Shown: positions 1 through 64,000 of the stretch, one piece after another
Position numbering within the stretch: the stretch's first letter is position 1
Layout: the number at the start of each line of letters is the position of its first letter
DNA from: Anoxybacteroides voinovskiense
GTDB lineage: Bacteria; Bacillota; Bacilli; Bacillales; Anoxybacillaceae
NCBI RefSeq assembly: GCF_014196205.1
Contig: NZ_JACIDE010000002.1
Span: forward strand, 124,001 to 188,000
Length of the DNA: 64,000 nt
Direction: 5' to 3'
The notes under the pieces: generated by a model
Seen by the model: only the letters and a program-made list of their open reading frames with translations
The model's database searches: none
Told to the model about the DNA's origin: nothing
Made by a program: the position numbers and the translations under genes

Positions 1-72
1 TTGTTAGCGCAATACGAATTAACGGACAAGCAAAAAAAATGGCTCGAAGAATTTCAAAAAAACGAACGGTAA
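1..72 (+). CDS. trmD: tRNA (guanine-N1)-methyltransferase, C-terminal end only
   Basis: Only the last 23 codons and the TAA stop of a gene that begins before the window are present. The tail (ELTDKQKKWLEEF near its end) has the charged helical look of the TrmD C-terminus, and trmD directly precedes rplS in Bacillus. TrmD methylates G37 of tRNAs next to the anticodon and so prevents frameshifting. The call rests on gene order plus this short tail. No catalytic residues are visible here. Confidence 0.72.
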   Translation: MLAQYELTDKQKKWLEEFQKNER

Positions 73-75
73 CTA

Positions 76-107
76 TTGCATACGATACCCCTTTATGCTA
101 GTATAAT
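76..107 (+). promoter_or_regulatory. Candidate SigA promoter of rplS
   Basis: A consensus -10 hexamer TATAAT lies at 102-107. The best upstream element is TTGCAT at 76-81, giving a 20-bp spacer, which is longer than ideal, so the -35 assignment is weak. The site sits between the trmD stop and the rplS leader and would let rplS be transcribed separately from the upstream genes. Confidence 0.5.
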
Positions 108-113
108 CTTTGT

Positions 114-170
114 GACTTAGGCTTAAGTCGTTAAAACGATGTTCCGCTGCTAATCATTAGTATGAGCATC
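114..170 (+). promoter_or_regulatory. rplS (L19) structured mRNA leader
   Basis: Two hairpins are visible. The first is GACTTA (114-119) with TAAGTC (124-129). The second is a larger arm, GATGTTC (138-144) with GAGCATC (164-170), enclosing CTAA (150-153) with TTAG (157-160). The structure ends just before the AAGGAG ribosome-binding site at 177-182. Position and layout match the L19 leader family known in Firmicutes, which is thought to give autogenous control by L19. I assign the family by position and hairpin pattern, not by a covariance search. Confidence 0.65.
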
Positions 171-190
171 TGTTGGAAGGAGTGGAAACG

Positions 191-535
191 ATGCATCATT
201 TAATTCAGGAAATCACAAAAGAGCAATTGCGAACAGATTTACCTGACTTCCGCCCTGGTGACACAGTGCGCGTTCACGTCAAAGTTGTCGAAGGAAACCG
301 TGAACGGATTCAGGTATTCGAAGGCGTTGTAATTAAACGCCGCGGTGCAGGTGTAAGCGAAACGTTTACCGTTCGTAAAGTGTCTTACGGTGTAGGTGTA
401 GAGCGTACATTCCCTGTGCACACACCAAAAATCGCAAAATTAGAAGTTGTTCGCCGCGGTAAAGTCCGTCGTGCAAAACTTTACTACTTGCGTCAACTTC
501 GTGGGAAAGCTGCCCGCATCAAAGAAATTCGCTAA
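191..535 (+). CDS. rplS: 50S ribosomal protein L19
   Basis: A 114-residue protein that matches bacterial L19 throughout, with the family's [17 protein letters not shown] block near the start and [10 protein letters not shown] in the middle. L19 sits at the 30S-50S interface of the ribosome. I chose the ATG at 191, not an in-frame TTG at 173, because AAGGAG at 177-182 lies 8 nt before it and the family begins with M-x-x-L-I. A structured leader precedes the gene and a strong terminator follows, so it is probably a single transcription unit under L19 feedback. Confidence 0.97.
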
Positions 536-543
536 AGAAAGAC

Positions 544-573
544 AAGGAGCTTGGAGTTCAAGCTCCTTTTTTC
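544..573 (+). terminator. Intrinsic terminator after rplS
   Basis: Perfect 8-bp stem GGAGCTTG (546-553) with CAAGCTCC (559-566), 5-nt loop, followed by a run of T from 567. A classic Rho-independent terminator. Confidence 0.92.
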
Positions 574-633
574 TAATACGAGGAAACGACGAAATGGACG
601 TTTCTCCATTTTGAACATGTAGGTGGGAGAAGG

Positions 634-1185
634 ATGGAAAAGAAAAAAAACGAAACGTGGGAATGGCTGAAAGCGATCGTCATCGCTGTACTTCTTGCTG
701 GAGGAATCCGCTATTTTATTTTTGCGCCGATTATTGTTGACGGGCTATCGATGATGCCAACCCTTCATGATCACGACCGAATGATTGTCAACAAGCTTGC
801 GTACAAAATTGGTGAACCACACCGGTTTGATATTATCGTGTTTCATGCGGAAGAAGGGAAAGATTATATTAAACGGGTCATCGGCTTGCCAGGCGATCAT
901 ATCGAATATAAAGACGATACGTTATATGTCAATGGAAAAGCGTATAAAGAACCGTATTTAGATGAATATAAAAAACAGCTAGTAGACGGACCGCTCACCG
1001 AGTCGTTTACACTTGAAGAAATTACGGGCAGAAAAACCGTTCCGAAAGGCTATTTGTTTGTAATGGGCGATAACCGGCGCTTTAGCAAAGACAGCCGGCA
1101 TATTGGCTTTATCCCAATGGAAAAAGTCGTAGGGAGAGCGAGCATTGTATACTGGCCGCTTTCGGATGCCCGCATGATGAAATAA
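634..1185 (+). CDS. lepB: Type I signal peptidase
   Basis: A 183-residue membrane-anchored serine protease that removes signal peptides from secreted preproteins on the outer face of the membrane. One N-terminal transmembrane helix (about residues 13-31) is followed by the SMMPT box with catalytic Ser39 and the YIKRVIGLPGD box with general-base Lys80. The MGDNRxxSxDSR box near residue 145 completes the family signature. The size fits the short Bacillus Sip/P-type enzymes. B. subtilis has no signal peptidase gene between rplS and rbgA, so the locus differs from that model. A GGGAG motif precedes the ATG. Confidence 0.95.
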   Translation: MEKKKNETWEWLKAIVIAVLLAGGIRYFIFAPIIVDGLSMMPTLHDHDRMIVNKLAYKIGEPHRFDIIVFHAEEGKDYIKRVIGLPGDHIEYKDDTLYVNGKAYKEPYLDEYKKQLVDGPLTESFTLEEITGRKTVPKGYLFVMGDNRRFSKDSRHIGFIPMEKVVGRASIVYWPLSDARMMK

Positions 1186-1198
1186 GTAGGTGAATGCA

Positions 1199-2044
1199 AT
1201 GACCATTCAATGGTTTCCTGGCCATATGGCAAAAGCGAAACGAGAAGTGCAAGAAAAACTAAAGCTGATTGATGTCGTCTTCGAACTGTTAGATGCACGT
1301 ATTCCGCTTTCGTCACGAAATCCGATGATTGACGAAATTTTAACGAACAAGCCGCGCATTATTTTGCTCAATAAAGCGGATATGGCGGACGAAAAAGTAA
1401 CAAACGAATGGATTTCGTTTTTTGCCGAGCAAGGATTGCAGGCCATTGCGATTGACTCGCAAGCAGGGACAGGCATGAAACAAATCGTTGCGGCGGCGAA
1501 AGAAATGACGAAAGAAAAGTTTTTAAAAATGGCGGCAAAAGGGATTAAAAATCCACGCCCGTTGCGCGCGCTAATCGTCGGTATCCCGAACGTCGGCAAA
1601 TCGACGCTCATTAACCGACTTGCCGGCAAACATATCGCCAAAACAGGCGATAAGCCAGGGGTAACAAAAGCACAACAATGGATTAAAGTCGGAAAGGAAA
1701 TGGAGCTATTAGATACGCCAGGGATTTTATGGCCGAAGTTTGAAGACGAAGAAGTTGGCTTGAAACTGGCGACAACCGGCGCAATTAAAGATACGATTTT
1801 AAATTTGCAAGACGTTGCCGTGTATGCGCTCCGCTTTTTATCCGAGCACTATCCAGCACGTTTAAAAGAGCGCTATTCGCTTACGGACATTCCAGACGAC
1901 ATCGTCGAGTTGTTTGACGCCATCGGCAAACGCCGCGGCTGCCTTACAAGCGGCGGAGCGGTCGATTACGATAAAGTGGCGGAACTTGTCCTTCGCGATA
2001 TCCGAACAGAAAAACTCGGCCGCCTCAGCTTTGAGAAACCGTAA
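1199..2044 (+). CDS. rbgA: Ribosome biogenesis GTPase RbgA (YlqF)
   Basis: A circularly permuted GTPase required for late assembly of the 50S subunit. The G4 motif NKAD (58-61) comes before G1 GIPNVGKS (128-135) and G3 DTPG (172-175), the hallmark order of the YlqF/YawG family. The C-terminal region after about 190 corresponds to the RNA-binding domain. The start is the ATG at 1199, with AGGTGA at 1188-1193. A GTG at 1190 is in frame, but it lies inside that ribosome-binding site and would add three residues absent from the family. A terminator overlaps the end of the gene. Confidence 0.96.
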
Positions 2045-2074
2045 AGCCCGAACAAACCGGGCTTTATTTTTTTT
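2043..2074 (+). terminator. Intrinsic terminator after rbgA
   Basis: AAAGCCCG (2043-2050) pairs with CGGGCTTT (2058-2065) across a 7-nt loop and is followed by a T-rich run. The stem begins within the TAA stop codon of rbgA. Confidence 0.9.
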
Positions 2075-2115
2075 ATGAATGTGCCGATATAAAAAATAGA
2101 AAGGAACGAGCTTCA

Positions 2116-2877
2116 ATGAAACGCACGGTAAAAGAAATCGAACAACTATTACTAACATTAGACGAAACTCATCCGCTTTTTCAAGAAATCGCTTGTGATG
2201 AACGAAAAAGTGTACAAAAGCTGTTGGCTCGCTGGCGAAAGCAAAAAGAAAATGCTGAGAAAGAGCGAGTGCAGTGGGAACAAATGTCGCAATATGAGCA
2301 ATCGCTTTATACGAAAGGAATTACTTCGATTGCCGGCATCGACGAAGCAGGGCGGGGACCGCTTGCTGGTCCGGTTGTCGCGGCTGCGGTAATATTGCCA
2401 CAAGATGCGTATTTGCCTGGGTTAAACGACTCCAAAAAGCTATCAGAAGCAAAACGGGAAACGTTGTTTACCCAAATTCAAGCGACCGCGATTTCGATTG
2501 GTGTTGGAATTGTGTCAGCGAAAGAAATTGACGAACTTAACATTTATCAAGCAGCGAAAAAAGCGATGGTACAAGCGGTTGAGCAACTCACGCCAAAACC
2601 GGAGTATTTGCTTATTGATGCGATGGAACTTCCGCTTGCCATTCCACAACAAAGCCTTATTAAAGGGGATGCGAACAGCGTTTCGATTGCGGCAGCTTCC
2701 GTTGTGGCGAAAGTAACGCGTGATACCATCATGAAACAGCTTGGCGCGCAATATCCGCAATACGGGTTTGAGAAACATATGGGCTATGGGACGGAATACC
2801 ATTTACAAGCGATTCGCACATACGGGGTTACCGAGCACCACCGCCGTTCGTTTTCGCCGGTGAGAGAACTAGTATAA
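2116..2877 (+). CDS. rnhB: Ribonuclease HII
   Basis: A 253-residue RNase HII, which cleaves RNA in RNA-DNA hybrids and at single misincorporated ribonucleotides. The [14 protein letters not shown] box carries catalytic Asp76-Glu77. A further acidic residue lies in LLIDAM, and the [14 protein letters not shown] and HMGYGT blocks follow. The roughly 70 N-terminal residues before the catalytic domain are the extension usual in Bacillus RNase HII. The gene stands between the rbgA terminator and ylqG. Confidence 0.96.
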
Positions 2878-2935
2878 GGCGCCATTCTTCGCAAATCTTT
2901 GCGCAAGTTTTGTGATAGAGAGGAAGTGGGAGACG

Positions 2936-4192
2936 ATGATTCCACGGATTGACGGCTTGATGGAACAGCGTTGGCCAGCGGTGGCTAGCACTTTGCAAAA
3001 TGGTCAAGTCGTCTACGGAAAAGTAGAAAAAATCGGAGCGAACGGGATGGCGTTTGTAAGAATTGGTGGGGAGCTGATGGAAGCCGAGATACAGACGCCG
3101 CTGCAAGCTGGTCAATTTTATTCGTTTCAAGTCACGAAAAAAGAAGACACGATCGTTCTTAAACGGTTAGCTAGTGAACGAAACGAAGCAACGATTGAGC
3201 AGACGGCAACACAACTAGTGAACAAATGGCGGCTTTCTCGTGAAATGGAACCGCTCCTTCGTTTTTTGTTGCAAAAGCAACTGCCTTTTACGAAAGCAGA
3301 AGCGGTTCAAGCGGAAAAATGGCTGTTAGCCACACCGGAAAAAGACGTCAACTTTCGCGCGTTGCAAATGATGTTTACGAATCGTCTACCAGTGACAGAA
3401 ACAGTCTTCTTCGCCTTAAAAGCAGTGCAAAGCCCGGAACCGCTTGCAGCGCAGCTCCTTCATTTACAGCGCTCCCTGCAAATGAGTCCAAAACAGTCGC
3501 TATCAGAAGGGCAACAATTGCTTCTTCACGAGCTAGAGCGGATGAGTCATTTTTTATTAGACGACAAAGGCGGAAATGAACTGCCGCAATTAGTTGCTAA
3601 ACATATGAAATCGTTAGTCAAATCACTCGGGTTGGAGTACGAAGCGAGCATAGCCAAAAACGCGCAAACTTCCCAAACGCTCGAAAGCTTGAAACCGCTT
3701 TTGTTGCGCGCAAAACAAGAAACTAATGACGAAACGTTAACAAAACAAATCGATACACTTATTCATCGTTTGACCGGTCAACAGTTGCTTTCCCATGAAC
3801 AAGGCCCTATCCAACCGTTAGTTATTCAACTGCCGTTTCTTTTCGGAGAGCAGACGGACGTCACCATCCATTGGCAAACGCGAAAAAAACAAACCGGTGA
3901 GCTTGATCCGCACTATTGTCGGTTATTGTTTTATTTACAGCTTCCTACCCTAAAAGAAATCGCGCTCGATGTCCGTATTCAACATAGCGTCGTTCATGTT
4001 TCGATATGGAACGATATGCCACAGCTGGAGCATTTCGTCGCGCTTATGCAGCCGTTGTTGAAAGAACGGCTTGCGTCTTTTGGCTATACACTGTCGACGG
4101 TTAAAGTTAACAGAGCGCCAGAAAAAAGAGGGCGTGATGAATTATTTTTACGAGTATTGAATAATTATTCGGGGGTAGACTATCGCATATGA
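2936..4192 (+). CDS. ylqG: YlqG-like protein with FliK-like C-terminal domain
   Basis: A 418-residue protein without signal peptide or membrane segment. The N-terminal 80 residues look like a small beta domain (NGQVVYGKVEKI, ELMEAEIQTPLQAGQFYSFQV), and the middle is helical. The last 110 residues (LFYLQLPTLKEIALDVRIQ, then LKERLASFGYTLSTV) resemble the FliK/Flg_hook C-terminal domain. The stop overlaps the start of ylqH by ATGA, so the two are translationally coupled. Start: ATG at 2936 rather than GTG at 2912, because of the GTGGGAG just upstream. Its function is not established. The FliK relationship is my inference from pattern and partner. Confidence 0.75.
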   Translation: MIPRIDGLMEQRWPAVASTLQNGQVVYGKVEKIGANGMAFVRIGGELMEAEIQTPLQAGQFYSFQVTKKEDTIVLKRLASERNEATIEQTATQLVNKWRLSREMEPLLRFLLQKQLPFTKAEAVQAEKWLLATPEKDVNFRALQMMFTNRLPVTETVFFALKAVQSPEPLAAQLLHLQRSLQMSPKQSLSEGQQLLLHELERMSHFLLDDKGGNELPQLVAKHMKSLVKSLGLEYEASIAKNAQTSQTLESLKPLLLRAKQETNDETLTKQIDTLIHRLTGQQLLSHEQGPIQPLVIQLPFLFGEQTDVTIHWQTRKKQTGELDPHYCRLLFYLQLPTLKEIALDVRIQHSVVHVSIWNDMPQLEHFVALMQPLLKERLASFGYTLSTVKVNRAPEKRGRDELFLRVLNNYSGVDYRI

Positions 4193-4464
4193 ACGAAAAA
4201 AGAAAACAAGCCGTTGCTTTAGCGTACAACCCTCAAGAACATATCGCACCTGTCGTTGTCGCGAAAGGAAAAGGGCAGGTGGCAGAACAAGTCATTGCCA
4301 TCGCCAAAGCGAATGGTATTCCGATTCAAGAAGACCCGTCGCTTGTTCAATTGTTAAGCGAACTAGAAATAAATGAGGCGATTCCAGAACAGCTATATAA
4401 AGTCGTTGCCGAGCTGTTTGCATTCGTTTATCAACTCGAACGGACGCTTCGCGAGAAAAAGTAG
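4189..4464 (+). CDS. ylqH: FlhB C-terminal-like export switch protein
   Basis: A 91-residue soluble protein that aligns along its length with the part of FlhB after the autocleavage site. AVALAYN, APVVVAKGKG and INEAIPEQLYKVVAELFAFVYQL match AVALKYE, APIVVAKGVD and IGDAIPEQFFKAVAEILAYVYRL of the flhB product in this window. It lacks the NPTH cleavage motif and the membrane domain, so it looks like a free copy of the cleaved FlhB tail. Such proteins (YlqH; FlhX in Helicobacter) belong to the EscU/YscU switch family. The ATG overlaps the ylqG stop. Confidence 0.88.
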   Translation: MNEKRKQAVALAYNPQEHIAPVVVAKGKGQVAEQVIAIAKANGIPIQEDPSLVQLLSELEINEAIPEQLYKVVAELFAFVYQLERTLREKK

Positions 4465-4467
4465 CGG

Positions 4468-4500
4468 GTTGTTTTCTTTAGAAAACAACTCTTCTTTGTT
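4468..4500 (+). terminator. AT-rich hairpin, probable terminator after ylqH
   Basis: Perfect 9-bp repeat GTTGTTTTC (4468-4476) with GAAAACAAC (4481-4489) and a TTTA loop, followed by a pyrimidine-rich tail. The stem is weak in GC, so termination may be partial. Confidence 0.6.
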
Positions 4501-4532
4501 ATAAGAATTTTTTTGATTTTATGTCGAAATGG

Positions 4533-4562
4533 TAGACAATATGGAAACTCACATTATACAAT
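4533..4562 (+). promoter_or_regulatory. Candidate SigA promoter of sucCD
   Basis: TAGACA (4533-4538) and TACAAT (4557-4562) each match the consensus hexamers at five of six positions, with an 18-bp spacer. The transcription start would fall near 4569, inside the candidate cre site that follows. Confidence 0.5.
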
Positions 4563-4575
4563 GAAAGCGCTAGTA
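4562..4575 (+). promoter_or_regulatory. Candidate cre (CcpA) operator at the sucC promoter
   Basis: The 14-mer beginning TGAAAGCGCT fits the catabolite responsive element consensus TGWNANCGNTNWCA except at two positions in its right half. It lies directly after the -10 region, where CcpA binding would block transcription. Glucose repression of a TCA-cycle gene is expected biology, but the site is identified by eye only. Confidence 0.5.
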
Positions 4576-4600
4576 CTTTTTATACATAGGAGGATGGGAT

Positions 4601-5761
4601 ATGAATATTCATGAGTATCAAGGCAAAGAGATCCTCAGAAGCTATGGGGTTGCCGTACCGAACGGCCGCGTGGCGTTTACCGTGGAAGAAGCGGTAGAAG
4701 CAGCGAAAGAATTAGGTAGCGCCGTTTGCGTTGTCAAAGCGCAAATCCATGCTGGCGGTCGTGGAAAAGCTGGAGGGGTAAAAGTTGCAAAAAGCTTGGA
4801 AGAAGTTCGTACATACGCAAGCGAACTGTTAGGAAAAGTGCTTGTTACGCACCAAACAGGTCCAGAAGGAAAAGAAGTGAAGCGCTTACTGATTGAAGAA
4901 GGTTGCGATATTAAGAAAGAATATTACATCGGCTTAGTCGTTGATCGCGCAACTTCTCGTGTAGTGCTAATGGGTTCCGAAGAAGGCGGAACGGAAATTG
5001 AAGAAGTGGCAGCGAAAACGCCGGAGAAAATTTTTAAAGAATACATCGACCCAGCGGTAGGATTGCAAGCGTTCCAAGCGCGCCGCATGGCGTTCAACAT
5101 TAACATTCCAAAAGAGCTAGTCAACCAAGCGGTCAAATTCATGATGGGCTTATATCAAGTATTTGTCGACAAAGACTGCTCGATCGCGGAAATCAACCCA
5201 CTTGTCGTGACAGGCGACGGCAAAGTGATGGCGCTAGATGCGAAATTAAACTTCGACTCTAACGCGTTATATCGTCATAAAGACGTGCTCGAATATCGCG
5301 ACTTAGACGAAGAAGATCCGAAAGAAATCGAAGCATCGAAATACGACTTAAACTATATCGCCTTAGACGGAAATATCGGCTGCATGGTCAACGGTGCTGG
5401 CCTTGCGATGGCAACGATGGACATTATTAAATATTATGGCGGCGAACCAGCCAACTTCTTGGACGTCGGCGGCGGTGCGACAGCTGAAAAAGTAACGGAA
5501 GCGTTCAAAATCATTTTATCGGATGAGAACGTTAAAGGTATTTTCGTGAACATTTTCGGCGGCATTATGAAATGTGACGTTATCGCGAGCGGCATTGTCG
5601 AAGCAACGAAGCAAGTCGGCCTTGAACTTCCGCTTGTCGTCCGTTTAGAAGGGACAAACGTGGAGTTAGGGAAAAAGATTTTAGAAGAATCTGGCTTAAA
5701 CATTGTTGCGGCTGAATCGATGGCAGATGGCGCACAAAAAATTGTCGAGCTAGTACGTTAA
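4601..5761 (+). CDS. sucC: Succinyl-CoA ligase (ADP-forming), beta subunit
   Basis: The 386-residue beta subunit of succinyl-CoA synthetase, which couples succinyl-CoA cleavage to nucleotide triphosphate formation in the TCA cycle. The N-terminal half is an ATP-grasp fold ([17 protein letters not shown] start, [15 protein letters not shown] loop, AEINPLVV metal-binding segment). The C-terminal half is the CoA-ligase domain ([25 protein letters not shown]). AGGAGG precedes the ATG. It forms an operon with sucD 17 bp downstream, led by the candidate promoter and cre site above. Confidence 0.97.
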
Positions 5762-5778
5762 GAAGGCGAGGGAGAAGA

Positions 5779-6681
5779 ATGAGCGTTTTTATTAATAAAG
5801 ACACAAAAGTCATCGTGCAAGGAATTACAGGGTCACAAGGGTTGTTCCATACGAAACAAATGTTAGAATATGGAACGAAAATTGTCGGTGGAGTTACTCC
5901 AGGAAAAGGCGGCACAGAAATTGAAGGCGTTCCAGTATTTGACACCGTTTCTGAAGCGGTAGAAAAAACAGGGGCGAACGCTTCTGTTATTTACGTTCCA
6001 CCAGCGTTTGCGGCAGATGCGATTATGGAAGCGGTGGACGCAGGCTTAGACCTTGTTGTGTGTATTACGGAAGGGATTCCTGTTCTTGACATGGTGAAAG
6101 TGAAACGATACATGGAAGGAAAGAAAACGCGCCTAATCGGCCCGAACTGCCCTGGTGTCATTACACCAGAAGAATGCAAAATCGGCATTATGCCTGGCTA
6201 CATTCATAAAAAAGGGCACGTCGGCATCGTTTCGCGCTCTGGTACGTTAACGTACGAAGCAGTCCATCAATTAACACAAGCTGGCATCGGTCAATCGACA
6301 GCGGTTGGTATCGGTGGTGACCCAGTCAACGGTACGAACTTCATCGACGTCTTAAAAGCGTTTAATGAAGACGAAGAAACGTATGCCGTCATTATGATTG
6401 GCGAAATCGGCGGTACGGCAGAAGAAGAAGCAGCGGAATGGGTAAAAGCGAACATGAAAAAGCCAGTTGTCGGCTTTATTGGCGGGCAAACAGCCCCTCC
6501 AGGAAAACGAATGGGACATGCTGGTGCGATCATCTCCGGCGGAAAAGGAACGGCTGCGGAAAAAATTAAGAAAATGAACGAATGCGGCATTAAAGTAGCA
6601 GAAACACCTGCTGTGATTGGCGAAACGTTAATTGCTGTGTTAAAAGAGCAAGGTCTTTACGAAAAATGTAAAACACATTAA
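5779..6681 (+). CDS. sucD: Succinyl-CoA ligase (ADP-forming), alpha subunit
   Basis: The 300-residue alpha subunit. The N-terminal Rossmann domain binds CoA ([16 protein letters not shown]). The phosphohistidine loop [13 protein letters not shown] contains His247, which carries the phosphate between the active sites. It pairs with SucC, and its strict proximity supports a two-gene operon ending at the terminator just downstream. Confidence 0.97.
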
Positions 6682-6688
6682 TCGAATC

Positions 6689-6715
6689 CGTCCCGCGTGA
6701 TGCGGGACGATTTTT
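6689..6715 (+). terminator. Intrinsic terminator after sucD
   Basis: CGTCCCGC (6689-6696) pairs with GCGGGACG (6702-6709) across a 5-nt loop, followed by TTTTT. Confidence 0.9.
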
Positions 6716-6742
6716 CCATTTTATAAAAGAAAGGAAGATTCG

Positions 6743-7624
6743 ATGTATTCATCTGTCCGGGAACGGTTAATTCATCTTCATCATTGCCGTGGTGTCGGCT
6801 GGAAAACAATCGACGAATTATTACGTATTGACCCAACACTTTCCTCTTTTTTTTCTCTTCCTGCTTCCACGATGTCGATTTTTCCCGAACGAAATTCTTC
6901 GTTTTTCCAAGATTTACATTCCCCTGTTATCAAAAGTATGATAAAAACATATAAGGATAAACATATTCATGTTATTACGATTTTCGATGACGGTTACCCG
7001 AACTGGCTAAAGCATATTTTTCAGCCACCGTGGGTGCTGTATGCAAAAGGAAAACTAGAATGGCTTTCGGGCATGAAAATGATTAGCGTCGTTGGTACGA
7101 GGCAGCCGACAGCCGAAGGGATTCGCGCGTTAAAGACGATCCTTCCGCCCCTTATTCAAGCAGGATGGACGATCGTCAGCGGCCTTGCGTTAGGTATTGA
7201 TACCGCAGTACATGAACTAACGGTTGAACAACACGGAAAGACGATTGCCGTCATCGCAGGGGGAATAGAGCATATTTATCCGAAGCAAAATCGTGCGCTC
7301 GCAGAACAGTTAATGCACGACCATCTGATTCTTTCGGAATATCCGCCGCAAACGAAACCACAAAAATGGCAGTTTCCGTTGCGAAACCGTATCATTAGCG
7401 GTTTATCGCTCGGGACGGTCGTCGTACAAGCGAAAGAAAAAAGCGGCTCGCTCATTACCGCCTCTCTTGCCTTGGAGCAAGGGAGAGAAGTATTTGCTGT
7501 GCCTGGTTCGATTTTTTTAGAGCAGGCAAACGGAACGAATAAACTGATTCAACAAGGAGCAAAACTTGTTCGAACGGCGCAAGATATTATGGAAGAATTC
7601 GAACATATATTTCCAATAAGATAA
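6743..7624 (+). CDS. dprA: DNA processing protein DprA (Smf)
   Basis: A 293-residue protein that binds incoming single-stranded DNA during natural transformation and loads RecA. An N-terminal helix-rich part (about 1-75) precedes the extended Rossmann domain with SVVGTRQPTAEG, the SGLALGIDTAVH phosphate loop and AGGIEHIYPKQN. KSGSLITASLALEQGREVFAVPG near the end is a strong family signature. The length fits B. subtilis DprA. The gene lies between sucD and topA as in Bacillus, which hints that competence machinery exists but does not prove it is used. Confidence 0.95.
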   Translation: MYSSVRERLIHLHHCRGVGWKTIDELLRIDPTLSSFFSLPASTMSIFPERNSSFFQDLHSPVIKSMIKTYKDKHIHVITIFDDGYPNWLKHIFQPPWVLYAKGKLEWLSGMKMISVVGTRQPTAEGIRALKTILPPLIQAGWTIVSGLALGIDTAVHELTVEQHGKTIAVIAGGIEHIYPKQNRALAEQLMHDHLILSEYPPQTKPQKWQFPLRNRIISGLSLGTVVVQAKEKSGSLITASLALEQGREVFAVPGSIFLEQANGTNKLIQQGAKLVRTAQDIMEEFEHIFPIR

Positions 7625-7641
7625 AATTTTTCACATCATGT

Positions 7642-7670
7642 TTGACAAATGCCTATGTAATCATTAATAA
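7642..7670 (+). promoter_or_regulatory. Candidate promoter of topA
   Basis: A consensus -35 TTGACA sits at 7642-7647. The -10 is ambiguous in the run of TAATAA repeats that follows (TAATAA at 7665-7670 gives a 17-bp spacer). The -35 is convincing, the -10 is not. Confidence 0.42.
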
Positions 7671-7711
7671 TAATGAAGATTTTAATTTTACCTCTTAAGG
7701 GAGGATTAAGT

Positions 7712-9787
7712 ATGTCAGAATATCTCGTCATCGTCGAGTCACCAGCAAAAGCAAAAACGATTGAGCGTTACTTAGGAAAAAAATATAAAGTAAAAGCATC
7801 GATGGGACATATTCGCGACTTGCCAAAAAGCCAAATGGGCGTTGATATAAACAACGATTACGAACCGAAATACATTACGATTCGCGGCAAAGGTCCGGTG
7901 ATTAAAGAGCTGAAAACGGCGGCGAAGAAAGCGAAAAAAGTGTTTTTAGCGGCTGACCCTGACCGAGAAGGGGAGGCAATCGCTTGGCATCTTGCCCATA
8001 TGTTAGATCTAGATATTCATTCGGATTGCCGCGTCGTTTTTAACGAAATTACGAAAGATGCTATTCGTGAGTCGTTTCAGCATCCGCGGGCAATCAATAT
8101 GCATTTAGTCGATGCCCAACAGGCGCGACGTGTACTTGACAGACTGGTAGGTTACAATATTAGTCCACTGCTTTGGAAAAAAGTGAAAAAAGGGTTAAGC
8201 GCTGGCCGAGTGCAATCGGTCGCTTTGCGGCTTATTATCGACCGCGAAAAAGAAATTCAAGCATTTCAACCGGAAGAATATTGGTCGATTCAAGCGGAAT
8301 TTATGAAACGAAACGAAGTGTTTGTTGCGTCTTTTTACGGAATGGACGGACAAAAGTTCGAGTTACGAAATGAAGCTGATGTGAAAACAGTATTGGCGCG
8401 TCTCGACGGGAACCATTTTACTGTAAAGGCGGTAACGAGAAAGGAACGAAAACGAAATCCAGTGCCGCCGTTTACGACGTCGTCCTTGCAACAAGAAGCA
8501 GCGCGCAAGCTGAACTTCCGGACGAAAAAGACGATGATGTTAGCGCAGCAGCTGTATGAAGGCATTGACCTCGGGAGCGATGGCACGGTCGGGTTAATTA
8601 CATATATGCGCACCGACTCGACGCGCGTATCAGAAACTGCACAACAAGACGCGCTTTCGTATATCGAGTCTACATTCGGCAAAGACTACGTAGCACAAGA
8701 AAAGCGAAAAGAGAAAAAAAGCGCCAATGCCCAAGATGCGCACGAAGCGATTCGTCCGACGTCAGTATTTCGTGACCCGCAGTCGGTAAAGCCGTATTTA
8801 AGCCGCGATCAGTTTCGGTTATATAAGCTCATTTGGGAGCGATTTGTCGCAAGTCAAATGGCGCCGGCACTGTTAGATACGATGAGCGTCGATTTAGAAA
8901 ATGGCGGGATTTTGTTCCGAGCAAACGGCTCAAAAGTAAAATTTCCAGGCTTTATGAAAGTGTATGTCGAAGGAACGGACGACCAAACGGACGAACAAGA
9001 CCGATTGCTTCCAGAACTAAAAGAAGGGGAAACGGTTATTGGGAAAGATATTGAGCCAAAGCAACATTTTACGCAGCCACCTCCACGCTATACGGAAGCA
9101 CGGCTCGTCAAAACGCTTGAAGAACTTGGCATTGGGCGCCCATCTACGTACGCGCCAACGTTAGATACGATTCAAAAGCGAAATTACGTCGTACTCGAAA
9201 ATAAACGCTTCGTTCCAACCGAGCTTGGGGAAATCGTTACGGAATTAATGCTTGAATTTTTCCCGGAAATTTTAGACGTTGAATTTACGGCGAAAATGGA
9301 AAAAAGCTTAGACGAGATTGAAGAAGGAAAAATGGAATGGGTAAAAGTCGTCGATGAGTTTTATCAAGAATTTGAAAAACGCTTACACATCGCAGAAAAA
9401 GAAATGAAAGAAGTGGAAATAAAAGACGAACCCGCAGGCATCGATTGTGACGTGTGCGGCAGTCCGATGGTATATAAGATGGGGCGGTTCGGAAAATTTG
9501 TAGCCTGTTCCAATTTTCCGGCATGCCGGCATACGAAGCCAATCGTAAAAGAAATTGGCGTGAAATGTCCACAGTGCCATGAAGGGAATATCGTCGAACG
9601 AAGCAGCAAAAAGAAGCGAGTCTTTTATGGGTGCGACCGCTATCCAGCATGCGATTTTATGTCGTGGGACAAACCGCTGGCACGCCCATGTCCAAAATGC
9701 GACGGATTGCTCGTAGAGAAAAAGTTAAAAAAAGGGATACAAGTGCAATGTGTAAAATGTGACTACGAAGAAGAACGACAATCATAA
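7712..9787 (+). CDS. topA: DNA topoisomerase I
   Basis: A 691-residue type IA topoisomerase that relaxes negative supercoils. The Toprim domain opens with [20 protein letters not shown] and includes [14 protein letters not shown]. Tyr298 in TYMRTDSTR is the DNA-linking residue. The C-terminus holds three zinc-ribbon modules with paired cysteines (CDVCG...CSNFPAC, CPQCHEG...CDRYPAC, CPKCDG...CVKC). Start: ATG at 7712, with GGGAGG just upstream. An in-frame ATG at 7673 would add 13 residues not found in the family, and the chosen start gives the B. subtilis length. Confidence 0.97.
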
Positions 9788-9788
9788 T

Positions 9789-9812
9789 CGGTGAGAGCTT
9801 CTCACCGTTTTT
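9789..9812 (+). terminator. Intrinsic terminator after topA
   Basis: CGGTGAGA (9789-9796) with TCTCACCG (9800-9807), 3-nt loop, then TTTTT. Confidence 0.88.
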
Positions 9813-9831
9813 ATGCGAGGAGGAAAACAAC

Positions 9832-11127
9832 ATGATGGTAAACGTCATTGGTGCAGGGTTAGCCGGAAGCGAAGCAGCGTGGCAACTAGCGAATCGAAAC
9901 GTTCAAGTGCGCTTGTACGAAATGCGACCAGTGAAACAAACGCCAGCGCATCATACGGAAAAATTTGCGGAACTCGTCTGCAGCAACTCGTTAAGAGCCA
10001 ATACATTAACGAATGCTGTCGGTGTCTTAAAAGAAGAAATGCGCCGTTTAAACTCTGTCATTATGAAAGCGGCAGACGAATGTTCGGTTCCGGCGGGAGG
10101 AGCGTTGGCCGTTGACCGCCATGAGTTTGCGGCGCGCGTCACCGATCTTGTGCAACATCATCCGAACGTCACGGTCATTCGTGAGGAAGTCACAGACATT
10201 CCATCAGGGCCGACGGTCATTGCGACAGGGCCATTAACATCGCCAGCGCTTTCTGAGAAGCTAAAAGCGCTAACAGGGGAAGAATATTTATATTTTTATG
10301 ACGCTGCTGCTCCGATTGTGGAAAAAGAAAGCATCGATATGGATAAAGTGTATGTAAAATCGCGTTACGATAAAGGCGAAGCCGCATATATCAACTGTCC
10401 GATGACGGAGGCGGAATTTGATCGGTTTTATGAGGCGCTTATTTCTGCAGAAACGGTACCGTTAAAAGAATTTGAAAAAGAAATTTATTTTGAAGGATGC
10501 ATGCCGATTGAAGTGATGGCAAAGCGAGGGAAAAAAACGTTATTGTTCGGTCCGATGAAGCCGGTTGGACTTGAAGATCCACGCACAGGAAAGCGTCCGT
10601 TTGCCGTCGTCCAACTTCGGCAAGACGATGCTGCTGGCACACTTTATAATATCGTCGGCTTCCAAACGCATTTAAAATGGGGCGATCAAAAAGAAGTATT
10701 TCGTCTCATTCCTGGCTTAGAACAGGCAGAATTTGTTCGCTATGGTGTCATGCATCGAAACACATTTATCAACTCGCCGAAGTTGTTGCGACCAACGTAC
10801 CAGTATAAAGGGCGTGATGATTTGTTTTTCGCAGGACAAATGACAGGGGTCGAAGGGTATGTCGAATCGGCCGCTTCTGGATTAGTCGCTGGGATAAACG
10901 CTGCTCGACTTGTGCTAGGACAAGAGTTGCTTGTTTTTCCGCAAGAAACGGCAATCGGCAGCATGGCGCATTATATTACGTCCGCCGACCCAAAATACTT
11001 CCAGCCAATGAATGCTAATTTCGGCTTGTTTGCCCCGTTAGACGAAACGATCAAAGACAAAAAACGGCGCAACGAACAATACGCACAACGGGCATTGGAC
11101 ACAATTCAGAATTTTATAAAAAACTAA
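9832..11127 (+). CDS. trmFO: Methylenetetrahydrofolate-tRNA-(uracil-5-)-methyltransferase
   Basis: A 431-residue FAD- and folate-dependent enzyme that makes m5U54 in the T-loop of tRNA. The FAD-binding GAGLAGSEA motif is at the N-terminus. Cys50 in [11 protein letters not shown] and Cys223 in EGCMPIE correspond to the two cysteines implicated in catalysis in B. subtilis Trm[15 protein letters not shown] near the end is the second flavin-binding segment. A GAGGAGG site precedes two adjacent ATGs, and either could be used. It follows the topA terminator and precedes xerC as in B. subtilis (gid-codV). Confidence 0.96.
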
Positions 11128-11130
11128 TTG

Positions 11131-11169
11131 CAAGGGCTACTAATATGTGTTAATATTTAGTAGCCCTTG
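11131..11169 (+). repeat. 13-bp inverted repeat between trmFO and xerC
   Basis: CAAGGGCTACTAA (11131-11143) pairs perfectly with 11157-11169. No T-run follows on the + strand, so it is not a normal terminator. The right arm ends one base before the GAGGTG ribosome-binding site of xerC, so folding should influence translation of xerC or message stability. On the - strand a T-run lies several bases beyond the stem, but no gene there needs it. Confidence 0.8.
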
Positions 11170-11182
11170 TGAGGTGTTACGA

Positions 11183-12205
11183 ATGGAAAATTTGAAAATT
11201 TCGTTACAATTATTCATAGAATATTTACAAATTGAAAAAAATTATTCACAATATACTATTGCGTGTTATGCACATGATATTGAACAATTTTTTGCATTTA
11301 TGCATGAGCAGTCAATTGGACGATTAGACGAAGTGACGTATAGCGATGTCCGGTTATATTTGACAAAGCTACATAACGAACGCTTCACAAGTCGTTCCAT
11401 TTCCCGCAAAATTTCTAGTTTGCGTAGCTTTTATAAATTTTTGCTGCGGGAAAAGAAAGTCGTCGAAAATCCATTTGCGCTTGCGACGCTGCCAAAAAAA
11501 GAACAAAAAATTCCGCATTTTTTGTACGAACAAGAATTAGAATGTTTATTCCATGTCAATGATGTAAATACAGCGCTCGGTCAGCGCAATCAAGCGCTTT
11601 TAGAACTGCTTTATGCAACAGGTATTCGTGTTAGTGAATGTTGTCACATTCAACTTTCCCATATCGATTTTTCGTTGTCGACGATTTTAATTTATGGGAA
11701 AGGAAATAAGCAGCGGTACGTTCCGTTTGGACGGTTTGCGAAAGAAGCGCTCGAGCGATATGTGCAAAACGGCCGAAACGAACTGTTGCAAAAAGGGAAC
11801 GTCGCCCATTCTTATTTATTTGTCAATTTTCGCGGGCGTCCTTTAACACCTCGAGGGGTACGGTATGTTGTTAATGAAATCGTAGAGAAAGCGGCACTAA
11901 CACAAAAAGTAAGCCCGCACGTATTTAGGCACACGTTTGCCACCCATTTGCTTAATGAAGGGGCGGATATGCGTACCGTTCAAGAATTGCTCGGTCACGC
12001 TCGCCTTTCTTCCACCCAAATTTATACGCATGTAACGAAAGATCGGCTGCGCGACATTTATTTACACGCCCATCCGCGAGCGAAGGAAAGCGAAGAACGG
12101 TCTTTGGCTTTGCCAAGGAAACATCTGACGGAAGCGCAAGCGTTCGACGAAGACGTGCTTGCACGTCGAACGGCGGATGTAGACGCAGAGGATGTTCATT
12201 CGTAG
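11183..12205 (+). CDS. xerC: Tyrosine recombinase XerC (CodV) with extended C-terminus
   Basis: A 340-residue site-specific recombinase that resolves chromosome dimers at dif with XerD. A SAM-like N-terminal domain (about 1-100) is followed by the catalytic domain with ATGIRVSE, the HVFRHTFATHLL box, LLGHARLSSTQIYTHV and nucleophile Tyr281. Bacillus CodV ends shortly after the HPRA motif at about 304 residues. Here about 39 more residues follow, rich in charge. The DNA for that tail carries inverted repeats (12102-12118 and 12141-12172). Start: ATG at 11183, with GAGGTG just upstream. The gene leads the codV-codW-codX-codY cluster. Confidence 0.95.
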   Translation: MENLKISLQLFIEYLQIEKNYSQYTIACYAHDIEQFFAFMHEQSIGRLDEVTYSDVRLYLTKLHNERFTSRSISRKISSLRSFYKFLLREKKVVENPFALATLPKKEQKIPHFLYEQELECLFHVNDVNTALGQRNQALLELLYATGIRVSECCHIQLSHIDFSLSTILIYGKGNKQRYVPFGRFAKEALERYVQNGRNELLQKGNVAHSYLFVNFRGRPLTPRGVRYVVNEIVEKAALTQKVSPHVFRHTFATHLLNEGADMRTVQELLGHARLSSTQIYTHVTKDRLRDIYLHAHPRAKESEERSLALPRKHLTEAQAFDEDVLARRTADVDAEDVHS

Positions 12206-12263
12206 CTAGCCAAGAAGAGTGAAGGCGACTGACGTTTATTTTCCTTTTTAAAGGAGGAGTTTT

Positions 12264-12803
12264 ATGGAGTTCCATGCGACGACGATTTTTGCGATCCATC
12301 ATAATGGCGCGTGCGCAATGGCTGGCGATGGCCAAGTGACGTTTGGTAATGCGGTCGTGATGAAGCATACGGCGAAAAAAGTACGAAAACTTTTTCATGG
12401 TAAAGTGTTGGCTGGATTTGCTGGCGCGGTGGCAGATGCATTTACGTTGTTTGAAATGTTTGAAGGGAAGCTTGAAGAATTTAATGGCAATCTGCAGCGC
12501 GCAGCGGTCGAACTAGCGAAAGAATGGCGCAGCGATAAAGTATTGCGTCGGCTAGAAGCGATGTTAATCGTCATGGATGCTCGCCACCTGCTATTAGTGT
12601 CTGGAACGGGCGAAGTCATTGAGCCGGATGACGGCATTTTAGCGATTGGTTCGGGCGGAAACTATGCGCTTGCTGCTGGTCGAGCATTGAAGCGGTATGC
12701 TGGTGAGCAAATGAGCGCAAAAGAAATTGCGAAAGCAGCGCTAGAAATTGCAGCAGACATTTGCGTGTATACGAACGGCCATATCATCGTCGAAGAATTA
12801 TAA
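12264..12803 (+). CDS. hslV: ATP-dependent protease subunit HslV (ClpQ/CodW)
   Basis: The 179-residue peptidase of the two-component HslVU protease, a proteasome-beta-like fold. The body matches ClpQ ([53 protein letters not shown]). The N-terminus reads [10 protein letters not shown]. The B. subtilis homologue is described as using an N-terminal serine, whereas here residue 2 is Glu and the first possible threonine nucleophiles are Thr6 and Thr7. No alternative in-frame start is closer to them. AAAGGAGGAG precedes the ATG. hslU follows 15 bp downstream. Confidence 0.96.
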
Positions 12804-12818
12804 GCGGAGGGAAACGCG

Positions 12819-14201
12819 ATGAATTTAACGCCTCGGCAAATTGTTGAAAAGTTGGATCAGTTTATCGTCGGTCAAAAAGAAGCGAAAAAAGCAGTGGCGG
12901 TCGCTTTGCGCAACCGTTACCGCCGCAGCTTGCTCGATGAGAAGTTGCGCGATGAAGTCGTGCCGAAAAACATTTTAATGATTGGGCCGACAGGGGTAGG
13001 AAAAACGGAAATCGCAAGACGGCTTGCAAAGCTTGTTGGTGCACCGTTCATTAAAGTGGAAGCGACGAAATTTACAGAAGTCGGCTACGTCGGTCGCGAT
13101 GTCGAATCAATGGTGCGTGACCTTGTCGAAACGGCTGTCCGGTTAGTGAAAGAACGAAAAATGAACGACGTAAAAGACCGAGCAGAGAAGCAAGCGAATA
13201 AACGGCTCGTTGAATTGTTAGTGCCAGGGAAGCAAAAACAGACGATGAAAAACCCGTTGGAACTGTTGTTCGGCGGCAGTCAACCGACGCCACAAGACGA
13301 TGGAAAAGAAGATCAATACGTGGAGCAAAAGCGAAAGCAAGTCGCGATGCAATTAGCGAACGGGGAGCTTGAGGACGAATTCGTAACAATCGAAGTCGAA
13401 GAACAGCAAATGCCATTGTTTGACTTTTTTCAAGGTGCGGGCATTGAGCAAATGGGGATGAATATGCAAGATGCGCTCAGTAGCTTTATGCCGAAGCGGC
13501 GCAAAAAACGAAAGTTAAAAGTAAGCGAAGCGCGGAAAGTGTTGACGAACGAAGAAGCACAAAAATTGATTGATATGGACGAAGTAACACAAGAAGCGAT
13601 TTACCTTGCAGAACAATCAGGAATCATTTTCATTGATGAAATCGATAAAATTGCCAGCAGAGGGCATACCTCTTCAGCAGACGTTTCGCGCGAAGGAGTG
13701 CAGCGTGATATTTTGCCGATTGTCGAAGGGTCGACGGTAATGACGAAATACGGCCCGGTGAAAACGGACTATATTTTATTTATTGCCGCGGGTGCGTTTC
13801 ACATGGCAAAGCCGTCCGATTTAATCCCAGAATTACAAGGACGTTTCCCGATTCGGGTAGAGCTATCGAAGCTAACGGTCGATGATTTTGTCAAAATTTT
13901 AGTGGAGCCAAACAACGCGTTGCTTAAGCAATATACTGCGCTGTTGGCGACGGAAGGTATACAACTTGAATTTTCTGACGATGCTATTCGTAAGATTGCG
14001 GAAGTAGCGTATGAAGTCAATCAAACGACGGATAACATCGGTGCGCGGCGATTGCATACGATTATGGAAAAATTATTGGAAGATTTATCGTTTGAAGCGC
14101 CAGATATTACACTTGAAAAAATTATCATTACACCACAATATGTGGAGCAAAAATTAGGGAATATCGTCAAAAACAAAGATTTAAGCGAGTTTATTTTGTA
14201 G
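12819..14201 (+). CDS. hslU: HslU (ClpY/CodX) ATPase subunit
   Basis: A 460-residue AAA+ unfoldase that feeds substrates to HslV. Walker A GPTGVGKT is at residues 56-63 and Walker B IIFIDEID has Asp273. Between them is the family-specific intermediate domain (about 110-240), rich in Gln and charged residues. [21 protein letters not shown] carries the sensor-2 arginine region. The C-terminus LSEFIL is the tail that inserts into HslV. AGGGAAACGCG lies before the ATG. Confidence 0.97.
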
Positions 14202-14214
14202 GAGGCTGTCAGAG

Positions 14215-14994
14215 ATGAATTTATTACAAAAAACAAGAACAATTAATGCCATGCTGCAAAAAGCGGCAGGTAAACCAGTGAATTTTAAAGAAATGGCGGA
14301 AACGCTTTGCGAAGTAATTGAAGCGAACGTGTTTGTTGTTAGCCGCCGTGGCAAACTATTAGGGTTTGCGATTAAGCAATCGATTGAAAATGAACGGATG
14401 AAAAAAATGTTAGCAGATCGTCAGTTCCCAGAAGAATATACAAACAACTTATTTAACATTACCGAAACATCGCCGAACTTAGATATTAATAGCGAATATA
14501 CTGCGTTCCCTGTTGAAAACCGTGATTTGTTTAAAACGGGATTAACGACAATCGTGCCGATTAACGGTGGTGGCGAGCGGCTCGGTACGCTTATTTTATC
14601 ACGACTTGATCGCGAGTTTGATGACGACGATTTAATTTTAGCAGAATACGGGGCGACGGTTGTCGGTATGGAAATTTTACGGGAAAAAGCGGAGGAAATC
14701 GAAGAAGAAGCACGCAGTAAAGCGGTTGTTCAAATGGCGATTAGCTCGTTATCGTACAGCGAATTAGAAGCGATTGAACATATTTTTGATGAATTAGACG
14801 GAACGGAAGGATTGCTTGTTGCAAGTAAAATCGCAGACCGTGTCGGCATTACGCGTTCGGTTATTGTAAACGCGCTTCGCAAGCTTGAAAGCGCCGGCGT
14901 AATCGAATCGCGCTCGCTCGGAATGAAAGGGACATATATTAAAGTATTAAATGACAAATTTTTAACCGAGTTAGAAAAATTAAAAGCGCATTAA
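14215..14994 (+). CDS. codY: GTP-sensing transcriptional regulator CodY
   Basis: A 259-residue global regulator that senses GTP and branched-chain amino acids and represses stationary-phase, nitrogen and motility genes in Bacillus. The GAF domain occupies about residues 1-155, a helical linker follows, and the C-terminal winged helix-turn-helix contains [20 protein letters not shown]. It lies immediately upstream of the flagellar operon, whose promoter is a known CodY target in B. subtilis. The gene ends at a strong terminator, which separates the two transcription units. Confidence 0.97.
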
Positions 14995-14996
14995 AG

Positions 14997-15030
14997 AAAA
15001 GGGGCTGAGGCAATCAGCTCCTTTTCTTTT
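14997..15030 (+). terminator. Intrinsic terminator after codY
   Basis: A 12-bp stem, 14997-15008 with 15014-15025, has one G-U pair and a 5-nt loop, followed by CTTTT. It closes the codV-codY unit before the fla/che operon. Confidence 0.9.
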
Positions 15031-15038
15031 GGAAAAGG

Positions 15039-15139
15039 TAAAAATAGTACAAACTTCCGGCTATACATTATTTACACATTCTTTTAAAATAGAAAATATC
15101 AGATATTGTCGAAAAAAGCAGATAAAGAGGGGATTTTCG
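15039..15139 (+). promoter_or_regulatory. fla/che operon promoter region, including a possible SigD site
   Basis: An A+T-rich stretch between the codY terminator and flgB. TAAA (15039-15042) followed after 14 bp by CCGGCTAT (15057-15064) matches the SigD consensus TAAA-N15-GCCGATAT at five of eight -10 positions. I could not find a well-spaced SigA pair: TTTACA at 15071 and TAAAAT at 15085 are too close. In B. subtilis this region carries both SigA and SigD promoters. AGAGGGG before 15140 is the flgB ribosome-binding site. Confidence 0.35.
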
Positions 15140-15529
15140 ATGAAACTATTTTCTCGCACGTTTAATATGCTCGAACAAGGCCTTGATTATGCGTCGTTGA
15201 AGCAAAAAGTAATCGCGAATAATATTGCCAATGTCGATACACCAAACTATAAAGCGAAAGACGTACAGTTTAAAACAGCGCTTGAACAAGCGATGGCGCC
15301 GCTAGAAGCGTATCGAACGGATCCGCGTCATTTTTCGTTTAAAGGAAATCCCAGCAATTTTTTAGTGACGACAAGAAGTGATGTAGTATACAATCATAAT
15401 GGAAACAGTGTCGATATCGACAAAGAAATGTCGGATTTAGCCGAAAACCAAATTTACTATAATGCGCTAGTGGAACGGTTGAACGGTCAGTTTAACACGT
15501 TAAAAACGGTCATTAAAGGAGGAAAATAA
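15140..15529 (+). CDS. flgB: Flagellar basal-body rod protein FlgB
   Basis: A 129-residue proximal rod subunit exported through the flagellar type III apparatus. The N-terminal signature QKVIANNIANVDTPNYKAKDVQF and the C-terminal coiled segment ENQIYYNALVERLNGQFNTLKTVI are both present. Start: ATG at 15140, after AGAGGGG. A TTG-initiated reading at 15029 would reach back into the codY terminator and is rejected. First gene of the fla/che operon. The length equals B. subtilis FlgB. Confidence 0.96.
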   Translation: MKLFSRTFNMLEQGLDYASLKQKVIANNIANVDTPNYKAKDVQFKTALEQAMAPLEAYRTDPRHFSFKGNPSNFLVTTRSDVVYNHNGNSVDIDKEMSDLAENQIYYNALVERLNGQFNTLKTVIKGGK

Positions 15530-15532
15530 TGT

Positions 15533-15982
15533 ATGTCGATTTTTCAAAGCTTAAATACAACGGCATCAGCATTAACCGCTCAACGACTAAGAATGGACGT
15601 TATTTCCTCCAATATGGCGAATGTCGATACGACGCGCGCGAAATTTGTTAACGGACAATGGGAACCATATCGACGGAAAGTAGTAGTGATGGAGCCGAAG
15701 GAAAATGGATTCTCTTCGTATTTGCAAGCAGCGATGGATCGCTCTTCTGCCGGAGATGGGGTAATGGTTACGAAAATTGTCGAAGACCAAACCCCGTTTA
15801 AACTCGTGTACGATCCGACGAATCCAGATGCGAATAAAGACGGTTACGTTCAATTGCCGAACGTCGATCCGTTAAAAGAAATGGTCGACTTAATGAGCGC
15901 TACTCGTTCATACGAAGCAAACGTGACAGTGTTCAATGCATCGAAAGGAATGCTAATGAAAGCGTTAGAAATCGGAAAATAA
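15533..15982 (+). CDS. flgC: Flagellar basal-body rod protein FlgC
   Basis: A 149-residue rod subunit partnered with FlgB. The N-terminal rod motif RLRMDVISSNMANVDTT and the C-terminal ATRSYEANVTVFNASKGMLMKALEI helix are diagnostic. The AAAGGAGG ribosome-binding site lies inside the end of flgB. An out-of-frame ATG 4 bp upstream (15529) is not used, because only the 15533 frame is conserved. Confidence 0.96.
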   Translation: MSIFQSLNTTASALTAQRLRMDVISSNMANVDTTRAKFVNGQWEPYRRKVVVMEPKENGFSSYLQAAMDRSSAGDGVMVTKIVEDQTPFKLVYDPTNPDANKDGYVQLPNVDPLKEMVDLMSATRSYEANVTVFNASKGMLMKALEIGK

Positions 15983-15994
15983 GGAGAATGAGTG

Positions 15995-16285
15995 ATGATT
16001 AACAAAATAAATAATTTGTTTTCAACGACTGCGGCGGCGACGGCTACAAAACCAGCAGAGGCACAAAAGGAGTTCGCCACTTTTCTAAAAGATGCCATTA
16101 ACAAAGTGAACGATGAACAAATCCAAGCTGACAAACTGACAGAAAAGTTAGTAAAAGGAGAGAACGTTGACTTACATCAAGTCATGATCGCAGCCCAAAA
16201 AGCGAGCATTTCCATGCAACTTGCGATTGAAATTCGCAATAAAGCGATTGAAGCCTATCAAGATATGATGCGGATGCAAGTATAA
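15995..16285 (+). CDS. fliE: Flagellar hook-basal body protein FliE
   Basis: A 96-residue protein that joins the MS ring to the rod and is the first substrate exported. The C-terminal half contains the family block DLHQVMIAAQKASISMQLAIEIRNK followed by AIEAYQDMMRMQV. AAGGAG (15981-15986) is 8 nt from the ATG at 15995. A GTG at 15992 is possible but less well spaced. Confidence 0.95.
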   Translation: MINKINNLFSTTAAATATKPAEAQKEFATFLKDAINKVNDEQIQADKLTEKLVKGENVDLHQVMIAAQKASISMQLAIEIRNKAIEAYQDMMRMQV

Positions 16286-16340
16286 TTAGTGCACTGCTAA
16301 ACAAGCATTTTATTTATCTTGCAATAATCGGAGGAATACT

Positions 16341-17927
16341 ATGAATCAACGAATGAAAGAGTGGCTGACACGAATAGCTACTTTTTGGCGGGAAAGAACA
16401 AAAGCACAAAAAACAATGGCGATAGGTGCAGCGCTTCTTTTCTTTACGATTGTTGGAACGGCCTCGTATTTTGCGACGAAAACGAATTTTGTTCCATTGT
16501 ATAGCAACCTTACGCCGCAAGAAGCAGGGCAAATTAAAGCCACGCTCGATCAGCGCGGCGTTCAGTCCGAAGTAGCGGATAACGGCACAACGATAAAAGT
16601 ACCAGAAAAACTGGCAGATACACTAAAAGTGGAATTAGCAGCGGAAGGGATTCCGGATAGCGGAAGCATCGACTATTCGTTTTTCGGAAAAAACGCCAGT
16701 TTTGGTATGACCGATAATGAGTTTAACGTTGTCAAGCTAAAAGCGATGCAAACAGAGCTTGCCAATTTAATTAAAAATATTGACGGCGTGGAAGATGCCA
16801 AGGTGATGATCAATCTTCCACAGCCGAGCGTATTTGTATCGGATGACCAGGGCGAGGCGTCTGCTTCTGTCGTCTTAAAAACAAAACCAGGCTATAAGTT
16901 TAGCGACGAACAGATAAAGGCGCTGTACCATCTCGTATCGAAGAGCGTCCCTAATCTTCCTACTGATAATATCGTCATCATGAACCAATATTTTGAGTAC
17001 TTTGACCTAAAAAATGATGAAAAATTTTCGACAGCGACCGCGTTTGCGACGCAAAACGAAATTAAAAAGCAAATCGAACGCGACATTCAGCGCCAAGTTC
17101 AACAAATGCTTGGTACGATGATGGGACAAGATAAAGTGGTCGTATCGGTGACAGCAGATGTCGATTTTACCCAAGAAAATCGAGAAGAAAATCTAGTTGC
17201 CCCGGTTGATGAGCAGAACAAACAAGGAATTGCCGTAAGTGTGCAGCGCATTAAAGAGACGTATTCCGGACAAGGGGCACAGCCGGGAGGAACAACTGGA
17301 ACAGGCACAAGCGACGTTCCAGGGTATCAATCTTCCACAAGCAATTCGAACGGAGACTATGAAAAAACGGAAGAAACCATTAACAATGAAGTAAACCGAA
17401 TCAAAAAGAAAATTGTCGAAAGTCCATATAAAGTACGGGATTTAGGCATTCAAGTGATGGTCGAGCCACCAAACCCGAAAAACCCGAACTCGTTATCCCA
17501 ACAAACAGTTGATGATATTAAGAAAATTTTAGGGACGGTTGTTCGCACATCGATTGATAAACAAAATGGCCAAACGTTGACTGACCAAGACATTCAAAAT
17601 CGGATTGTCGTTTCCGTACAAAAATTCAACGGGAAAACAGATTTTACACAACCGCAAACGACGATTCCAACGTGGGCATATATTGCTGGCGGTGCCCTTT
17701 TACTCGCGTTAATCGGTTTAGTCGTCTTTTTCCTTATGCGTCGACGGAAAAAAGATGACGATGCGATGGATGAATTGGGGGACGAACCACTTATGCCGGA
17801 ACTCCCAGATATTCATGAGGAGAAAGAAACAGAAGCTACGTTACGGCGTAAGCAGCTCGAAAAACTGGCGAAAGAAAAACCAGATGAGTTTGCGCAGTTG
17901 TTAAGAACATGGTTAGCGGAAGATTAA
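16341..17927 (+). CDS. fliF: Flagellar MS-ring protein FliF
   Basis: A 528-residue membrane protein that forms the MS ring, the scaffold of the basal body. A transmembrane helix at about 25-45 leads into the periplasmic-side YscJ/FliF domain (LTPQEAGQIKATLDQRG, GIPDSG, VEDAKVMINLPQPSVF). A Gly/Ser/Thr-rich linker lies near 310-335, and a second helix at about 448-470 ends in a basic stop-transfer (MRRRKK). The cytoplasmic tail (LEKLAKEKPDEFAQLLRTWLAED) is the FliG-binding peptide. GGAGG precedes the ATG. Confidence 0.97.
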   Translation: MNQRMKEWLTRIATFWRERTKAQKTMAIGAALLFFTIVGTASYFATKTNFVPLYSNLTPQEAGQIKATLDQRGVQSEVADNGTTIKVPEKLADTLKVELAAEGIPDSGSIDYSFFGKNASFGMTDNEFNVVKLKAMQTELANLIKNIDGVEDAKVMINLPQPSVFVSDDQGEASASVVLKTKPGYKFSDEQIKALYHLVSKSVPNLPTDNIVIMNQYFEYFDLKNDEKFSTATAFATQNEIKKQIERDIQRQVQQMLGTMMGQDKVVVSVTADVDFTQENREENLVAPVDEQNKQGIAVSVQRIKETYSGQGAQPGGTTGTGTSDVPGYQSSTSNSNGDYEKTEETINNEVNRIKKKIVESPYKVRDLGIQVMVEPPNPKNPNSLSQQTVDDIKKILGTVVRTSIDKQNGQTLTDQDIQNRIVVSVQKFNGKTDFTQPQTTIPTWAYIAGGALLLALIGLVVFFLMRRRKKDDDAMDELGDEPLMPELPDIHEEKETEATLRRKQLEKLAKEKPDEFAQLLRTWLAED

Positions 17928-17940
17928 AAGGAGGGGGAAC

Positions 17941-18960
17941 ATGGCGAAGAAAGAAAAAAAAGGGGAACTTACAGGAAAGCAAAAAGCAGCCATACTCCTC
18001 ATTTCACTCGGACCAGATGTATCTGCGTCAGTGTATAAACACTTATCAGAAGAAGAAATCGAAAAGTTGACGCTTGAAATTTCCAACGTTCGTCAAGTGG
18101 CGGGACAGGAAAAAGAAGAAGTGATTGAGGAGTTCCATCAAATCGCCTTGGCGCAAGATTATATTGCCCAAGGCGGAATCGCCTATGCGAAAGAAGTATT
18201 AGAAAAAGCGCTTGGTTCTGAAAAAGCGATAAACATTATTAACCGGCTCACATCAGCGTTAATGGTGCGCCCGTTTGATTTTGCACGCAAGGCGGATCCC
18301 GCGCAGCTATTAAACTTTATTCAAAACGAACACCCGCAGACGATTGCGCTTGTTCTTTCGTATTTAGAGCCAGCGCAAGCGGGGCAAATTTTATCGTCGC
18401 TTCCGCAAGAGATGCAAGCCGATATTGCTCGCCGAATTGCGTTGATGGACAGCACATCACCAGAAGTGATTAACGAAGTAGAACAAATTTTAGAACGGAA
18501 GCTTTCAGCTACTGTTGTACAAGATTACACGCAAACCGGCGGCATCGAAGCAGTTGTCGAAGTGTTAAATGGCGTAGATCGTGCGACAGAACGGACAATT
18601 TTAGATGCGCTTGAAATTCAAGACCCTGAATTAGCAGAAGAAATTAAGAAGCGAATGTTTGTCTTTGAAGATATCGTCACGCTTGATAATCGCGCGATCC
18701 AGCGCATTATTCGCGAAGTTGACAACAACGACTTAATGTTAGCGTTGAAAGTATCAAGCGACGAAGTGAAAGAAGTTGTCTTCCGCAACATGTCAACGCG
18801 CATGGCGGAAACGTTTAAAGAGGAAATGGAATTTATGGGACCTGTTCGTCTTCGTGATGTAGAAGAAGCACAGTCGCGCATTGTGGCGGTGATTCGTCGC
18901 CTCGAAGAAGCGGGCGAAATCGTTGTTGCGCGCGGTGGAGGAGATGATATTATTGTCTAA
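17941..18960 (+). CDS. fliG: Flagellar motor switch protein FliG
   Basis: A 339-residue rotor protein that couples FliF to the torque-generating stator and the FliM/FliY switch. The N-terminal domain contains GKQKAAILLISLGPDVSA, the middle domain carries the EHPQTIALVLSYL motif, and the C-terminal domain has the charged torque helix around DNRAIQRIIREVDNNDLMLALK. A strong AAGGAGGGGG site lies before the ATG. Its last codons overlap the start of fliH by 8 bp. Confidence 0.97.
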   Translation: MAKKEKKGELTGKQKAAILLISLGPDVSASVYKHLSEEEIEKLTLEISNVRQVAGQEKEEVIEEFHQIALAQDYIAQGGIAYAKEVLEKALGSEKAINIINRLTSALMVRPFDFARKADPAQLLNFIQNEHPQTIALVLSYLEPAQAGQILSSLPQEMQADIARRIALMDSTSPEVINEVEQILERKLSATVVQDYTQTGGIEAVVEVLNGVDRATERTILDALEIQDPELAEEIKKRMFVFEDIVTLDNRAIQRIIREVDNNDLMLALKVSSDEVKEVVFRNMSTRMAETFKEEMEFMGPVRLRDVEEAQSRIVAVIRRLEEAGEIVVARGGGDDIIV

Positions 18961-19717
18961 TGTCATTAAAGCTCCGTTTGCGAAAACCGACCATCATAAT
19001 AAAAAAATGATTGAGATAAAGCAATATTTTTTGCAGCAACCAGACGTTTCGCCACTCGAGCAAAGCGAACAAGAAAATGCACAAATGTTGATCGACGAAG
19101 CGAAACGACAAGCGCAATTGATTCAACAAGAAGCGGAGCATTACTATCACTCCGTAAAACAACAAATTTTACAAGAACAAGAACAATGGCAAAGCGAAAA
19201 ACAACAGCTAGCGAGAGCAGCGCAGCAGGAAGGATACGACGCTGGGTTTATTCAAGGAAAAGAAGAAGCGCTTCGCCAATATGAGCAACTGATCCACGAA
19301 GCAAAACGCATCATCGAAACAGCAAACGAACAGTTTTATGAACAAATTGACGCAGCGAATGAAACGATTTTACTTATTGGGCTGAAAGTGGCGGAACGAA
19401 TTGTCGGAGAAAAACTTACAGAAAATCACGAGCATTTTCTTTCGCTTGTGAAGCAGGCGATAAAAGAAGTACGGGAGCAGTCAGAAGTGAAAATATACGT
19501 TCATCCACGCTATTATGATTGGCTTGCGCAGCAAAAAGAAGAACTAAAAGCGATGTTTAGCGAGCCGGTCGATCTTTTTCTCTATCCAGATGAACAGCTA
19601 CAAGAAACGGGATGTATTATCGAAACGCCATTTGGACGCATCGATGCTAGTGTAGATACACAGTTGCAACAAATAAAAGAGCAGTTGCTTGAGCGGCTCG
19701 AGGAGGCAACATCGTGA
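18953..19717 (+). CDS. fliH: Flagellar assembly protein FliH
   Basis: A 254-residue negative regulator and partner of the export ATPase FliI. The N-terminal half is a long Gln/Glu-rich coiled coil, and the C-terminal half (ETILLIGLKVAERIVGEKL onwards) resembles the V/F-ATPase peripheral stalk, as in other FliH proteins. Start: I choose TTG at 18953, because GGTGGAGGAG upstream is well spaced for it and the protein then begins like the B. subtilis protein (SNVIK). An ATG at 18944 overlaps the binding site. It overlaps fliG by 8 bp, suggesting coupling. Confidence 0.9.
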   Translation: MSNVIKAPFAKTDHHNKKMIEIKQYFLQQPDVSPLEQSEQENAQMLIDEAKRQAQLIQQEAEHYYHSVKQQILQEQEQWQSEKQQLARAAQQEGYDAGFIQGKEEALRQYEQLIHEAKRIIETANEQFYEQIDAANETILLIGLKVAERIVGEKLTENHEHFLSLVKQAIKEVREQSEVKIYVHPRYYDWLAQQKEELKAMFSEPVDLFLYPDEQLQETGCIIETPFGRIDASVDTQLQQIKEQLLERLEEATS

Positions 19718-21024
19718 ATTGGCAAACGCTCCTTCATGAGATTGAAACGCTTGACTCGTATAAACGGTTCGGAAAAGTGACACGCGTTATTGGACTAATG
19801 ATTGAAGCGAAAGGACCAGAAAGTTCGGTCGGTGATGTTTGTTACATTCATGTCGGTGGGGGAAGAAAAAAAATAGCGGCCGAAGTCGTTGGCTTTCGTG
19901 AGCAGCATGTATTGCTTATGCCATTTTCCACTGTTCAAGATATCGCGCCTGGCTGCATTGTCGAAGCAACCGGGAAACCGCTACAAGTAAAGGTAGGCGT
20001 AGAATTAATTGGGAAAGTGCTTGATTCGCTCGGACAACCGCTAGATGGTGGGGCACTTCCGAAAGGGTTGCGTTCGTTATCGATTGAACAAGAGCCGCCA
20101 AACCCGCTTTTGCGTCCGCCAATTGCTGAGCCTGTCGAGGTCGGTGTGCGCTTGATTGACAGTTTGTTGACCGTCGGAAAAGGACAGCGCGTCGGCATCT
20201 TTGCCGGTTCAGGCGTTGGAAAAAGCACATTGCTCGGCATGATTGCCCGCAACACGAATGCGGATGTAAACGTCATTGCTTTAATCGGAGAGCGTGGACG
20301 CGAGGTGCGAGAATTTATTGAACGCGATCTTGGTCCGGAGGGGCTTGCTCGCTCGATTGTTGTTGTCGCTACATCGGATCAGCCGGCGCTTATGCGCATT
20401 AAAGGGGCGTATACGGCGACGGCAATTGCCGAATATTTCCGTGACAAAGGAATGGACGTCATGTTCATGATGGATTCCGTCACACGCGTGGCGATGGCAC
20501 AACGGGAAGTAGGGCTTTCGATTGGTGAGCCACCGACAACAAAAGGATATACTCCTTCCGTCTTTGCGATTTTGCCGAAGCTGCTCGAGCGGACAGGAAC
20601 GAATGAACATGGAAGCATTACAGCGTTTTATACCGTATTAGTCGACGGAGACGATATGAACGAACCAATTGCGGACACGGTGCGCGGCATTTTAGACGGC
20701 CATTTTGTACTTGAACGAAATCTAGCAAATAAAGGGCAATATCCAGCGATTAACGTCCTAAAAAGCATTAGCCGGGTGATGAACTACATTATTACACCGG
20801 AACATAAAGCGGCAGCGGAAAAGTTTCGCCAGCTTTTGTCAACGTATATGCATTCGGAAGATTTAATTAATATCGGGGCATATAAACGAGGGTCATCGCG
20901 GGAAATTGATGAAGCGATTCGTTATTATCCGAAGCTTCTCGATTTTTTAAAACAAGATACGCATGAAAAATTTACGAAAGAAGAAAGCGTTCATATGCTG
21001 CTTCAACTCGTACACTCGGGGTGA
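19714..21024 (+). CDS. fliI: Flagellar export ATPase FliI
   Basis: A 436-residue F1-beta-like ATPase energising flagellar protein export. The Walker A loop GSGVGKST is at residues 165-172, VIALIGERGREVREF follows, and the DVMFMMDSVTRVAMAQREV segment contains Walker B and the catalytic region. It starts with GTG, overlapping the fliH TGA stop by four bases, so translation is probably coupled. It works with FliH and FliJ, encoded on either side. Confidence 0.97.
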   Translation: MNWQTLLHEIETLDSYKRFGKVTRVIGLMIEAKGPESSVGDVCYIHVGGGRKKIAAEVVGFREQHVLLMPFSTVQDIAPGCIVEATGKPLQVKVGVELIGKVLDSLGQPLDGGALPKGLRSLSIEQEPPNPLLRPPIAEPVEVGVRLIDSLLTVGKGQRVGIFAGSGVGKSTLLGMIARNTNADVNVIALIGERGREVREFIERDLGPEGLARSIVVVATSDQPALMRIKGAYTATAIAEYFRDKGMDVMFMMDSVTRVAMAQREVGLSIGEPPTTKGYTPSVFAILPKLLERTGTNEHGSITAFYTVLVDGDDMNEPIADTVRGILDGHFVLERNLANKGQYPAINVLKSISRVMNYIITPEHKAAAEKFRQLLSTYMHSEDLINIGAYKRGSSREIDEAIRYYPKLLDFLKQDTHEKFTKEESVHMLLQLVHSG

Positions 21025-21031
21025 GTAAACG

Positions 21032-21487
21032 ATGGTTCGTCCATTTAAACTCCATAAATTGTTAGCGATTAAAGAAAAGGAAAAAGAAAAAGCGCTTGGA
21101 GAATATCAAGAGGCGACCAAGCGGTTTGAGGAAGTTGGCGAGAAGCTATACCATTTGCTTAAACAAAAAGAAGACTATGAAGAAACGTACAAACAAAAAA
21201 TGAGCACAGGTCTTTCCATTCAAGAAATCCGCCATTTTCGCCAGTTCGTGACTAATTTAGAACGAACAATTTCTCACTACCAACAGCTAGTGGCGCAAGC
21301 GCGCGAACAAATGCTTTTGAAGCAGGCGAAGCTAGCAGAAGCAGCAATCGAAGTAAAAAAGTACGAGAAAATGAAAGAAAAGCATGAGCAAGCTGTACAC
21401 GAAGTGTTGCAAACTGCCGAAAACCGATGGATGGATGAAGTGTCGATTCAGCAATTTATCCATCGCAAAGATTGGGTGAGAGGATGA
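21032..21487 (+). CDS. fliJ: Flagellar export chaperone FliJ
   Basis: A 151-residue, almost entirely coiled-coil protein. It corresponds to the gamma-like stalk of the export ATPase and an escort for chaperone recycling. The opening FKLHKLLAIKEKEKEKALGEYQ and the ETYKQKMSTGLSIQEIRHFRQFV segment match Bacillus FliJ. GGGGTGAG precedes the ATG. It overlaps ylxF by ATGA. Confidence 0.93.
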   Translation: MVRPFKLHKLLAIKEKEKEKALGEYQEATKRFEEVGEKLYHLLKQKEDYEETYKQKMSTGLSIQEIRHFRQFVTNLERTISHYQQLVAQAREQMLLKQAKLAEAAIEVKKYEKMKEKHEQAVHEVLQTAENRWMDEVSIQQFIHRKDWVRG

Positions 21488-22128
21488 AAGAACAAGTAAT
21501 AGAGAAAGAAACCGAACTAGAAGAGGAAGGGAAAATAGGAAAATTTAAATGGTTTTTATTTGTCATCGTCATTCCGCTTTTATTTGCGATTGCATTAGCG
21601 CTTGTCATCGCGACGGTCGCTGGTTTTAATGTATTTGGCGCTATCCAAAAATACGGGGGAAACATCCCGTATGTGTCGGAGTGGATAAACGGAAAACAGC
21701 AGTCCACCGAGCAAATTTTACAAAAGACGATGCTAGAACAAAAAGCAATGATTGACGAGAAGACGCAGCAAATAAAGAAGCTAGAAAACACGATTAAAAC
21801 GAAACAAAGCGAAATCGACGCGCTAAAGCAAGAAATCAAACGGCTCAATGCCGAACTGACTGCCGCAAAACAACAGCAGGGGACATCATCCACAACCAAA
21901 AATGAAACGAAGCCAACGGTGCAAGATGTTACAAAAATATATGAAACGATGTCACCAAAAAATGCGGCGGCAATCATTCCAAAAATGTCAGACGAAGAAG
22001 CGGTATATATTCTTTCTGCACTAAGTAACGATACAGCAGCGGCCATTTTAGAAAAAATGACGCCAGAAGAAGCCGCAAAATATACGACGCTGTTAGCGAA
22101 AAAAGCACAAGCGAACGCCCAACAATGA
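21484..22128 (+). CDS. ylxF: YlxF, MotE-like membrane coiled-coil protein
   Basis: A 214-residue protein with one transmembrane helix (about 20-45). A long coiled coil (about 75-130) follows, then a Thr/Gln linker and a small C-terminal helical domain (YETMSPKNAAAIIPKMSDEEAVYILSAL) resembling the N-domain of MgtE and the MotE motility chaperone. The ATG overlaps the fliJ stop. A leftward longer reading to 21472 is possible, but GGTGAGAGG supports 21484. The role in Bacillus is not well defined. A stator or basal-body helper is likely from context. Confidence 0.85.
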   Translation: MKEQVIEKETELEEEGKIGKFKWFLFVIVIPLLFAIALALVIATVAGFNVFGAIQKYGGNIPYVSEWINGKQQSTEQILQKTMLEQKAMIDEKTQQIKKLENTIKTKQSEIDALKQEIKRLNAELTAAKQQQGTSSTTKNETKPTVQDVTKIYETMSPKNAAAIIPKMSDEEAVYILSALSNDTAAAILEKMTPEEAAKYTTLLAKKAQANAQQ

Positions 22129-22142
22129 AAGGAGGTGAGAAC

Positions 22143-23372
22143 ATGATTCGTCCGATCGCTTTTCTTTCGCCCAATATGTTGCCGTTGACCGCACAGAAAC
22201 AAGAAACGCCAACTTCTGCTTTTGCCATGTTGCTAGCGAATATGAAACAGCCAACGCCGCAACTTGAAAAAAGTGACCTGTTGCCTGTCCAAGCGTTTTC
22301 GATTGATTCGCCCAAGCTGTACGGCGAACTACAGCAACTGTTTGCTGCAATTCCGATAGAAGAAGGATATGCGCGGCAAGAAACGTTGGAAAATCCGACC
22401 GTTTCCCATTTTTTTCAGCTATTGCCGCCGACATTGAAAAAACAAATGACCGAAACGTTTGTCCCTGGACGTCCGTTTGAGCAAATGGTAGAAGATGAAA
22501 AGACGTTAGAAGACAACGGAGCGTTGCTGGCGGTTGCTTTTATGCTGTTTCAATTAGAGCAAAGGCAAAACTCCCTTCCGGATGATGTATTTGAAGGAGT
22601 AAAGGAGCGACTCGTTGCTGTCTTTTCTGGGAACAATGTCCGCCTTCCGGAACAAATAAAAAACGTGCGATCACTTTTTGACAAGCTTATTAGTTTGTCA
22701 TCGAAAAATGAACAGGCTGCTAATTTCTCAAGCGATTTTACTAACCGTTCTGTGCGAACGACAAACGGCTCGCAGGCAATAATAGAACCGGTTGTTTCGG
22801 CAAAAGAAAAATCGCCTGTTTCATTAGAAACCGTCGTCCCTTTGCCGCCGGAGCCATTAACGGATGGAGAAGAATCGATCCCTCTTTTTGCTACAAACAA
22901 AGAACTATCACCTGTTATTTCGTTGCCAGGCAATGAACAAAAGGGTGAGTTGCAACGTTCGTTTACGCATCAGTTGACAGAAATAATGAAAACAGGCAAG
23001 TTTACAAAAGGGGCAAACGGACAAGCGCAGCTGGTCATTCGCTTACATCCGGAGCATTTAGGAACATTGACGGTGAAACTTATTGCCCAAAAAGACGGAG
23101 AACTGGCGGCCAAAATCATAACGAATACAACAGCAGCGAAAGAGTTAGTAGAAGCGAGCATTCACCAAATTCGTCATATTATTCCGACGGAAAATATTAT
23201 TGTCGAACGATTTGATGTATGGACGCAACCTGAGTTTGCGGGAATGAACCGTCAACAGCAGCAGCGCCAATCGAAACAGCCATTTGAACAGGAACAACAA
23301 TCTAAACAATCCGAACAAGTGACGGAAGAGTTTGCAGACGCACTACAAGAAAAATTAAATGCGACTATCTAG
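22143..23372 (+). CDS. fliK: Flagellar hook-length control protein FliK
   Basis: A 409-residue ruler protein that is exported and triggers the FlhB switch from hook to filament substrates. The N-terminal two thirds are poorly conserved and hydrophilic. The C-terminal Flg_hook domain is clear (QAQLVIRLHPEHLGTLTVKL then ASIHQIRHIIPTENIIVERFDV), and the tail is Gln-rich. AAAGGAGGTGAG sits 5' of the ATG at 22143. The upstream in-frame ATG at 22125 lies before this binding site. Confidence 0.93.
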   Translation: MIRPIAFLSPNMLPLTAQKQETPTSAFAMLLANMKQPTPQLEKSDLLPVQAFSIDSPKLYGELQQLFAAIPIEEGYARQETLENPTVSHFFQLLPPTLKKQMTETFVPGRPFEQMVEDEKTLEDNGALLAVAFMLFQLEQRQNSLPDDVFEGVKERLVAVFSGNNVRLPEQIKNVRSLFDKLISLSSKNEQAANFSSDFTNRSVRTTNGSQAIIEPVVSAKEKSPVSLETVVPLPPEPLTDGEESIPLFATNKELSPVISLPGNEQKGELQRSFTHQLTEIMKTGKFTKGANGQAQLVIRLHPEHLGTLTVKLIAQKDGELAAKIITNTTAAKELVEASIHQIRHIIPTENIIVERFDVWTQPEFAGMNRQQQQRQSKQPFEQEQQSKQSEQVTEEFADALQEKLNATI

Positions 23373-23384
23373 GGGGTGAGTAGG

Positions 23385-23882
23385 ATGGCTACTACTAACG
23401 CGATTGACTCTAGTTTATTGTTAAGTAACTATAAACCGACAGAACGGAAAACAGGACAGCAAACGTTAGGAAAAGATGACTTTTTAAAAATATTAATCGC
23501 GCAGCTTGAACATCAGGATCCATTAAATCCGCTGGAAGATAAAGAATTCATCTCACAAATGGCTAGTTTTTCAACGCTTGAGCAGATGGTCAATATGTCG
23601 ACGATGATGCAAAAGTTTATTGACTCGCAAAGCACGACGACAGAAAAATTAACGAGCATGTCCGACTCATTGCAGCAGCTCGTCCAACAGCAAAGTATGC
23701 AGACGCTTGCTAGATATAGCGAGTTAATTGGTAAGCAAGTAGAATGGAGTAGTGCAGAAGGCGACAAGAAATCAGCGTTAGTAAAATCGGTGCTGCAACA
23801 AGGAGCAAAGTGGATGCTTGAATTAGATACTGGCGAAACGATTTCACCGTCTGATGTAACGAAAGTAACGTTCGGGGGGTGA
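23385..23882 (+). CDS. flgD: Flagellar hook assembly protein FlgD
   Basis: A 165-residue hook cap protein (formerly YlxG), needed for hook polymerisation and exported. The signature KDDFLKILIAQLEHQDPLNPLEDKEFISQMASFSTLEQM is intact. The C-terminal part is a short beta domain (IGKQVEWSS, ITGET-like), shorter than E. coli FlgD as usual for Bacillus. AGGGGGTG is 6 nt from the ATG at 23385. GTG at 23376 lies within that binding site. Confidence 0.95.
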   Translation: MATTNAIDSSLLLSNYKPTERKTGQQTLGKDDFLKILIAQLEHQDPLNPLEDKEFISQMASFSTLEQMVNMSTMMQKFIDSQSTTTEKLTSMSDSLQQLVQQQSMQTLARYSELIGKQVEWSSAEGDKKSALVKSVLQQGAKWMLELDTGETISPSDVTKVTFGG

Positions 23883-23886
23883 GCGC

Positions 23887-24255
23887 TTGAGTTACCGGGT
23901 GCAGTTTTTCCCACGTACACCGATCGTACCGAATGCTTCCCAAACGCGAAAGACGAACGTTTCTCCATCGTTTCGTGAAGCGTTCTCGGAAGCGCAGCAA
24001 ACGTTGAAAATTAGCAAACATGCGCAACAGCGATTAGAAGAACGTAATATTTCGATTGATGAGCAGCAATGGGCGCTCATTAGCCAAAAAGTATTGGAAG
24101 CAAAACAAAAGGGGATACGGGATTCGCTAGTATTAACCAATCAAGCAGCACTAATTGTCAACGCAGTGAATCAAACGGTGATTACAGCGATGAACCGCGA
24201 AGAAGCGCAAGCGCAGCTATTTACGAACATTAACGGCGCGATTATTTTAGAGTAA
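23887..24255 (+). CDS. TIGR02530-like flagellar operon protein
   Basis: A 122-residue soluble protein starting with TTG at 23887 behind GGGGGGTGAG. The conserved core is FSEAQQTLKISKHAQQRLEERNI plus NGAIILE at the C-terminus, typical of the small flagellar-operon family found between flgD and the hook gene in many Firmicutes (TIGR02530). The function is unknown. I do not recall a B. subtilis counterpart at this position. It is sandwiched between the hook cap and hook genes, which points to hook assembly, but that is inference. Confidence 0.8.
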   Translation: MSYRVQFFPRTPIVPNASQTRKTNVSPSFREAFSEAQQTLKISKHAQQRLEERNISIDEQQWALISQKVLEAKQKGIRDSLVLTNQAALIVNAVNQTVITAMNREEAQAQLFTNINGAIILE

Positions 24256-24331
24256 GGCTGGACCGTTTGGGGGCCTTCGAGCTTGCGGAATGACTGAAGC
24301 AGCTCAATGATGAAAAAAGGAGAGGATTTTT

Positions 24332-25720
24332 ATGTTACGTTCGATGTTTACGGGCATTGGCGGGATTCGCAACTTCCAATATAAATTAGATGTTATTGGT
24401 AACAATATTTCTAACGTTAACACATACGGCTATAAAAAAGCACGGGTAACGTTTAAAGACCTCGTTTCCCAACAAATTTCTGCAGCGACGTCATCGACTG
24501 GAACGCGCGGGGGAATTAATGGCAAACAAATCGGATTAGGAAGCGGGTTAGGTTCGATCGAGACGATTCACACGCAAGGTTCGACGCAAACGACGTCACG
24601 GCCACTTGACTTAGCGCTCGGCGGCGACGGATTTTTCGTTGTCGGCTCGATTAACGACGTGACGTTAATTGATATCGACGGACCAGCTGGCAAGCTCGGT
24701 ACGAACAAAGTAAATACAGGTGTGCCGATCGATCGCGCCTTCAACCTTAGCTTTACGCGAGCAGGAAACTTTTATTTAGATGAGTACGGCTATATTGTCA
24801 ACTCGGAAGGACAATATTTAATTGGTGAAGCAGCGATTAAAGATGTAGATACGGTCAAAGCAAATGCCCCGCATGTGGCAACGGCTCGACAAGATTTGAA
24901 TAGCTTTGTGAATGGTGCGAATGGCTTAGTAGACTTTATTCAAAAATGGAAAGCAGAGTTTTCCAAAAACCCAGATAACAATCCAGCGACTAAAACGGAT
25001 TTCATTAATCTCGTGAAAAGTTTCAATACACAATTGAAAGACCTTAATAAAAAAATTACTGGGAAAACAGACCCGAATGATACGACATCGCCAACTGCCG
25101 GAACATATTTCAATGATAAAGTATCTCCTAAAGCAACTATTAATCCTGTTCCGCTCCTTCCAGAAAATGATAGCAATTGGCCGGATTCGTTATCAGAAGC
25201 GGAAAAATCGATGGGACCGTACTTAGAGCAAATTAGCGGGTTTGTCGAAAGCGTTCAACAAGTACTAAATGACTACAGCGAACCGAAATTCGGAAATGTT
25301 ACAAGCTTTGAACCAGGATTGATTCAAATTCCAAAAACGGCAAAAAGTTTTGGAATTACAGCCGATGGAAAAGTCACATTTATTGATAGCAATGGGCAAT
25401 TGAAAATTGCTGGGCAAATTTTACTGGCGCAATTCCCGAACCCGAGCGGCTTAGAGAAAATGGGTGGCAATACGTTTAAAGAAACAAACAACTCAGGAAA
25501 ACTCGACCGGAATGCGAATGGGTTAACGATTAACGAATTGTCGCGTCCAGGACTAAATGGCGCAGGAGAAATTATTTCCGGGGCATTAGAAATGTCAAAC
25601 GTTGACCTTTCCGAAGAGTTTACGGAAATGATTGTTGCCCAACGTGGCTTCCAAGCAAACACGCGCATTATCACAACATCGGATGAGATTTTGCAAGAAC
25701 TTGTCAACTTAAAGAAATAA
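24332..25720 (+). CDS. flgE: Flagellar hook protein FlgE with large internal insertion
   Basis: A 462-residue hook subunit. The N-terminal rod/hook motif LDVIGNNISNVNTYGYKKARVTFKD and the C-terminal block ALEMSNVDLSEEFTEMIVAQRGFQANTRIITTSDEILQELV are typical. B. subtilis FlgE (once called FlgG) has about 264 residues. The extra length is mainly a segment of about 163 residues, near 167-330, of helical and Pro/Asn-rich character, plus a shorter one near 105-130. The insertion probably forms a surface-exposed hook domain. GGAGAGG precedes the ATG. Confidence 0.92.
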   Translation: MLRSMFTGIGGIRNFQYKLDVIGNNISNVNTYGYKKARVTFKDLVSQQISAATSSTGTRGGINGKQIGLGSGLGSIETIHTQGSTQTTSRPLDLALGGDGFFVVGSINDVTLIDIDGPAGKLGTNKVNTGVPIDRAFNLSFTRAGNFYLDEYGYIVNSEGQYLIGEAAIKDVDTVKANAPHVATARQDLNSFVNGANGLVDFIQKWKAEFSKNPDNNPATKTDFINLVKSFNTQLKDLNKKITGKTDPNDTTSPTAGTYFNDKVSPKATINPVPLLPENDSNWPDSLSEAEKSMGPYLEQISGFVESVQQVLNDYSEPKFGNVTSFEPGLIQIPKTAKSFGITADGKVTFIDSNGQLKIAGQILLAQFPNPSGLEKMGGNTFKETNNSGKLDRNANGLTINELSRPGLNGAGEIISGALEMSNVDLSEEFTEMIVAQRGFQANTRIITTSDEILQELVNLKK

Positions 25721-25731
25721 TAAGGGAGGGA

Positions 25732-25756
25732 GGGCACTAGACTCCGTCTAGTGCCC
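25732..25756 (+). repeat. 11-bp perfect hairpin between the Shine-Dalgarno and start of swrD
   Basis: GGGCACTAGAC (25732-25742) and GTCTAGTGCCC (25746-25756) flank a TCC loop. Upstream is a strong purine site AAGGGAGG (25722-25729) and downstream is the ATG at 25765. No T-run follows, so it is not a typical terminator. Looping out the 25-nt hairpin would leave about 9 nt between the binding site and the start codon. Confidence 0.88.
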
Positions 25757-25764
25757 AAATACAT

Positions 25765-25986
25765 ATGATTACATTAACGCGATTAAATGGAAAAATATTC
25801 ACGTTAAACGCGCTATACATAGAACAAGTGGAAGCCTTTCCCGATACAACGATTACGTTAACAAACGGCAAAAAAATCGTCGTCCGTGAATCTGTAAAAG
25901 ATGTGGTAGAGCTCGTTACCCATTTTTATCGCCAAATCTCGGTCATCGGGCTTCCTCGAGAGGTGGAGGGATCAAATAGTGAGTAA
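25765..25986 (+). CDS. swrD: Swarming motility protein SwrD (FlbD family)
   Basis: A 73-residue protein of the FlbD family (YlzI). The MITLTRLNGKIFTLNALYIEQVEAFPDTTI start is nearly invariant in Bacillus. SwrD is reported to increase flagellar motor power for swarming in B. subtilis, and the mechanism is still unclear. The only strong ribosome-binding site is separated from the ATG by the perfect hairpin at 25732-25756. The end overlaps fliL by 8 bp. Confidence 0.9.
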   Translation: MITLTRLNGKIFTLNALYIEQVEAFPDTTITLTNGKKIVVRESVKDVVELVTHFYRQISVIGLPREVEGSNSE

Positions 25987-26401
25987 ATTATGGAAAATCA
26001 TGCTTGTTATTTTAGTAAGTATTACTCTTATATCGGTAGTAGCATTAGTCATCGTTTTAAAATTTACCGGCAATCAAGAGAAAAAAGCACCGACAGCGGA
26101 TGAAATTGTCGCTAGTTCGGTTGATGTGCCGGAAATTACGACAAACTTAGCCGACGGCAGTTTTATTAAAATTTCATTTAAAATCCAAATGAATAGCGAG
26201 GATGGAAAAACCGAGGCAGAGAAGCGCGATTTTCAAATAAAAGATATTATTATCGAGCAGCTATCGACGATGAAACCGGTCGATTTTAATGGGGAGCAAG
26301 GAAAGACGAATCTAAAAAATCGCTTGAAAGAAAAAATTAATCAAATTATGCAAGATGGAAAAGTGGAGCAAGTGTACATTACTTCCTTCATCCTCCAATA
26401 A
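25979..26401 (+). CDS. fliL: Flagellar basal body-associated protein FliL
   Basis: A 140-residue single-pass membrane protein that surrounds and supports stator units. A transmembrane helix (about 5-27) is followed by an extracytoplasmic domain with VPEITTNLADGSFIKISFKIQM and the regular C-terminal helix of NQIMQDGKVEQVYITSFILQ. GTG start at 25979 behind GAGGTGGAGGG, inside the end of swrD. Confidence 0.93.
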   Translation: MSKLWKIMLVILVSITLISVVALVIVLKFTGNQEKKAPTADEIVASSVDVPEITTNLADGSFIKISFKIQMNSEDGKTEAEKRDFQIKDIIIEQLSTMKPVDFNGEQGKTNLKNRLKEKINQIMQDGKVEQVYITSFILQ

Positions 26402-26422
26402 CTATGCGAGGAGGTGATAGCG

Positions 26423-27427
26423 TTGTCTGGTGAAGTATTATCGCAAAGTGAAATTGATGCGTTGTTAGCGGCGTTGTCTGCAGGAGAAATGGATGCGGAG
26501 GAACTAAAAAAAGAAGAAGCGGATAAAAAAGTAAAAGTATATGACTTTAAACGTGCGCTTCGCTTTTCCAAAGACCAGATTCGCAGCCTTACCCGCATTC
26601 ACGAAAACTTTGCAAGGCTGCTAACGACGTTTTTCTCAGCGCAATTACGGACGTATGTGCAAATCTCTGTCGCTTCGGCTGATCAAATTCCGTACGAAGA
26701 ATTTATTCGCTCCATTCCAAAGATGACGATTTTAAACGTATTTGAAGTGCCGCCATTAGACGGTCACATTATTATGGAAGTCAACCCAAACATTGCATAT
26801 GCGATGCTTGACCGTGTGATGGGCGGACGGGGCGTGAGCTTAAATAAAGTGGACAATTTAACGGAAATTGAGATGCGAATTATGTCCAATTTGTTTGAAA
26901 AAGCGTTCAGCAATTTGCGTGATGCGTGGGAATCGGTCACTGAAATTGATCCGATGTTAACCGAATTTGAGGTGAATCCACAATTTTTACAAATGGTATC
27001 ACCGAATGAAACGGTTGTTGTCATTTCGTTAAACACGCAAATTGCCGAAACGAGCGGGATGATTAACATATGTATTCCGCATGTTGTGTTAGAGCCAATC
27101 ATTCCTCGTCTTTCCGTTCATTATTGGATGCAGACGCAAAAGAAAGAACGGATTCCCGAAGAAGTGGAAGTATTGGAAAAACGAATTAAAGTGGCGAAAC
27201 TGCCAGTTATTGCGGAGTTAGGGACAGCGATGATTACGGTGCAAGAATTTTTACAATTGGACGTAGGTGACGTTATTCAACTTGACCAATCGATTCACGA
27301 GCCATTAATTATTAAAATTGGCGATGTGCCGAAGTTTATTGGTCAGCCAGGAAAAAGGAACAAACGCTTGGCAATTCAAGTGTTGGATACGATGAAAGGG
27401 GGAGAAGACAACGATGATGAGCGATGA
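26423..27427 (+). CDS. fliM: Flagellar motor switch protein FliM
   Basis: A 334-residue C-ring protein that binds CheY-P. The N-terminal peptide LSQSEIDALLAAL is the CheY-binding segment, the middle domain holds VMGGRG and FEKAFSNLRDAWE, and the C-terminal SpoA domain has the LQLDVGDVIQLDQSI block. I choose TTG at 26423, 7 nt after AGGAGGTG (26408-26415). A GTG at 26414 falls in the binding site, and B. subtilis FliM begins M-SGEVLSQ. The end overlaps fliY. Confidence 0.95.
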   Translation: MSGEVLSQSEIDALLAALSAGEMDAEELKKEEADKKVKVYDFKRALRFSKDQIRSLTRIHENFARLLTTFFSAQLRTYVQISVASADQIPYEEFIRSIPKMTILNVFEVPPLDGHIIMEVNPNIAYAMLDRVMGGRGVSLNKVDNLTEIEMRIMSNLFEKAFSNLRDAWESVTEIDPMLTEFEVNPQFLQMVSPNETVVVISLNTQIAETSGMINICIPHVVLEPIIPRLSVHYWMQTQKKERIPEEVEVLEKRIKVAKLPVIAELGTAMITVQEFLQLDVGDVIQLDQSIHEPLIIKIGDVPKFIGQPGKRNKRLAIQVLDTMKGGEDNDDER

Positions 27428-28607
27428 TATGCTATCCCAAGATGAGATTGATGCACTGTTGCGCGGAACGGCGAGTTTTGATGATACCCCGCCCGCCACT
27501 CCGTCTGTCGACGACGTATTATCGACGATGGAGCAAGATGCGTTAGGTGAAATTGGCAACATTTCGTTCGGTAGCTCAGCAACGGCACTTTCGATGTTAT
27601 TAAACCAAAAAGTGGAAATTACAACACCGAGCGTATCGGTCATTCGCCGAGACGATGTGCCGCAAGAGTTTCCGCATCCGTACGTAGCCATTCAAGTGAA
27701 CTATACAGACGGTTTTTTAGGAACGAATTTGCTCGTCATTAAACAGTCTGACGCAGCGATTATCGCTGATTTAATGCTTGGCGGTGACGGGCTGAACCCA
27801 GCTGATTTGTTAGGAGAAATTCAGTTAAGCGCTGTTCAAGAAGCAATGAACCAAATGATGGGCTCAGCAGCAACATCGATGTCAACAATTTTCGGGAAAA
27901 AGGTGGATATTTCGCCGCCGACGCTTCATTTACTAGATGTGAAAGAAGGCGAAGGAATCGAATATTTGCCGCCAGAAGATATTTTAATTAAAATTTCATT
28001 CCGTCTAAAAATTGGGAACTTAATTGACTCAAACATTATGCAGCTATTGCCGGTTGATTTCGCAAAAGAGTTAGTGCAAAATTTATTGCAAATGTCTAGT
28101 CCGAGTCAAGCAACATCGGCTAAAATGGATGTGAATAGTGGAACAAGCACACCACCTCCTTCTTTAGCAGGGAAAAGCCAACCAGCTTACGGCTATGGGC
28201 AGCCGACACCGATGCCGCAAGAGCCACAATATGTAGCAACACCGCAACATACGCCAAACCATTTTGGCGCCTATGCAGCTGGACAACAAAATATTCAACC
28301 GGTCGATTTTGCTAGCTTTGAGCCCGCTCCTGTTGTTGAGGCTGAAACGCGGAACTTAAATATGTTGCTCGATATTCCGTTGCAAGTGACGGTAGAACTA
28401 GGAAGAACGAAACGGTCGGTGCAAGATATTTTAAGTTTGTCGTCAGGCTCTATTATTGAACTCGACAAGTTAGCAGGAGAGCCAGTCGATATACTTGTTA
28501 ACAACAAATTAATTGCCAAAGGCGAGGTTGTTGTTATTGACGAAAATTTTGGGGTGCGTGTGACCGATATTATTAGCCAGAGCGATCGTCTAAAAAAATT
28601 AAAATAG
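27414..28607 (+). CDS. fliY: Motor switch phosphatase FliY
   Basis: A 397-residue switch-complex protein that dephosphorylates CheY-P at the motor. The N-terminal LSQDEIDALLRG resembles the FliM CheY-binding peptide. Two CheC-type active-site blocks follow (DALGEIGNISFGSSATAL and QEAMNQMMGSAATSM). A Pro/Gln/Tyr-rich linker spans about 240-290, and a FliN-like SpoA domain closes the protein (LLDIPLQVTVELGRTKRSVQDIL). Two adjacent ATGs at 27414 and 27417 are both plausible. The overlap with fliM suggests coupling. Confidence 0.95.
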   Translation: MMSDDMLSQDEIDALLRGTASFDDTPPATPSVDDVLSTMEQDALGEIGNISFGSSATALSMLLNQKVEITTPSVSVIRRDDVPQEFPHPYVAIQVNYTDGFLGTNLLVIKQSDAAIIADLMLGGDGLNPADLLGEIQLSAVQEAMNQMMGSAATSMSTIFGKKVDISPPTLHLLDVKEGEGIEYLPPEDILIKISFRLKIGNLIDSNIMQLLPVDFAKELVQNLLQMSSPSQATSAKMDVNSGTSTPPPSLAGKSQPAYGYGQPTPMPQEPQYVATPQHTPNHFGAYAAGQQNIQPVDFASFEPAPVVEAETRNLNMLLDIPLQVTVELGRTKRSVQDILSLSSGSIIELDKLAGEPVDILVNNKLIAKGEVVVIDENFGVRVTDIISQSDRLKKLK

Positions 28608-28624
28608 TGTAGGGGGTTTTTCGA

Positions 28625-28984
28625 ATGGCAAGAATTTTAATCGTAGATGATGCTGCATTTATGCGAATGATGATTAAAGACATTTTAACGAAAAACGGTC
28701 ATGAAGTCGTTGCCGAAGCAGCGGATGGGGTGCAAGCAGTTGAAAAATATAAAGAAGTTCGCCCAGATTTAGTAACGATGGACATTACGATGCCAGAAAT
28801 GGATGGGATTACAGCGCTCAAAGAAATTCGGAAGTTTGATAGCAATGCGAAAGTGATCATGTGCTCCGCGATGGGGCAACAGGCAATGGTCATTGATGCG
28901 ATTCAAGCGGGAGCGAAAGATTTCGTCGTCAAACCGTTCCAAGCCGACCGCGTCATTGAAGCGATTAACAAAACGCTTGGTTAA
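28625..28984 (+). CDS. cheY: Chemotaxis response regulator CheY
   Basis: A 119-residue receiver protein. The acidic pocket is Asp8-Asp9, the phosphoacceptor is Asp53 (VTMDITMPEMDG), and the conserved Thr/Ser and Lys are in MCSAMG and VVKPF. Phosphorylated by CheA, it binds FliM/FliY and in Bacillus promotes counterclockwise rotation. Nearly identical in plan to B. subtilis CheY. It lies in the middle of the structural genes, as in B. subtilis. AGGGGG precedes the ATG. Confidence 0.97.
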   Translation: MARILIVDDAAFMRMMIKDILTKNGHEVVAEAADGVQAVEKYKEVRPDLVTMDITMPEMDGITALKEIRKFDSNAKVIMCSAMGQQAMVIDAIQAGAKDFVVKPFQADRVIEAINKTLG

Positions 28985-29001
28985 CTAAGAGGTGGAACAA
29001 T

Positions 29002-29658
29002 TTGCTTCAACTCCGAACGATAATACTCGCTCTATTAGTAGCAGTAGTGGTTGCTTCGCAAACAAATATAGCGTTTGCGGAGCAGTCTCCTACCGTGAAA
29101 CAATGTATTGACCATCCCGAAACGTGCGAAAAAGCACCAGCAACGAAAAACGCAACAAATGATACGCAGCCAGCGCAAGCCGTCTCGGTTACGGCTTGGG
29201 ATGTGGTCAAGCTTATTTTCGCTACATTGTTTGTGTTAGCGCTTATTTACGCGCTATTACGATTTATGAACAAACGCAGTCGTTGGCTGGCAAAACGTGG
29301 CCTTGTGGAACATCTCGGCGGGGCACACGTCGGAACAAACCGTTCTGTTCAGCTTGTCAAAGTAGGAAAACGTATTTTTATTGTAGGTGTCGGTGATTCT
29401 GTGCAGTTGTTGAAAGAAATTGAGGATGAGAAAGAAATAAATGAACTGCTCGCCATGCATAATGAATCATTGCAAAAAATGTTAGAGCCGAACGAGTTGC
29501 TTCTTTCTTGGCTGAATCGGTTGACAAAAAACAATGCAAAAGAAGAAACACAAACAACCTCGTTCCGAACGTTATTTGCCAAACAAATGCAAGAATTAAC
29601 GAAAGAGCGCCAAAAGTTGCTGAAGCAGATAGAGAAGGGGACAACGTCCGATGAATGA
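29002..29658 (+). CDS. fliO: Flagellar export gate accessory protein FliO (FliZ)
   Basis: A 218-residue protein with an N-terminal signal peptide (hydrophobic 5-19, likely cut after AFA at about 27). A short Cys-containing external segment, one transmembrane helix (about 62-85) and a cytoplasmic tail with HLGGAHVGTNRSVQLVKVGKRIFIVGV follow. That block is typical of FliO/FliZ, which helps assemble the FliP ring. It starts with TTG at 29002 behind AGAGGTGG. The length matches B. subtilis FliZ. It overlaps fliP by 8 bp. Confidence 0.88.
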   Translation: MLQLRTIILALLVAVVVASQTNIAFAEQSPTVKQCIDHPETCEKAPATKNATNDTQPAQAVSVTAWDVVKLIFATLFVLALIYALLRFMNKRSRWLAKRGLVEHLGGAHVGTNRSVQLVKVGKRIFIVGVGDSVQLLKEIEDEKEINELLAMHNESLQKMLEPNELLLSWLNRLTKNNAKEETQTTSFRTLFAKQMQELTKERQKLLKQIEKGTTSDE

Positions 29659-30316
29659 GTTTATGCAGTTTTTTAACCAGGTGGCTCCGGACACGGTTTC
29701 GACGTCGGTGAAGTTGCTTTTGCTGCTGACGGTATTTTCGATTGCCCCAGGCATTTTAATTATGATGACGTGCTTTACACGTATTATTATCGTATTATCG
29801 TTTGTTCGCACATCGCTTGGGACGCAACAAATGCCACCGAACCAAGTGCTAATTGGGCTAGCGCTATTCTTAACGTTTTTCATTATGGCACCGACGTTTA
29901 AACAAATTAACGACGAAGCGCTACAGCCGTTATTTTCGGAAAAAATTAATTTAGAACAAGCGTACGAACGCGCTTCTGTGCCGTTGAAAGAATTTATGAG
30001 CGAACATACAAGGCAAAAAGATTTGGCGTTATTTTTAAAATATAGCGGCGCTAAAACGCCAAAGACGGTGCAAGATATTCCGTTAACGACGCTCGTGCCT
30101 GCCTTTGCGATTAGTGAGATTAAAACGGCGTTTCAAATGGGGTTTATGATTTTTATTCCGTTCCTTGTCATTGATATGGTTGTCGCGAGCGTGCTCATGT
30201 CAATGGGGATGATGATGCTTCCGCCCGTCATGATTTCTTTGCCGTTTAAAATTTTATTGTTTGTGTTAGTAGACGGCTGGTATTTAGTTGTTAAATCGTT
30301 GCTAGAAAGTTTTTAA
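29651..30316 (+). CDS. fliP: Flagellar export gate protein FliP
   Basis: A 221-residue membrane protein and core of the type III export gate. Hydrophobic segments lie at about 20-45 and 60-78 and two near the C-terminus. The invariant FVRTSLGTQQMPPNQVLIGLALFLTFF and MMMLPPVMISLPFKILLFVLVDGW blocks are present. Start: ATG overlapping the fliO end. Confidence 0.97.
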   Translation: MNEFMQFFNQVAPDTVSTSVKLLLLLTVFSIAPGILIMMTCFTRIIIVLSFVRTSLGTQQMPPNQVLIGLALFLTFFIMAPTFKQINDEALQPLFSEKINLEQAYERASVPLKEFMSEHTRQKDLALFLKYSGAKTPKTVQDIPLTTLVPAFAISEIKTAFQMGFMIFIPFLVIDMVVASVLMSMGMMMLPPVMISLPFKILLFVLVDGWYLVVKSLLESF

Positions 30317-30331
30317 AGAGGGGTGGAAAAG

Positions 30332-30601
30332 GTGAATGCCAACGTTGTAGTCCAGCTTGCCGAACGAGGCGTATATATGGTTTTAATCGTTTGCGGTCCG
30401 CTCTTATTATTGGCGCTCGCTGTCGGATTATTAATCAGCATTTTTCAAGCGACAACGCAAATTCAAGAACAAACGCTTGCGTTCGTTCCGAAAATTGTAG
30501 CTGTGCTCATCGGACTCGTCTTTTTTGGCCCGTGGATGTTGTCGCGAATGGTGTCGTATGCATATGAAATTTTCAATAACTTAACGCAGTTTATAGGCTG
30601 A
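30332..30601 (+). CDS. fliQ: Flagellar export gate protein FliQ
   Basis: An 89-residue protein with two transmembrane helices that packs around FliP/FliR. GLLISIFQATTQIQEQTLAFVPK is the family signature. I choose GTG at 30332, 8 nt after AGAGGGG (30317-30323), which gives the usual 89 residues. A GTG at 30323 lies in the binding site. Confidence 0.93.
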   Translation: MNANVVVQLAERGVYMVLIVCGPLLLLALAVGLLISIFQATTQIQEQTLAFVPKIVAVLIGLVFFGPWMLSRMVSYAYEIFNNLTQFIG

Positions 30602-30606
30602 TTCGT

Positions 30607-31377
30607 ATGGAAATAATGACTTATTTTCCGGCGTTTTTATTAGTATTCGCTCGCGTCGCATCTTTTTTTGCCACGGTGCCGTTGTTTTCGTATCGAACGA
30701 TTCCGAACACCCATAAAATTGGGCTGTCGTTTTTTCTTAGTTGGACGATGTTCCTTGCGATGAAAAAAGAGGCAATTCCACTTGATGACACGTACGTATT
30801 GCTAGTAGGAAAAGAAGTGCTTGTCGGGCTATGCCTTGGGTTTTTTGCCTATCTTATGATGGCAGCCATTCAAATTGTTGGTGGGTTGATTGATTTTCAA
30901 ATGGGGTTTGCGATTGCTAACGTTATCGACCCACAAACGGGAGCGCAAAGCCCACTGTTAGGGCAATATTTATATATATTTGCCCTTTTGCTACTGTTAG
31001 CTTTGAATGGCCATCATCTATTATTAGACGGGGTGTTTTATAGCTACCATTTTATTCCATTGCATACAGTCGTTCCGTTTGGCCATGAACAATTTGCCCG
31101 CTTTGCATTAAAAACGTTCAGCGAAATGTTTGTCGTTGCGTTTCAAATGTCCGCCCCGATTGTTGGAAGTTTATTTTTAGTTGACGTTGCGCTTGGCGTT
31201 GTTGCGCGAACGGTACCACAACTCAATATTTTTGTTGTCGGGATGCCTGTCAAAGTAATTGTCGGGTTTTTACTGCTCATGGTGATGATGACAACATTGT
31301 TTATCGCTGCCCAACATTTGTTTGAAACGATGGTGATATCGTTGCGCGATTTAATGGGCATTATAGGGGGCAAATAA
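30607..31377 (+). CDS. fliR: Flagellar export gate protein FliR
   Basis: A 256-residue integral membrane protein with about six hydrophobic segments that completes the FliPQR gate. FARVASFFATVPLFSYRTIPNTHKIGLSFFLSW at the N-terminus and GLIDFQMGFAIANVIDPQTGAQSPLLGQ in the middle are typical. The ribosome-binding site is poor (AGG within the fliQ stop region), suggesting dependence on translation of fliQ 5 bp upstream. An ATG at 30616 is an alternative start. Confidence 0.94.
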   Translation: MEIMTYFPAFLLVFARVASFFATVPLFSYRTIPNTHKIGLSFFLSWTMFLAMKKEAIPLDDTYVLLVGKEVLVGLCLGFFAYLMMAAIQIVGGLIDFQMGFAIANVIDPQTGAQSPLLGQYLYIFALLLLLALNGHHLLLDGVFYSYHFIPLHTVVPFGHEQFARFALKTFSEMFVVAFQMSAPIVGSLFLVDVALGVVARTVPQLNIFVVGMPVKVIVGFLLLMVMMTTLFIAAQHLFETMVISLRDLMGIIGGK

Positions 31378-32460
31378 ATGAAAACGTTACGTCTTGATTT
31401 GCAATTTTTTGCTGGGGAAAAAACAGAAAAAGCAACACCTCGCAAGCGTCAAGAAGTACGCGAAAAAGGACAAGTCGCTAAAAGTGCCGATTTAAACACG
31501 GCGGTTGTGTTGTTGTTTACCTTTCTTACGTTATTGTTTTCTGGTAGTTTCTATAAGGAAACGTTTTTTCGTTTTTTGCAACAATCGTTTCAACAATATA
31601 TAAAAACAGATGTGACCATCGATTCGGTGCATTTGTTGTTTTTAACGATTTTGCAACAAATGGCATGGGTTGTTGCCCCCATCTTTCTCGTCGCTCTTTT
31701 TGGGGCGTTTGTTGCTAATTTTTTGCAAGTTGGCTTTTTATTTACGACGGAGCCGCTGCAAATGAAATTAAGCAAACTTGACCCGATTCAAGGGTTTAAG
31801 CGTATGTTTTCCTTACGTTCGCTCGTCGAATTATTAAAATCGATTTTAAAAATCGCGTTTGTCGGGTTTATTACTTTTTTTGTCCTTTGGATGAAGCTTG
31901 GACAAATTTTGTCATTGACGACGAAATCGTTACAAACGACATTAAGCTCGTTAGCTAGTTTAGCCGTACAAATGGGGCTTTACGCGTCGATTGCTTTATT
32001 GTTTCTCGCGCTTTTAGATTATTTGTATCAGCGGTTCGATTTTGAAAAAAACATTCGTATGTCAAAACAAGAGATTAAAGAAGAGTACAAAAAGACGGAA
32101 GGTGACCCGCTAATTAAGTCAAAAATTAAGCAAAAACAGCGGGAAATGGCAATGAAGCGCATGATGCAAGAAGTACCGAAAGCTGATGTCGTCATTACGA
32201 ACCCGACGCATTACGCCGTCGCGCTCAAATATGAAGATGGCGAAATGGAAGCTCCTATTGTTGTTGCTAAAGGGGTCGATTATATGGCGCTGAAAATTAA
32301 ACAACTAGCAAAAGAGCATGATGTCGTGACGGTGGAAAATCGTCCGCTTGCTAGGGCATTATATAGTCAAACGGAAATTGGCGATGCCATTCCGGAGCAA
32401 TTTTTTAAAGCGGTAGCGGAAATTTTAGCATATGTATACCGACTAAAACGAAAAATTTAG
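31378..32460 (+). CDS. flhB: Flagellar export switch protein FlhB
   Basis: A 360-residue protein with four transmembrane helices and a cytoplasmic autocleaving domain. KTEKATPRKRQEVREKGQVAKS starts the protein. The cleavage motif NPTH has Asn275-Pro276, and the cleaved tail (AVALKYE onward) is what YlqH resembles. FlhB changes export specificity from hook to filament on interaction with FliK. The ATG follows directly on the fliR TAA stop. Confidence 0.97.
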   Translation: MKTLRLDLQFFAGEKTEKATPRKRQEVREKGQVAKSADLNTAVVLLFTFLTLLFSGSFYKETFFRFLQQSFQQYIKTDVTIDSVHLLFLTILQQMAWVVAPIFLVALFGAFVANFLQVGFLFTTEPLQMKLSKLDPIQGFKRMFSLRSLVELLKSILKIAFVGFITFFVLWMKLGQILSLTTKSLQTTLSSLASLAVQMGLYASIALLFLALLDYLYQRFDFEKNIRMSKQEIKEEYKKTEGDPLIKSKIKQKQREMAMKRMMQEVPKADVVITNPTHYAVALKYEDGEMEAPIVVAKGVDYMALKIKQLAKEHDVVTVENRPLARALYSQTEIGDAIPEQFFKAVAEILAYVYRLKRKI

Positions 32461-32467
32461 CCTATTT

Positions 32468-32507
32468 TAGCCGACAACGGCTAGGAAATTTGCATCGATG
32501 GCGATGC
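32468..32507 (+). repeat. Two tandem small hairpins before flhA
   Basis: TAGCCG (32468-32473) with CGGCTA (32478-32483) and GCATCG (32492-32497) with CGATGC (32502-32507). Both have 4-nt loops. They fill the flhB-flhA gap just before the AAGGAGAG ribosome-binding site at 32513. No T-run follows. Confidence 0.65.
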
Positions 32508-32527
32508 TAATCAAGGAGAGAAATGAA

Positions 32528-34567
32528 ATGCCAGCAAGAGACTTGTCAGTATTGCTCATGGTTGTTCTCATTGTGGCGATGTTAATTATTCCGCTTCCAA
32601 CGTGGCTTCTTAGCGTGCTGATTATTATCAATATTTCGTTAGCGTTGTTAGTGTTGTTAACATCGATGAATATGCGCGAGCCGCTACAATTTTCGATTTT
32701 TCCGTCCTTATTATTGCTTTTAACGCTGTTTCGTTTAGGGTTGAACGTCTCGACAACCCGTTCGATTTTAAGCAAAGGCGAAGCAGGGGGCGTCGTTGAA
32801 ACGTTCGGGACGTTTGTCGTTGGCGGAAACGTTGTTGTCGGCTTCGTCGTTTTCTTAATTTTAATTATTATTCAATTTGTTGTCATTACGAAAGGAGCAG
32901 AGCGTGTATCCGAAGTAGCGGCTCGTTTTACGCTTGATGCGATGCCTGGAAAACAGATGAGTATTGATGCTGATTTAAACGCTGGGATGATTTCTGAACA
33001 AGAAGCGCGGAATCGTCGCGAAAAAGTCGCGCAAGAAGCGGACTTTTACGGAGCGATGGACGGGGCAAGTAAGTTCGTGAAAGGGGACGCGATTGCCGGG
33101 ATTATTATTGTCATTATTAACATGCTATTTGGCATGGTCGTTGGCGTCGTCCAACAAGGATTAGACATAGCGGAAGCTGCCCATCGGTATACGTTGTTAA
33201 CCGTTGGGGACGGCATCGTCAGTCAAATTCCGGCGCTACTTATTTCGACAGCAACAGGGATTGTTGTGACGCGAGCAGCGTCTGACAGCAACCTCGGTGC
33301 TGATATTATGCGGCAGTTGTTTGCATTTCCGAAAATGCTGTACGTCACAGCAGGAACAATTTTTTTACTAGGGCTGTTTACGCCAATTAATGACGTATTA
33401 ACCATTCCAATCGCCAGCTTATTAGCGCTTGGTGGATATCATTTTTCAACAAAAGCAGAAAAAGAAGATGAAACGGTAGTAGAAGCGCAAAGTGAAGTAA
33501 CAGAAATGGATCAAATGAAAAGCCCAGAAAGCGTCGTGAACTTATTAAGCGTCGATCCGATTGAGTTTGAATTCGGCTATGGGCTTATTCCGCTCGCTGA
33601 TGCGAACCAAGGGGGCGATTTGCTTGATCGCATCGTGATGATTCGCCGGCAGCTAGCGCTTGAGCTTGGTCTTGTCCTTCCGGTTGTGCGCATTCGTGAC
33701 AACATTCAACTCCAGCCAAACGAATACCGGTTGAAAATAAAAGGAGACGAAGTAGCAAGAGGGGAGCTGCTACTTGATCATTATTTAGCGATGAGCCCTG
33801 GAATTGACGATGACGCTATCGAAGGAATTGATACGCTCGAGCCTGCGTTTGGATTGCCAGCAAAATGGATTTCCGAAGAAGTGAAAGAACAAGCAGAAAT
33901 GTTTGGTTACACGGTCGTCGACCCGCCGTCGGTCGTTTCGACGCACATTACGGAAGTGTTAAAAGCGCATGCACACGAATTGCTCGGTAGACAAGAAACG
34001 AAACAATTAATTGATCATTTGAAAGAATCGTACCCCATTTTAGTGGAAGAAGTCACACCAACCCCTCTTTCTATCGGCGATGTACAAAAAGTGTTAGCGA
34101 AATTATTGCGAGAAAAAGTATCGATTCGTAATTTGCCAGTCATTTTTGAAACGCTTGCTGATTTTGGCCGGATGACGAGCGATACGGACATATTAACAGA
34201 ATATGTACGCCAAGCGTTGGCGCGACAAATTACAAGCCAGTACGCGGTACCAGGGGAACCGTTGCGGGTCATTACGTTGTCTGGAAAAGTGGAAAAAGCC
34301 ATTGCGGAAGGGGTACATCAAACAGAGCACGGCAACTATTTGTCGCTTGACCCGAGCGCGTCGCAAGCAATCATTGAAGCAGTAGCGATGCAGCTAGAGC
34401 AACATGCAGTGCCAAACCAGCCGCCGATTTTGCTTTGTTCACCGGCGGTAAGAATGTACGTGCGTCAGCTCACGGAGCGCTATTTTCCTCATGTTCCTGT
34501 CTTATCTTATAATGAACTAGAGGCAACTGTGGAAGTTCAAAGTGTTGGGGTGGTGGATATCGAATGA
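32528..34567 (+). CDS. flhA: Flagellar export gate protein FlhA
   Basis: A 679-residue gate protein. The N-terminal half has eight predicted membrane helices, and the soluble C-terminal half forms the docking ring for chaperone-substrate complexes. The FHIPEP-family signature region LFRLGLNVSTTRSIL is followed by GGNVVVGFVVFLILIIIQFVVITKGAERVSEVAARFTLDAMPGKQM. I choose ATG at 32528, 7 nt after AAGGAGAG. The upstream ATG at 32498 falls inside a hairpin. The end overlaps flhF by ATGA. Confidence 0.97.
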   Translation: MPARDLSVLLMVVLIVAMLIIPLPTWLLSVLIIINISLALLVLLTSMNMREPLQFSIFPSLLLLLTLFRLGLNVSTTRSILSKGEAGGVVETFGTFVVGGNVVVGFVVFLILIIIQFVVITKGAERVSEVAARFTLDAMPGKQMSIDADLNAGMISEQEARNRREKVAQEADFYGAMDGASKFVKGDAIAGIIIVIINMLFGMVVGVVQQGLDIAEAAHRYTLLTVGDGIVSQIPALLISTATGIVVTRAASDSNLGADIMRQLFAFPKMLYVTAGTIFLLGLFTPINDVLTIPIASLLALGGYHFSTKAEKEDETVVEAQSEVTEMDQMKSPESVVNLLSVDPIEFEFGYGLIPLADANQGGDLLDRIVMIRRQLALELGLVLPVVRIRDNIQLQPNEYRLKIKGDEVARGELLLDHYLAMSPGIDDDAIEGIDTLEPAFGLPAKWISEEVKEQAEMFGYTVVDPPSVVSTHITEVLKAHAHELLGRQETKQLIDHLKESYPILVEEVTPTPLSIGDVQKVLAKLLREKVSIRNLPVIFETLADFGRMTSDTDILTEYVRQALARQITSQYAVPGEPLRVITLSGKVEKAIAEGVHQTEHGNYLSLDPSASQAIIEAVAMQLEQHAVPNQPPILLCSPAVRMYVRQLTERYFPHVPVLSYNELEATVEVQSVGVVDIE

Positions 34568-35700
34568 AAGTAAAAAAATTTGTCGCTCCGTCAATGCCGG
34601 AAGCGATGAAAATGATTCGGGCAGAGCTTGGAAACGATGCGGTCATTTTAAACTCAAAAGTCGTTCATAAAGGCGGTTTTTTCGGATTGTTCACGAAAAA
34701 AAATATCGAAGTGATTGCTGCCGTTGATCCAAAGCCTGTTCGTTCTGCGATGGCGGAGAAAAAAGGGAAGTCCGTAGAGCCCCTTTTGCAACGTTCCGCT
34801 GTGGAGGCGAAACAAGTGGCAGATGCTGCGTTGTTAAATGAGTTAAACGAACTAAAAACGATGCTCAAACAGCTGTCAACGAATGTGACGACAAATTTTG
34901 CCGTTTATCCACAACCGCTAAGCGAACTGCATGAATCGTTAGCCGCACAAGAACTGTCGAACACGCTTCGGCAAGAAATAATGGATGAACTCGTCGAGCA
35001 ATGGTATTTGCAGCGAGGCGAGGCAGATAAAAAACAGCTGTTGCAGTGGGCGAAAGAGTGGTTGCTAAAAAAAATGGCCGATTTGTCGTTCGGTGGTATT
35101 TCATTTACGAAAAAATATGTGAACGTCGTTGGACCGACAGGTGTTGGCAAGACGACAACATTAGCGAAAATCGCTGCACATTGTGTATTGAAGCACCAGA
35201 AAAAAGTGGCGTTTATTACGACAGATACGTACCGAATTGCGGCGATTGAACAGTTAAAAACGTACGCGAAAATTTTAGATGTTCCGTTAGAAGTATGTTA
35301 CAACATCGATGATTTCCGTGAAGCGAAGAAAAAATTTTCTGTTTATGATCTTGTTTTTATCGATACAGCCGGTCGGAACTTCCGCAACCGGCAATATGTG
35401 CAAGATTTGCGTGAAATTATTGATTTTGATGCGGAGATAGAAACGTTTCTTGTGCTTGCGTTAACGGCAAAGTATATGGACATGAAAACGATTTACGAAC
35501 AGTTTTCGCTCATTCCGATTGACCGTTTTATTTTTACGAAACTAGACGAAACGAGCCAATATGGTGCGATGATCAATTTAATGACAGAATCTCGTGTCGG
35601 AGCTGCGTATTTGACGAACGGACAAAATGTACCGGACGATATTGTCGAAGCAACTCCTGAAAAAATCGTCAATACGGTGCTTGGGGTCGATGGAAGATGA
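34564..35700 (+). CDS. flhF: Flagellar SRP-type GTPase FlhF
   Basis: A 378-residue GTPase of the SRP/FtsY class that governs flagellar placement. The N-terminal B domain (KKFVAPSMPEAMKMIRAELGNDAVILNS) and a variable middle precede the NG domain with G1 GPTGVGKT (190-197), TTDTYRIAAIEQLKTYA and VFIDTAGR. It forms a pair with FlhG, encoded next with another ATGA overlap. Confidence 0.95.
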   Translation: MKVKKFVAPSMPEAMKMIRAELGNDAVILNSKVVHKGGFFGLFTKKNIEVIAAVDPKPVRSAMAEKKGKSVEPLLQRSAVEAKQVADAALLNELNELKTMLKQLSTNVTTNFAVYPQPLSELHESLAAQELSNTLRQEIMDELVEQWYLQRGEADKKQLLQWAKEWLLKKMADLSFGGISFTKKYVNVVGPTGVGKTTTLAKIAAHCVLKHQKKVAFITTDTYRIAAIEQLKTYAKILDVPLEVCYNIDDFREAKKKFSVYDLVFIDTAGRNFRNRQYVQDLREIIDFDAEIETFLVLALTAKYMDMKTIYEQFSLIPIDRFIFTKLDETSQYGAMINLMTESRVGAAYLTNGQNVPDDIVEATPEKIVNTVLGVDGR

Positions 35701-36566
35701 GAGATCAAGCCGAAAGCTTACGTCTAAAATTGAGTCGAATGAACAAAGGTGCGGAAACGAAAACGATGGCGGTCATTAGCGGAAAAGGTGGTGTTGGAAA
35801 GTCCAATTTTTCGCTCAATTTTGCGTTATCGTTAGCAAACCGTGGCTTTCAAGTATTGCTATTTGACATGGACATTGGTATGGGGAACATCGATATTTTG
35901 CTTGGTCAGTCGTCGCATGCGACGATTATTGATTTGTTTCAGCGGCGCATCTCCATTCAAGAGTTAATCCGAAAAGGACCGAGCAACTTATCATTTATTT
36001 CTGGTGGAACAGGACTAGCGAAGCTATTTACGATGGATAATGAAAAAGTCGATTATTTTTTAGAACAACTTCAATCGGTGTCTGCGCAGTACGACTACTT
36101 TATTTTTGATATGGGGGCAGGCATGTCGGAAGACCGGCTGCGATTATTAATGGCTGTCCATGAAATTTTTGTCATTACGACCCCCGAGCCGACCGCGATT
36201 ATGGATGCGTACGCAGCGATGAAATACATTCATCTCCAAGAAAAACGAGTACCGTTTTATGTAATCGTCAATCGCGCACAAACGGACCAAGAAGGGCGAG
36301 ATACGTTACAACGATTGAAAAACGCAATGAAACAGTTTCTTGGCAAAGACGTAACCAAATTAGGGGTTTTGCCGGAAGATCGCACCGTTTCTAAAGCGGT
36401 CACAAGCCAAACGCCATTTTTGCTTTTCGACCCGACAACGAAAATTAGTCGGGCGATGAATGAATTAGTGGAGCGTTACTTAGCCAATCGGACGATCGAC
36501 GAAGCGACTGCTTCCCGTCCTGCCAATTTTTTTGCAAGACTGCGCCAGTTTCTATTAGAAAGGTAG
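35697..36566 (+). CDS. flhG: Flagellar number regulator FlhG (YlxH), MinD-like ATPase
   Basis: A 289-residue ParA/MinD ATPase. The deviant Walker A GKGGVGKS is at residues 29-36, DMDIGMGNIDILLG follows, and FIFDMGAG is the later nucleotide-contacting segment. It stimulates FlhF and interacts with the C-ring proteins. A short N-terminal helix before the P-loop (AESLRLKLSRM) corresponds to the FlhF-activating region. Overlaps flhF by ATGA. Confidence 0.95.
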   Translation: MRDQAESLRLKLSRMNKGAETKTMAVISGKGGVGKSNFSLNFALSLANRGFQVLLFDMDIGMGNIDILLGQSSHATIIDLFQRRISIQELIRKGPSNLSFISGGTGLAKLFTMDNEKVDYFLEQLQSVSAQYDYFIFDMGAGMSEDRLRLLMAVHEIFVITTPEPTAIMDAYAAMKYIHLQEKRVPFYVIVNRAQTDQEGRDTLQRLKNAMKQFLGKDVTKLGVLPEDRTVSKAVTSQTPFLLFDPTTKISRAMNELVERYLANRTIDEATASRPANFFARLRQFLLER

Positions 36567-36573
36567 TGAGTGG

Positions 36574-37653
36574 ATGAAGCACATCAAGGTATTAGTTGTC
36601 GATGACTCCGCCTTTATGCGAAAAGTAATTACCGATTTTTTATCGGAACATCCGCAAATTGAAGTCGTTGGAACGGCTCGCAACGGAAAAGATGCGTTGG
36701 AGAAAATCCCGTTACTTCGTCCTCATGTCGTTACGATGGACGTTGAAATGCCGGTGATGAACGGGCTAGAGGCGCTAAAAACGATAATGGAAACCGGCCC
36801 TTTACCAGTCGTCATGCTTTCGAGTACGACGAAAGAAGGGGCGGAAAATACGATTTTAGCGATGCAATACGGCGCGGTTGACTTTGTCACTAAACCGTCT
36901 GGCAACATCTCGCTTGATTTATATAAAGTAAAAGAACAGTTAATGGAGAAAGTAATTCTTGCAAGTCGCGCTAACTTGCGCGGAATCAAAAAACAGGAGT
37001 TTCCGCAAACAACAGCTAGTTATCGGCCGGTTTCTTATAGTAGAATAGAAGTACAACCTTCGACAAAACGGAAAAAAATTGTATGCATCGGTACATCGAC
37101 AGGCGGTCCGCGAGCGTTGCAACAAGTGTTAACACACCTCCCGAAACAAATTCCGGCACCGATTGTCATCGTGCAACATATGCCAAAAGGATTTACGAAA
37201 TCGCTCGCGCAACGACTTGATACACTATGTGAGATTTCTGTTAAAGAAGTGGAGCATCAAGAAGAGTTAAAGCAAGGAACAGCCTACATTGCGCCGGGTG
37301 GAGCACATTTTACTGTCGTTCCGTCGAGTCGGTCGCTCGTGGCACATCTCGATTACTCTCCGCCACGAAACGGTCATCGCCCTTCTGTCGATGTGTTGTT
37401 TGAGTCCGTTAGCGAATTGCAAGAGTATGAGAAAGTTGCCGTCATTATGACAGGAATGGGGGCTGACGGCACAGCCGGATTGAAAATGTTGAAAGAAAGA
37501 GGTTTGACAACAGCGATTGCCGAATCGGAAGAAACAGCAGTAGTGTTCGGTATGCCGAAGGCGGCAATCGCTGCGCAGCTAGTCGATGATGTAGTGCCTT
37601 TAGAACAAATTGCGAACACGATTATGAAATATACCGGCGGGCAAGGGGTGTAG
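36574..37653 (+). CDS. cheB: Chemotaxis methylesterase/deamidase CheB
   Basis: A 359-residue two-domain protein. The receiver domain (1-120) has Asp10-Asp11 and phosphoacceptor Asp56. The C-terminal esterase domain has the catalytic serine in GTSTGGPRAL, the histidine in VVQHMPKGFT and the aspartate in MTGMGADGT. It resets receptor methylation during adaptation. I see no cheR in the window, as in B. subtilis, where it is elsewhere. Confidence 0.96.
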   Translation: MKHIKVLVVDDSAFMRKVITDFLSEHPQIEVVGTARNGKDALEKIPLLRPHVVTMDVEMPVMNGLEALKTIMETGPLPVVMLSSTTKEGAENTILAMQYGAVDFVTKPSGNISLDLYKVKEQLMEKVILASRANLRGIKKQEFPQTTASYRPVSYSRIEVQPSTKRKKIVCIGTSTGGPRALQQVLTHLPKQIPAPIVIVQHMPKGFTKSLAQRLDTLCEISVKEVEHQEELKQGTAYIAPGGAHFTVVPSSRSLVAHLDYSPPRNGHRPSVDVLFESVSELQEYEKVAVIMTGMGADGTAGLKMLKERGLTTAIAESEETAVVFGMPKAAIAAQLVDDVVPLEQIANTIMKYTGGQGV

Positions 37654-37657
37654 AACG

Positions 37658-39688
37658 ATGGATATGAGCCAATATTTAGAAATTTTCATTGACGAAAGCA
37701 AGGAACATTTACAAACGATTAACGAACAGCTGTTGGAACTAGAAAAAAGCCCAGATGATCTTTCGATTGTAAATGAAATTTTCCGCTCGGCACATACATT
37801 AAAAGGAATGTCAGCAACAATGGGATTTGAAGACTTAGCGAATTTAACCCATCAAATGGAAAATGTGCTTGACGGTATTCGCAACCATAAAATTGTCGTT
37901 ACGCCGGAGTTAATGGACGTTGTGTTTCGGGCGGTCGATGATTTAGAGGCGATGGTGAACTCCATTGCTAGCGGCGGCGACGGCAAACGGGACGTTCGCG
38001 AAGTCGTTCAACAACTGAAACAAATTGAACAAGGCGACGTTCCAACTACGAAAACGGAACAACCTTCTACGACGTCGACGCTTACGCAAACGTATGGGGA
38101 ATTTGAATATAACGTGCTCCAACATTCCAAAGAGCAAGGGTTTCATACGTACGAAATTCTCGTCAAATTACGGGCGGATTGTTTGTTGAAAGCCGCACGT
38201 GTGTTTATGGTTTTTGACGCATTAAATCAAGTGGGTGAAGTGATTAAAGCGAACCCGCCGGTTGAGCTATTAGAAGAGGAAAAATTTGATCAAGAATTTG
38301 TCGTGACCGTTGTCTCAAAACAATCTGCGGAGCAATTACATGCGCAAATTAGTAAAGTGTCGGAAGTAGAAGAAGTAATAGTAACTGCTATTGATGTCGA
38401 CAAATTGCGGCCAAGCGAACTAGCATCGTCTCAACCGGTGCTGTCCAAAACAGAAGCGGCGGTGACGGCTGAAAAAGAAGAACAAAAAGAAGAGAACGTA
38501 GAAGCACAGAAAGAAGAAAAAGAGCACCATAAAGCAGTGGCGAATAAAACGATTCGCGTCAACATTGAACGGCTTGATATTTTAATGAACTTGTTTGAAG
38601 AGCTTGTGATCGACCGCGGGCGGCTCGAACAAATTTCGCGTGAGTTGAACCATCCGGAGCTGCACGAAACGGTCGAGCGGATGTCGCGCATTTCGAGTGA
38701 TTTGCAAAACATTATTTTAAATATGCGCATGGTTCCGGTCGAAACAGTCTTTAACCGCTTTCCGCGCATGGTGCGCCAACTTGCCCGTGATTTAGGCAAG
38801 AAAATTAACCTAGAAATTATCGGGGCAGAAACAGAATTAGACCGCACCGTTATCGACGAAATTGGCGACCCGCTTGTACATTTGTTGCGCAATGCGATTG
38901 ACCATGGCATTGAAATGCCGGAAGTGCGGCGGGCGAAAGGGAAACCGGAAGAAGGAACGGTCAAATTAAAAGCATATCATAGCGGCAATCATGTGTTTAT
39001 TGAAATCGAAGATGACGGAGCCGGCATTAACCGCGAGAAAGTATTACAAAAAGCAATTAACAAAGGAATTATTTCTAAACAAAACGCCGCCAATTTAACA
39101 GACAAACAAGTGTATGAATTAATTTTTGCGTCTGGCTTTTCGACGGCCGACAAAATTTCGGACATCTCAGGGCGCGGGGTTGGTCTTGATGTCGTCAAAA
39201 GCACGATCGAATCGCTTGGCGGTTCGGTAACGATTGATTCACAAGAAGGGGTTGGCTCGATCTTTTCCATCCAATTGCCGCTTACGTTGTCTATTATTTC
39301 GGTGATGCTAGTCGAAATTCAACAAGAAAAATATGCCATCCCGCTGTCGTCGATTATTGAAACAGCAATTATTAAAAAAGAAGATATTTTACACGCCCAT
39401 CACCAAAAAGTGATCGATTTCCGCGGCAAAGTCGTTCCGCTTCTTTTCTTAAAAGAAGTGTTCGACGTGCCAGTAGTTAAAGAAGAAGATGACTTTTTCT
39501 CGGTCGTTATCGTCCGGAAAGGAGAAAAGATGGCAGGGCTTGTCGTTGACTCCTTTATCGGGCAACAAGAAGTTGTTTTAAAATCGCTCGGCAACTACTT
39601 AACGTCGGTTTTTGCGATTTCAGGCGCTACCATTTTAGGCGACGGTCAAGTGGCGTTAATTATCGACTGCAACGCATTAATTAAGTAG
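37658..39688 (+). CDS. cheA: Chemotaxis histidine kinase CheA
   Basis: A 676-residue kinase. The P1 HPt domain has His46 in SAHTLKGMSATMG, and P2 (about 145-250) binds CheY/CheB. A charged linker rich in Glu/Lys comes before P3 dimerisation (about 300-365). P4 holds the N box (LRNAIDHGIE), DDGAGI and GRGVGLDV, and P5 at the end is CheW-like. It phosphorylates CheY and CheB in response to receptors. The stop is followed 11 bp later by cheW. Confidence 0.97.
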   Translation: MDMSQYLEIFIDESKEHLQTINEQLLELEKSPDDLSIVNEIFRSAHTLKGMSATMGFEDLANLTHQMENVLDGIRNHKIVVTPELMDVVFRAVDDLEAMVNSIASGGDGKRDVREVVQQLKQIEQGDVPTTKTEQPSTTSTLTQTYGEFEYNVLQHSKEQGFHTYEILVKLRADCLLKAARVFMVFDALNQVGEVIKANPPVELLEEEKFDQEFVVTVVSKQSAEQLHAQISKVSEVEEVIVTAIDVDKLRPSELASSQPVLSKTEAAVTAEKEEQKEENVEAQKEEKEHHKAVANKTIRVNIERLDILMNLFEELVIDRGRLEQISRELNHPELHETVERMSRISSDLQNIILNMRMVPVETVFNRFPRMVRQLARDLGKKINLEIIGAETELDRTVIDEIGDPLVHLLRNAIDHGIEMPEVRRAKGKPEEGTVKLKAYHSGNHVFIEIEDDGAGINREKVLQKAINKGIISKQNAANLTDKQVYELIFASGFSTADKISDISGRGVGLDVVKSTIESLGGSVTIDSQEGVGSIFSIQLPLTLSIISVMLVEIQQEKYAIPLSSIIETAIIKKEDILHAHHQKVIDFRGKVVPLLFLKEVFDVPVVKEEDDFFSVVIVRKGEKMAGLVVDSFIGQQEVVLKSLGNYLTSVFAISGATILGDGQVALIIDCNALIK

Positions 39689-39699
39689 GGGGGAGAAGG

Positions 39700-40149
39700 G
39701 TGGTCAACCAAGAAAGCGAATTAAAGGTGATTGTTTTTCAATTAAAAAACGAAGAATATGCCATCCCGGTGCAGCAAGTTCGTTCGATTGAAAAAGTGCA
39801 GCACATTACGCGCGTTCCGCGGACACCGAAATTTGTGAAGGGTGTTATTAATTTGCGTGGGGTAGTGACACCAATTATCGACTTGCGCGAACGGTTTGGC
39901 ATCGAAGCGATCCCATTTAACGAACAGACGCGCATCATTATCGTCGCGCTTGATGATATGGAAGTGGGGCTTGTCGTCGATGCGGCGAACGATGTGCTCG
40001 ATCTTCCTGTTAAAAGCATTGAACCACCTCCGGAAGTAATTGAGGCGGTGGAAGCCGATTACATTAAAGGAGTGGCGAAAGTTGGCAAGCGATTATTAAT
40101 TTTGCTTCATTTAGAAAAAGTATTAGAGAAAGACACATCTACAGTGTAA
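39700..40149 (+). CDS. cheW: Chemotaxis coupling protein CheW
   Basis: A 149-residue SH3-like adaptor linking receptors to CheA. EEYAIPVQQVRSIEK, RTPKFVKGVINLRGVVTPIIDLRERFG and VVDAANDVLDLP are conserved. GTG start at 39700, following GGGGGGAGAAGG. Confidence 0.96.
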   Translation: MVNQESELKVIVFQLKNEEYAIPVQQVRSIEKVQHITRVPRTPKFVKGVINLRGVVTPIIDLRERFGIEAIPFNEQTRIIIVALDDMEVGLVVDAANDVLDLPVKSIEPPPEVIEAVEADYIKGVAKVGKRLLILLHLEKVLEKDTSTV

Positions 40150-40169
40150 ATGGAAAGGTCGTTTGATCA

Positions 40170-40805
40170 ATGGCAACTATTCGTGATTTGAACGCGGATC
40201 ATATCGATATTTTAAAAGAAATTGGCAATATTGGTGCTGGGAATGCGGCTACCGCGCTTTCCCAGCTATTAAATAAAAAAATTGAAATGAACGTGCCAAA
40301 TGTACAAATCGTTTCGTTTGATGAAATGATGGATTTAGTAGGCGGTGCTGAACAAGTTGTCGCGGCAGTATTTTTACGGATTGAAGGAGAAGCGCCAGGG
40401 AGCATGTTTTTTGTACTATCGCTGCCGCAAGCAGAGCGATTTGTGAAACAAATGACAGGGGACGCTCTGTTTTCTCTCGCTTCTCCTCACCCGTCAGAAC
40501 TAGGAATATCTGCTTTGCAAGAATTAGGAAATATACTAGCAGGCTCTTATCTTTCTGCGCTTGCCGATTTTACAAAATTAACGCTTTACCCATCTGTCCC
40601 GGCGTTAACGGTCGATATGATTGGCGCGATTTTGCAATATGGGTTGCTAGAATTGTCTCGCGTCGGAGACTATGCGATTGTGATTGATACGGCTGTTCAC
40701 GAAGAACAACAGCCGGAAGATAGCATTAATGGCCACTTCTTTTTACTTCCTGATCCAGATTCATTCGTTCCGATTTTTCGTTCATTAGGTGTTTCATATG
40801 AATGA
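40170..40805 (+). CDS. cheC: CheY-P phosphatase CheC
   Basis: A 211-residue phosphatase of the CheC/CheX/FliY class. Two active-site helices are present, [19 protein letters not shown] and [19 protein letters not shown], each with the E/N pair. CheC is activated by CheD and lowers CheY-P in adaptation. The stop overlaps the cheD start. Confidence 0.95.
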
Positions 40806-41298
40806 ACTTGTCCATGTCATTAAAGTCGGAATTGCGGATATGAATGTCGTTCAACCGCCTCATCTTATTCGTACTTCTGGATTAGGTTCGTGCGTAGGGG
40901 TGGTCATCTTTGACCAAATGAAAGAAGTGGCAGGATTAGCGCACGTCATGTTGCCAGATTCTTCATTGGCGCGATCAGAAACAATCAATATCGCCAAATA
41001 TGCGGATACGGCTGTTGAAGCATTAGTGGAACTCATTATTAAAGCTGGAGGACGGAAAAATTGGCTGAAGGCGAAGTTGGCAGGGGGAGCACAAATGTTT
41101 TCCTTTCAATCGGCAAATACAGATATGATGCGCATCGGACCACGGAATGTCGAAGCGGTAAAGCGAGAGTTAGAGCGGTTTCGCATCCCGGTTGTCGCGG
41201 AGGATGTCGGGGGAAGTAGCGGACGAACGATTGAATTCAACCCGAAAACGTGCATATTATCCATTCGTACAGTCAATCAAGGAGTTAAAGAAATATAA
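40798..41298 (+). CDS. cheD: Receptor deamidase CheD
   Basis: A 166-residue glutamine deamidase acting on chemoreceptors. The catalytic set Thr26, Cys32 (GLGSCVG) and His49 (LAHVML) has the same spacing as the T. maritima enzyme. Start: ATG at 40798, overlapping the cheC stop by 8 bp, with AGGTG at 40786-40790. The TAA stop runs into the ATG of the next small gene. Confidence 0.95.
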
Positions 41299-41612
41299 TG
41301 GCAGGGACAGTGATCATTAACATTTTATTAGGGATATTTGGCTTTTTCATTGTGTTCCTTTTATCCTTTTCCGCTAATAGCATTACTACGACGTTGACGC
41401 GCAGTGCAGTCACATTTGTTCTCTTTTTTCTAAGTGGCTATTTATTTCGTTGGATGTTTGCGTATATTCGGAAAGATCCGGTGAAACTAACGGTAATGCC
41501 ACCATCCAAAGAGGAAGATTTGCAACAATTGATGAAAGGATTGAGCGAGGAAGAGGCGCAAAAAGTGGCTGCCTATATTCGTCATATGCTGCAAAACGAA
41601 AACGATTCGTAA
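41298..41612 (+). CDS. Unknown two-helix membrane protein between cheD and sigD
   Basis: A 104-residue protein. Hydrophobic helices lie at about 5-27 and 35-55, and the C-terminal 45 residues are a soluble charged tail (EEDLQQLMKGLSEEEAQKVAAYIRHML) that reads like a short helical hairpin. The ATG shares its first base with the last base of the cheD stop (TAATG), so it is translationally coupled. I do not recognise it, and B. subtilis has no gene here that I recall. A role in motility or in sensing is inferred from position only. Confidence 0.82.
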   Translation: MAGTVIINILLGIFGFFIVFLLSFSANSITTTLTRSAVTFVLFFLSGYLFRWMFAYIRKDPVKLTVMPPSKEEDLQQLMKGLSEEEAQKVAAYIRHMLQNENDS

Positions 41613-41654
41613 AAGCAGCGCCGGACAGTTTGACGATAAACGAGGAGGAGTAGT

Positions 41655-42410
41655 ATGGCAAACGTTTCAGCGCGCGAAGAGCAAAAACATTGGCAAAATT
41701 GGGTGATGAATCGTGACCCACAAGCGGCGGATGAACTTGTGCAAAAATATATGCCGCTTGTGCATTACCAGGTGCAACGAATCGCTATTTCTTTGCCGAA
41801 AAATGTGAATAAACAGGAGTTAATCAGTTTCGGACTGTTAGGACTATATGACGCGCTTGAAAAATTTGATCCTTCTCGCGATTTGAAATTTGATACGTAC
41901 GCCTCGTTTCGTATTCGCGGCGCCATTTTAGACGGGTTGCGAAAAGAAGATTGGCTTCCGCGCAGCTTGCGAGAAAAAACGAAAAAAATTGAAGCGACCA
42001 TCGCCAAAATGGAGCAACAATATATGCGTGAAGTGACGGCGAAAGAAGTGGCCGATGCGTTAGGGATGGCGGAAGAAGAAGTATATACGGTCATGAATGA
42101 AGGATTTTTTGCGAACATTTTATCGTTAGATGAATGGCCAAAAGAAGAAGACGACGGTCCGTTAACGTTGCGCGATGAAAAAGCGATTTCCCCAGAAGAA
42201 ACAGTGTTACACGAAGAATTACGCCAACAGCTTGCTGAAGTCATCCAGCAACTAAACGAAAAAGAACGGCTAGTGATTAGCTTGTTTTATAAAGAAGAAT
42301 TGACATTGACAGAAATTGGGCAAGTGATGGGACTATCGACATCGAGAATTTCCCAAATTCATTCTAAAGCGCTTTTTAAATTGCGTAAAATATTAGAAAA
42401 AGCGTTGTAA
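41655..42410 (+). CDS. sigD: RNA polymerase sigma factor SigD (flagellar)
   Basis: A 251-residue FliA/SigD sigma factor directing hag, autolysin and late motility genes. Region 2 carries LISFGLLGLYDALEKFDPSRDLKFDTYASFRIRGAILD, region 3 contains EVTAKEVADALGM, and region 4 ends with LTLTEIGQVMGLSTSRISQIHSKALFKLR. GAGGAGGAG precedes the ATG. It sits near the end of the operon, a location linked in B. subtilis to heterogeneous motility. Confidence 0.97.
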   Translation: MANVSAREEQKHWQNWVMNRDPQAADELVQKYMPLVHYQVQRIAISLPKNVNKQELISFGLLGLYDALEKFDPSRDLKFDTYASFRIRGAILDGLRKEDWLPRSLREKTKKIEATIAKMEQQYMREVTAKEVADALGMAEEEVYTVMNEGFFANILSLDEWPKEEDDGPLTLRDEKAISPEETVLHEELRQQLAEVIQQLNEKERLVISLFYKEELTLTEIGQVMGLSTSRISQIHSKALFKLRKILEKAL

Positions 42411-42441
42411 TCGCCACAACGGCAAAAAGGAAGTGATCAAT

Positions 42442-42699
42442 ATGAGTTTAAAATTAGTAGAACTACAAATCGCACTTCCAAGAACGTACGACATTGCGAA
42501 AATTCAAGAGCAACTTCATCACCACCCTGAGCAGCTACAAGCTCAACTAACAGCTGCCATGCAAAAGCAGGAAGAACGAAGAAATCGGCAAGTGACGAAC
42601 AAACGAACAGCATTTGATGCCCGCTGGCAAAAAGAAAAGCACGAGCCGCATCAAGCGGAGCATCCATACAAAGGAACAAACATCGATTTAATGGGATAG
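42442..42699 (+). CDS. Unknown small protein between sigD and swrB
   Basis: An 85-residue protein, starting at ATG 42442 (after AAGGAAG) or at GTG 42433. No membrane segment or signal. The start MSLKLVELQIALPRTYDIAKIQEQL suggests a small beta strand and helix, and the rest is rich in Gln, Arg, Lys and His and likely disordered or coiled. Not recognised. The next gene starts 10 bp later, so it is co-transcribed. Confidence 0.72.
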   Translation: MSLKLVELQIALPRTYDIAKIQEQLHHHPEQLQAQLTAAMQKQEERRNRQVTNKRTAFDARWQKEKHEPHQAEHPYKGTNIDLMG

Positions 42700-42708
42700 A
42701 GGGGTTCG

Positions 42709-43206
42709 ATGACAGCATTTTTATTAACCATTAGCTTTGTTTTACACGCGCTTTCGCTGTTTATTATCATTTTATTGTATTTACAGCTGGCAAAAATTAA
42801 AGAGGTAGAGAAGCGACAGGCGCAAATAATCGAGGAAATGGAGCAGACGGTGTCGGCCTATTTTATTGAATGGAAAGAAGAAAACGAACGGTTTTTGCAA
42901 GCCTTATCGAAAACATTACACCACCGCTCTAGCGTGAAGAATGAGGCGAAAGTAGAAAAATCAGCAACAACACCGAACGCCGCTCCTCTGGAGCAAAAAG
43001 AGAGCGAATGGTCGCCGCTAGCACACGTTGACGAAATGAAAGATACGGTCGAAATTCGCACTATCCGACCGAAGCCGGCGCCGCTTTCCTTAGCAGAACA
43101 GGCGGCACAGCTTTATAAAGAAGGGAAAACGATTGAAGAAATCGCAAAAACGCTAAAAAAAGGAAAAACGGAAATTGAATTGCTCTTGAAATTTCGGCAA
43201 ATGTGA
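42709..43206 (+). CDS. swrB: Swarming motility protein SwrB-like
   Basis: A 165-residue single-pass membrane protein. A hydrophobic helix (about 2-26) is followed by a coiled coil, a variable Pro-rich linker and a conserved C-terminal helix-turn-helix-like tail (AAQLYKEGKTIEEIAKTLKKGKTEIELLLKFRQM). This plan and tail match SwrB (YlxL) of B. subtilis, which stimulates basal-body maturation and lies after sigD. AGAGGGG precedes the ATG at 42709. Last gene of the fla/che operon. Confidence 0.8.
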   Translation: MTAFLLTISFVLHALSLFIIILLYLQLAKIKEVEKRQAQIIEEMEQTVSAYFIEWKEENERFLQALSKTLHHRSSVKNEAKVEKSATTPNAAPLEQKESEWSPLAHVDEMKDTVEIRTIRPKPAPLSLAEQAAQLYKEGKTIEEIAKTLKKGKTEIELLLKFRQM

Positions 43207-43214
43207 AATACAGC

Positions 43215-43243
43215 TTGATTGTCATTTCTAGTTGTGATATATT
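43215..43243 (+). promoter_or_regulatory. SigA promoter of rpsB
   Basis: TTGATT (43215-43220) and TATATT (43238-43243) are separated by exactly 17 bp, and TGA before the -10 gives a TGn extension. This strong match starts a new unit just after the fla/che operon. I see no clear terminator between swrB and it. Confidence 0.72.
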
Positions 43244-43251
43244 TTTACATG

Positions 43252-43323
43252 GTGTGAATACACACGCTTCAGGATTTAAGCAATGGTGCTGCGGAGGCAG
43301 TCTTGCTTAAAGATGAAAGAAGC
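43252..43323 (+). promoter_or_regulatory. Structured leader of rpsB
   Basis: GTGTG/CACAC (43252-43256 with 43261-43265) forms a small hairpin. A three-tier arm follows: GCTTC (43266-43270) with GAAGC (43319-43323), TTTAAGCAA (43275-43283) with 43303-43311, and CTGC (43289-43292) with GCAG (43297-43300). The ribosome-binding site AGGAGG for rpsB follows later. Such a nested leader in front of a ribosomal protein gene suggests autoregulation by S2, but I infer this. Confidence 0.6.
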
Positions 43324-43347
43324 GGAGGAATGAAAACCAAACTATAG

Positions 43348-44067
<720 letters not shown>

Positions 44068-44089
44068 CGTGCACCTGAACAAGTGGCGG

Positions 44090-44129
44090 AAAGGTGATAA
44101 GAGGGGAAAGCCTTTTATCACCTTTTTTT
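44090..44129 (+). terminator. Intrinsic terminator between rpsB and tsf
   Basis: AAAGGTGATAA (44090-44100) pairs with TTATCACCTTT (44115-44125) across a 14-nt loop, with T residues from 44123. It separates rpsB from tsf or reduces read-through. Confidence 0.88.
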
Positions 44130-44154
44130 GAGACAGAAAATGGCGCAAATCGGC

Positions 44155-44198
44155 TATACTAAAAAAAGCGTAAACAAAATTTGCGCTGCGAATTTTGT
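44155..44198 (+). promoter_or_regulatory. Candidate tsf promoter -10 and leader hairpin
   Basis: A TATACT -10 candidate is at 44155-44160, but the best -35-like sequences (TTGAGA at 44128-44133) are 21 bp away, so it is weak. ACAAAATT (44174-44181) and AATTTTGT (44191-44198) form an 8-bp inverted repeat just before the AAAGGAGG site of tsf. Confidence 0.4.
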
Positions 44199-44223
44199 GG
44201 ATATACATAAAAGGAGGATATTT

Positions 44224-45108
44224 ATGGCAATTACAGCTCAAATGGTAAAAGAGTTACGCGAAAAAACGGGCGCAGGCATGATGGACTGCAAAAAAGCGCT
44301 CACAGAAACAAACGGTGATATGGAAAAAGCAATCGACTGGCTTCGTGAAAAAGGTATTGCGAAAGCTGCGAAAAAAGCAGACCGTATCGCTGCGGAAGGA
44401 ACAACATTCATTGAAGTAGAAGGAAACAGCGCAGTCATCGTCGAAGTGAACTCGGAAACAGACTTCGTTGCGAAAAACGACGATTTCAAAGCGCTTGTCA
44501 AAGAACTTGCGACACATTTATTGAAAAACAAACCAGCAACGTTAGAAGAAGCGTTGCAACAAAAAATGGAGAACGGTGCAACAGTAGAAGAGCATATTAA
44601 TGCAGCGATTGCGAAAATCGGGGAAAAATTAACGCTTCGCCGCTTTGAAATTATCGAAAAAGGCGACAATGCTGCGTTCGGCGCTTACTTGCACATGGGT
44701 GGTCGCATCGGCGTATTGACGCTATTAGAAGGGACAAGAGACGACACAATCGCGAAAGACGTCGCGATGCACATTGCCGCGCTTAGCCCGAAATACGTAT
44801 CGCGCGACCAAGTATCGCAAGCAGAAATTGACCGTGAGCGCGAAGTGTTAAAACAACAAGCACTAAACGAAGGAAAGCCAGCAAACATCGTCGAAAAAAT
44901 GGTCGAAGGCCGCTTAAACAAATTTTATGAAGACATTTGCTTATTAGAGCAAACGTTTGTAAAAAATCCAGATATGAAAGTGCGCCAGTTTGTCGAAGCA
45001 AATGGGGCGACAGTGAAAAGCTTTGTTCGTTACGAAGTAGGCGAAGGAATCGAAAAACGTCAAGACAACTTCGCAGAAGAAGTAATGAGCCAAGTAAGAA
45101 AGCAATAA
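44224..45108 (+). CDS. tsf: Translation elongation factor Ts
   Basis: A 294-residue GDP exchange factor for EF-Tu. The N-terminal [21 protein letters not shown] and [13 protein letters not shown] motifs are invariant in EF-Ts. ATG at 44224 with AAAGGAGG upstream. An upstream in-frame ATG at 44128 lies in the terminator and hairpin region and would add 32 residues absent from the family. Confidence 0.97.
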
Positions 45109-45111
45109 CTG

Positions 45112-45143
45112 GAATAGGGAACACAGCGGTGTTCCCTATTTTT
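45112..45143 (+). terminator. Intrinsic terminator after tsf
   Basis: Perfect 11-bp stem ATAGGGAACAC (45114-45124) with GTGTTCCCTAT (45129-45139), a 4-nt AGCG loop, and a T-run. Confidence 0.92.
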
Positions 45144-45169
45144 AAAGATTAGCTATACGGAGGAGTCGC

Positions 45170-45892
45170 ATGAGTAATCCAAAATATAAACGTGTCGTGC
45201 TGAAATTGAGCGGAGAAGCGTTAGCTGGCGATCAAGGATATGGCATTAACCCATCCGTTATTCAATCGATCGCCAAACAAGTGAAAGAAGTAGCAGACCT
45301 AGGAGTAGAAGTCGCTGTCGTTGTCGGAGGCGGAAACATTTGGCGCGGAAAAACAGGTAGCGAAATGGGCATGGATCGCGCAACCGCAGACTACATGGGC
45401 ATGCTTGCTACCGTCATGAACTCGCTTGCGTTACAAGATAGCCTCGAACATCTCGGCGTTGAAACGCGCGTACAAACATCGATTGAAATGCGCCAAGTGG
45501 CGGAGCCGTATATCAGAAGAAAAGCGATTCGTCATCTTGAGAAAAAGCGTGTGGTCATCTTTGCCGCTGGTACAGGGAATCCTTACTTTTCGACCGACAC
45601 GACTGCTGCATTGCGCGCTGCCGAAATTGAAGCGGACGTCATTTTAATGGCGAAAAATAACGTTGACGGTGTGTATAGCGCTGACCCGAAAGTCGACCAA
45701 AATGCCGTGAAGTACGATGAATTATCGTATTTAGACGTCATCAAACAAGGACTTGGCGTCATGGATTCGACCGCTTCATCGCTATGCATGGATAACGACA
45801 TTCCACTTATTGTATTTTCCATTATGGAAGAAGGCAATATTAAGCGTGCCGTTCTTGGCGAAAATATTGGAACAGTTGTAAGGGGGAAATAA
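45170..45892 (+). CDS. pyrH: UMP kinase
   Basis: A 240-residue UMP kinase of the amino acid kinase fold, converting UMP to [24 protein letters not shown] opens the protein, [10 protein letters not shown] is the phosphate loop and [22 protein letters not shown] is the nucleotide-binding segment. It is followed 3 bp later by frr. GGAGGAG precedes the ATG. Regulation by GTP and UTP is known for the family and is not visible here. Confidence 0.97.
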
Positions 45893-45894
45893 CA

Positions 45895-46452
45895 ATGGCA
45901 AAACAAGTACTCACAGCAACAAAAGAAAAAATGGACAAAGCTGTTCAAGCGTTTACTCGCGAATTAGCAAGCGTTCGTGCCGGAAGAGCAAACCCAGGAT
46001 TGTTGGAAAAAATTACAGTTGACTACTACGGAATGCCGACACCAATTAATCAGCTAGCAGGCATCCATGTGCCGGAAGCGCGCTTGCTTGTCATCCAGCC
46101 GTACGACAAATCGATTTTAAAAGATATTGAAAAAGCGATTTTAGCTTCAGATTTAGGATTGACTCCTTCTAACGATGGCTCTGTTATTCGCATTACCATT
46201 CCGCCGCTAACAGAGGAGCGTCGCCGTGAACTTGTGAAAGTTGTGAAAAAATATTCGGAAGACGCAAAAGTAGCGGTACGGAACATTCGTCGCGATGCGA
46301 ACGACGAGTTGAAAAAGCTCGAGAAAAACGGGGAAATTACCGAAGATGAATTGCGTGGCTACACAGACGATGTGCAAAAACTAACAGACGACCATATTGC
46401 CAAAATTGATACGATTACAAAAGAGAAAGAAAAAGAAATTATGGAAGTTTAG
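45895..46452 (+). CDS. frr: Ribosome recycling factor
   Basis: A 185-residue two-domain protein that splits post-termination ribosomes with [36 protein letters not shown] and the C-terminal coiled helix bundle ([21 protein letters not shown]) match the family. AGGGGG precedes the ATG. Operon with pyrH. It ends at the terminator below. Confidence 0.97.
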
Positions 46453-46466
46453 TCCCTCACGACATA

Positions 46467-46497
46467 AAACCCTCTATGTGACAAGAGGGTTTTTTTG
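46467..46497 (+). terminator. Intrinsic terminator after frr
   Basis: AAACCCTCT (46467-46475) with AGAGGGTTT (46484-46492), 8-nt loop, then a T-run to 46496. Confidence 0.92.
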
Positions 46498-46528
46498 CTA
46501 TAATGAAAAAGCGACATGAGGTACATGT

Positions 46529-46558
46529 TTGACGAAACGATGACTTCTTGATTACACT
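46529..46558 (+). promoter_or_regulatory. Candidate promoter of the uppS operon
   Basis: TTGACG (46529-46534) and TACACT (46553-46558) with an 18-bp spacer. It lies between the frr terminator and uppS and would start the uppS-cdsA-dxr-rasP-proS-polC unit. Confidence 0.5.
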
Positions 46559-46602
46559 AGCCTCATAGTGAATGGAAACAATCGAGAAAACGGAGGACTA
46601 GG

Positions 46603-47370
46603 ATGTTTAATAAACTTTGGAAAGGTCATAAACCACTTTCTACGGAATATACAAAAGAAGAAGTGTTGCGGCACCCGATTCCAGAACATGTGGCAATCAT
46701 TATGGACGGAAACGGGCGCTGGGCGAAAAAGCGGTCGTTGCCGCGCGTTGCCGGCCATTACGAAGGAATGCAAGTCGTTCGGAAAATTACGCGGTTTGCC
46801 AATGAACTAGGCATTAAAGTGTTAACGCTCTATGCGTTTTCCACAGAAAATTGGAAGCGTCCGAAGCAGGAAGTCGATTACTTAATGAAGCTTCCAGAAC
46901 AATTTTTGACGACCTTTTTGCCTGAGCTAATCGAAGAAAACGTCAATGTCCGCGTCATCGGAAATCGCGATCAGCTCCCAGAGCATACGCGTCGTGCAGT
47001 GGAAAAAGCGATGGAAGAAACGAAACATAATACAGGGCTTATTTTAAATTTTGCGCTCAATTACGGCAGCCGCCGAGAACTTACGTATGCGATGCAAGAA
47101 ATTGCGAAACAAGTGACAAAAGGACAATTAACACCGGAGGAAATTACCGAAGATGTCATCGCTTCGTATTTAATGACAAAAGATTTAAAAGACCCTGACT
47201 TACTTATTCGGACGAGCGGAGAAATTCGCTTAAGCAATTTTATGCTTTGGCAGCTGGCATATACAGAGTTTTGGTTTACGGATGTGCTCTGGCCAGATTT
47301 TACGGAACAGCATTTATTACAAGCGGTCGCAGAATTTCAGCAGCGCGGCCGTCGATTTGGAGGCGTATAA
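46603..47370 (+). CDS. uppS: Undecaprenyl pyrophosphate synthase
   Basis: A 255-residue cis-prenyltransferase that makes the C55 lipid carrier for cell wall synthesis. Catalytic Asp35 lies in [31 protein letters not shown] and [19 protein letters not shown]...ELYF-like [12 protein letters not shown] complete the active site. GGAGGACTAGG precedes the ATG. cdsA follows by 5 bp. Confidence 0.96.
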
Positions 47371-47375
47371 CGAGG

Positions 47376-48149
47376 ATGAAGCAACGAATCATCACAGGGG
47401 TGATTGCCGCTGCCCTTTTTTTACCGATTGTTATTTTTGGCGGCATTCCTTTTATTGTTGTAACATATGTATTAGCAACGATTGGCTTGTTTGAATTATT
47501 GCGGATGAAAAATACGAAGCTTCTTTCAAGCGCCGGTGTGATAAGCACGCTATTCGTGTGGGGGTTGCTTGCGCGCGAATCGTGGCTTTTGCCGTTAACG
47601 AAACTAGACTTGCTTTTACTTATCACCCTTTTCTTGCTTATTTATACGGTGACGACAAAAAATCGCTTTACGTTTGATGATGCGGCATTTGCCATGTTAG
47701 CTAGTCTTTACGTCGGCTTTGGGTTTCATTACTTTATGGAAACGCGTCTAGCCGGTCTTTCCCTTATGTTTTACGCGCTATTTATCATTTGGGCGACCGA
47801 TACAGGGGCCTATTTTACAGGCCGCGCGTTCGGAAGACGGAAACTTTGGCCGGAAATTAGCCCGAATAAAACAGTGGAAGGATCGATTGGTGGCACGGTT
47901 TGTGCGTTAATCGTTGCCCTTATTTACCAATGGTTTACCGATTCTTTTGCGAGCGTTCCGCTTTTGCTTGTGATGACGCTCGTGCTTTCGGTCGTTGGAC
48001 AGATGGGAGATTTAGTCGAATCGGCGTTTAAGCGGCATTATGGGGTAAAAGATTCAGGCAATCTGTTGCCAGGGCATGGCGGCATTTTAGACCGGTTTGA
48101 TAGCTTATTGTTTATGCTACCAATTTTGCATCTTTTCTTAAAAATGTAG
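47376..48149 (+). CDS. cdsA: Phosphatidate cytidylyltransferase
   Basis: A 257-residue polytopic membrane enzyme that makes CDP-diacylglycerol for phospholipid synthesis. About eight hydrophobic segments, with the signature region [23 protein letters not shown] and the C-terminal [26 protein letters not shown]. Start: ATG at 47376. An upstream open frame to 47247 lies within uppS and is rejected. The GGAGG at 47359 is somewhat distant. Confidence 0.95.
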
Positions 48150-48163
48150 TGGGAGTGAATACG

Positions 48164-49312
48164 TTGAAGTATATTAGTTTATTAGGTGCGAGCGGCTCGA
48201 TTGGAAAGCAGACGCTAGATGTCATTGATGCGCACCGAGAAAAATTTCGCCTCATCGCTTTATCCGTCGGGAAAAATGTAGAAGCGGCGAAACAAGCGAT
48301 TGACCAATTTCAGCCCGAACTTGTTGCGGTCGCTGATTGGCAGGCGTTTTCTGCACTGCGTGCGGAATATAACGGAAAAGCGAAAATCGTCGCTGGCGAC
48401 GAAGGATTGATTGAAGTTGCTACCCATCCAAAAGCGGATATGGTAGTGAATGCGGTTGTCGGCAGCATTGGACTTGTGCCGACATTAAAGGCCATCGAAG
48501 CGGGCAAGACGATTGCCATAGCAAACAAAGAAACGCTTGTGACAGCAGGTCATATTGTCACAGAAGCAGCGAACAAACATGACGTGGCGCTTCTTCCCGT
48601 CGATAGCGAACATTCCGCGATTTTTCAATGTTTGCAAGGAGAACAGCCGAAAACGATTGAGAAAATTATTTTAACGGCGTCAGGCGGAAGTTTCCGCGAC
48701 CGAACACGCGAACAGCTTCGCCATGTAACAGTCGAAGAGGCGCTTCGCCATCCAAACTGGTCGATGGGAGCAAAAATTACGATTGATTCGGCGACGATGA
48801 TGAATAAAGGGCTTGAAGTCATTGAAGCGCACTGGCTCTTTCAGTTGCCATATGAACAAATTGATGTATTGTTACATAGGGAAAGCATCGTTCATTCGCT
48901 CGTTCAGTTTCACGACAGCAGCATCATCGCCCAACTTGGAACACCGGATATGCGCGTCCCGATTCAATATGCGCTCACCTACCCTGACCGACTAGAAGTA
49001 AAAGGCGCAAAAAAGCTACATTTAGCAGAAGTCGGGAAGCTTCATTTCGAAGCAGTTGATTTTGACCGTTACCGTTGTTTACAATTTGCATATGAGGCAG
49101 GAAAAAAGGGCGGTTCGTTGCCGACGGTGTTGAACGCGGCGAACGAGGAAGCGGTGGCGGCGTTTTTAAGCGGGCGCATATCGTTTTTAATGATTGAAGA
49201 GCTCATTGAACGGGCGTTAGCGCAGCATACAATCATTCATCAACCGACGCTTGATGACATTCGAGCTGTTGACGAAGAAACGCGCCGCTATATCCAGTCA
49301 CTATTAACATAA
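48164..49312 (+). CDS. dxr: 1-deoxy-D-xylulose 5-phosphate reductoisomerase
   Basis: A 382-residue enzyme of the MEP isoprenoid pathway, NADPH-dependent. N-terminal [13 protein letters not shown] is the NADPH loop. [13 protein letters not shown] and [29 protein letters not shown] form the metal and substrate site. Start: TTG at 48164, with GGGAG at 48151-48155. The GTG at 48149 would place five extra residues before the conserved KYISLLG. It supplies precursors for UppS, encoded upstream. Confidence 0.94.
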
Positions 49313-49327
49313 AGGGTGGTTGAAAAT

Positions 49328-50596
49328 TTGAACACGTTAAATACAGTTATTGCGTTTGTCGCCATTTTCGGGGCGCTCGTGTTTTTTCACGAACTTGGGC
49401 ATTTAATTTTTGCGAAGCGCGCTGGCATTTTATGTCGGGAGTTTGCCGTTGGGTTTGGTCCAAAAGTGTTTTCATTCAAATGGGGGGAAACGGTCTATAC
49501 GATTCGATTACTTCCGTTAGGCGGATTTGTCCGCATGGCTGGTGAAGACCCAGAAATGATTGAAGTAAAGCCAGGGCAAATCGTCGGATTAGAATTCGAC
49601 CGAGACGGCAATGTGAACAAAATTATTATCAATCATAAAGACGAATATCCAGAGGCGAAAATCATTGAAGTGGAGCAAGCCGATTTAGAGCATGGCATGT
49701 ACATTACTGGCTACGAAGATGAGGACGGAGAGCGGCTCGTTCGCTTTTCAGTGAGCGAACCAGCGTTCTTTGTGCACGATCATCAAGAAATTCAAATTGC
49801 GCCGTACCACCGCCAATTTGTTTCAAAAACGCTCGGGCAGCGGGCGCTAGCTATTTTCGCAGGACCGTTAGCTAATTTCGTCTTAGCGTTTGCTGTGTTC
49901 GTGCTCATCGGTTTATTGCAAGGCTATCCGGTCGATAAACCGATTATCGGGGAGTTAACAAAAGAAGGGGCGGCACGCGAAGCCGGCCTAAAGCAAGGGG
50001 ACGTCGTGCTGTCGATTGATAATGAGCCAGTGACGACATGGACAGAAGTCGTTGAAATTATTCGCGCCCATCCAGAAGAAAAACTCATGTTTACGATTCA
50101 GCGGGATGGGAAATCATTAGATATTCCTGTAACTCCAGAAGCGAAACAAGTCCAGGGAGAAACGATCGGCTTAATTGGCGTCTATGGCCCGATGGAAAAA
50201 TCGGTAGTCGGCTCGTTTAAACAAGGGGCATTAGAAACGTACTATTGGACAAAACAAATTGTTGTTGGCATCGGCCATTTAATTACCGGGCAATTTTCGC
50301 TTGATATGCTATCAGGGCCGGTCGGCATTGCCGTATCGACAAACAAAGTCGCCCAATCCGGCATTTATTACGTCATGAAATGGGGCGCGATTTTAAGCAT
50401 TAACCTCGGGATTGTGAATTTGTTGCCGCTTCCAGCATTAGACGGTGGACGGTTAATGTTTTTTGCGCTTGAAGCGTTGCGCGGCAAGCCGATTGACCGG
50501 CAAAAAGAAGGCATGGTTCATTTTATCGGCTTTGCGTTATTAATGCTACTTATGTTAGTGGTGACATGGAACGACATTCAAAAATTTTTCTTGTAA
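49328..50596 (+). CDS. rasP: Intramembrane site-2 protease RasP (RseP)
   Basis: A 422-residue zinc metalloprotease that cleaves RsiW and FtsL inside the membrane in B. subtilis. HELGH has His21, Glu22 and His25 in the first helix. A PDZ domain spans about 200-285, and [12 protein letters not shown] carries the third ligand. TTG start at 49328 with AAAGGGTGG upstream. GTG at 49316 falls within the binding site. Confidence 0.94.
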
Positions 50597-50609
50597 GAGG
50601 TGCACGAAG

Positions 50610-52316
50610 ATGAGACAAAGTCAGTCGTTTATTCCAACGCTACGCGAAATACCAGCGGATGCAGAAGTAAAAAGCCACCAGCTATTGCTAAGGGCTGGGT
50701 TTATTCGGCAAAGCGCGAGCGGCGTATATACGTTTTTGCCGCTCGGTCAGCGTGTCTTACAAAAGGTAGAAGCGATTATTCGCGAAGAAATGAATCGGGC
50801 GGGCGCGATTGAATTGCTTATGCCAGCGCTTCAGCAAGCGGAGCTTTGGCAAGAATCTGGTCGTTGGTATTCGTACGGACCAGAGCTTATGCGCTTAAAA
50901 GACCGCCACGACCGCGATTTTGCGCTCGGCCCGACACATGAAGAAGTCATTACTGCGCTTGTACGAGACGAAGTACGAACATATAAAAAACTACCGCTGA
51001 CGTTATATCAAATTCAGACGAAATTTCGTGATGAAAAACGTCCGCGCTTTGGGTTGTTGCGTGGCCGTGAATTTATTATGAAAGATGCGTATTCGTTTCA
51101 TACGTCAAAAGAAAGTTTAGATGACGTATACAACAAAATGTACGAGGCATATTCGAATATTTTCCGCCGCTGCGGTTTGAATTTCCGTGCGGTAATCGCT
51201 GATTCAGGGGCAATTGGTGGAAAAGATACACATGAATTTATGGTATTGTCTGAAATCGGAGAAGATACAATCGCATATTCCGATGCGTCCGATTATGCAG
51301 CCAATATTGAAATGGCCCCAGTCGTAACGACATACGAAAAAAGTGATGAGCCAATTCGTTCCCTAGAAAAAGTGCATACGCCAACGCAAAAAACAATTGA
51401 AGAAGTGTCGGCATTTTTACAAGTCGCGCCGGAAAAATGCATTAAGTCGTTATTGTTTAAAGTAGATGACCGTTACGTCTTAGTGCTCGTCCGCGGCGAC
51501 CATGAGGCGAACGACGTGAAAGTAAAAAATGTGTTTGAAGCATCGGTTGTTGAACTCGCATCGCCAGAAGAAACGAAAGAAGTGATGCGTTGCTCTGTTG
51601 GGTCGCTTGGACCGATTGGGGTGGATGAATCTGTTACCGTTATTGCCGACTATGCGGTGCAAGCAATCGTCAATGGCGTATGCGGGGCGAATGAAGAAGG
51701 CTACCACTATATCGGCGTGAACCCAGACCGCGATTTTCACGTATCGCAATATACCGATCTACGCTTTATTCAAGAAGGTGATCCGTCGCCGGATGGAAAA
51801 GGAACGATTCGCTTTGCGCGCGGAATTGAAGTCGGACATGTGTTCAAACTAGGCACGCGCTATAGCGAAGCGATGAATGCTACGTATCTTGATGAAAATG
51901 GTCGTATGCAAACGATGATTATGGGCTGCTACGGCATCGGTGTTTCTCGTTTACTTGCTGCGATTGCCGAGCAATTTGGCGACGAAAACGGGCTTGTTTG
52001 GCCAGCAGCGGTTGCACCGTTCCATGTTCATCTCATTTCGGTGAACCCGAAAAACGATGAACAGCGTGAACTAGCAGAGGAATGGTACGAAAAATTAGGA
52101 CAAGCAGGACTCGAAGTGCTGTACGACGACCGTCCAGAACGTCCAGGCGTGAAATTTGCCGATAGCGATTTAATCGGAATTCCAGTTCGTGTTACCGTCG
52201 GAAAACGCGCCGGTGAAGGCATTGTGGAAGTAAAGGTGCGACAAACAGGGGAATCAATGGAAGTACATGTAAATGAACTAGTCGAAACAGTAAACCGTCT
52301 ATTACAGTCATCGTAA
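50610..52316 (+). CDS. proS: Prolyl-tRNA synthetase
   Basis: A 568-residue bacterial-type ProRS. The class II motif 1 region ([24 protein letters not shown]), motif 2 ([25 protein letters not shown]) and motif 3 ([17 protein letters not shown]) are clear. An editing domain is inserted at about residues 240-400, followed by the anticodon-binding domain ([10 protein letters not shown] to the end). AGAGGTG precedes the ATG. Confidence 0.97.
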
Positions 52317-52321
52317 ACGTA

Positions 52322-52350
52322 AAGGGCTGATTCCTTCTAGGACAGCCCTT
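52322..52350 (+). terminator. Weak terminator-like hairpin after proS
   Basis: AAGGGCTG (52322-52329) with CAGCCCTT (52343-52350), and a small inner stem TCCT/AGGA. No T-run follows, so it may be an attenuator or RNA-stability hairpin rather than a full terminator. Confidence 0.45.
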
Positions 52351-52379
52351 CTGCTCATTCCAATTGAGAGGGGAAACGC

Positions 52380-55300
52380 ATGTTAACAAACGAGCAAAAA
52401 CAACGGTTTCGCGTGTTATTAGAGCAACTCGATTTGACGTCTGATGAACTAGTTCCGTATTTTTCAGGCGCTGGGATAGAAAAATTAGTCATTGAGAAAG
52501 AAAAACGATGCTGGCATTTTTATTTTTTACTGCCGCGCATTTTGCCGGCACGCGTGTACGAACTTTTTACCGAACGGCTTGGGCAAGCGTTTCGGCACAT
52601 TGCGACGGTAAAGCATACTATTCAAACGACGGATACATCATTTACAGCAGCCGATGTCCACGATTATTGGCCGCTTTGTTTACGGTCGTTAGAAGATATG
52701 TCATCTCCGCTTCTTCTGCTCCTTCAAGAGCAGCTTCCAACGGTACAAGGCAATAAAATGATTGTGACGGCGCGCAACGAAGCGGAGGCGCTAGCGGTAA
52801 AGCGCCGATTTGCGGAAAAATTGCCGGAAATATATGAAACGTTCGGCTTTCCATTGCTTCGGCTAGAAACGGAAGTGAAGCACTCGGAACAAGCGTATGA
52901 ACAATTTTTGGCGCAAAAACAGCAAGAAGACGAAGCGCGGGCGTTCGCGGCGTTAGCGGAAATGACGGCAAGAAGTGAAACGGCGAAAGAGTCCGTGCCG
53001 GAACCGTCAGGACCGCTTGTCATCGGGTATCCGATTCGTGAGGAAGAGGAAGTGCGCACGCTTGATAGCATTATTGAAGAAGAAAAGCGCGTCGTCGTTC
53101 AAGGGTATATTTTCGAGGCGGAAGTAAAAGAGTTAAAAAGCGGTCGTTCGCTATTAACGTTTAAAATGACCGATTACACGAACTCGATTTTAGTGAAAAT
53201 GTTCTCGCGTGACAAAGAAGACGTCGCACTAATGGAAAAAATAAAAAAAGGCATGTGGGTGAAAGTGCGCGGAAGCGTGCAAAACGATACGTTCGTGCGC
53301 GACTTAGTACTATTAGCGAACGATGTCAATGAAATCAAGCCGAAAGAGCGGGAAGATACGGCGGAGGAGAAACGGGTAGAGCTTCATTTGCACACCCCAA
53401 TGAGTCAAATGGATGCAGTCACGTCGGTCACCAAGCTGATTGAACAAGCGAAAAAATGGGGGCATCCGGCGATTGCTGTTACGGACCATGCGGTTGTGCA
53501 ATCATTTCCTGAGGCGTATAGCGCTGCAAAAAAATACGGCATGAAAGTGTTATATGGGGTGGAAGCGAACATCGTCGATGACGGTGTCCCGATCGCTTAC
53601 AACGAAGCGCACCGCTTGCTTACGGACGATACGTTTGTAGTGTTTGACGTTGAAACGACTGGACTATCTGCCGTATATAATACGATTATTGAATTAGCTG
53701 CCGTCAAAATCAAAGACGGCGAGATTATTGACCGGTTTACGTCATTCGCAAATCCACACCATCCGCTCTCGATTACGACGATCGAATTAACGGGAATTAC
53801 GGATGAGATGGTGAAAGATGCACCGGATGTCGAAGAGGTATTGCAAACGTTTTATGACTGGATCGGTGACAGTGTGCTTGTGGCACATAACGCGGGCTTT
53901 GATATCGGCTTTTTTAACGCCGGTTTGAAAAAAATTGGCATTCCGCGCGTCACGAATCCGGTGATCGACACGCTAGAACTTGCCCGATTTTTATATCCAG
54001 AGCTAAAAAACCATCGCTTAAATACCCTTTGTAAAAAGTTTGACATTGAATTAACACAACATCACCGCGCCATTTACGATGCAGAGGCGACAGGGCATTT
54101 ATTGATGCGAATGCTGAAAGATGCACAAGAAAAAGGAATATTGTACCACGATGAATTAAACGAGCGCTCTCGCCAAGAAACGGCGTATCAGCGTTCTCGT
54201 CCGTTCCATGTGACGCTGCTTGCGCAAAACGAGGTTGGCTTAAAAAACTTATTTAAGCTCGTTTCGTTAGCGCACGTGCAATATTTTTATCGCGTGCCGC
54301 GCATTCCGCGTTCGGTGTTGCAACAACATCGAGAAGGAATTTTAATCGGGTCCGGTTGCGACAAAGGGGAAGTGTTTGAGCAAGTCATGCAAAAATCGCT
54401 AGAAGAAGTAGAGGAAGTGGCGAAGTTTTACGACTTTTTAGAAGTTCATCCGCCGGCGGTTTACGAACCGCTTATTGAGATGGACTATGTGAAAGACGAG
54501 GAGACGCTAAAAGAAGTGATTCGTAACATCGTCTTGCTTGGCGAAAAGCTCAACATCCCAGTCGTGGCGACGGGAAATGTCCATTATTTGCATCCGGAGG
54601 ATAAAATTTACCGAAAAATTTTAATTCATTCGCAAGCGGGGGCGAATCCGCTGAATCGCCACGCGTTGCCGGACGTCTATTTCCGCACGACAAATGAAAT
54701 GTTAGAGGCGTTTTCGTTTCTCGGAGAAGCGAAAGCGAAAGAAATTGTCGTGACGAACACAAACAAAATTGCGGACTTAATCGAAGAAGTAAAGCCGATT
54801 AAAGATGAGCTATATACGCCGCGCATTGAAGGGGCGGACGAAGAAATTCGCGAAATGAGCTACCGGCGGGCGAAAGAAATATATGGCGATCCGTTGCCGG
54901 AAATTGTCGAGAAGCGGTTAGAAAAAGAATTAAAAAGCATTATCGGCCACGGGTTTGCCGTCATTTATTTAATTTCGCATAAGCTAGTGAAAAAGTCGCT
55001 CGATGACGGCTACCTTGTCGGTTCGCGCGGTTCGGTCGGCTCGTCGTTTGTGGCAACGATGACGGAAATTACAGAAGTAAACCCGCTTCCGCCGCATTAC
55101 GTATGCCCAAGCTGCAAACATTCCGAGTTTTTCAACGACGGCTCGGTCGGTTCAGGATTTGATTTGCCGGATAAAGATTGTCCGAAATGCGGCACGAAAT
55201 ATAAAAAAGACGGCCACGATATCCCGTTTGAAACGTTTTTAGGCTTTAAAGGGGATAAAGTACCAGATATTGATTTAAACTTCTCTGGTGAGTATCAGCC

Positions 55301-56684
55301 GCGGGCTCATAACTACACGAAAGTGCTGTTTGGCGAAGACAACGTCTATCGTGCAGGAACGATTGGCACTGTTGCGGATAAAACAGCGTACGGGTTTGTT
55401 AAAGGGTATGCAAGCGATTTAAATTTAACGTTGCGCGGAGCGGAAATTGACCGTCTAGCCGCGGGGTGCACCGGCGTGAAACGGACGACAGGACAACATC
55501 CAGGCGGCATTATCGTCGTGCCGGACTACATGGACATTTACGATTTTACGCCGATTCAATATCCAGCAGATGCAACAAACGCGGAATGGCGAACGACGCA
55601 TTTTGATTTCCATTCGATTCACGACAATTTGCTAAAGCTTGATATTCTCGGCCACGACGACCCGACGGTGATTCGGATGCTGCAAGATTTAAGCGGCATT
55701 GACCCGAAAACCATTCCGACGGACGACCCGGAAGTGATGAAAATTTTCAGCGGCACGGAATCGCTTGGCGTCACGCCGGAGCAAATTATGTGCAATGTCG
55801 GCACGCTTGGCATTCCGGAATTCGGAACAAGGTTTGTCCGGCAGATGTTAGAAGATACAAAACCAAAAACATTTTCAGAGCTTGTGCAAATTTCCGGCCT
55901 TTCGCACGGCACAGACGTATGGCTTGGCAATGCACAAGAACTAATTCAAAACGGAACGTGTACCTTGTCGGAAGTTATCGGCTGCCGCGACGATATTATG
56001 GTGTATTTAATTTATCGCGGCTTAGAGCCATCGCTAGCGTTTAAAATTATGGAATCCGTCCGGAAAGGAAAAGGACTCACCCCAGAATTCGAAGAAGAAA
56101 TGCGCAAACACAACGTACCAGAATGGTATATCGAATCATGCAAAAAAATTAAGTATATGTTTCCGAAGGCGCACGCAGCTGCGTACGTCTTAATGGCAGT
56201 GCGCATTGCGTATTTTAAAGTGCATCATCCGCTATTGTATTACGCGTCCTATTTTACCGTACGGGCGGAAGATTTTGATTTAGATGCGATGGTGAAAGGG
56301 TCAGCCGCCATTCGCAAGCGCATCGAAGAAATTAATGCCAAAGGGTTAGATGCGACCGCAAAAGAGAAAAACTTGCTCACGGTGCTAGAAATCGCCTTAG
56401 AAATGTGCGAGCGCGGCTTCTCGTTTAAAAATATTGACCTATACCGTTCGCAAGCAACGGAATTTATCATCGACGGTAACTCGCTCATTCCGCCGTTTAA
56501 TGCTATTCCGGGGCTCGGAGAAAACGTTGCGTTAAACATTGTTCGCGCTCGCGAAGAAGGAGAATTTCTATCAAAAGAAGACTTACAGCAGCGCGGGAAA
56601 GTATCGAAAACGATTTTAGAGTATTTAGAAAGTCGCGGCTGCCTTGACTCACTGCCGGACCATAACCAACTTTCGTTATTCTAG
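52380..56684 (+). CDS. polC: DNA polymerase III alpha subunit, PolC type
   Basis: The 1434-residue Gram-positive replicative polymerase. After an N-terminal domain and OB fold come the PHP domain ([18 protein letters not shown]), interrupted by a proofreading exonuclease ([10 protein letters not shown] with Asp423 and Glu425), then the palm with [12 protein letters not shown], Asp963 and Asp965. A zinc-binding segment ([10 protein letters not shown] and CPKCGTKY) lies before the palm. The C-terminus carries a helix-hairpin-helix region and ends with QLSLF, a sliding clamp-binding motif. GAGAGGGG precedes the ATG. Confidence 0.97.
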
Positions 56685-56693
56685 TCTGACCGG

Positions 56694-56722
56694 TTGAAAA
56701 ATATTTTCCAATATGTTATAGT
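56694..56722 (+). promoter_or_regulatory. SigA promoter of the rimP-nusA-infB operon
   Basis: TTGAAA (56694-56699) and TATAGT (56717-56722) with a 17-bp spacer and TGT before the -10 (extended -10). A strong match placed right after polC. Confidence 0.72.
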
Positions 56723-56755
56723 TTTAGGGGAAATGGTGAAGATAATCGGTAAGAG

Positions 56756-56777
56756 AAGAGTGGGGAAACCCACTCTT
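56756..56777 (+). promoter_or_regulatory. Leader hairpin upstream of rimP
   Basis: A perfect 9-bp stem, AAGAGTGGG with CCCACTCTT, capped by a GAAA (GNRA) tetraloop. It lies about 30 nt after the promoter and about 65 nt before the rimP start. Only a few T follow, so transcription probably continues. It may serve as an attenuator or protein-binding element in the nusA operon leader. Confidence 0.7.
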
Positions 56778-56842
56778 TCGCATTGATTGGCTATATTTCC
56801 GCTCGTTAACAAATGATTTTCTCGAAGTGTAGGAGGGAAAAA

Positions 56843-57316
56843 ATGGGCAAAAAGGTAACAGAAGTCGTCGAAGAACTAGTCGTGCCAATTCTTGACGATA
56901 TGGACCTTGAATTAGTCGATATTGAGTATGTAAAAGAGGGAAAAAATTGGTTTTTGCGAGTGTTCATCGACTCAGAAGAAGGAATTGATATTGAGCAATG
57001 CGGCGTTGTCAGCGAAAAATTAAGCGAAAAATTAGACGCTGTTGACCCGATTCCATATAACTACTTTTTGGAAGTATCTTCTCCAGGAGCAGAACGCCCG
57101 TTAAAGAAAGCGAAAGATTTTGAGCGAGCCGTCGGGAAAAACGTATATATTAAAACATACGAACCAATTGAAGGAGAAAAAGAGTTCGAAGGCGAATTGA
57201 CAAACTTTGATGGCCAAACGGTCACCGTTACCGTCAAGCAAAAAACGCGCCGAAAATCGATTGACATTCCATTCGAAAAAATTGCAAGCGCAAGGCTTGC
57301 TGTGATCTTTTTCTAA
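56843..57316 (+). CDS. rimP: Ribosome maturation factor RimP
   Basis: A 157-residue protein needed for 30S assembly. [26 protein letters not shown] and the [25 protein letters not shown] block match RimP (YlxS). Start: ATG at 56843 behind AGGAGGG. An in-frame ATG at 56813 would add ten residues not conserved. First gene of the nusA-infB operon. Confidence 0.96.
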
Positions 57317-57343
57317 TTGTTCGAAAAGGGGGATTTTCGTTTC

Positions 57344-58489
57344 ATGAATACGCAACTATTAGACGCGTTAGCCGCGCTTGTGAAAGAAAAAGGCATTAGC
57401 CAAGACGTGCTCGTTGAAGCGATTGAAGCGGCGATTATCTCGGCATATAAACGCAACTTTGGTCAAGCGCAAAACGTGCGCGTCGACTTCAACATCGAAA
57501 CAGGCACGATTCGAGTATTTGCTCGCAAGGAAGTCGTCGAAGAAGTATACGACTCCCGCCTAGAAATCTCACTCGACGAAGCCCGCCTCATCAATCCAAA
57601 CTACCAAGTAGGCGACGTTGTCGAGATGGAAGTCACACCAAAAGATTTCGGCCGCATTGCTGCACAAACCGCGAAACAAGTCGTCACCCAACGCGTGCGC
57701 GAAGCAGAGCGCGGCGTTATTTATGCGGAGTTTATCGACCGCGAAGAAGACATTATGACAGGCATCGTTCAACGAGTCGACCCGCGCTATGCATATGTCA
57801 GCCTTGGCAAAGTCGAGGCATTGCTTCCGGTCAGCGAACAAATGCCAAACGAAACATATAAACCGCACGACCGACTCAAAGTGTTTATTACGAAAGTAGA
57901 AAAAACGACAAAAGGGCCACAAATTTTCGTCTCCCGTACGCACCCTGGGTTATTAAAACGCTTGTTTGAACTAGAAGTGCCAGAAATTTATGATGGGACA
58001 GTAGAAATTAAATCGATTGCTCGCGAAGCCGGCGACCGCTCGAAAATTTCCGTCCACTCGGACAATCCAGAAGTCGACCCAGTCGGCGCTTGCGTCGGAC
58101 CAAAAGGGCAACGCGTGCAAGCGGTCGTTGATGAATTAAAAGGAGAAAAAATCGATATCGTCCGTTGGTCGGATGACCCAATCGAATTTGTCGCAAACGC
58201 ATTAAGCCCAGCGAAAGTGCTGCGCGTCATCGTTAACGAAGCAGAGCGGGCAACGACGGTCATCGTGCCGGACTACCAGCTATCGCTCGCAATTGGAAAG
58301 CGGGGACAAAACGCTCGGTTAGCCGCGAAGCTAACGAACTGGAAAATCGACATTAAAAGCGAATCGGAAGCAAAACAACTCGGAATCGCTTACGAACCAG
58401 ACACTTTGTTTGCTTCTTTTGAGCCATTAGGAAATAATGAAGAAGACATGAACCTAACATTCGATTTGCCAACAGAAGAAATCGAGTGA
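57344..58489 (+). CDS. nusA: Transcription termination/antitermination factor NusA
   Basis: A 381-residue RNA polymerase-associated factor. Order: N-terminal polymerase-binding domain (about 1-125), S1 domain (about 135-200; [23 protein letters not shown]), and KH1 and KH2 ([44 protein letters not shown]). There is no C-terminal acidic repeat pair, as usual in Firmicutes. Start: ATG at 57344. The upstream frame from 57317 begins in the gap after rimP and adds nine residues. Confidence 0.97.
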
Positions 58490-58501
58490 GGGGGGAACGG
58501 A

Positions 58502-58783
58502 ATGAAAAAAATTCCAATGCGAAAATGTGTTGTAACGGGTGAAATGAAACCGAAAAAAGAAATGATTCGCATCGTTCGTTCCAAAGAAGGCGAAGTATCA
58601 ATTGATCCGACCGGGAAAAAAGCTGGTCGCGGAGCCTACATCACGTTAGAGAAAGAATGTATTTTGCTCGCGAAAAAGAAAAAAGTATTGGCGCACCATT
58701 TAAAAGCAGAAATTAGCGACGCGTTGTACGACGAACTGCTTCAACTCGCAGAAAAGGAGACAAACGCAGCGAATGAAAAATAA
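58502..58783 (+). CDS. rnpM: RNase P modulator RnpM (YlxR)
   Basis: A 93-residue basic protein of the YlxR family. [42 protein letters not shown] is diagnostic. YlxR has been described in B. subtilis as a modulator of RNase P (RnpM). It overlaps ylxQ by 11 bp. GGGGGG precedes the ATG. Confidence 0.93.
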
Positions 58784-59087
58784 ATGGTCATCGTTGCTTG
58801 GACTAGCGACCCGAGCGCGCAAAGTCGTTTCTGGCGAAGAATTAGTCGTTAAAGAGATTCGCAGCGGGAGAGCGAAACTTGTGATTTTATCCGACGACGC
58901 ATCGACTAATACGCGCAAAAAAATCGAGGATAAATGTACATCATACGAAATCCCGTTGCGCTATGCACCCGACCGCTACATGCTTGGGCAAGCGATCGGA
59001 AAAGACGCACGGGTAGTCGTCGCCGTCATCGACGATGGGTTTGCACAAACGTTAATGACGCTGTTCGACGAATCATTGTGGGGGTGA
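58773..59087 (+). CDS. ylxQ: YlxQ, L7Ae-family RNA-binding protein
   Basis: A 104-residue protein of the L7Ae/L30e family, likely binding kink-turn [50 protein letters not shown] and [21 protein letters not shown] are typical. It lies in the nusA-infB interval as in Bacillus. Its exact role is not defined. Start: ATG at 58773 overlapping rnpM. Confidence 0.92.
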
Positions 59088-59091
59088 ATCT

Positions 59092-61281
59092 ATGTCTAAA
59101 ATCCGTGTATATGAATACGCGAAAAAAAATAACGTTTCCAGTAAAGACATCATTCATAAGTTAAAAGAAATGAATATTGAAGTTTCCAATCATATGGCAA
59201 CGCTCGAACCAGAAGTCATCGCAAAACTTGATAGTATGTATAAAAAAGCTGAGCCGGCCAAAAAAAGCACGCCAAAGCCGCCAGTGAAAGAAAAACAAAA
59301 CGTGACCGTGAAACCAAAAGGACTAGTCCCTGGGTTTGATGAAGACGAGGAAGAAGTCATCACAACAAAAGTACCGATTAAAAAAGCGGTGACGAAAAAC
59401 AAGGAAGGAAAAAAACACGACTTGCAAATCCAACAAAAAGAAAAGAAAATTTTCACAAACAAAAAGAACAAAAAACGAAACTATGAAGCGCCACAACAAG
59501 AAATACAAGTGAAAAAAGAAAAAGAGCTTCCGAAAAAAATCACGTTTGAAGGCTCATTAACGGTCGCTGAACTAGCGAAAAAACTAGGCAAACAGCCGTC
59601 AGAAATCATTAAAAAACTATTCATGCTCGGCATTACGGCAACAATTAACCAAGACTTAGACAAAGATGCGATCGAGCTTATTTGCTCGGATTACGGAGTA
59701 GAAGTGGAAGAAAAAATCGTCATCGACGAAACAGATTTCGAGTCGCTTGAAATTGTCGATGATCCGGCTAATTTGATTGAGCGTCCACCGGTTGTGACAA
59801 TCATGGGGCACGTCGACCACGGAAAAACGACTCTTCTTGACTCAATTCGCAACTCGAAAGTAACCGCGCAAGAAGCGGGTGGCATTACGCAACATATCGG
59901 TGCTTACCAAGTAACCGTCAACAATAAGAAAATTACTTTCCTAGACACTCCTGGCCACGAAGCATTTACGACAATGCGGGCAAGGGGAGCGCAAGTAACG
60001 GATATCGTTATTCTCGTTGTTGCTGCGGACGACGGTGTCATGCCGCAAACGGTCGAAGCGATTAACCATGCGAAAGCAGCAAACGTGCCAATTATTGTCG
60101 CGGTGAACAAAATCGACAAACCGACGGCAAACCCAGACCGCGTCATGCAAGAATTAATGGAATACGAACTCGTTCCAGAAGAATGGGGCGGCGATACGAT
60201 TTATTGCAAACTATCCGCTTTAACAGGAGAAGGTATTGACAACTTATTAGAAATGATTCTTCTCGTCAGTGAAATGGAAGAATTAAAAGCAAATCCAAAC
60301 CGACGGGCGCTCGGAACGGTCATTGAAGCGAAGCTTGATAAAGGGCGTGGACCTGTCGCTACATTGCTTGTTCAAACAGGAACGTTGCACATCGGTGATC
60401 CGATTGTCGTCGGCAGCACGTATGGCCGTGTGCGGGCGATGACAAACGATGTCGGCCGCCGCGTTAAAGAAGCAGGGCCGTCTACACCAGTCGAAATTAC
60501 AGGGTTAAACGACGTGCCACAAGCCGGCGACCGCTTTATGGTGTTTGAAGACGAGAAAAAAGCGCGACAAATTGGCGAAGCGCGCGCGCAAAAACAATTG
60601 CTTGAACAGCGCAGCGTCAAAACGCGTGTCAGCCTCGATGATTTATTCGAAAAAATTAAGCAAGGCGAAATGAAAGAGCTAAACATTATCGTCAAAGCGG
60701 ACGTGCAAGGTTCTGTCGAAGCACTCGTTGCCGCTTTGCAAAAAATCGATATTGAAGGTGTGCGCGTCAAAATTATTCACTCTGGCGTCGGCGCGATTAC
60801 GGAATACGATATTATGCTTGCCTCTGCTTCTAATGCGATCGTCATCGGCTTTAACGTTCGTCCGGATGCGAACGCCAAACGAGTGGCAGAATCCGAAAAA
60901 GTCGACATTCGTTTGCACCGCATCATCTACAAAGTGATTGAAGAAATTGAAGCAGCGATGAAAGGGATGCTTGACCCAGAATACGAAGAAAAAGTCATCG
61001 GGCAAGCAGAAGTTCGGCAAACGTTTAAAGTATCGAAAGTTGGCACGATTGCCGGCTGCTATGTGACGGACGGAAAAATTACGCGCGACAGCAGCGTGCG
61101 CCTCATTCGCCAAGGGGTCGTCGTATATGAAGGACAAATCGACACATTAAAACGATTCAAAGACGATGTGAAAGAAGTCGCGCAAGGATATGAGTGCGGC
61201 GTGACGATTAAAAACTTCAACGACATTAAAGAAGGCGACGTTATCGAAGCGTATATTATGCAGGAAGTCGAGCGGAAATGA
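59092..61281 (+). CDS. infB: Translation initiation factor IF-2
   Basis: A 729-residue initiator-tRNA GTPase. A basic, Lys-rich N-terminal region (about 1-150) precedes the N2-like domain. The G domain has GHVDHGKT (239-246), DTPGHEAF and NKIDKP. Domains II to IV end with the fMet-tRNA-binding C2 domain ([13 protein letters not shown]). A GGGGGTG site lies before the ATG. Next gene ylxP overlaps by ATGA. Confidence 0.97.
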
Positions 61282-61556
61282 TTGGCTACGTCGAATGCGA
61301 ATGCCTGATTTACGACGCGCAATCATTAAAAGAAAAGCGAGCCGTGTTGCAACGAATAATGACACGGCTCCGGCAAAAATATAATATATCAGTAGCCGAA
61401 ATCGATTACCAAGACGTATGGCAACGGACGAAACTAGGGATTGTTGCCGTTACATCAGAGCGGACAGCGACGGAAAAAGAGCTGTATCGCGCGTTAGAGA
61501 TGATTGACTCTTTTCCGGAAATCGAACGGACGGTTACCACATTTGATTGGTTTTAA
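61278..61556 (+). CDS. ylxP: DUF503 family protein YlxP
   Basis: A 92-residue small protein ([36 protein letters not shown]...) with a ferredoxin-like beta-alpha pattern. A constant neighbour of infB and rbfA, so a link to translation or rRNA maturation is likely, but no function is established that I can cite. ATG overlaps the infB stop. Confidence 0.9.
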
Positions 61557-61570
61557 TCGAGGTGAGAAAA

Positions 61571-61927
61571 ATGAGTTTGCGAGCTACACGTGTTGGTGAA
61601 CAAATGAAAAAAGAATTAAGTGACATTATCGGGCGCAAACTTAAAGACCCGCGCATCGGGTTTGTGACAGTCACCGATGTTCGCGTCACTGGCGATTTGC
61701 AGCAAGCGAAAGTGTATATTTCTGTTCTCGGCGATGAAGAACAAAAGAAAAATACGCTTAAAGGACTAGCGAAAGCAACAGGGTTCATTCGTTCCGAAAT
61801 CGGCCAACGCATTCGTTTGCGCAAAACGCCGGAAATTTATTTTGAAATTGACGAATCAATCGATTACGGAAACCGCATTGAATCGTTAATTCGCCAAATT
61901 TCCCAAGAACATACGAAAGAGGAATAA
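61571..61927 (+). CDS. rbfA: 30S ribosome-binding factor RbfA
   Basis: A 118-residue KH-domain assembly factor that helps mature the 16S 5' end and functions in cold adaptation. [52 protein letters not shown] is typical. ATG at 61571 after GAGGTGAG. The in-frame GTG/TTG upstream is rejected. Confidence 0.96.
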
Positions 61928-61958
61928 TGGATAGACGTGCGGTCTATCCATTTCCATT
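61928..61958 (+). terminator. Hairpin, probable terminator after rbfA
   Basis: Perfect 9-bp stem TGGATAGAC (61928-61936) with GTCTATCCA (61942-61950), 5-nt loop, then a T-containing tail. Moderate strength. Confidence 0.65.
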
Positions 61959-61995
61959 ATTTACATATCACCATCTAGCATAGGAGGGGAGTGTA

Positions 61996-62904
61996 GTGGA
62001 CGGGGTATTATTGTTACATAAACCAGCTGGCATGACGTCACACGATTGCGTGTTTCGAATTCGCCGCCTATTTCAAACAAAAAAAGTCGGGCATACAGGC
62101 ACACTCGACCCAGACGTTTCTGGCGTATTGCCAATTTGTATTGGCAAAGCGACAAGAATTGCGGAATTTTTAACAGGAGCAACCAAAACGTATGAAGGAG
62201 AAGTGACGTTAGGGACGGCGACGACAACAGAAGACGCTTCTGGCGAAATCGTTGCGACAAAACCAGTTGATCGGGCGATTACGCGCCAAGAAATTGAGCA
62301 TGTTTTTCAGCAGCTAACCGGGGAAATTCAGCAAACACCGCCGATGTACTCTGCGGTGAAAGTAAACGGCAAAAAATTGTACGAATACGCACGTGCTGGC
62401 ATCGCAGTTGAACGGCCGTCGCGAGTCGTGACGATTCACGAATTAACGTTATTGGACGATCGAACCGTTTTCATCGGAGAACATCTTTCTTTTCGCTTTC
62501 GCGTGACATGCAGCAAAGGAACATACGTCCGCACATTAGCGGTGATGATTGGCGAACAGCTTGGCTTTCCTGCGCATATGTCACATTTAGTCCGAACGGC
62601 ATCCGGAGCATTTACGCTTGAGCAATGTGTGACATTTTCCGAAATAGAAGACTTTATTGCCCGTGGAGAAGGAGAACGTTTGCTCCTTCCGATCGAAAAA
62701 GCGCTTTTTCATTTGCCGAAATATGAAATGCATGATAAAGTAGCAGAGAAAGTAAAAAACGGTGCGATTTTACCTCTTCCGGAAGAATTACAATTACTTG
62801 AAGGCCCTGTATTAATGGTTAATGAAAAAAATGAAGCAGTTGCCCTTTACTATAAGCATCCGACGAAGCCGCATTTATGGAAGCCATTAAAAGTATTTTC
62901 GTGA
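61996..62904 (+). CDS. truB: tRNA pseudouridine-55 synthase TruB
   Basis: A 302-residue enzyme that makes pseudouridine 55 in the tRNA T-loop. Nucleophile Asp38 is in GHTGTLDPDVSGVLP. TYEGEVTLG, YSAVKVNGKKLYEYAR and SKGTYVRTLAVMIG follow. The C-terminal part is a PUA-like domain. GTG start behind AGGAGGGGAG. In Bacillus it lies between rbfA and ribC, as here. Confidence 0.96.
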   Translation: MDGVLLLHKPAGMTSHDCVFRIRRLFQTKKVGHTGTLDPDVSGVLPICIGKATRIAEFLTGATKTYEGEVTLGTATTTEDASGEIVATKPVDRAITRQEIEHVFQQLTGEIQQTPPMYSAVKVNGKKLYEYARAGIAVERPSRVVTIHELTLLDDRTVFIGEHLSFRFRVTCSKGTYVRTLAVMIGEQLGFPAHMSHLVRTASGAFTLEQCVTFSEIEDFIARGEGERLLLPIEKALFHLPKYEMHDKVAEKVKNGAILPLPEELQLLEGPVLMVNEKNEAVALYYKHPTKPHLWKPLKVFS

Positions 62905-62929
62905 TCGGCGAAAAACAGAAGGTGAAACT

Positions 62930-63913
62930 ATGGAAACAATGTTTATTACACATCCGCACGATCGAAAAAAAGAAAATTTCCCGCCAACTGTCATGGCGCT
63001 CGGCTATTTCGACGGTGTTCATCTCGGACATCAACAAGTCATTCGAACAGCGGTAGAACTGGCAGCTGAGGCTGGCTATAAAAGTGCCGTCATGACGTTT
63101 CACCCGCACCCGTCTGTCGTACTTAGGAAGAAAGAAGCGCACGTCCAGCTGATTACGCCGCTTCGCGAAAAAGAGCGGCTCATCGCCCAGTTGGGGGTAG
63201 ATTATTTGTACGTCGTCGAGTTTACCCCTTCGTTTGCCGATCTTCTTCCGCAGCAATTTGTCGATCAATATATTATCGATTTTCACGTGAAACATGTCGT
63301 TGCTGGCTTTGATTTTACATACGGCCGCCTCGGAAAAGGGACGATGGAAACACTCCCGTTTCATGCGCGCGAGCAATTTACGCATACGATCGTTCCAAAG
63401 CTAGCAAGAAACGGCGAAAAAGTGAGTTCCACCTACATTCGACAGTTGCTAAAAAGCGGGGACGTCGATCAACTCCCGCCATTGCTTAGTCGTTTCTATA
63501 CAGTCAAAGGGACAGTCATTGACGGAGAAAAGCGGGGGCGTACAATCGGCTTTCCAACCGCCAACATTGCCCTAACAGACGATTACCTTTTGCCAGCGCT
63601 TGGTGTATATGCGGTGAAAATTCATATCGGAACAGAAGTGTACAACGGTGTATGTAACGTCGGATACAAACCGACATTTCATGCCGAGCGTCAAGGACAA
63701 CCACATATAGAAGTGCATATTTTTAATTTTGCAGCCGATATTTATGGGCAAACGGTCACGATCGAATGGCATAAACGGCTACGCAGTGAACAAAAATTTT
63801 CGAGCATTGAACAATTAATAAAGCAAATCGAGCGTGACCAAGAGCAAGCAAAAGCATATTTTCTAAATTTAAGCGAAAATCCTTGCATTTTGTCGCAAAA
63901 CGATGTATGCTAA
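62930..63913 (+). CDS. ribF: Bifunctional riboflavin kinase/FAD synthetase
   Basis: A 327-residue protein (ribC in B. subtilis) that makes FMN and then FAD. The N-terminal nucleotidyltransferase domain has MALGYFDGVHLGHQQV and the FVVEF-like YVVEFTP strand. The C-terminal flavokinase domain has KRGRTIGFPTANI and LYNG-like VYNGVCNVGYKPT. AGAAGG precedes the ATG. Last complete gene in the window. Confidence 0.96.
   Translation: METMFITHPHDRKKENFPPTVMALGYFDGVHLGHQQVIRTAVELAAEAGYKSAVMTFHPHPSVVLRKKEAHVQLITPLREKERLIAQLGVDYLYVVEFTPSFADLLPQQFVDQYIIDFHVKHVVAGFDFTYGRLGKGTMETLPFHAREQFTHTIVPKLARNGEKVSSTYIRQLLKSGDVDQLPPLLSRFYTVKGTVIDGEKRGRTIGFPTANIALTDDYLLPALGVYAVKIHIGTEVYNGVCNVGYKPTFHAERQGQPHIEVHIFNFAADIYGQTVTIEWHKRLRSEQKFSSIEQLIKQIERDQEQAKAYFLNLSENPCILSQNDVC
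63883..63911 (+). promoter_or_regulatory. Candidate promoter of rpsO
   Basis: TTGCAT (63883-63888) and TATGCT (63906-63911), 17-bp spacer, inside the last codons and stop of ribF. It would start the transcript that covers the S15 leader. Confidence 0.5.
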
Positions 63914-63930
63914 TAACTGTATGCAAAATA

Positions 63931-63977
63931 GCCATTGCTTGGCAAGTCGAGTCACCGACGCTTGCTCGGTAATTGGC
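63931..63977 (+). promoter_or_regulatory. S15 (rpsO) leader
   Basis: Closing GCCA (63931-63934) with TGGC (63974-63977), a GCAAG (63942-63946) with CTTGC (63961-63965) arm, and an inner GTCG/CGAC hairpin. This is the region where Geobacillus rpsO messages carry an S15-binding operator with a multi-branched fold. AAGGAGGTG (63988-63996) follows, so rpsO must begin at or just beyond position 64000. Folding was judged by eye. Confidence 0.6.
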
Positions 63978-64000
63978 GGTTAATTTTAAGGAGGTGAACG

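Follow-up and report, generated by a model that had tools for sequence, protein, structure and literature searches.

A distant Shine-Dalgarno sequence and a conserved intervening hairpin point to a split ribosome-binding site for swrD across a bacterial order

Introduction

Initiation across a folded spacer is usually cited from two genes of phage T4. In these genes an RNA hairpin between the Shine-Dalgarno sequence (SD) and the AUG shortens the spacing from 22 to 5 nt (gene 38) or from 27 to 11 nt (gene 25), destabilising the structure lowers initiation, and the split-site form of gene 25 is confined to close T-even relatives (PMC3014915). The ribosome can also accommodate the domain 2 hairpin of E. 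coli thrS without unfolding it; this hairpin spans A(-14) to U(-48), and an essential single-stranded domain 3 lies upstream of it (PMC3936740). In S. aureus, the aligned SD spacing exceeds that of E. coli by 2-3 nt, and the main text of that work on extended SD motifs contains neither "hairpin" nor "stem-loop" (PMC13009471).

The locus considered here is the junction between flgE and swrD of Anoxybacteroides voinovskiense, which lies in a window of 64,000 nucleotides (the whole stretch of DNA analysed; positions 124001-188000 of contig C2, in a genome of 3.23 Mb). As in T4 genes 38 and 25, a hairpin between the SD and the start would shorten the working spacing, in the window from 35 to 10 nt; the T4 cases, however, are phage genes, whereas swrD is a bacterial chromosomal gene whose arrangement is known by comparison, with unrelated hairpins of 12-71 nt in 44 of 45 families. 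In thrS the hairpin precedes the SD, and the leader is bound by threonyl-tRNA synthetase, whereas in swrD the hairpin stands between the SD and the start. Ordinary Firmicutes sites resemble swrD in having a strong SD, and at about 10 nt the folded distance is near normal (the median for ORFs of the window is 8), but they show neither a linear gap of 25-81 nt nor a hairpin. SwrD acts on motor power, and was reportedly the subject of a 2018 paper from the Kearns group. A literature search, with most subscription papers outside its scope, found no description of a split-site element at swrD.

Results

On the forward strand of the window, flgE, which encodes the flagellar hook protein (24332-25720; Pfam Flg_bbr_C PF06429, LlgE_F_G_D1 PF22692 and Flg_bb_rod PF00460), ends in a TAA stop codon at 25718-25720 and is followed by swrD (flbD/ylzI; 25765-25986; 73 aa; Pfam FlbD PF06289, E 1.6e-27) and then by fliL (25979-26401, GTG start; Pfam FliL PF03748), which has a near SD of -13.57 kcal/mol at an aligned spacing of 15. 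The strongest anti-SD pairing in the flgE-swrD junction is at AAGGGAGG (25722-25729; -17.3 kcal/mol by stacking), extended by the purine run GA to 25731. This SD lies 35 nt from the ATG at 25765, in agreement with the initial annotation, which had described swrD as lacking a normally spaced SD and had put its sole strong one about 34 nt away. Sequence and fold also bear out the hairpin that the annotation had placed in this gap: the arms GGGCACTAGAC (25732-25742) and GTCTAGTGCCC (25746-25756) form a perfect stem of 11 bp around the 3-nt loop TCC (25743-25745), 25 nt in all, and an 8-nt A/T-rich linker, AAATACAT (25757-25764), connects it to the start codon. With the hairpin subtracted, 2 + 8 = 10 nt remain between SD and ATG, close to the figure of about 9 nt first given. 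The 101-nt junction folded with a minimum free energy (MFE) of -24.2 kcal/mol (z -3.69), none of 200 dinucleotide shuffles was equally stable, and every pair of the stem had a probability of at least 0.98 in its context from -150 to +100.

No SD pairing of at least 4 bp was present at 3-16 nt from any candidate start of swrD, the sole such case among the 69 ORFs of the window; 64 of these had an SD of -9 kcal/mol or better in that range, at a median aligned spacing of 8. A wrongly assigned start codon was considered and rejected: M1 and I2 of SwrD are invariant in 19 family sequences and TTG starts occupy the same position in other genera, so the ATG at 25765 is taken to be correct. We also rejected the idea that the layout is common in this genome. 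Among 433 genes tested across the window and a further 400 kb (464 kb in all), a near SD was found in 405 and neither arrangement in 25, and the three that passed a loose split-site filter had irregular structures that look like wrong starts; this screen was limited to genes of at least 90 aa, a length that swrD itself falls below. A repeated or mobile hairpin was rejected as well, as the 101-nt junction stretch is single copy in the genome and had no match among phage records. A search of positions 25300-26200 for known Rfam cis-regulatory RNAs returned two matches, both far under the cut-off.

SwrD is present in all seven genomes of the genus and in all 41 of the family, the closest named relative in the collections being an Anoxybacillus MAG whose SwrD is 95% identical. 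In the 38 distinct junctions of the family, the strongest SD lies 24-60 nt from the start with a hairpin between them. Two junctions (L009 and L012, from G034 and G035) have 78-nt gaps, a much longer hairpin and a TTG start, and their folded distance is still 10 nt. The folded distance was 7-14 nt in 32 of the 38; the six outside this range, all Geobacillus-type (g3), had 1-4 nt in the MFE structure. The stem sequences vary across the family (GGGCACTAG, GGGTACTAG, GGGCGTTAG and GGGGGC among them).

The annotation had proposed to look for compensating changes in the stem among relatives, and these are present. Our family alignment (A2) held 23 of the 38 junctions; the g2 group with short GC stems (L011, L014-L018, L026), the long hairpins of L009 and L012, L031 (whose hairpin is the same as that of L029) and further Geobacillus junctions (L035-L039) were omitted, either because they gave no gap-free alignment to the 11-bp stem or because they repeated it. 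Standard pairs filled 93.7% of the stem cells, compared with 34-46% when the partner strand was slid by 1-3 columns. Both sides were altered in 26 cells, a value that none of 500 shuffles matched, and the covariation score was 0.384 compared with 0.188 for shuffles, again reached by none of 500. The both-side changes fell in six of the 11 pairs, a count that is unexceptional taken alone (77 of 500 shuffles reach it). As judged from this alignment, the stem is kept within the family by compensatory changes in both arms, while the loop is unconserved.

We then surveyed the order. Of 397 genomes sampled from the GTDB order, 368 matched a SwrD profile built from 19 sequences, and one junction was taken for each genus, 127 genera with a match and three further genera of the family giving 130; one junction (L346, genus g119), whose start was unassignable, was dropped, so that 129 remained. 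Anti-SD pairing was scored without regard to structure, and an SD was called far if the strongest site lay more than 18 nt from the start. By this rule the SD was far in 122 of 129 genera, at a median of 36 nt (IQR 33-39, range 25-81), and in 106 of the 122 any near SD was weaker than -6 kcal/mol. Folding the spacer by itself left an unpaired distance with a median of 10 nt (IQR 9-12), and this distance was 7-14 nt in 108 of the 122. Among dinucleotide-shuffled spacers, the best of 100 sets placed 70 of 122 in that range; the standard deviation of the folded distance was 2.85 across the 122 genera, compared with a minimum of 5.17 over the 100 shuffled sets. The spacers also folded better than expected, with a median z of -3.68, and in 104 of 122 at most five of 100 shuffles were equally stable. 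The proposal that a folded spacer brings the distant SD to a working distance, in the manner of T4 gene 38, thereby gains strong comparative support.

A far-SD representative was found in 44 of 45 families. Under stricter rules, which asked for a near SD weaker than -8 kcal/mol and a spacer fold of -6 kcal/mol or better, 111 of 129 genera qualified and 18 did not, and 43 of 45 families were still represented; family f31 had no qualifying member by either rule, and f27 failed the stricter set solely through a near SD of -9.19 kcal/mol. A few rows were mixed, with a fair near SD in L177 (-9.96) and L171 (-9.19) and, in L179, a far SD alongside a strong near one (-13.49). The folded distance fell outside 7-14 nt in 14 of the 122 genera. 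The strongest-SD rule misregisters some G-rich junctions, among them L158, whose SD overlaps the stem; such rows were kept as misses, and some of the order-wide misses look like register errors of this kind. The picture was similar in 80 named loci, which include Anoxybacillus, Geobacillus, Priestia, Fictibacillus, Rossellomorea, Lysinibacillus and others: the strongest SD was more than 18 nt away in 79, of which 66 also had a folded distance of 7-14 nt, and Priestia endophytica (L109) had a near SD and no hairpin.

Linker and span statistics were computed with L346 retained, which gave 123 far junctions, 121 of them with a single external helix. In these 121 the hairpin spans 12-71 nt, and the stem begins on average 1.7 nt past the SD core and ends on average 8.7 nt before the start, in a linker containing 9% G. 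The distances on the SD side and the start side showed a weak inverse relation (Spearman -0.18, p 0.05). The SD core itself is predicted to be mostly paired in context, with a median unpaired probability of 0.26 (0.34 when measured from the flgE stop); the SD of the window is less occluded, at a predicted 0.68-0.80 for positions 25725-25729. This predicted pairing counts against the simplest view of SD binding, although the anti-SD pairing itself is strong.

The fold is conserved across the order, and to judge by the alignments its sequence is unrelated between families. Of 111 left-arm 9-mers, 104 were distinct, mean identity between families was 0.32, and both the sequence and the length of the loop differed between families. 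In 88 of 122 spacers the sense strand gave the better fold, and in 32 the complement did (Wilcoxon p 6e-10), which argues that the selected entity is the RNA and not a DNA dyad; a dyad recognised by a protein is disfavoured by this strand bias and by the varied loops. The same variety bears on the suggestion, made in the annotation, that melting or binding of the hairpin could tune SwrD, for which we found nothing in support. A switch of this sort, with a protein, a small RNA or temperature setting the level of SwrD through the state of the hairpin (open or locked), has some appeal, as the stability of the stem would directly alter the effective spacing and the product acts on motor power. Specific recognition is nevertheless hard to reconcile with stems and loops that are unconserved between families, the SD and the start codon both lie outside the stem, and the isolated hairpin of the window is predicted to retain -8.8 kcal/mol even at 70 C. 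We regard regulated switching as improbable, and specific binding to the hairpin looks unlikely from its sequence; the conserved loop or stem sequence by which a protein- or ligand-binding leader (a CsrA site, a thrS-type operator or a riboswitch) would be known was absent among the 111 left arms compared.

A hairpin this stable and GC-rich, placed where a gene ends, could also be an intrinsic terminator or attenuator between flgE and swrD, and a T run does follow some of the hairpins in outgroups from the phylum, such as L415. Within the order, however, not one of 122 genera had at least six T in the 9 nt after the stem, and the linker of the window reads AAATACAT. We therefore rejected an intrinsic terminator, which we consider very improbable as an account of this hairpin.

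The seven genera without a far SD provide a natural control on the folded-spacer arrangement. In these (L191, L263, L305, L323, L329, L344 and L349) the SD lies 5-13 nt from the start, and the hairpin between SD and start is absent in all seven; in L323 and L329 a hairpin is found upstream of the near SD instead. Relatives that lack the stem and keep a normally spaced site, which the annotation had named as evidence against its reading, make up seven of the 129 genera, and the distant SD and the spacer hairpin tend to come and go together.

Outside the order the arrangement is less regular. Representatives of the class (51 of 52; L237 is missing, having no SD of at least four pairs) had their strongest SD within 14 nt in 26 cases and beyond 18 nt in 25, but just 14 of these 25 had no near SD better than -6 kcal/mol. 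After L244 was set aside (its flgE and swrD genes overlap, and its SD is weak), 13 cases remained: seven of eight genera in family f49, both in f55, all three in f65 and the single genus in f77. Among the other members of the class, of which 29 junctions were folded (median z -2.9), the usual arrangement is a hairpin after flgE followed by an SD at normal spacing, and of 30 further loci from the phylum, 29 had a near SD, many with an upstream hairpin by eye. GC-rich hairpins between flgE and a normal swrD SD were noted in L193, L195, L208, L226, L228, L398, L415 and L416, with a T run after some, as in L415. Outside the order, this suggests a terminator-like or processing hairpin as the earlier condition. 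The likeliest origin, we infer, is that an intercistronic hairpin predates the split site and was later enclosed by the ribosome-binding site.

Such hairpins upstream of normal SDs, usual among the 29 folded junctions of the class and seen by eye in several of the 30 loci of the phylum, are what would be expected if the element mainly served the flgE mRNA, blocking 3'-5' exonucleases or marking a processing site so that the hook message outlasts the rest, its place in the swrD site being tolerated. This reading leaves the constant folded distance and the missing near SD unexplained. It is also at odds with seven representatives of the order that carry two hairpins (L162, L268, L270, L277, L284, L287 and L312): the first separates flgE from the SD (z at or below -2.9), and the SD is still far with a second hairpin in the spacer, albeit a weak one in L312 (dG -4.9). 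Finally, in two clean cases, the flagellated L386 and L390, in which fliL or fliM comes immediately after flgE, no hairpin was seen after flgE. The two-hairpin junctions and these two loci suggest that the spacer hairpin belongs to swrD and not to flgE, and we hold a primary role in the flgE message to be possible but doubtful. Since hairpins also stand upstream of normal SDs outside the order, the hairpin may serve something besides spacing. The other loci lacking swrD were disrupted or had other sequence after flgE; in L387 (G159) and L388 (G064), swrD was not found, the stretch after flgE looked disrupted and non-flagellar-looking sequence preceded fliL, and these are possibly decaying motility operons.

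The position of the SD relative to flgE raises the prospect of translational coupling, in which an SD overlapping or adjoining the stop codon would retain a ribosome that has finished flgE, and this ribosome would start again at the swrD start codon, brought within its reach by the hairpin. A median of 8 nt separates the flgE stop from the beginning of the SD core; the interval is no more than 12 nt in 82 of 123 junctions, and in 12 of 111 the core touches or overlaps the stop. In genome G390, which we take to belong, with its genus g51, to the Bacillus subtilis group, its subtilisin being 97% identical to subtilisin E, the TAA stop is directly followed by GGAGG (TAAGGAGG), and the junction runs TAA, GGAGGGA, a 10-bp stem (drawn by eye) closed by GTAA, GCTGTTTT and ATG. 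Species related to G390 have altered stems. Coupling cannot be general, as the SD is further off in a third of genera, some of which have another hairpin in between, and it would supplement a folded spacer rather than replace it; we treat it as a tentative addition with less than an even chance. A stronger version, which we think unlikely, is that SwrD output is a read-out of flgE translation, in which ribosomes that finish flgE would load on the neighbouring SD and either upset the fold or let it form, the whole being an order-wide RNA design free of sequence constraint. If true, such a read-out would link hook synthesis to motor power, and the sequence-free design would be a conserved cellular counterpart of a device otherwise described chiefly in phage T4.

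Discussion

We consider it highly probable, on comparative grounds, that swrD is translated from a split ribosome-binding site with a folded spacer. In such a site the anti-SD of the 30S subunit would pair with the purine-rich SD just past the flgE stop, the hairpin downstream of it would stay folded and looped out, and a start codon 25-81 nt away in sequence would come to lie about 10 nt away along the path of the mRNA; unfolding of the hairpin would then be expected nearly to silence swrD. A far SD with no competing near SD was found both in the window (35 nt) and in the order (122 of 129), a stable helix in the spacer restores the distance in both (10 nt and a median of 10), and selection on that helix is indicated by covariation cells and a score above those of 500 shuffles and by the shuffled spacers. 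The comparison of junctions supports the arrangement itself, its near-universal presence among genera, the constant folded distance, the retention of a stem irrespective of its sequence, the bias towards the RNA strand and the co-occurrence of hairpin and far SD. By analogy with T4 genes 38 and 25, the ribosome would accommodate the hairpin in its folded form, which fits what is stated for the domain 2 hairpin of thrS (PMC3936740). Ribosomes without a full S1 protein have low helix-unwinding power, and may favour initiation of this type.

Such a folded-spacer site would be a constant trait of one cellular gene in almost every genus of an order, the Bacillus subtilis group included. As G390 of that group shows the arrangement, it should be testable in a model organism, and B. 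subtilis 168 presumably carries it as well. More than 100 natural variants of one design, linear at 25-81 nt and folded at about 10, could be used to probe which helices the 30S subunit accepts between SD and start. Models of ribosome-binding sites and gene starts that rely on linear spacing are expected to score swrD as untranslated or to misplace its start. The distribution also raises the question of why a motor-power gene keeps a split site though some lineages have swapped in an ordinary one.

Two further features of the swrD region were noted. Start codons other than ATG are common in swrD, with TTG in 24 and GTG in six of the 129 assignable starts among genera of the order, and these starts may also limit initiation. 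In L296 (G343), a gene that looks FliM-like by eye begins within about 20 nt of swrD, leaving no room for fliL.
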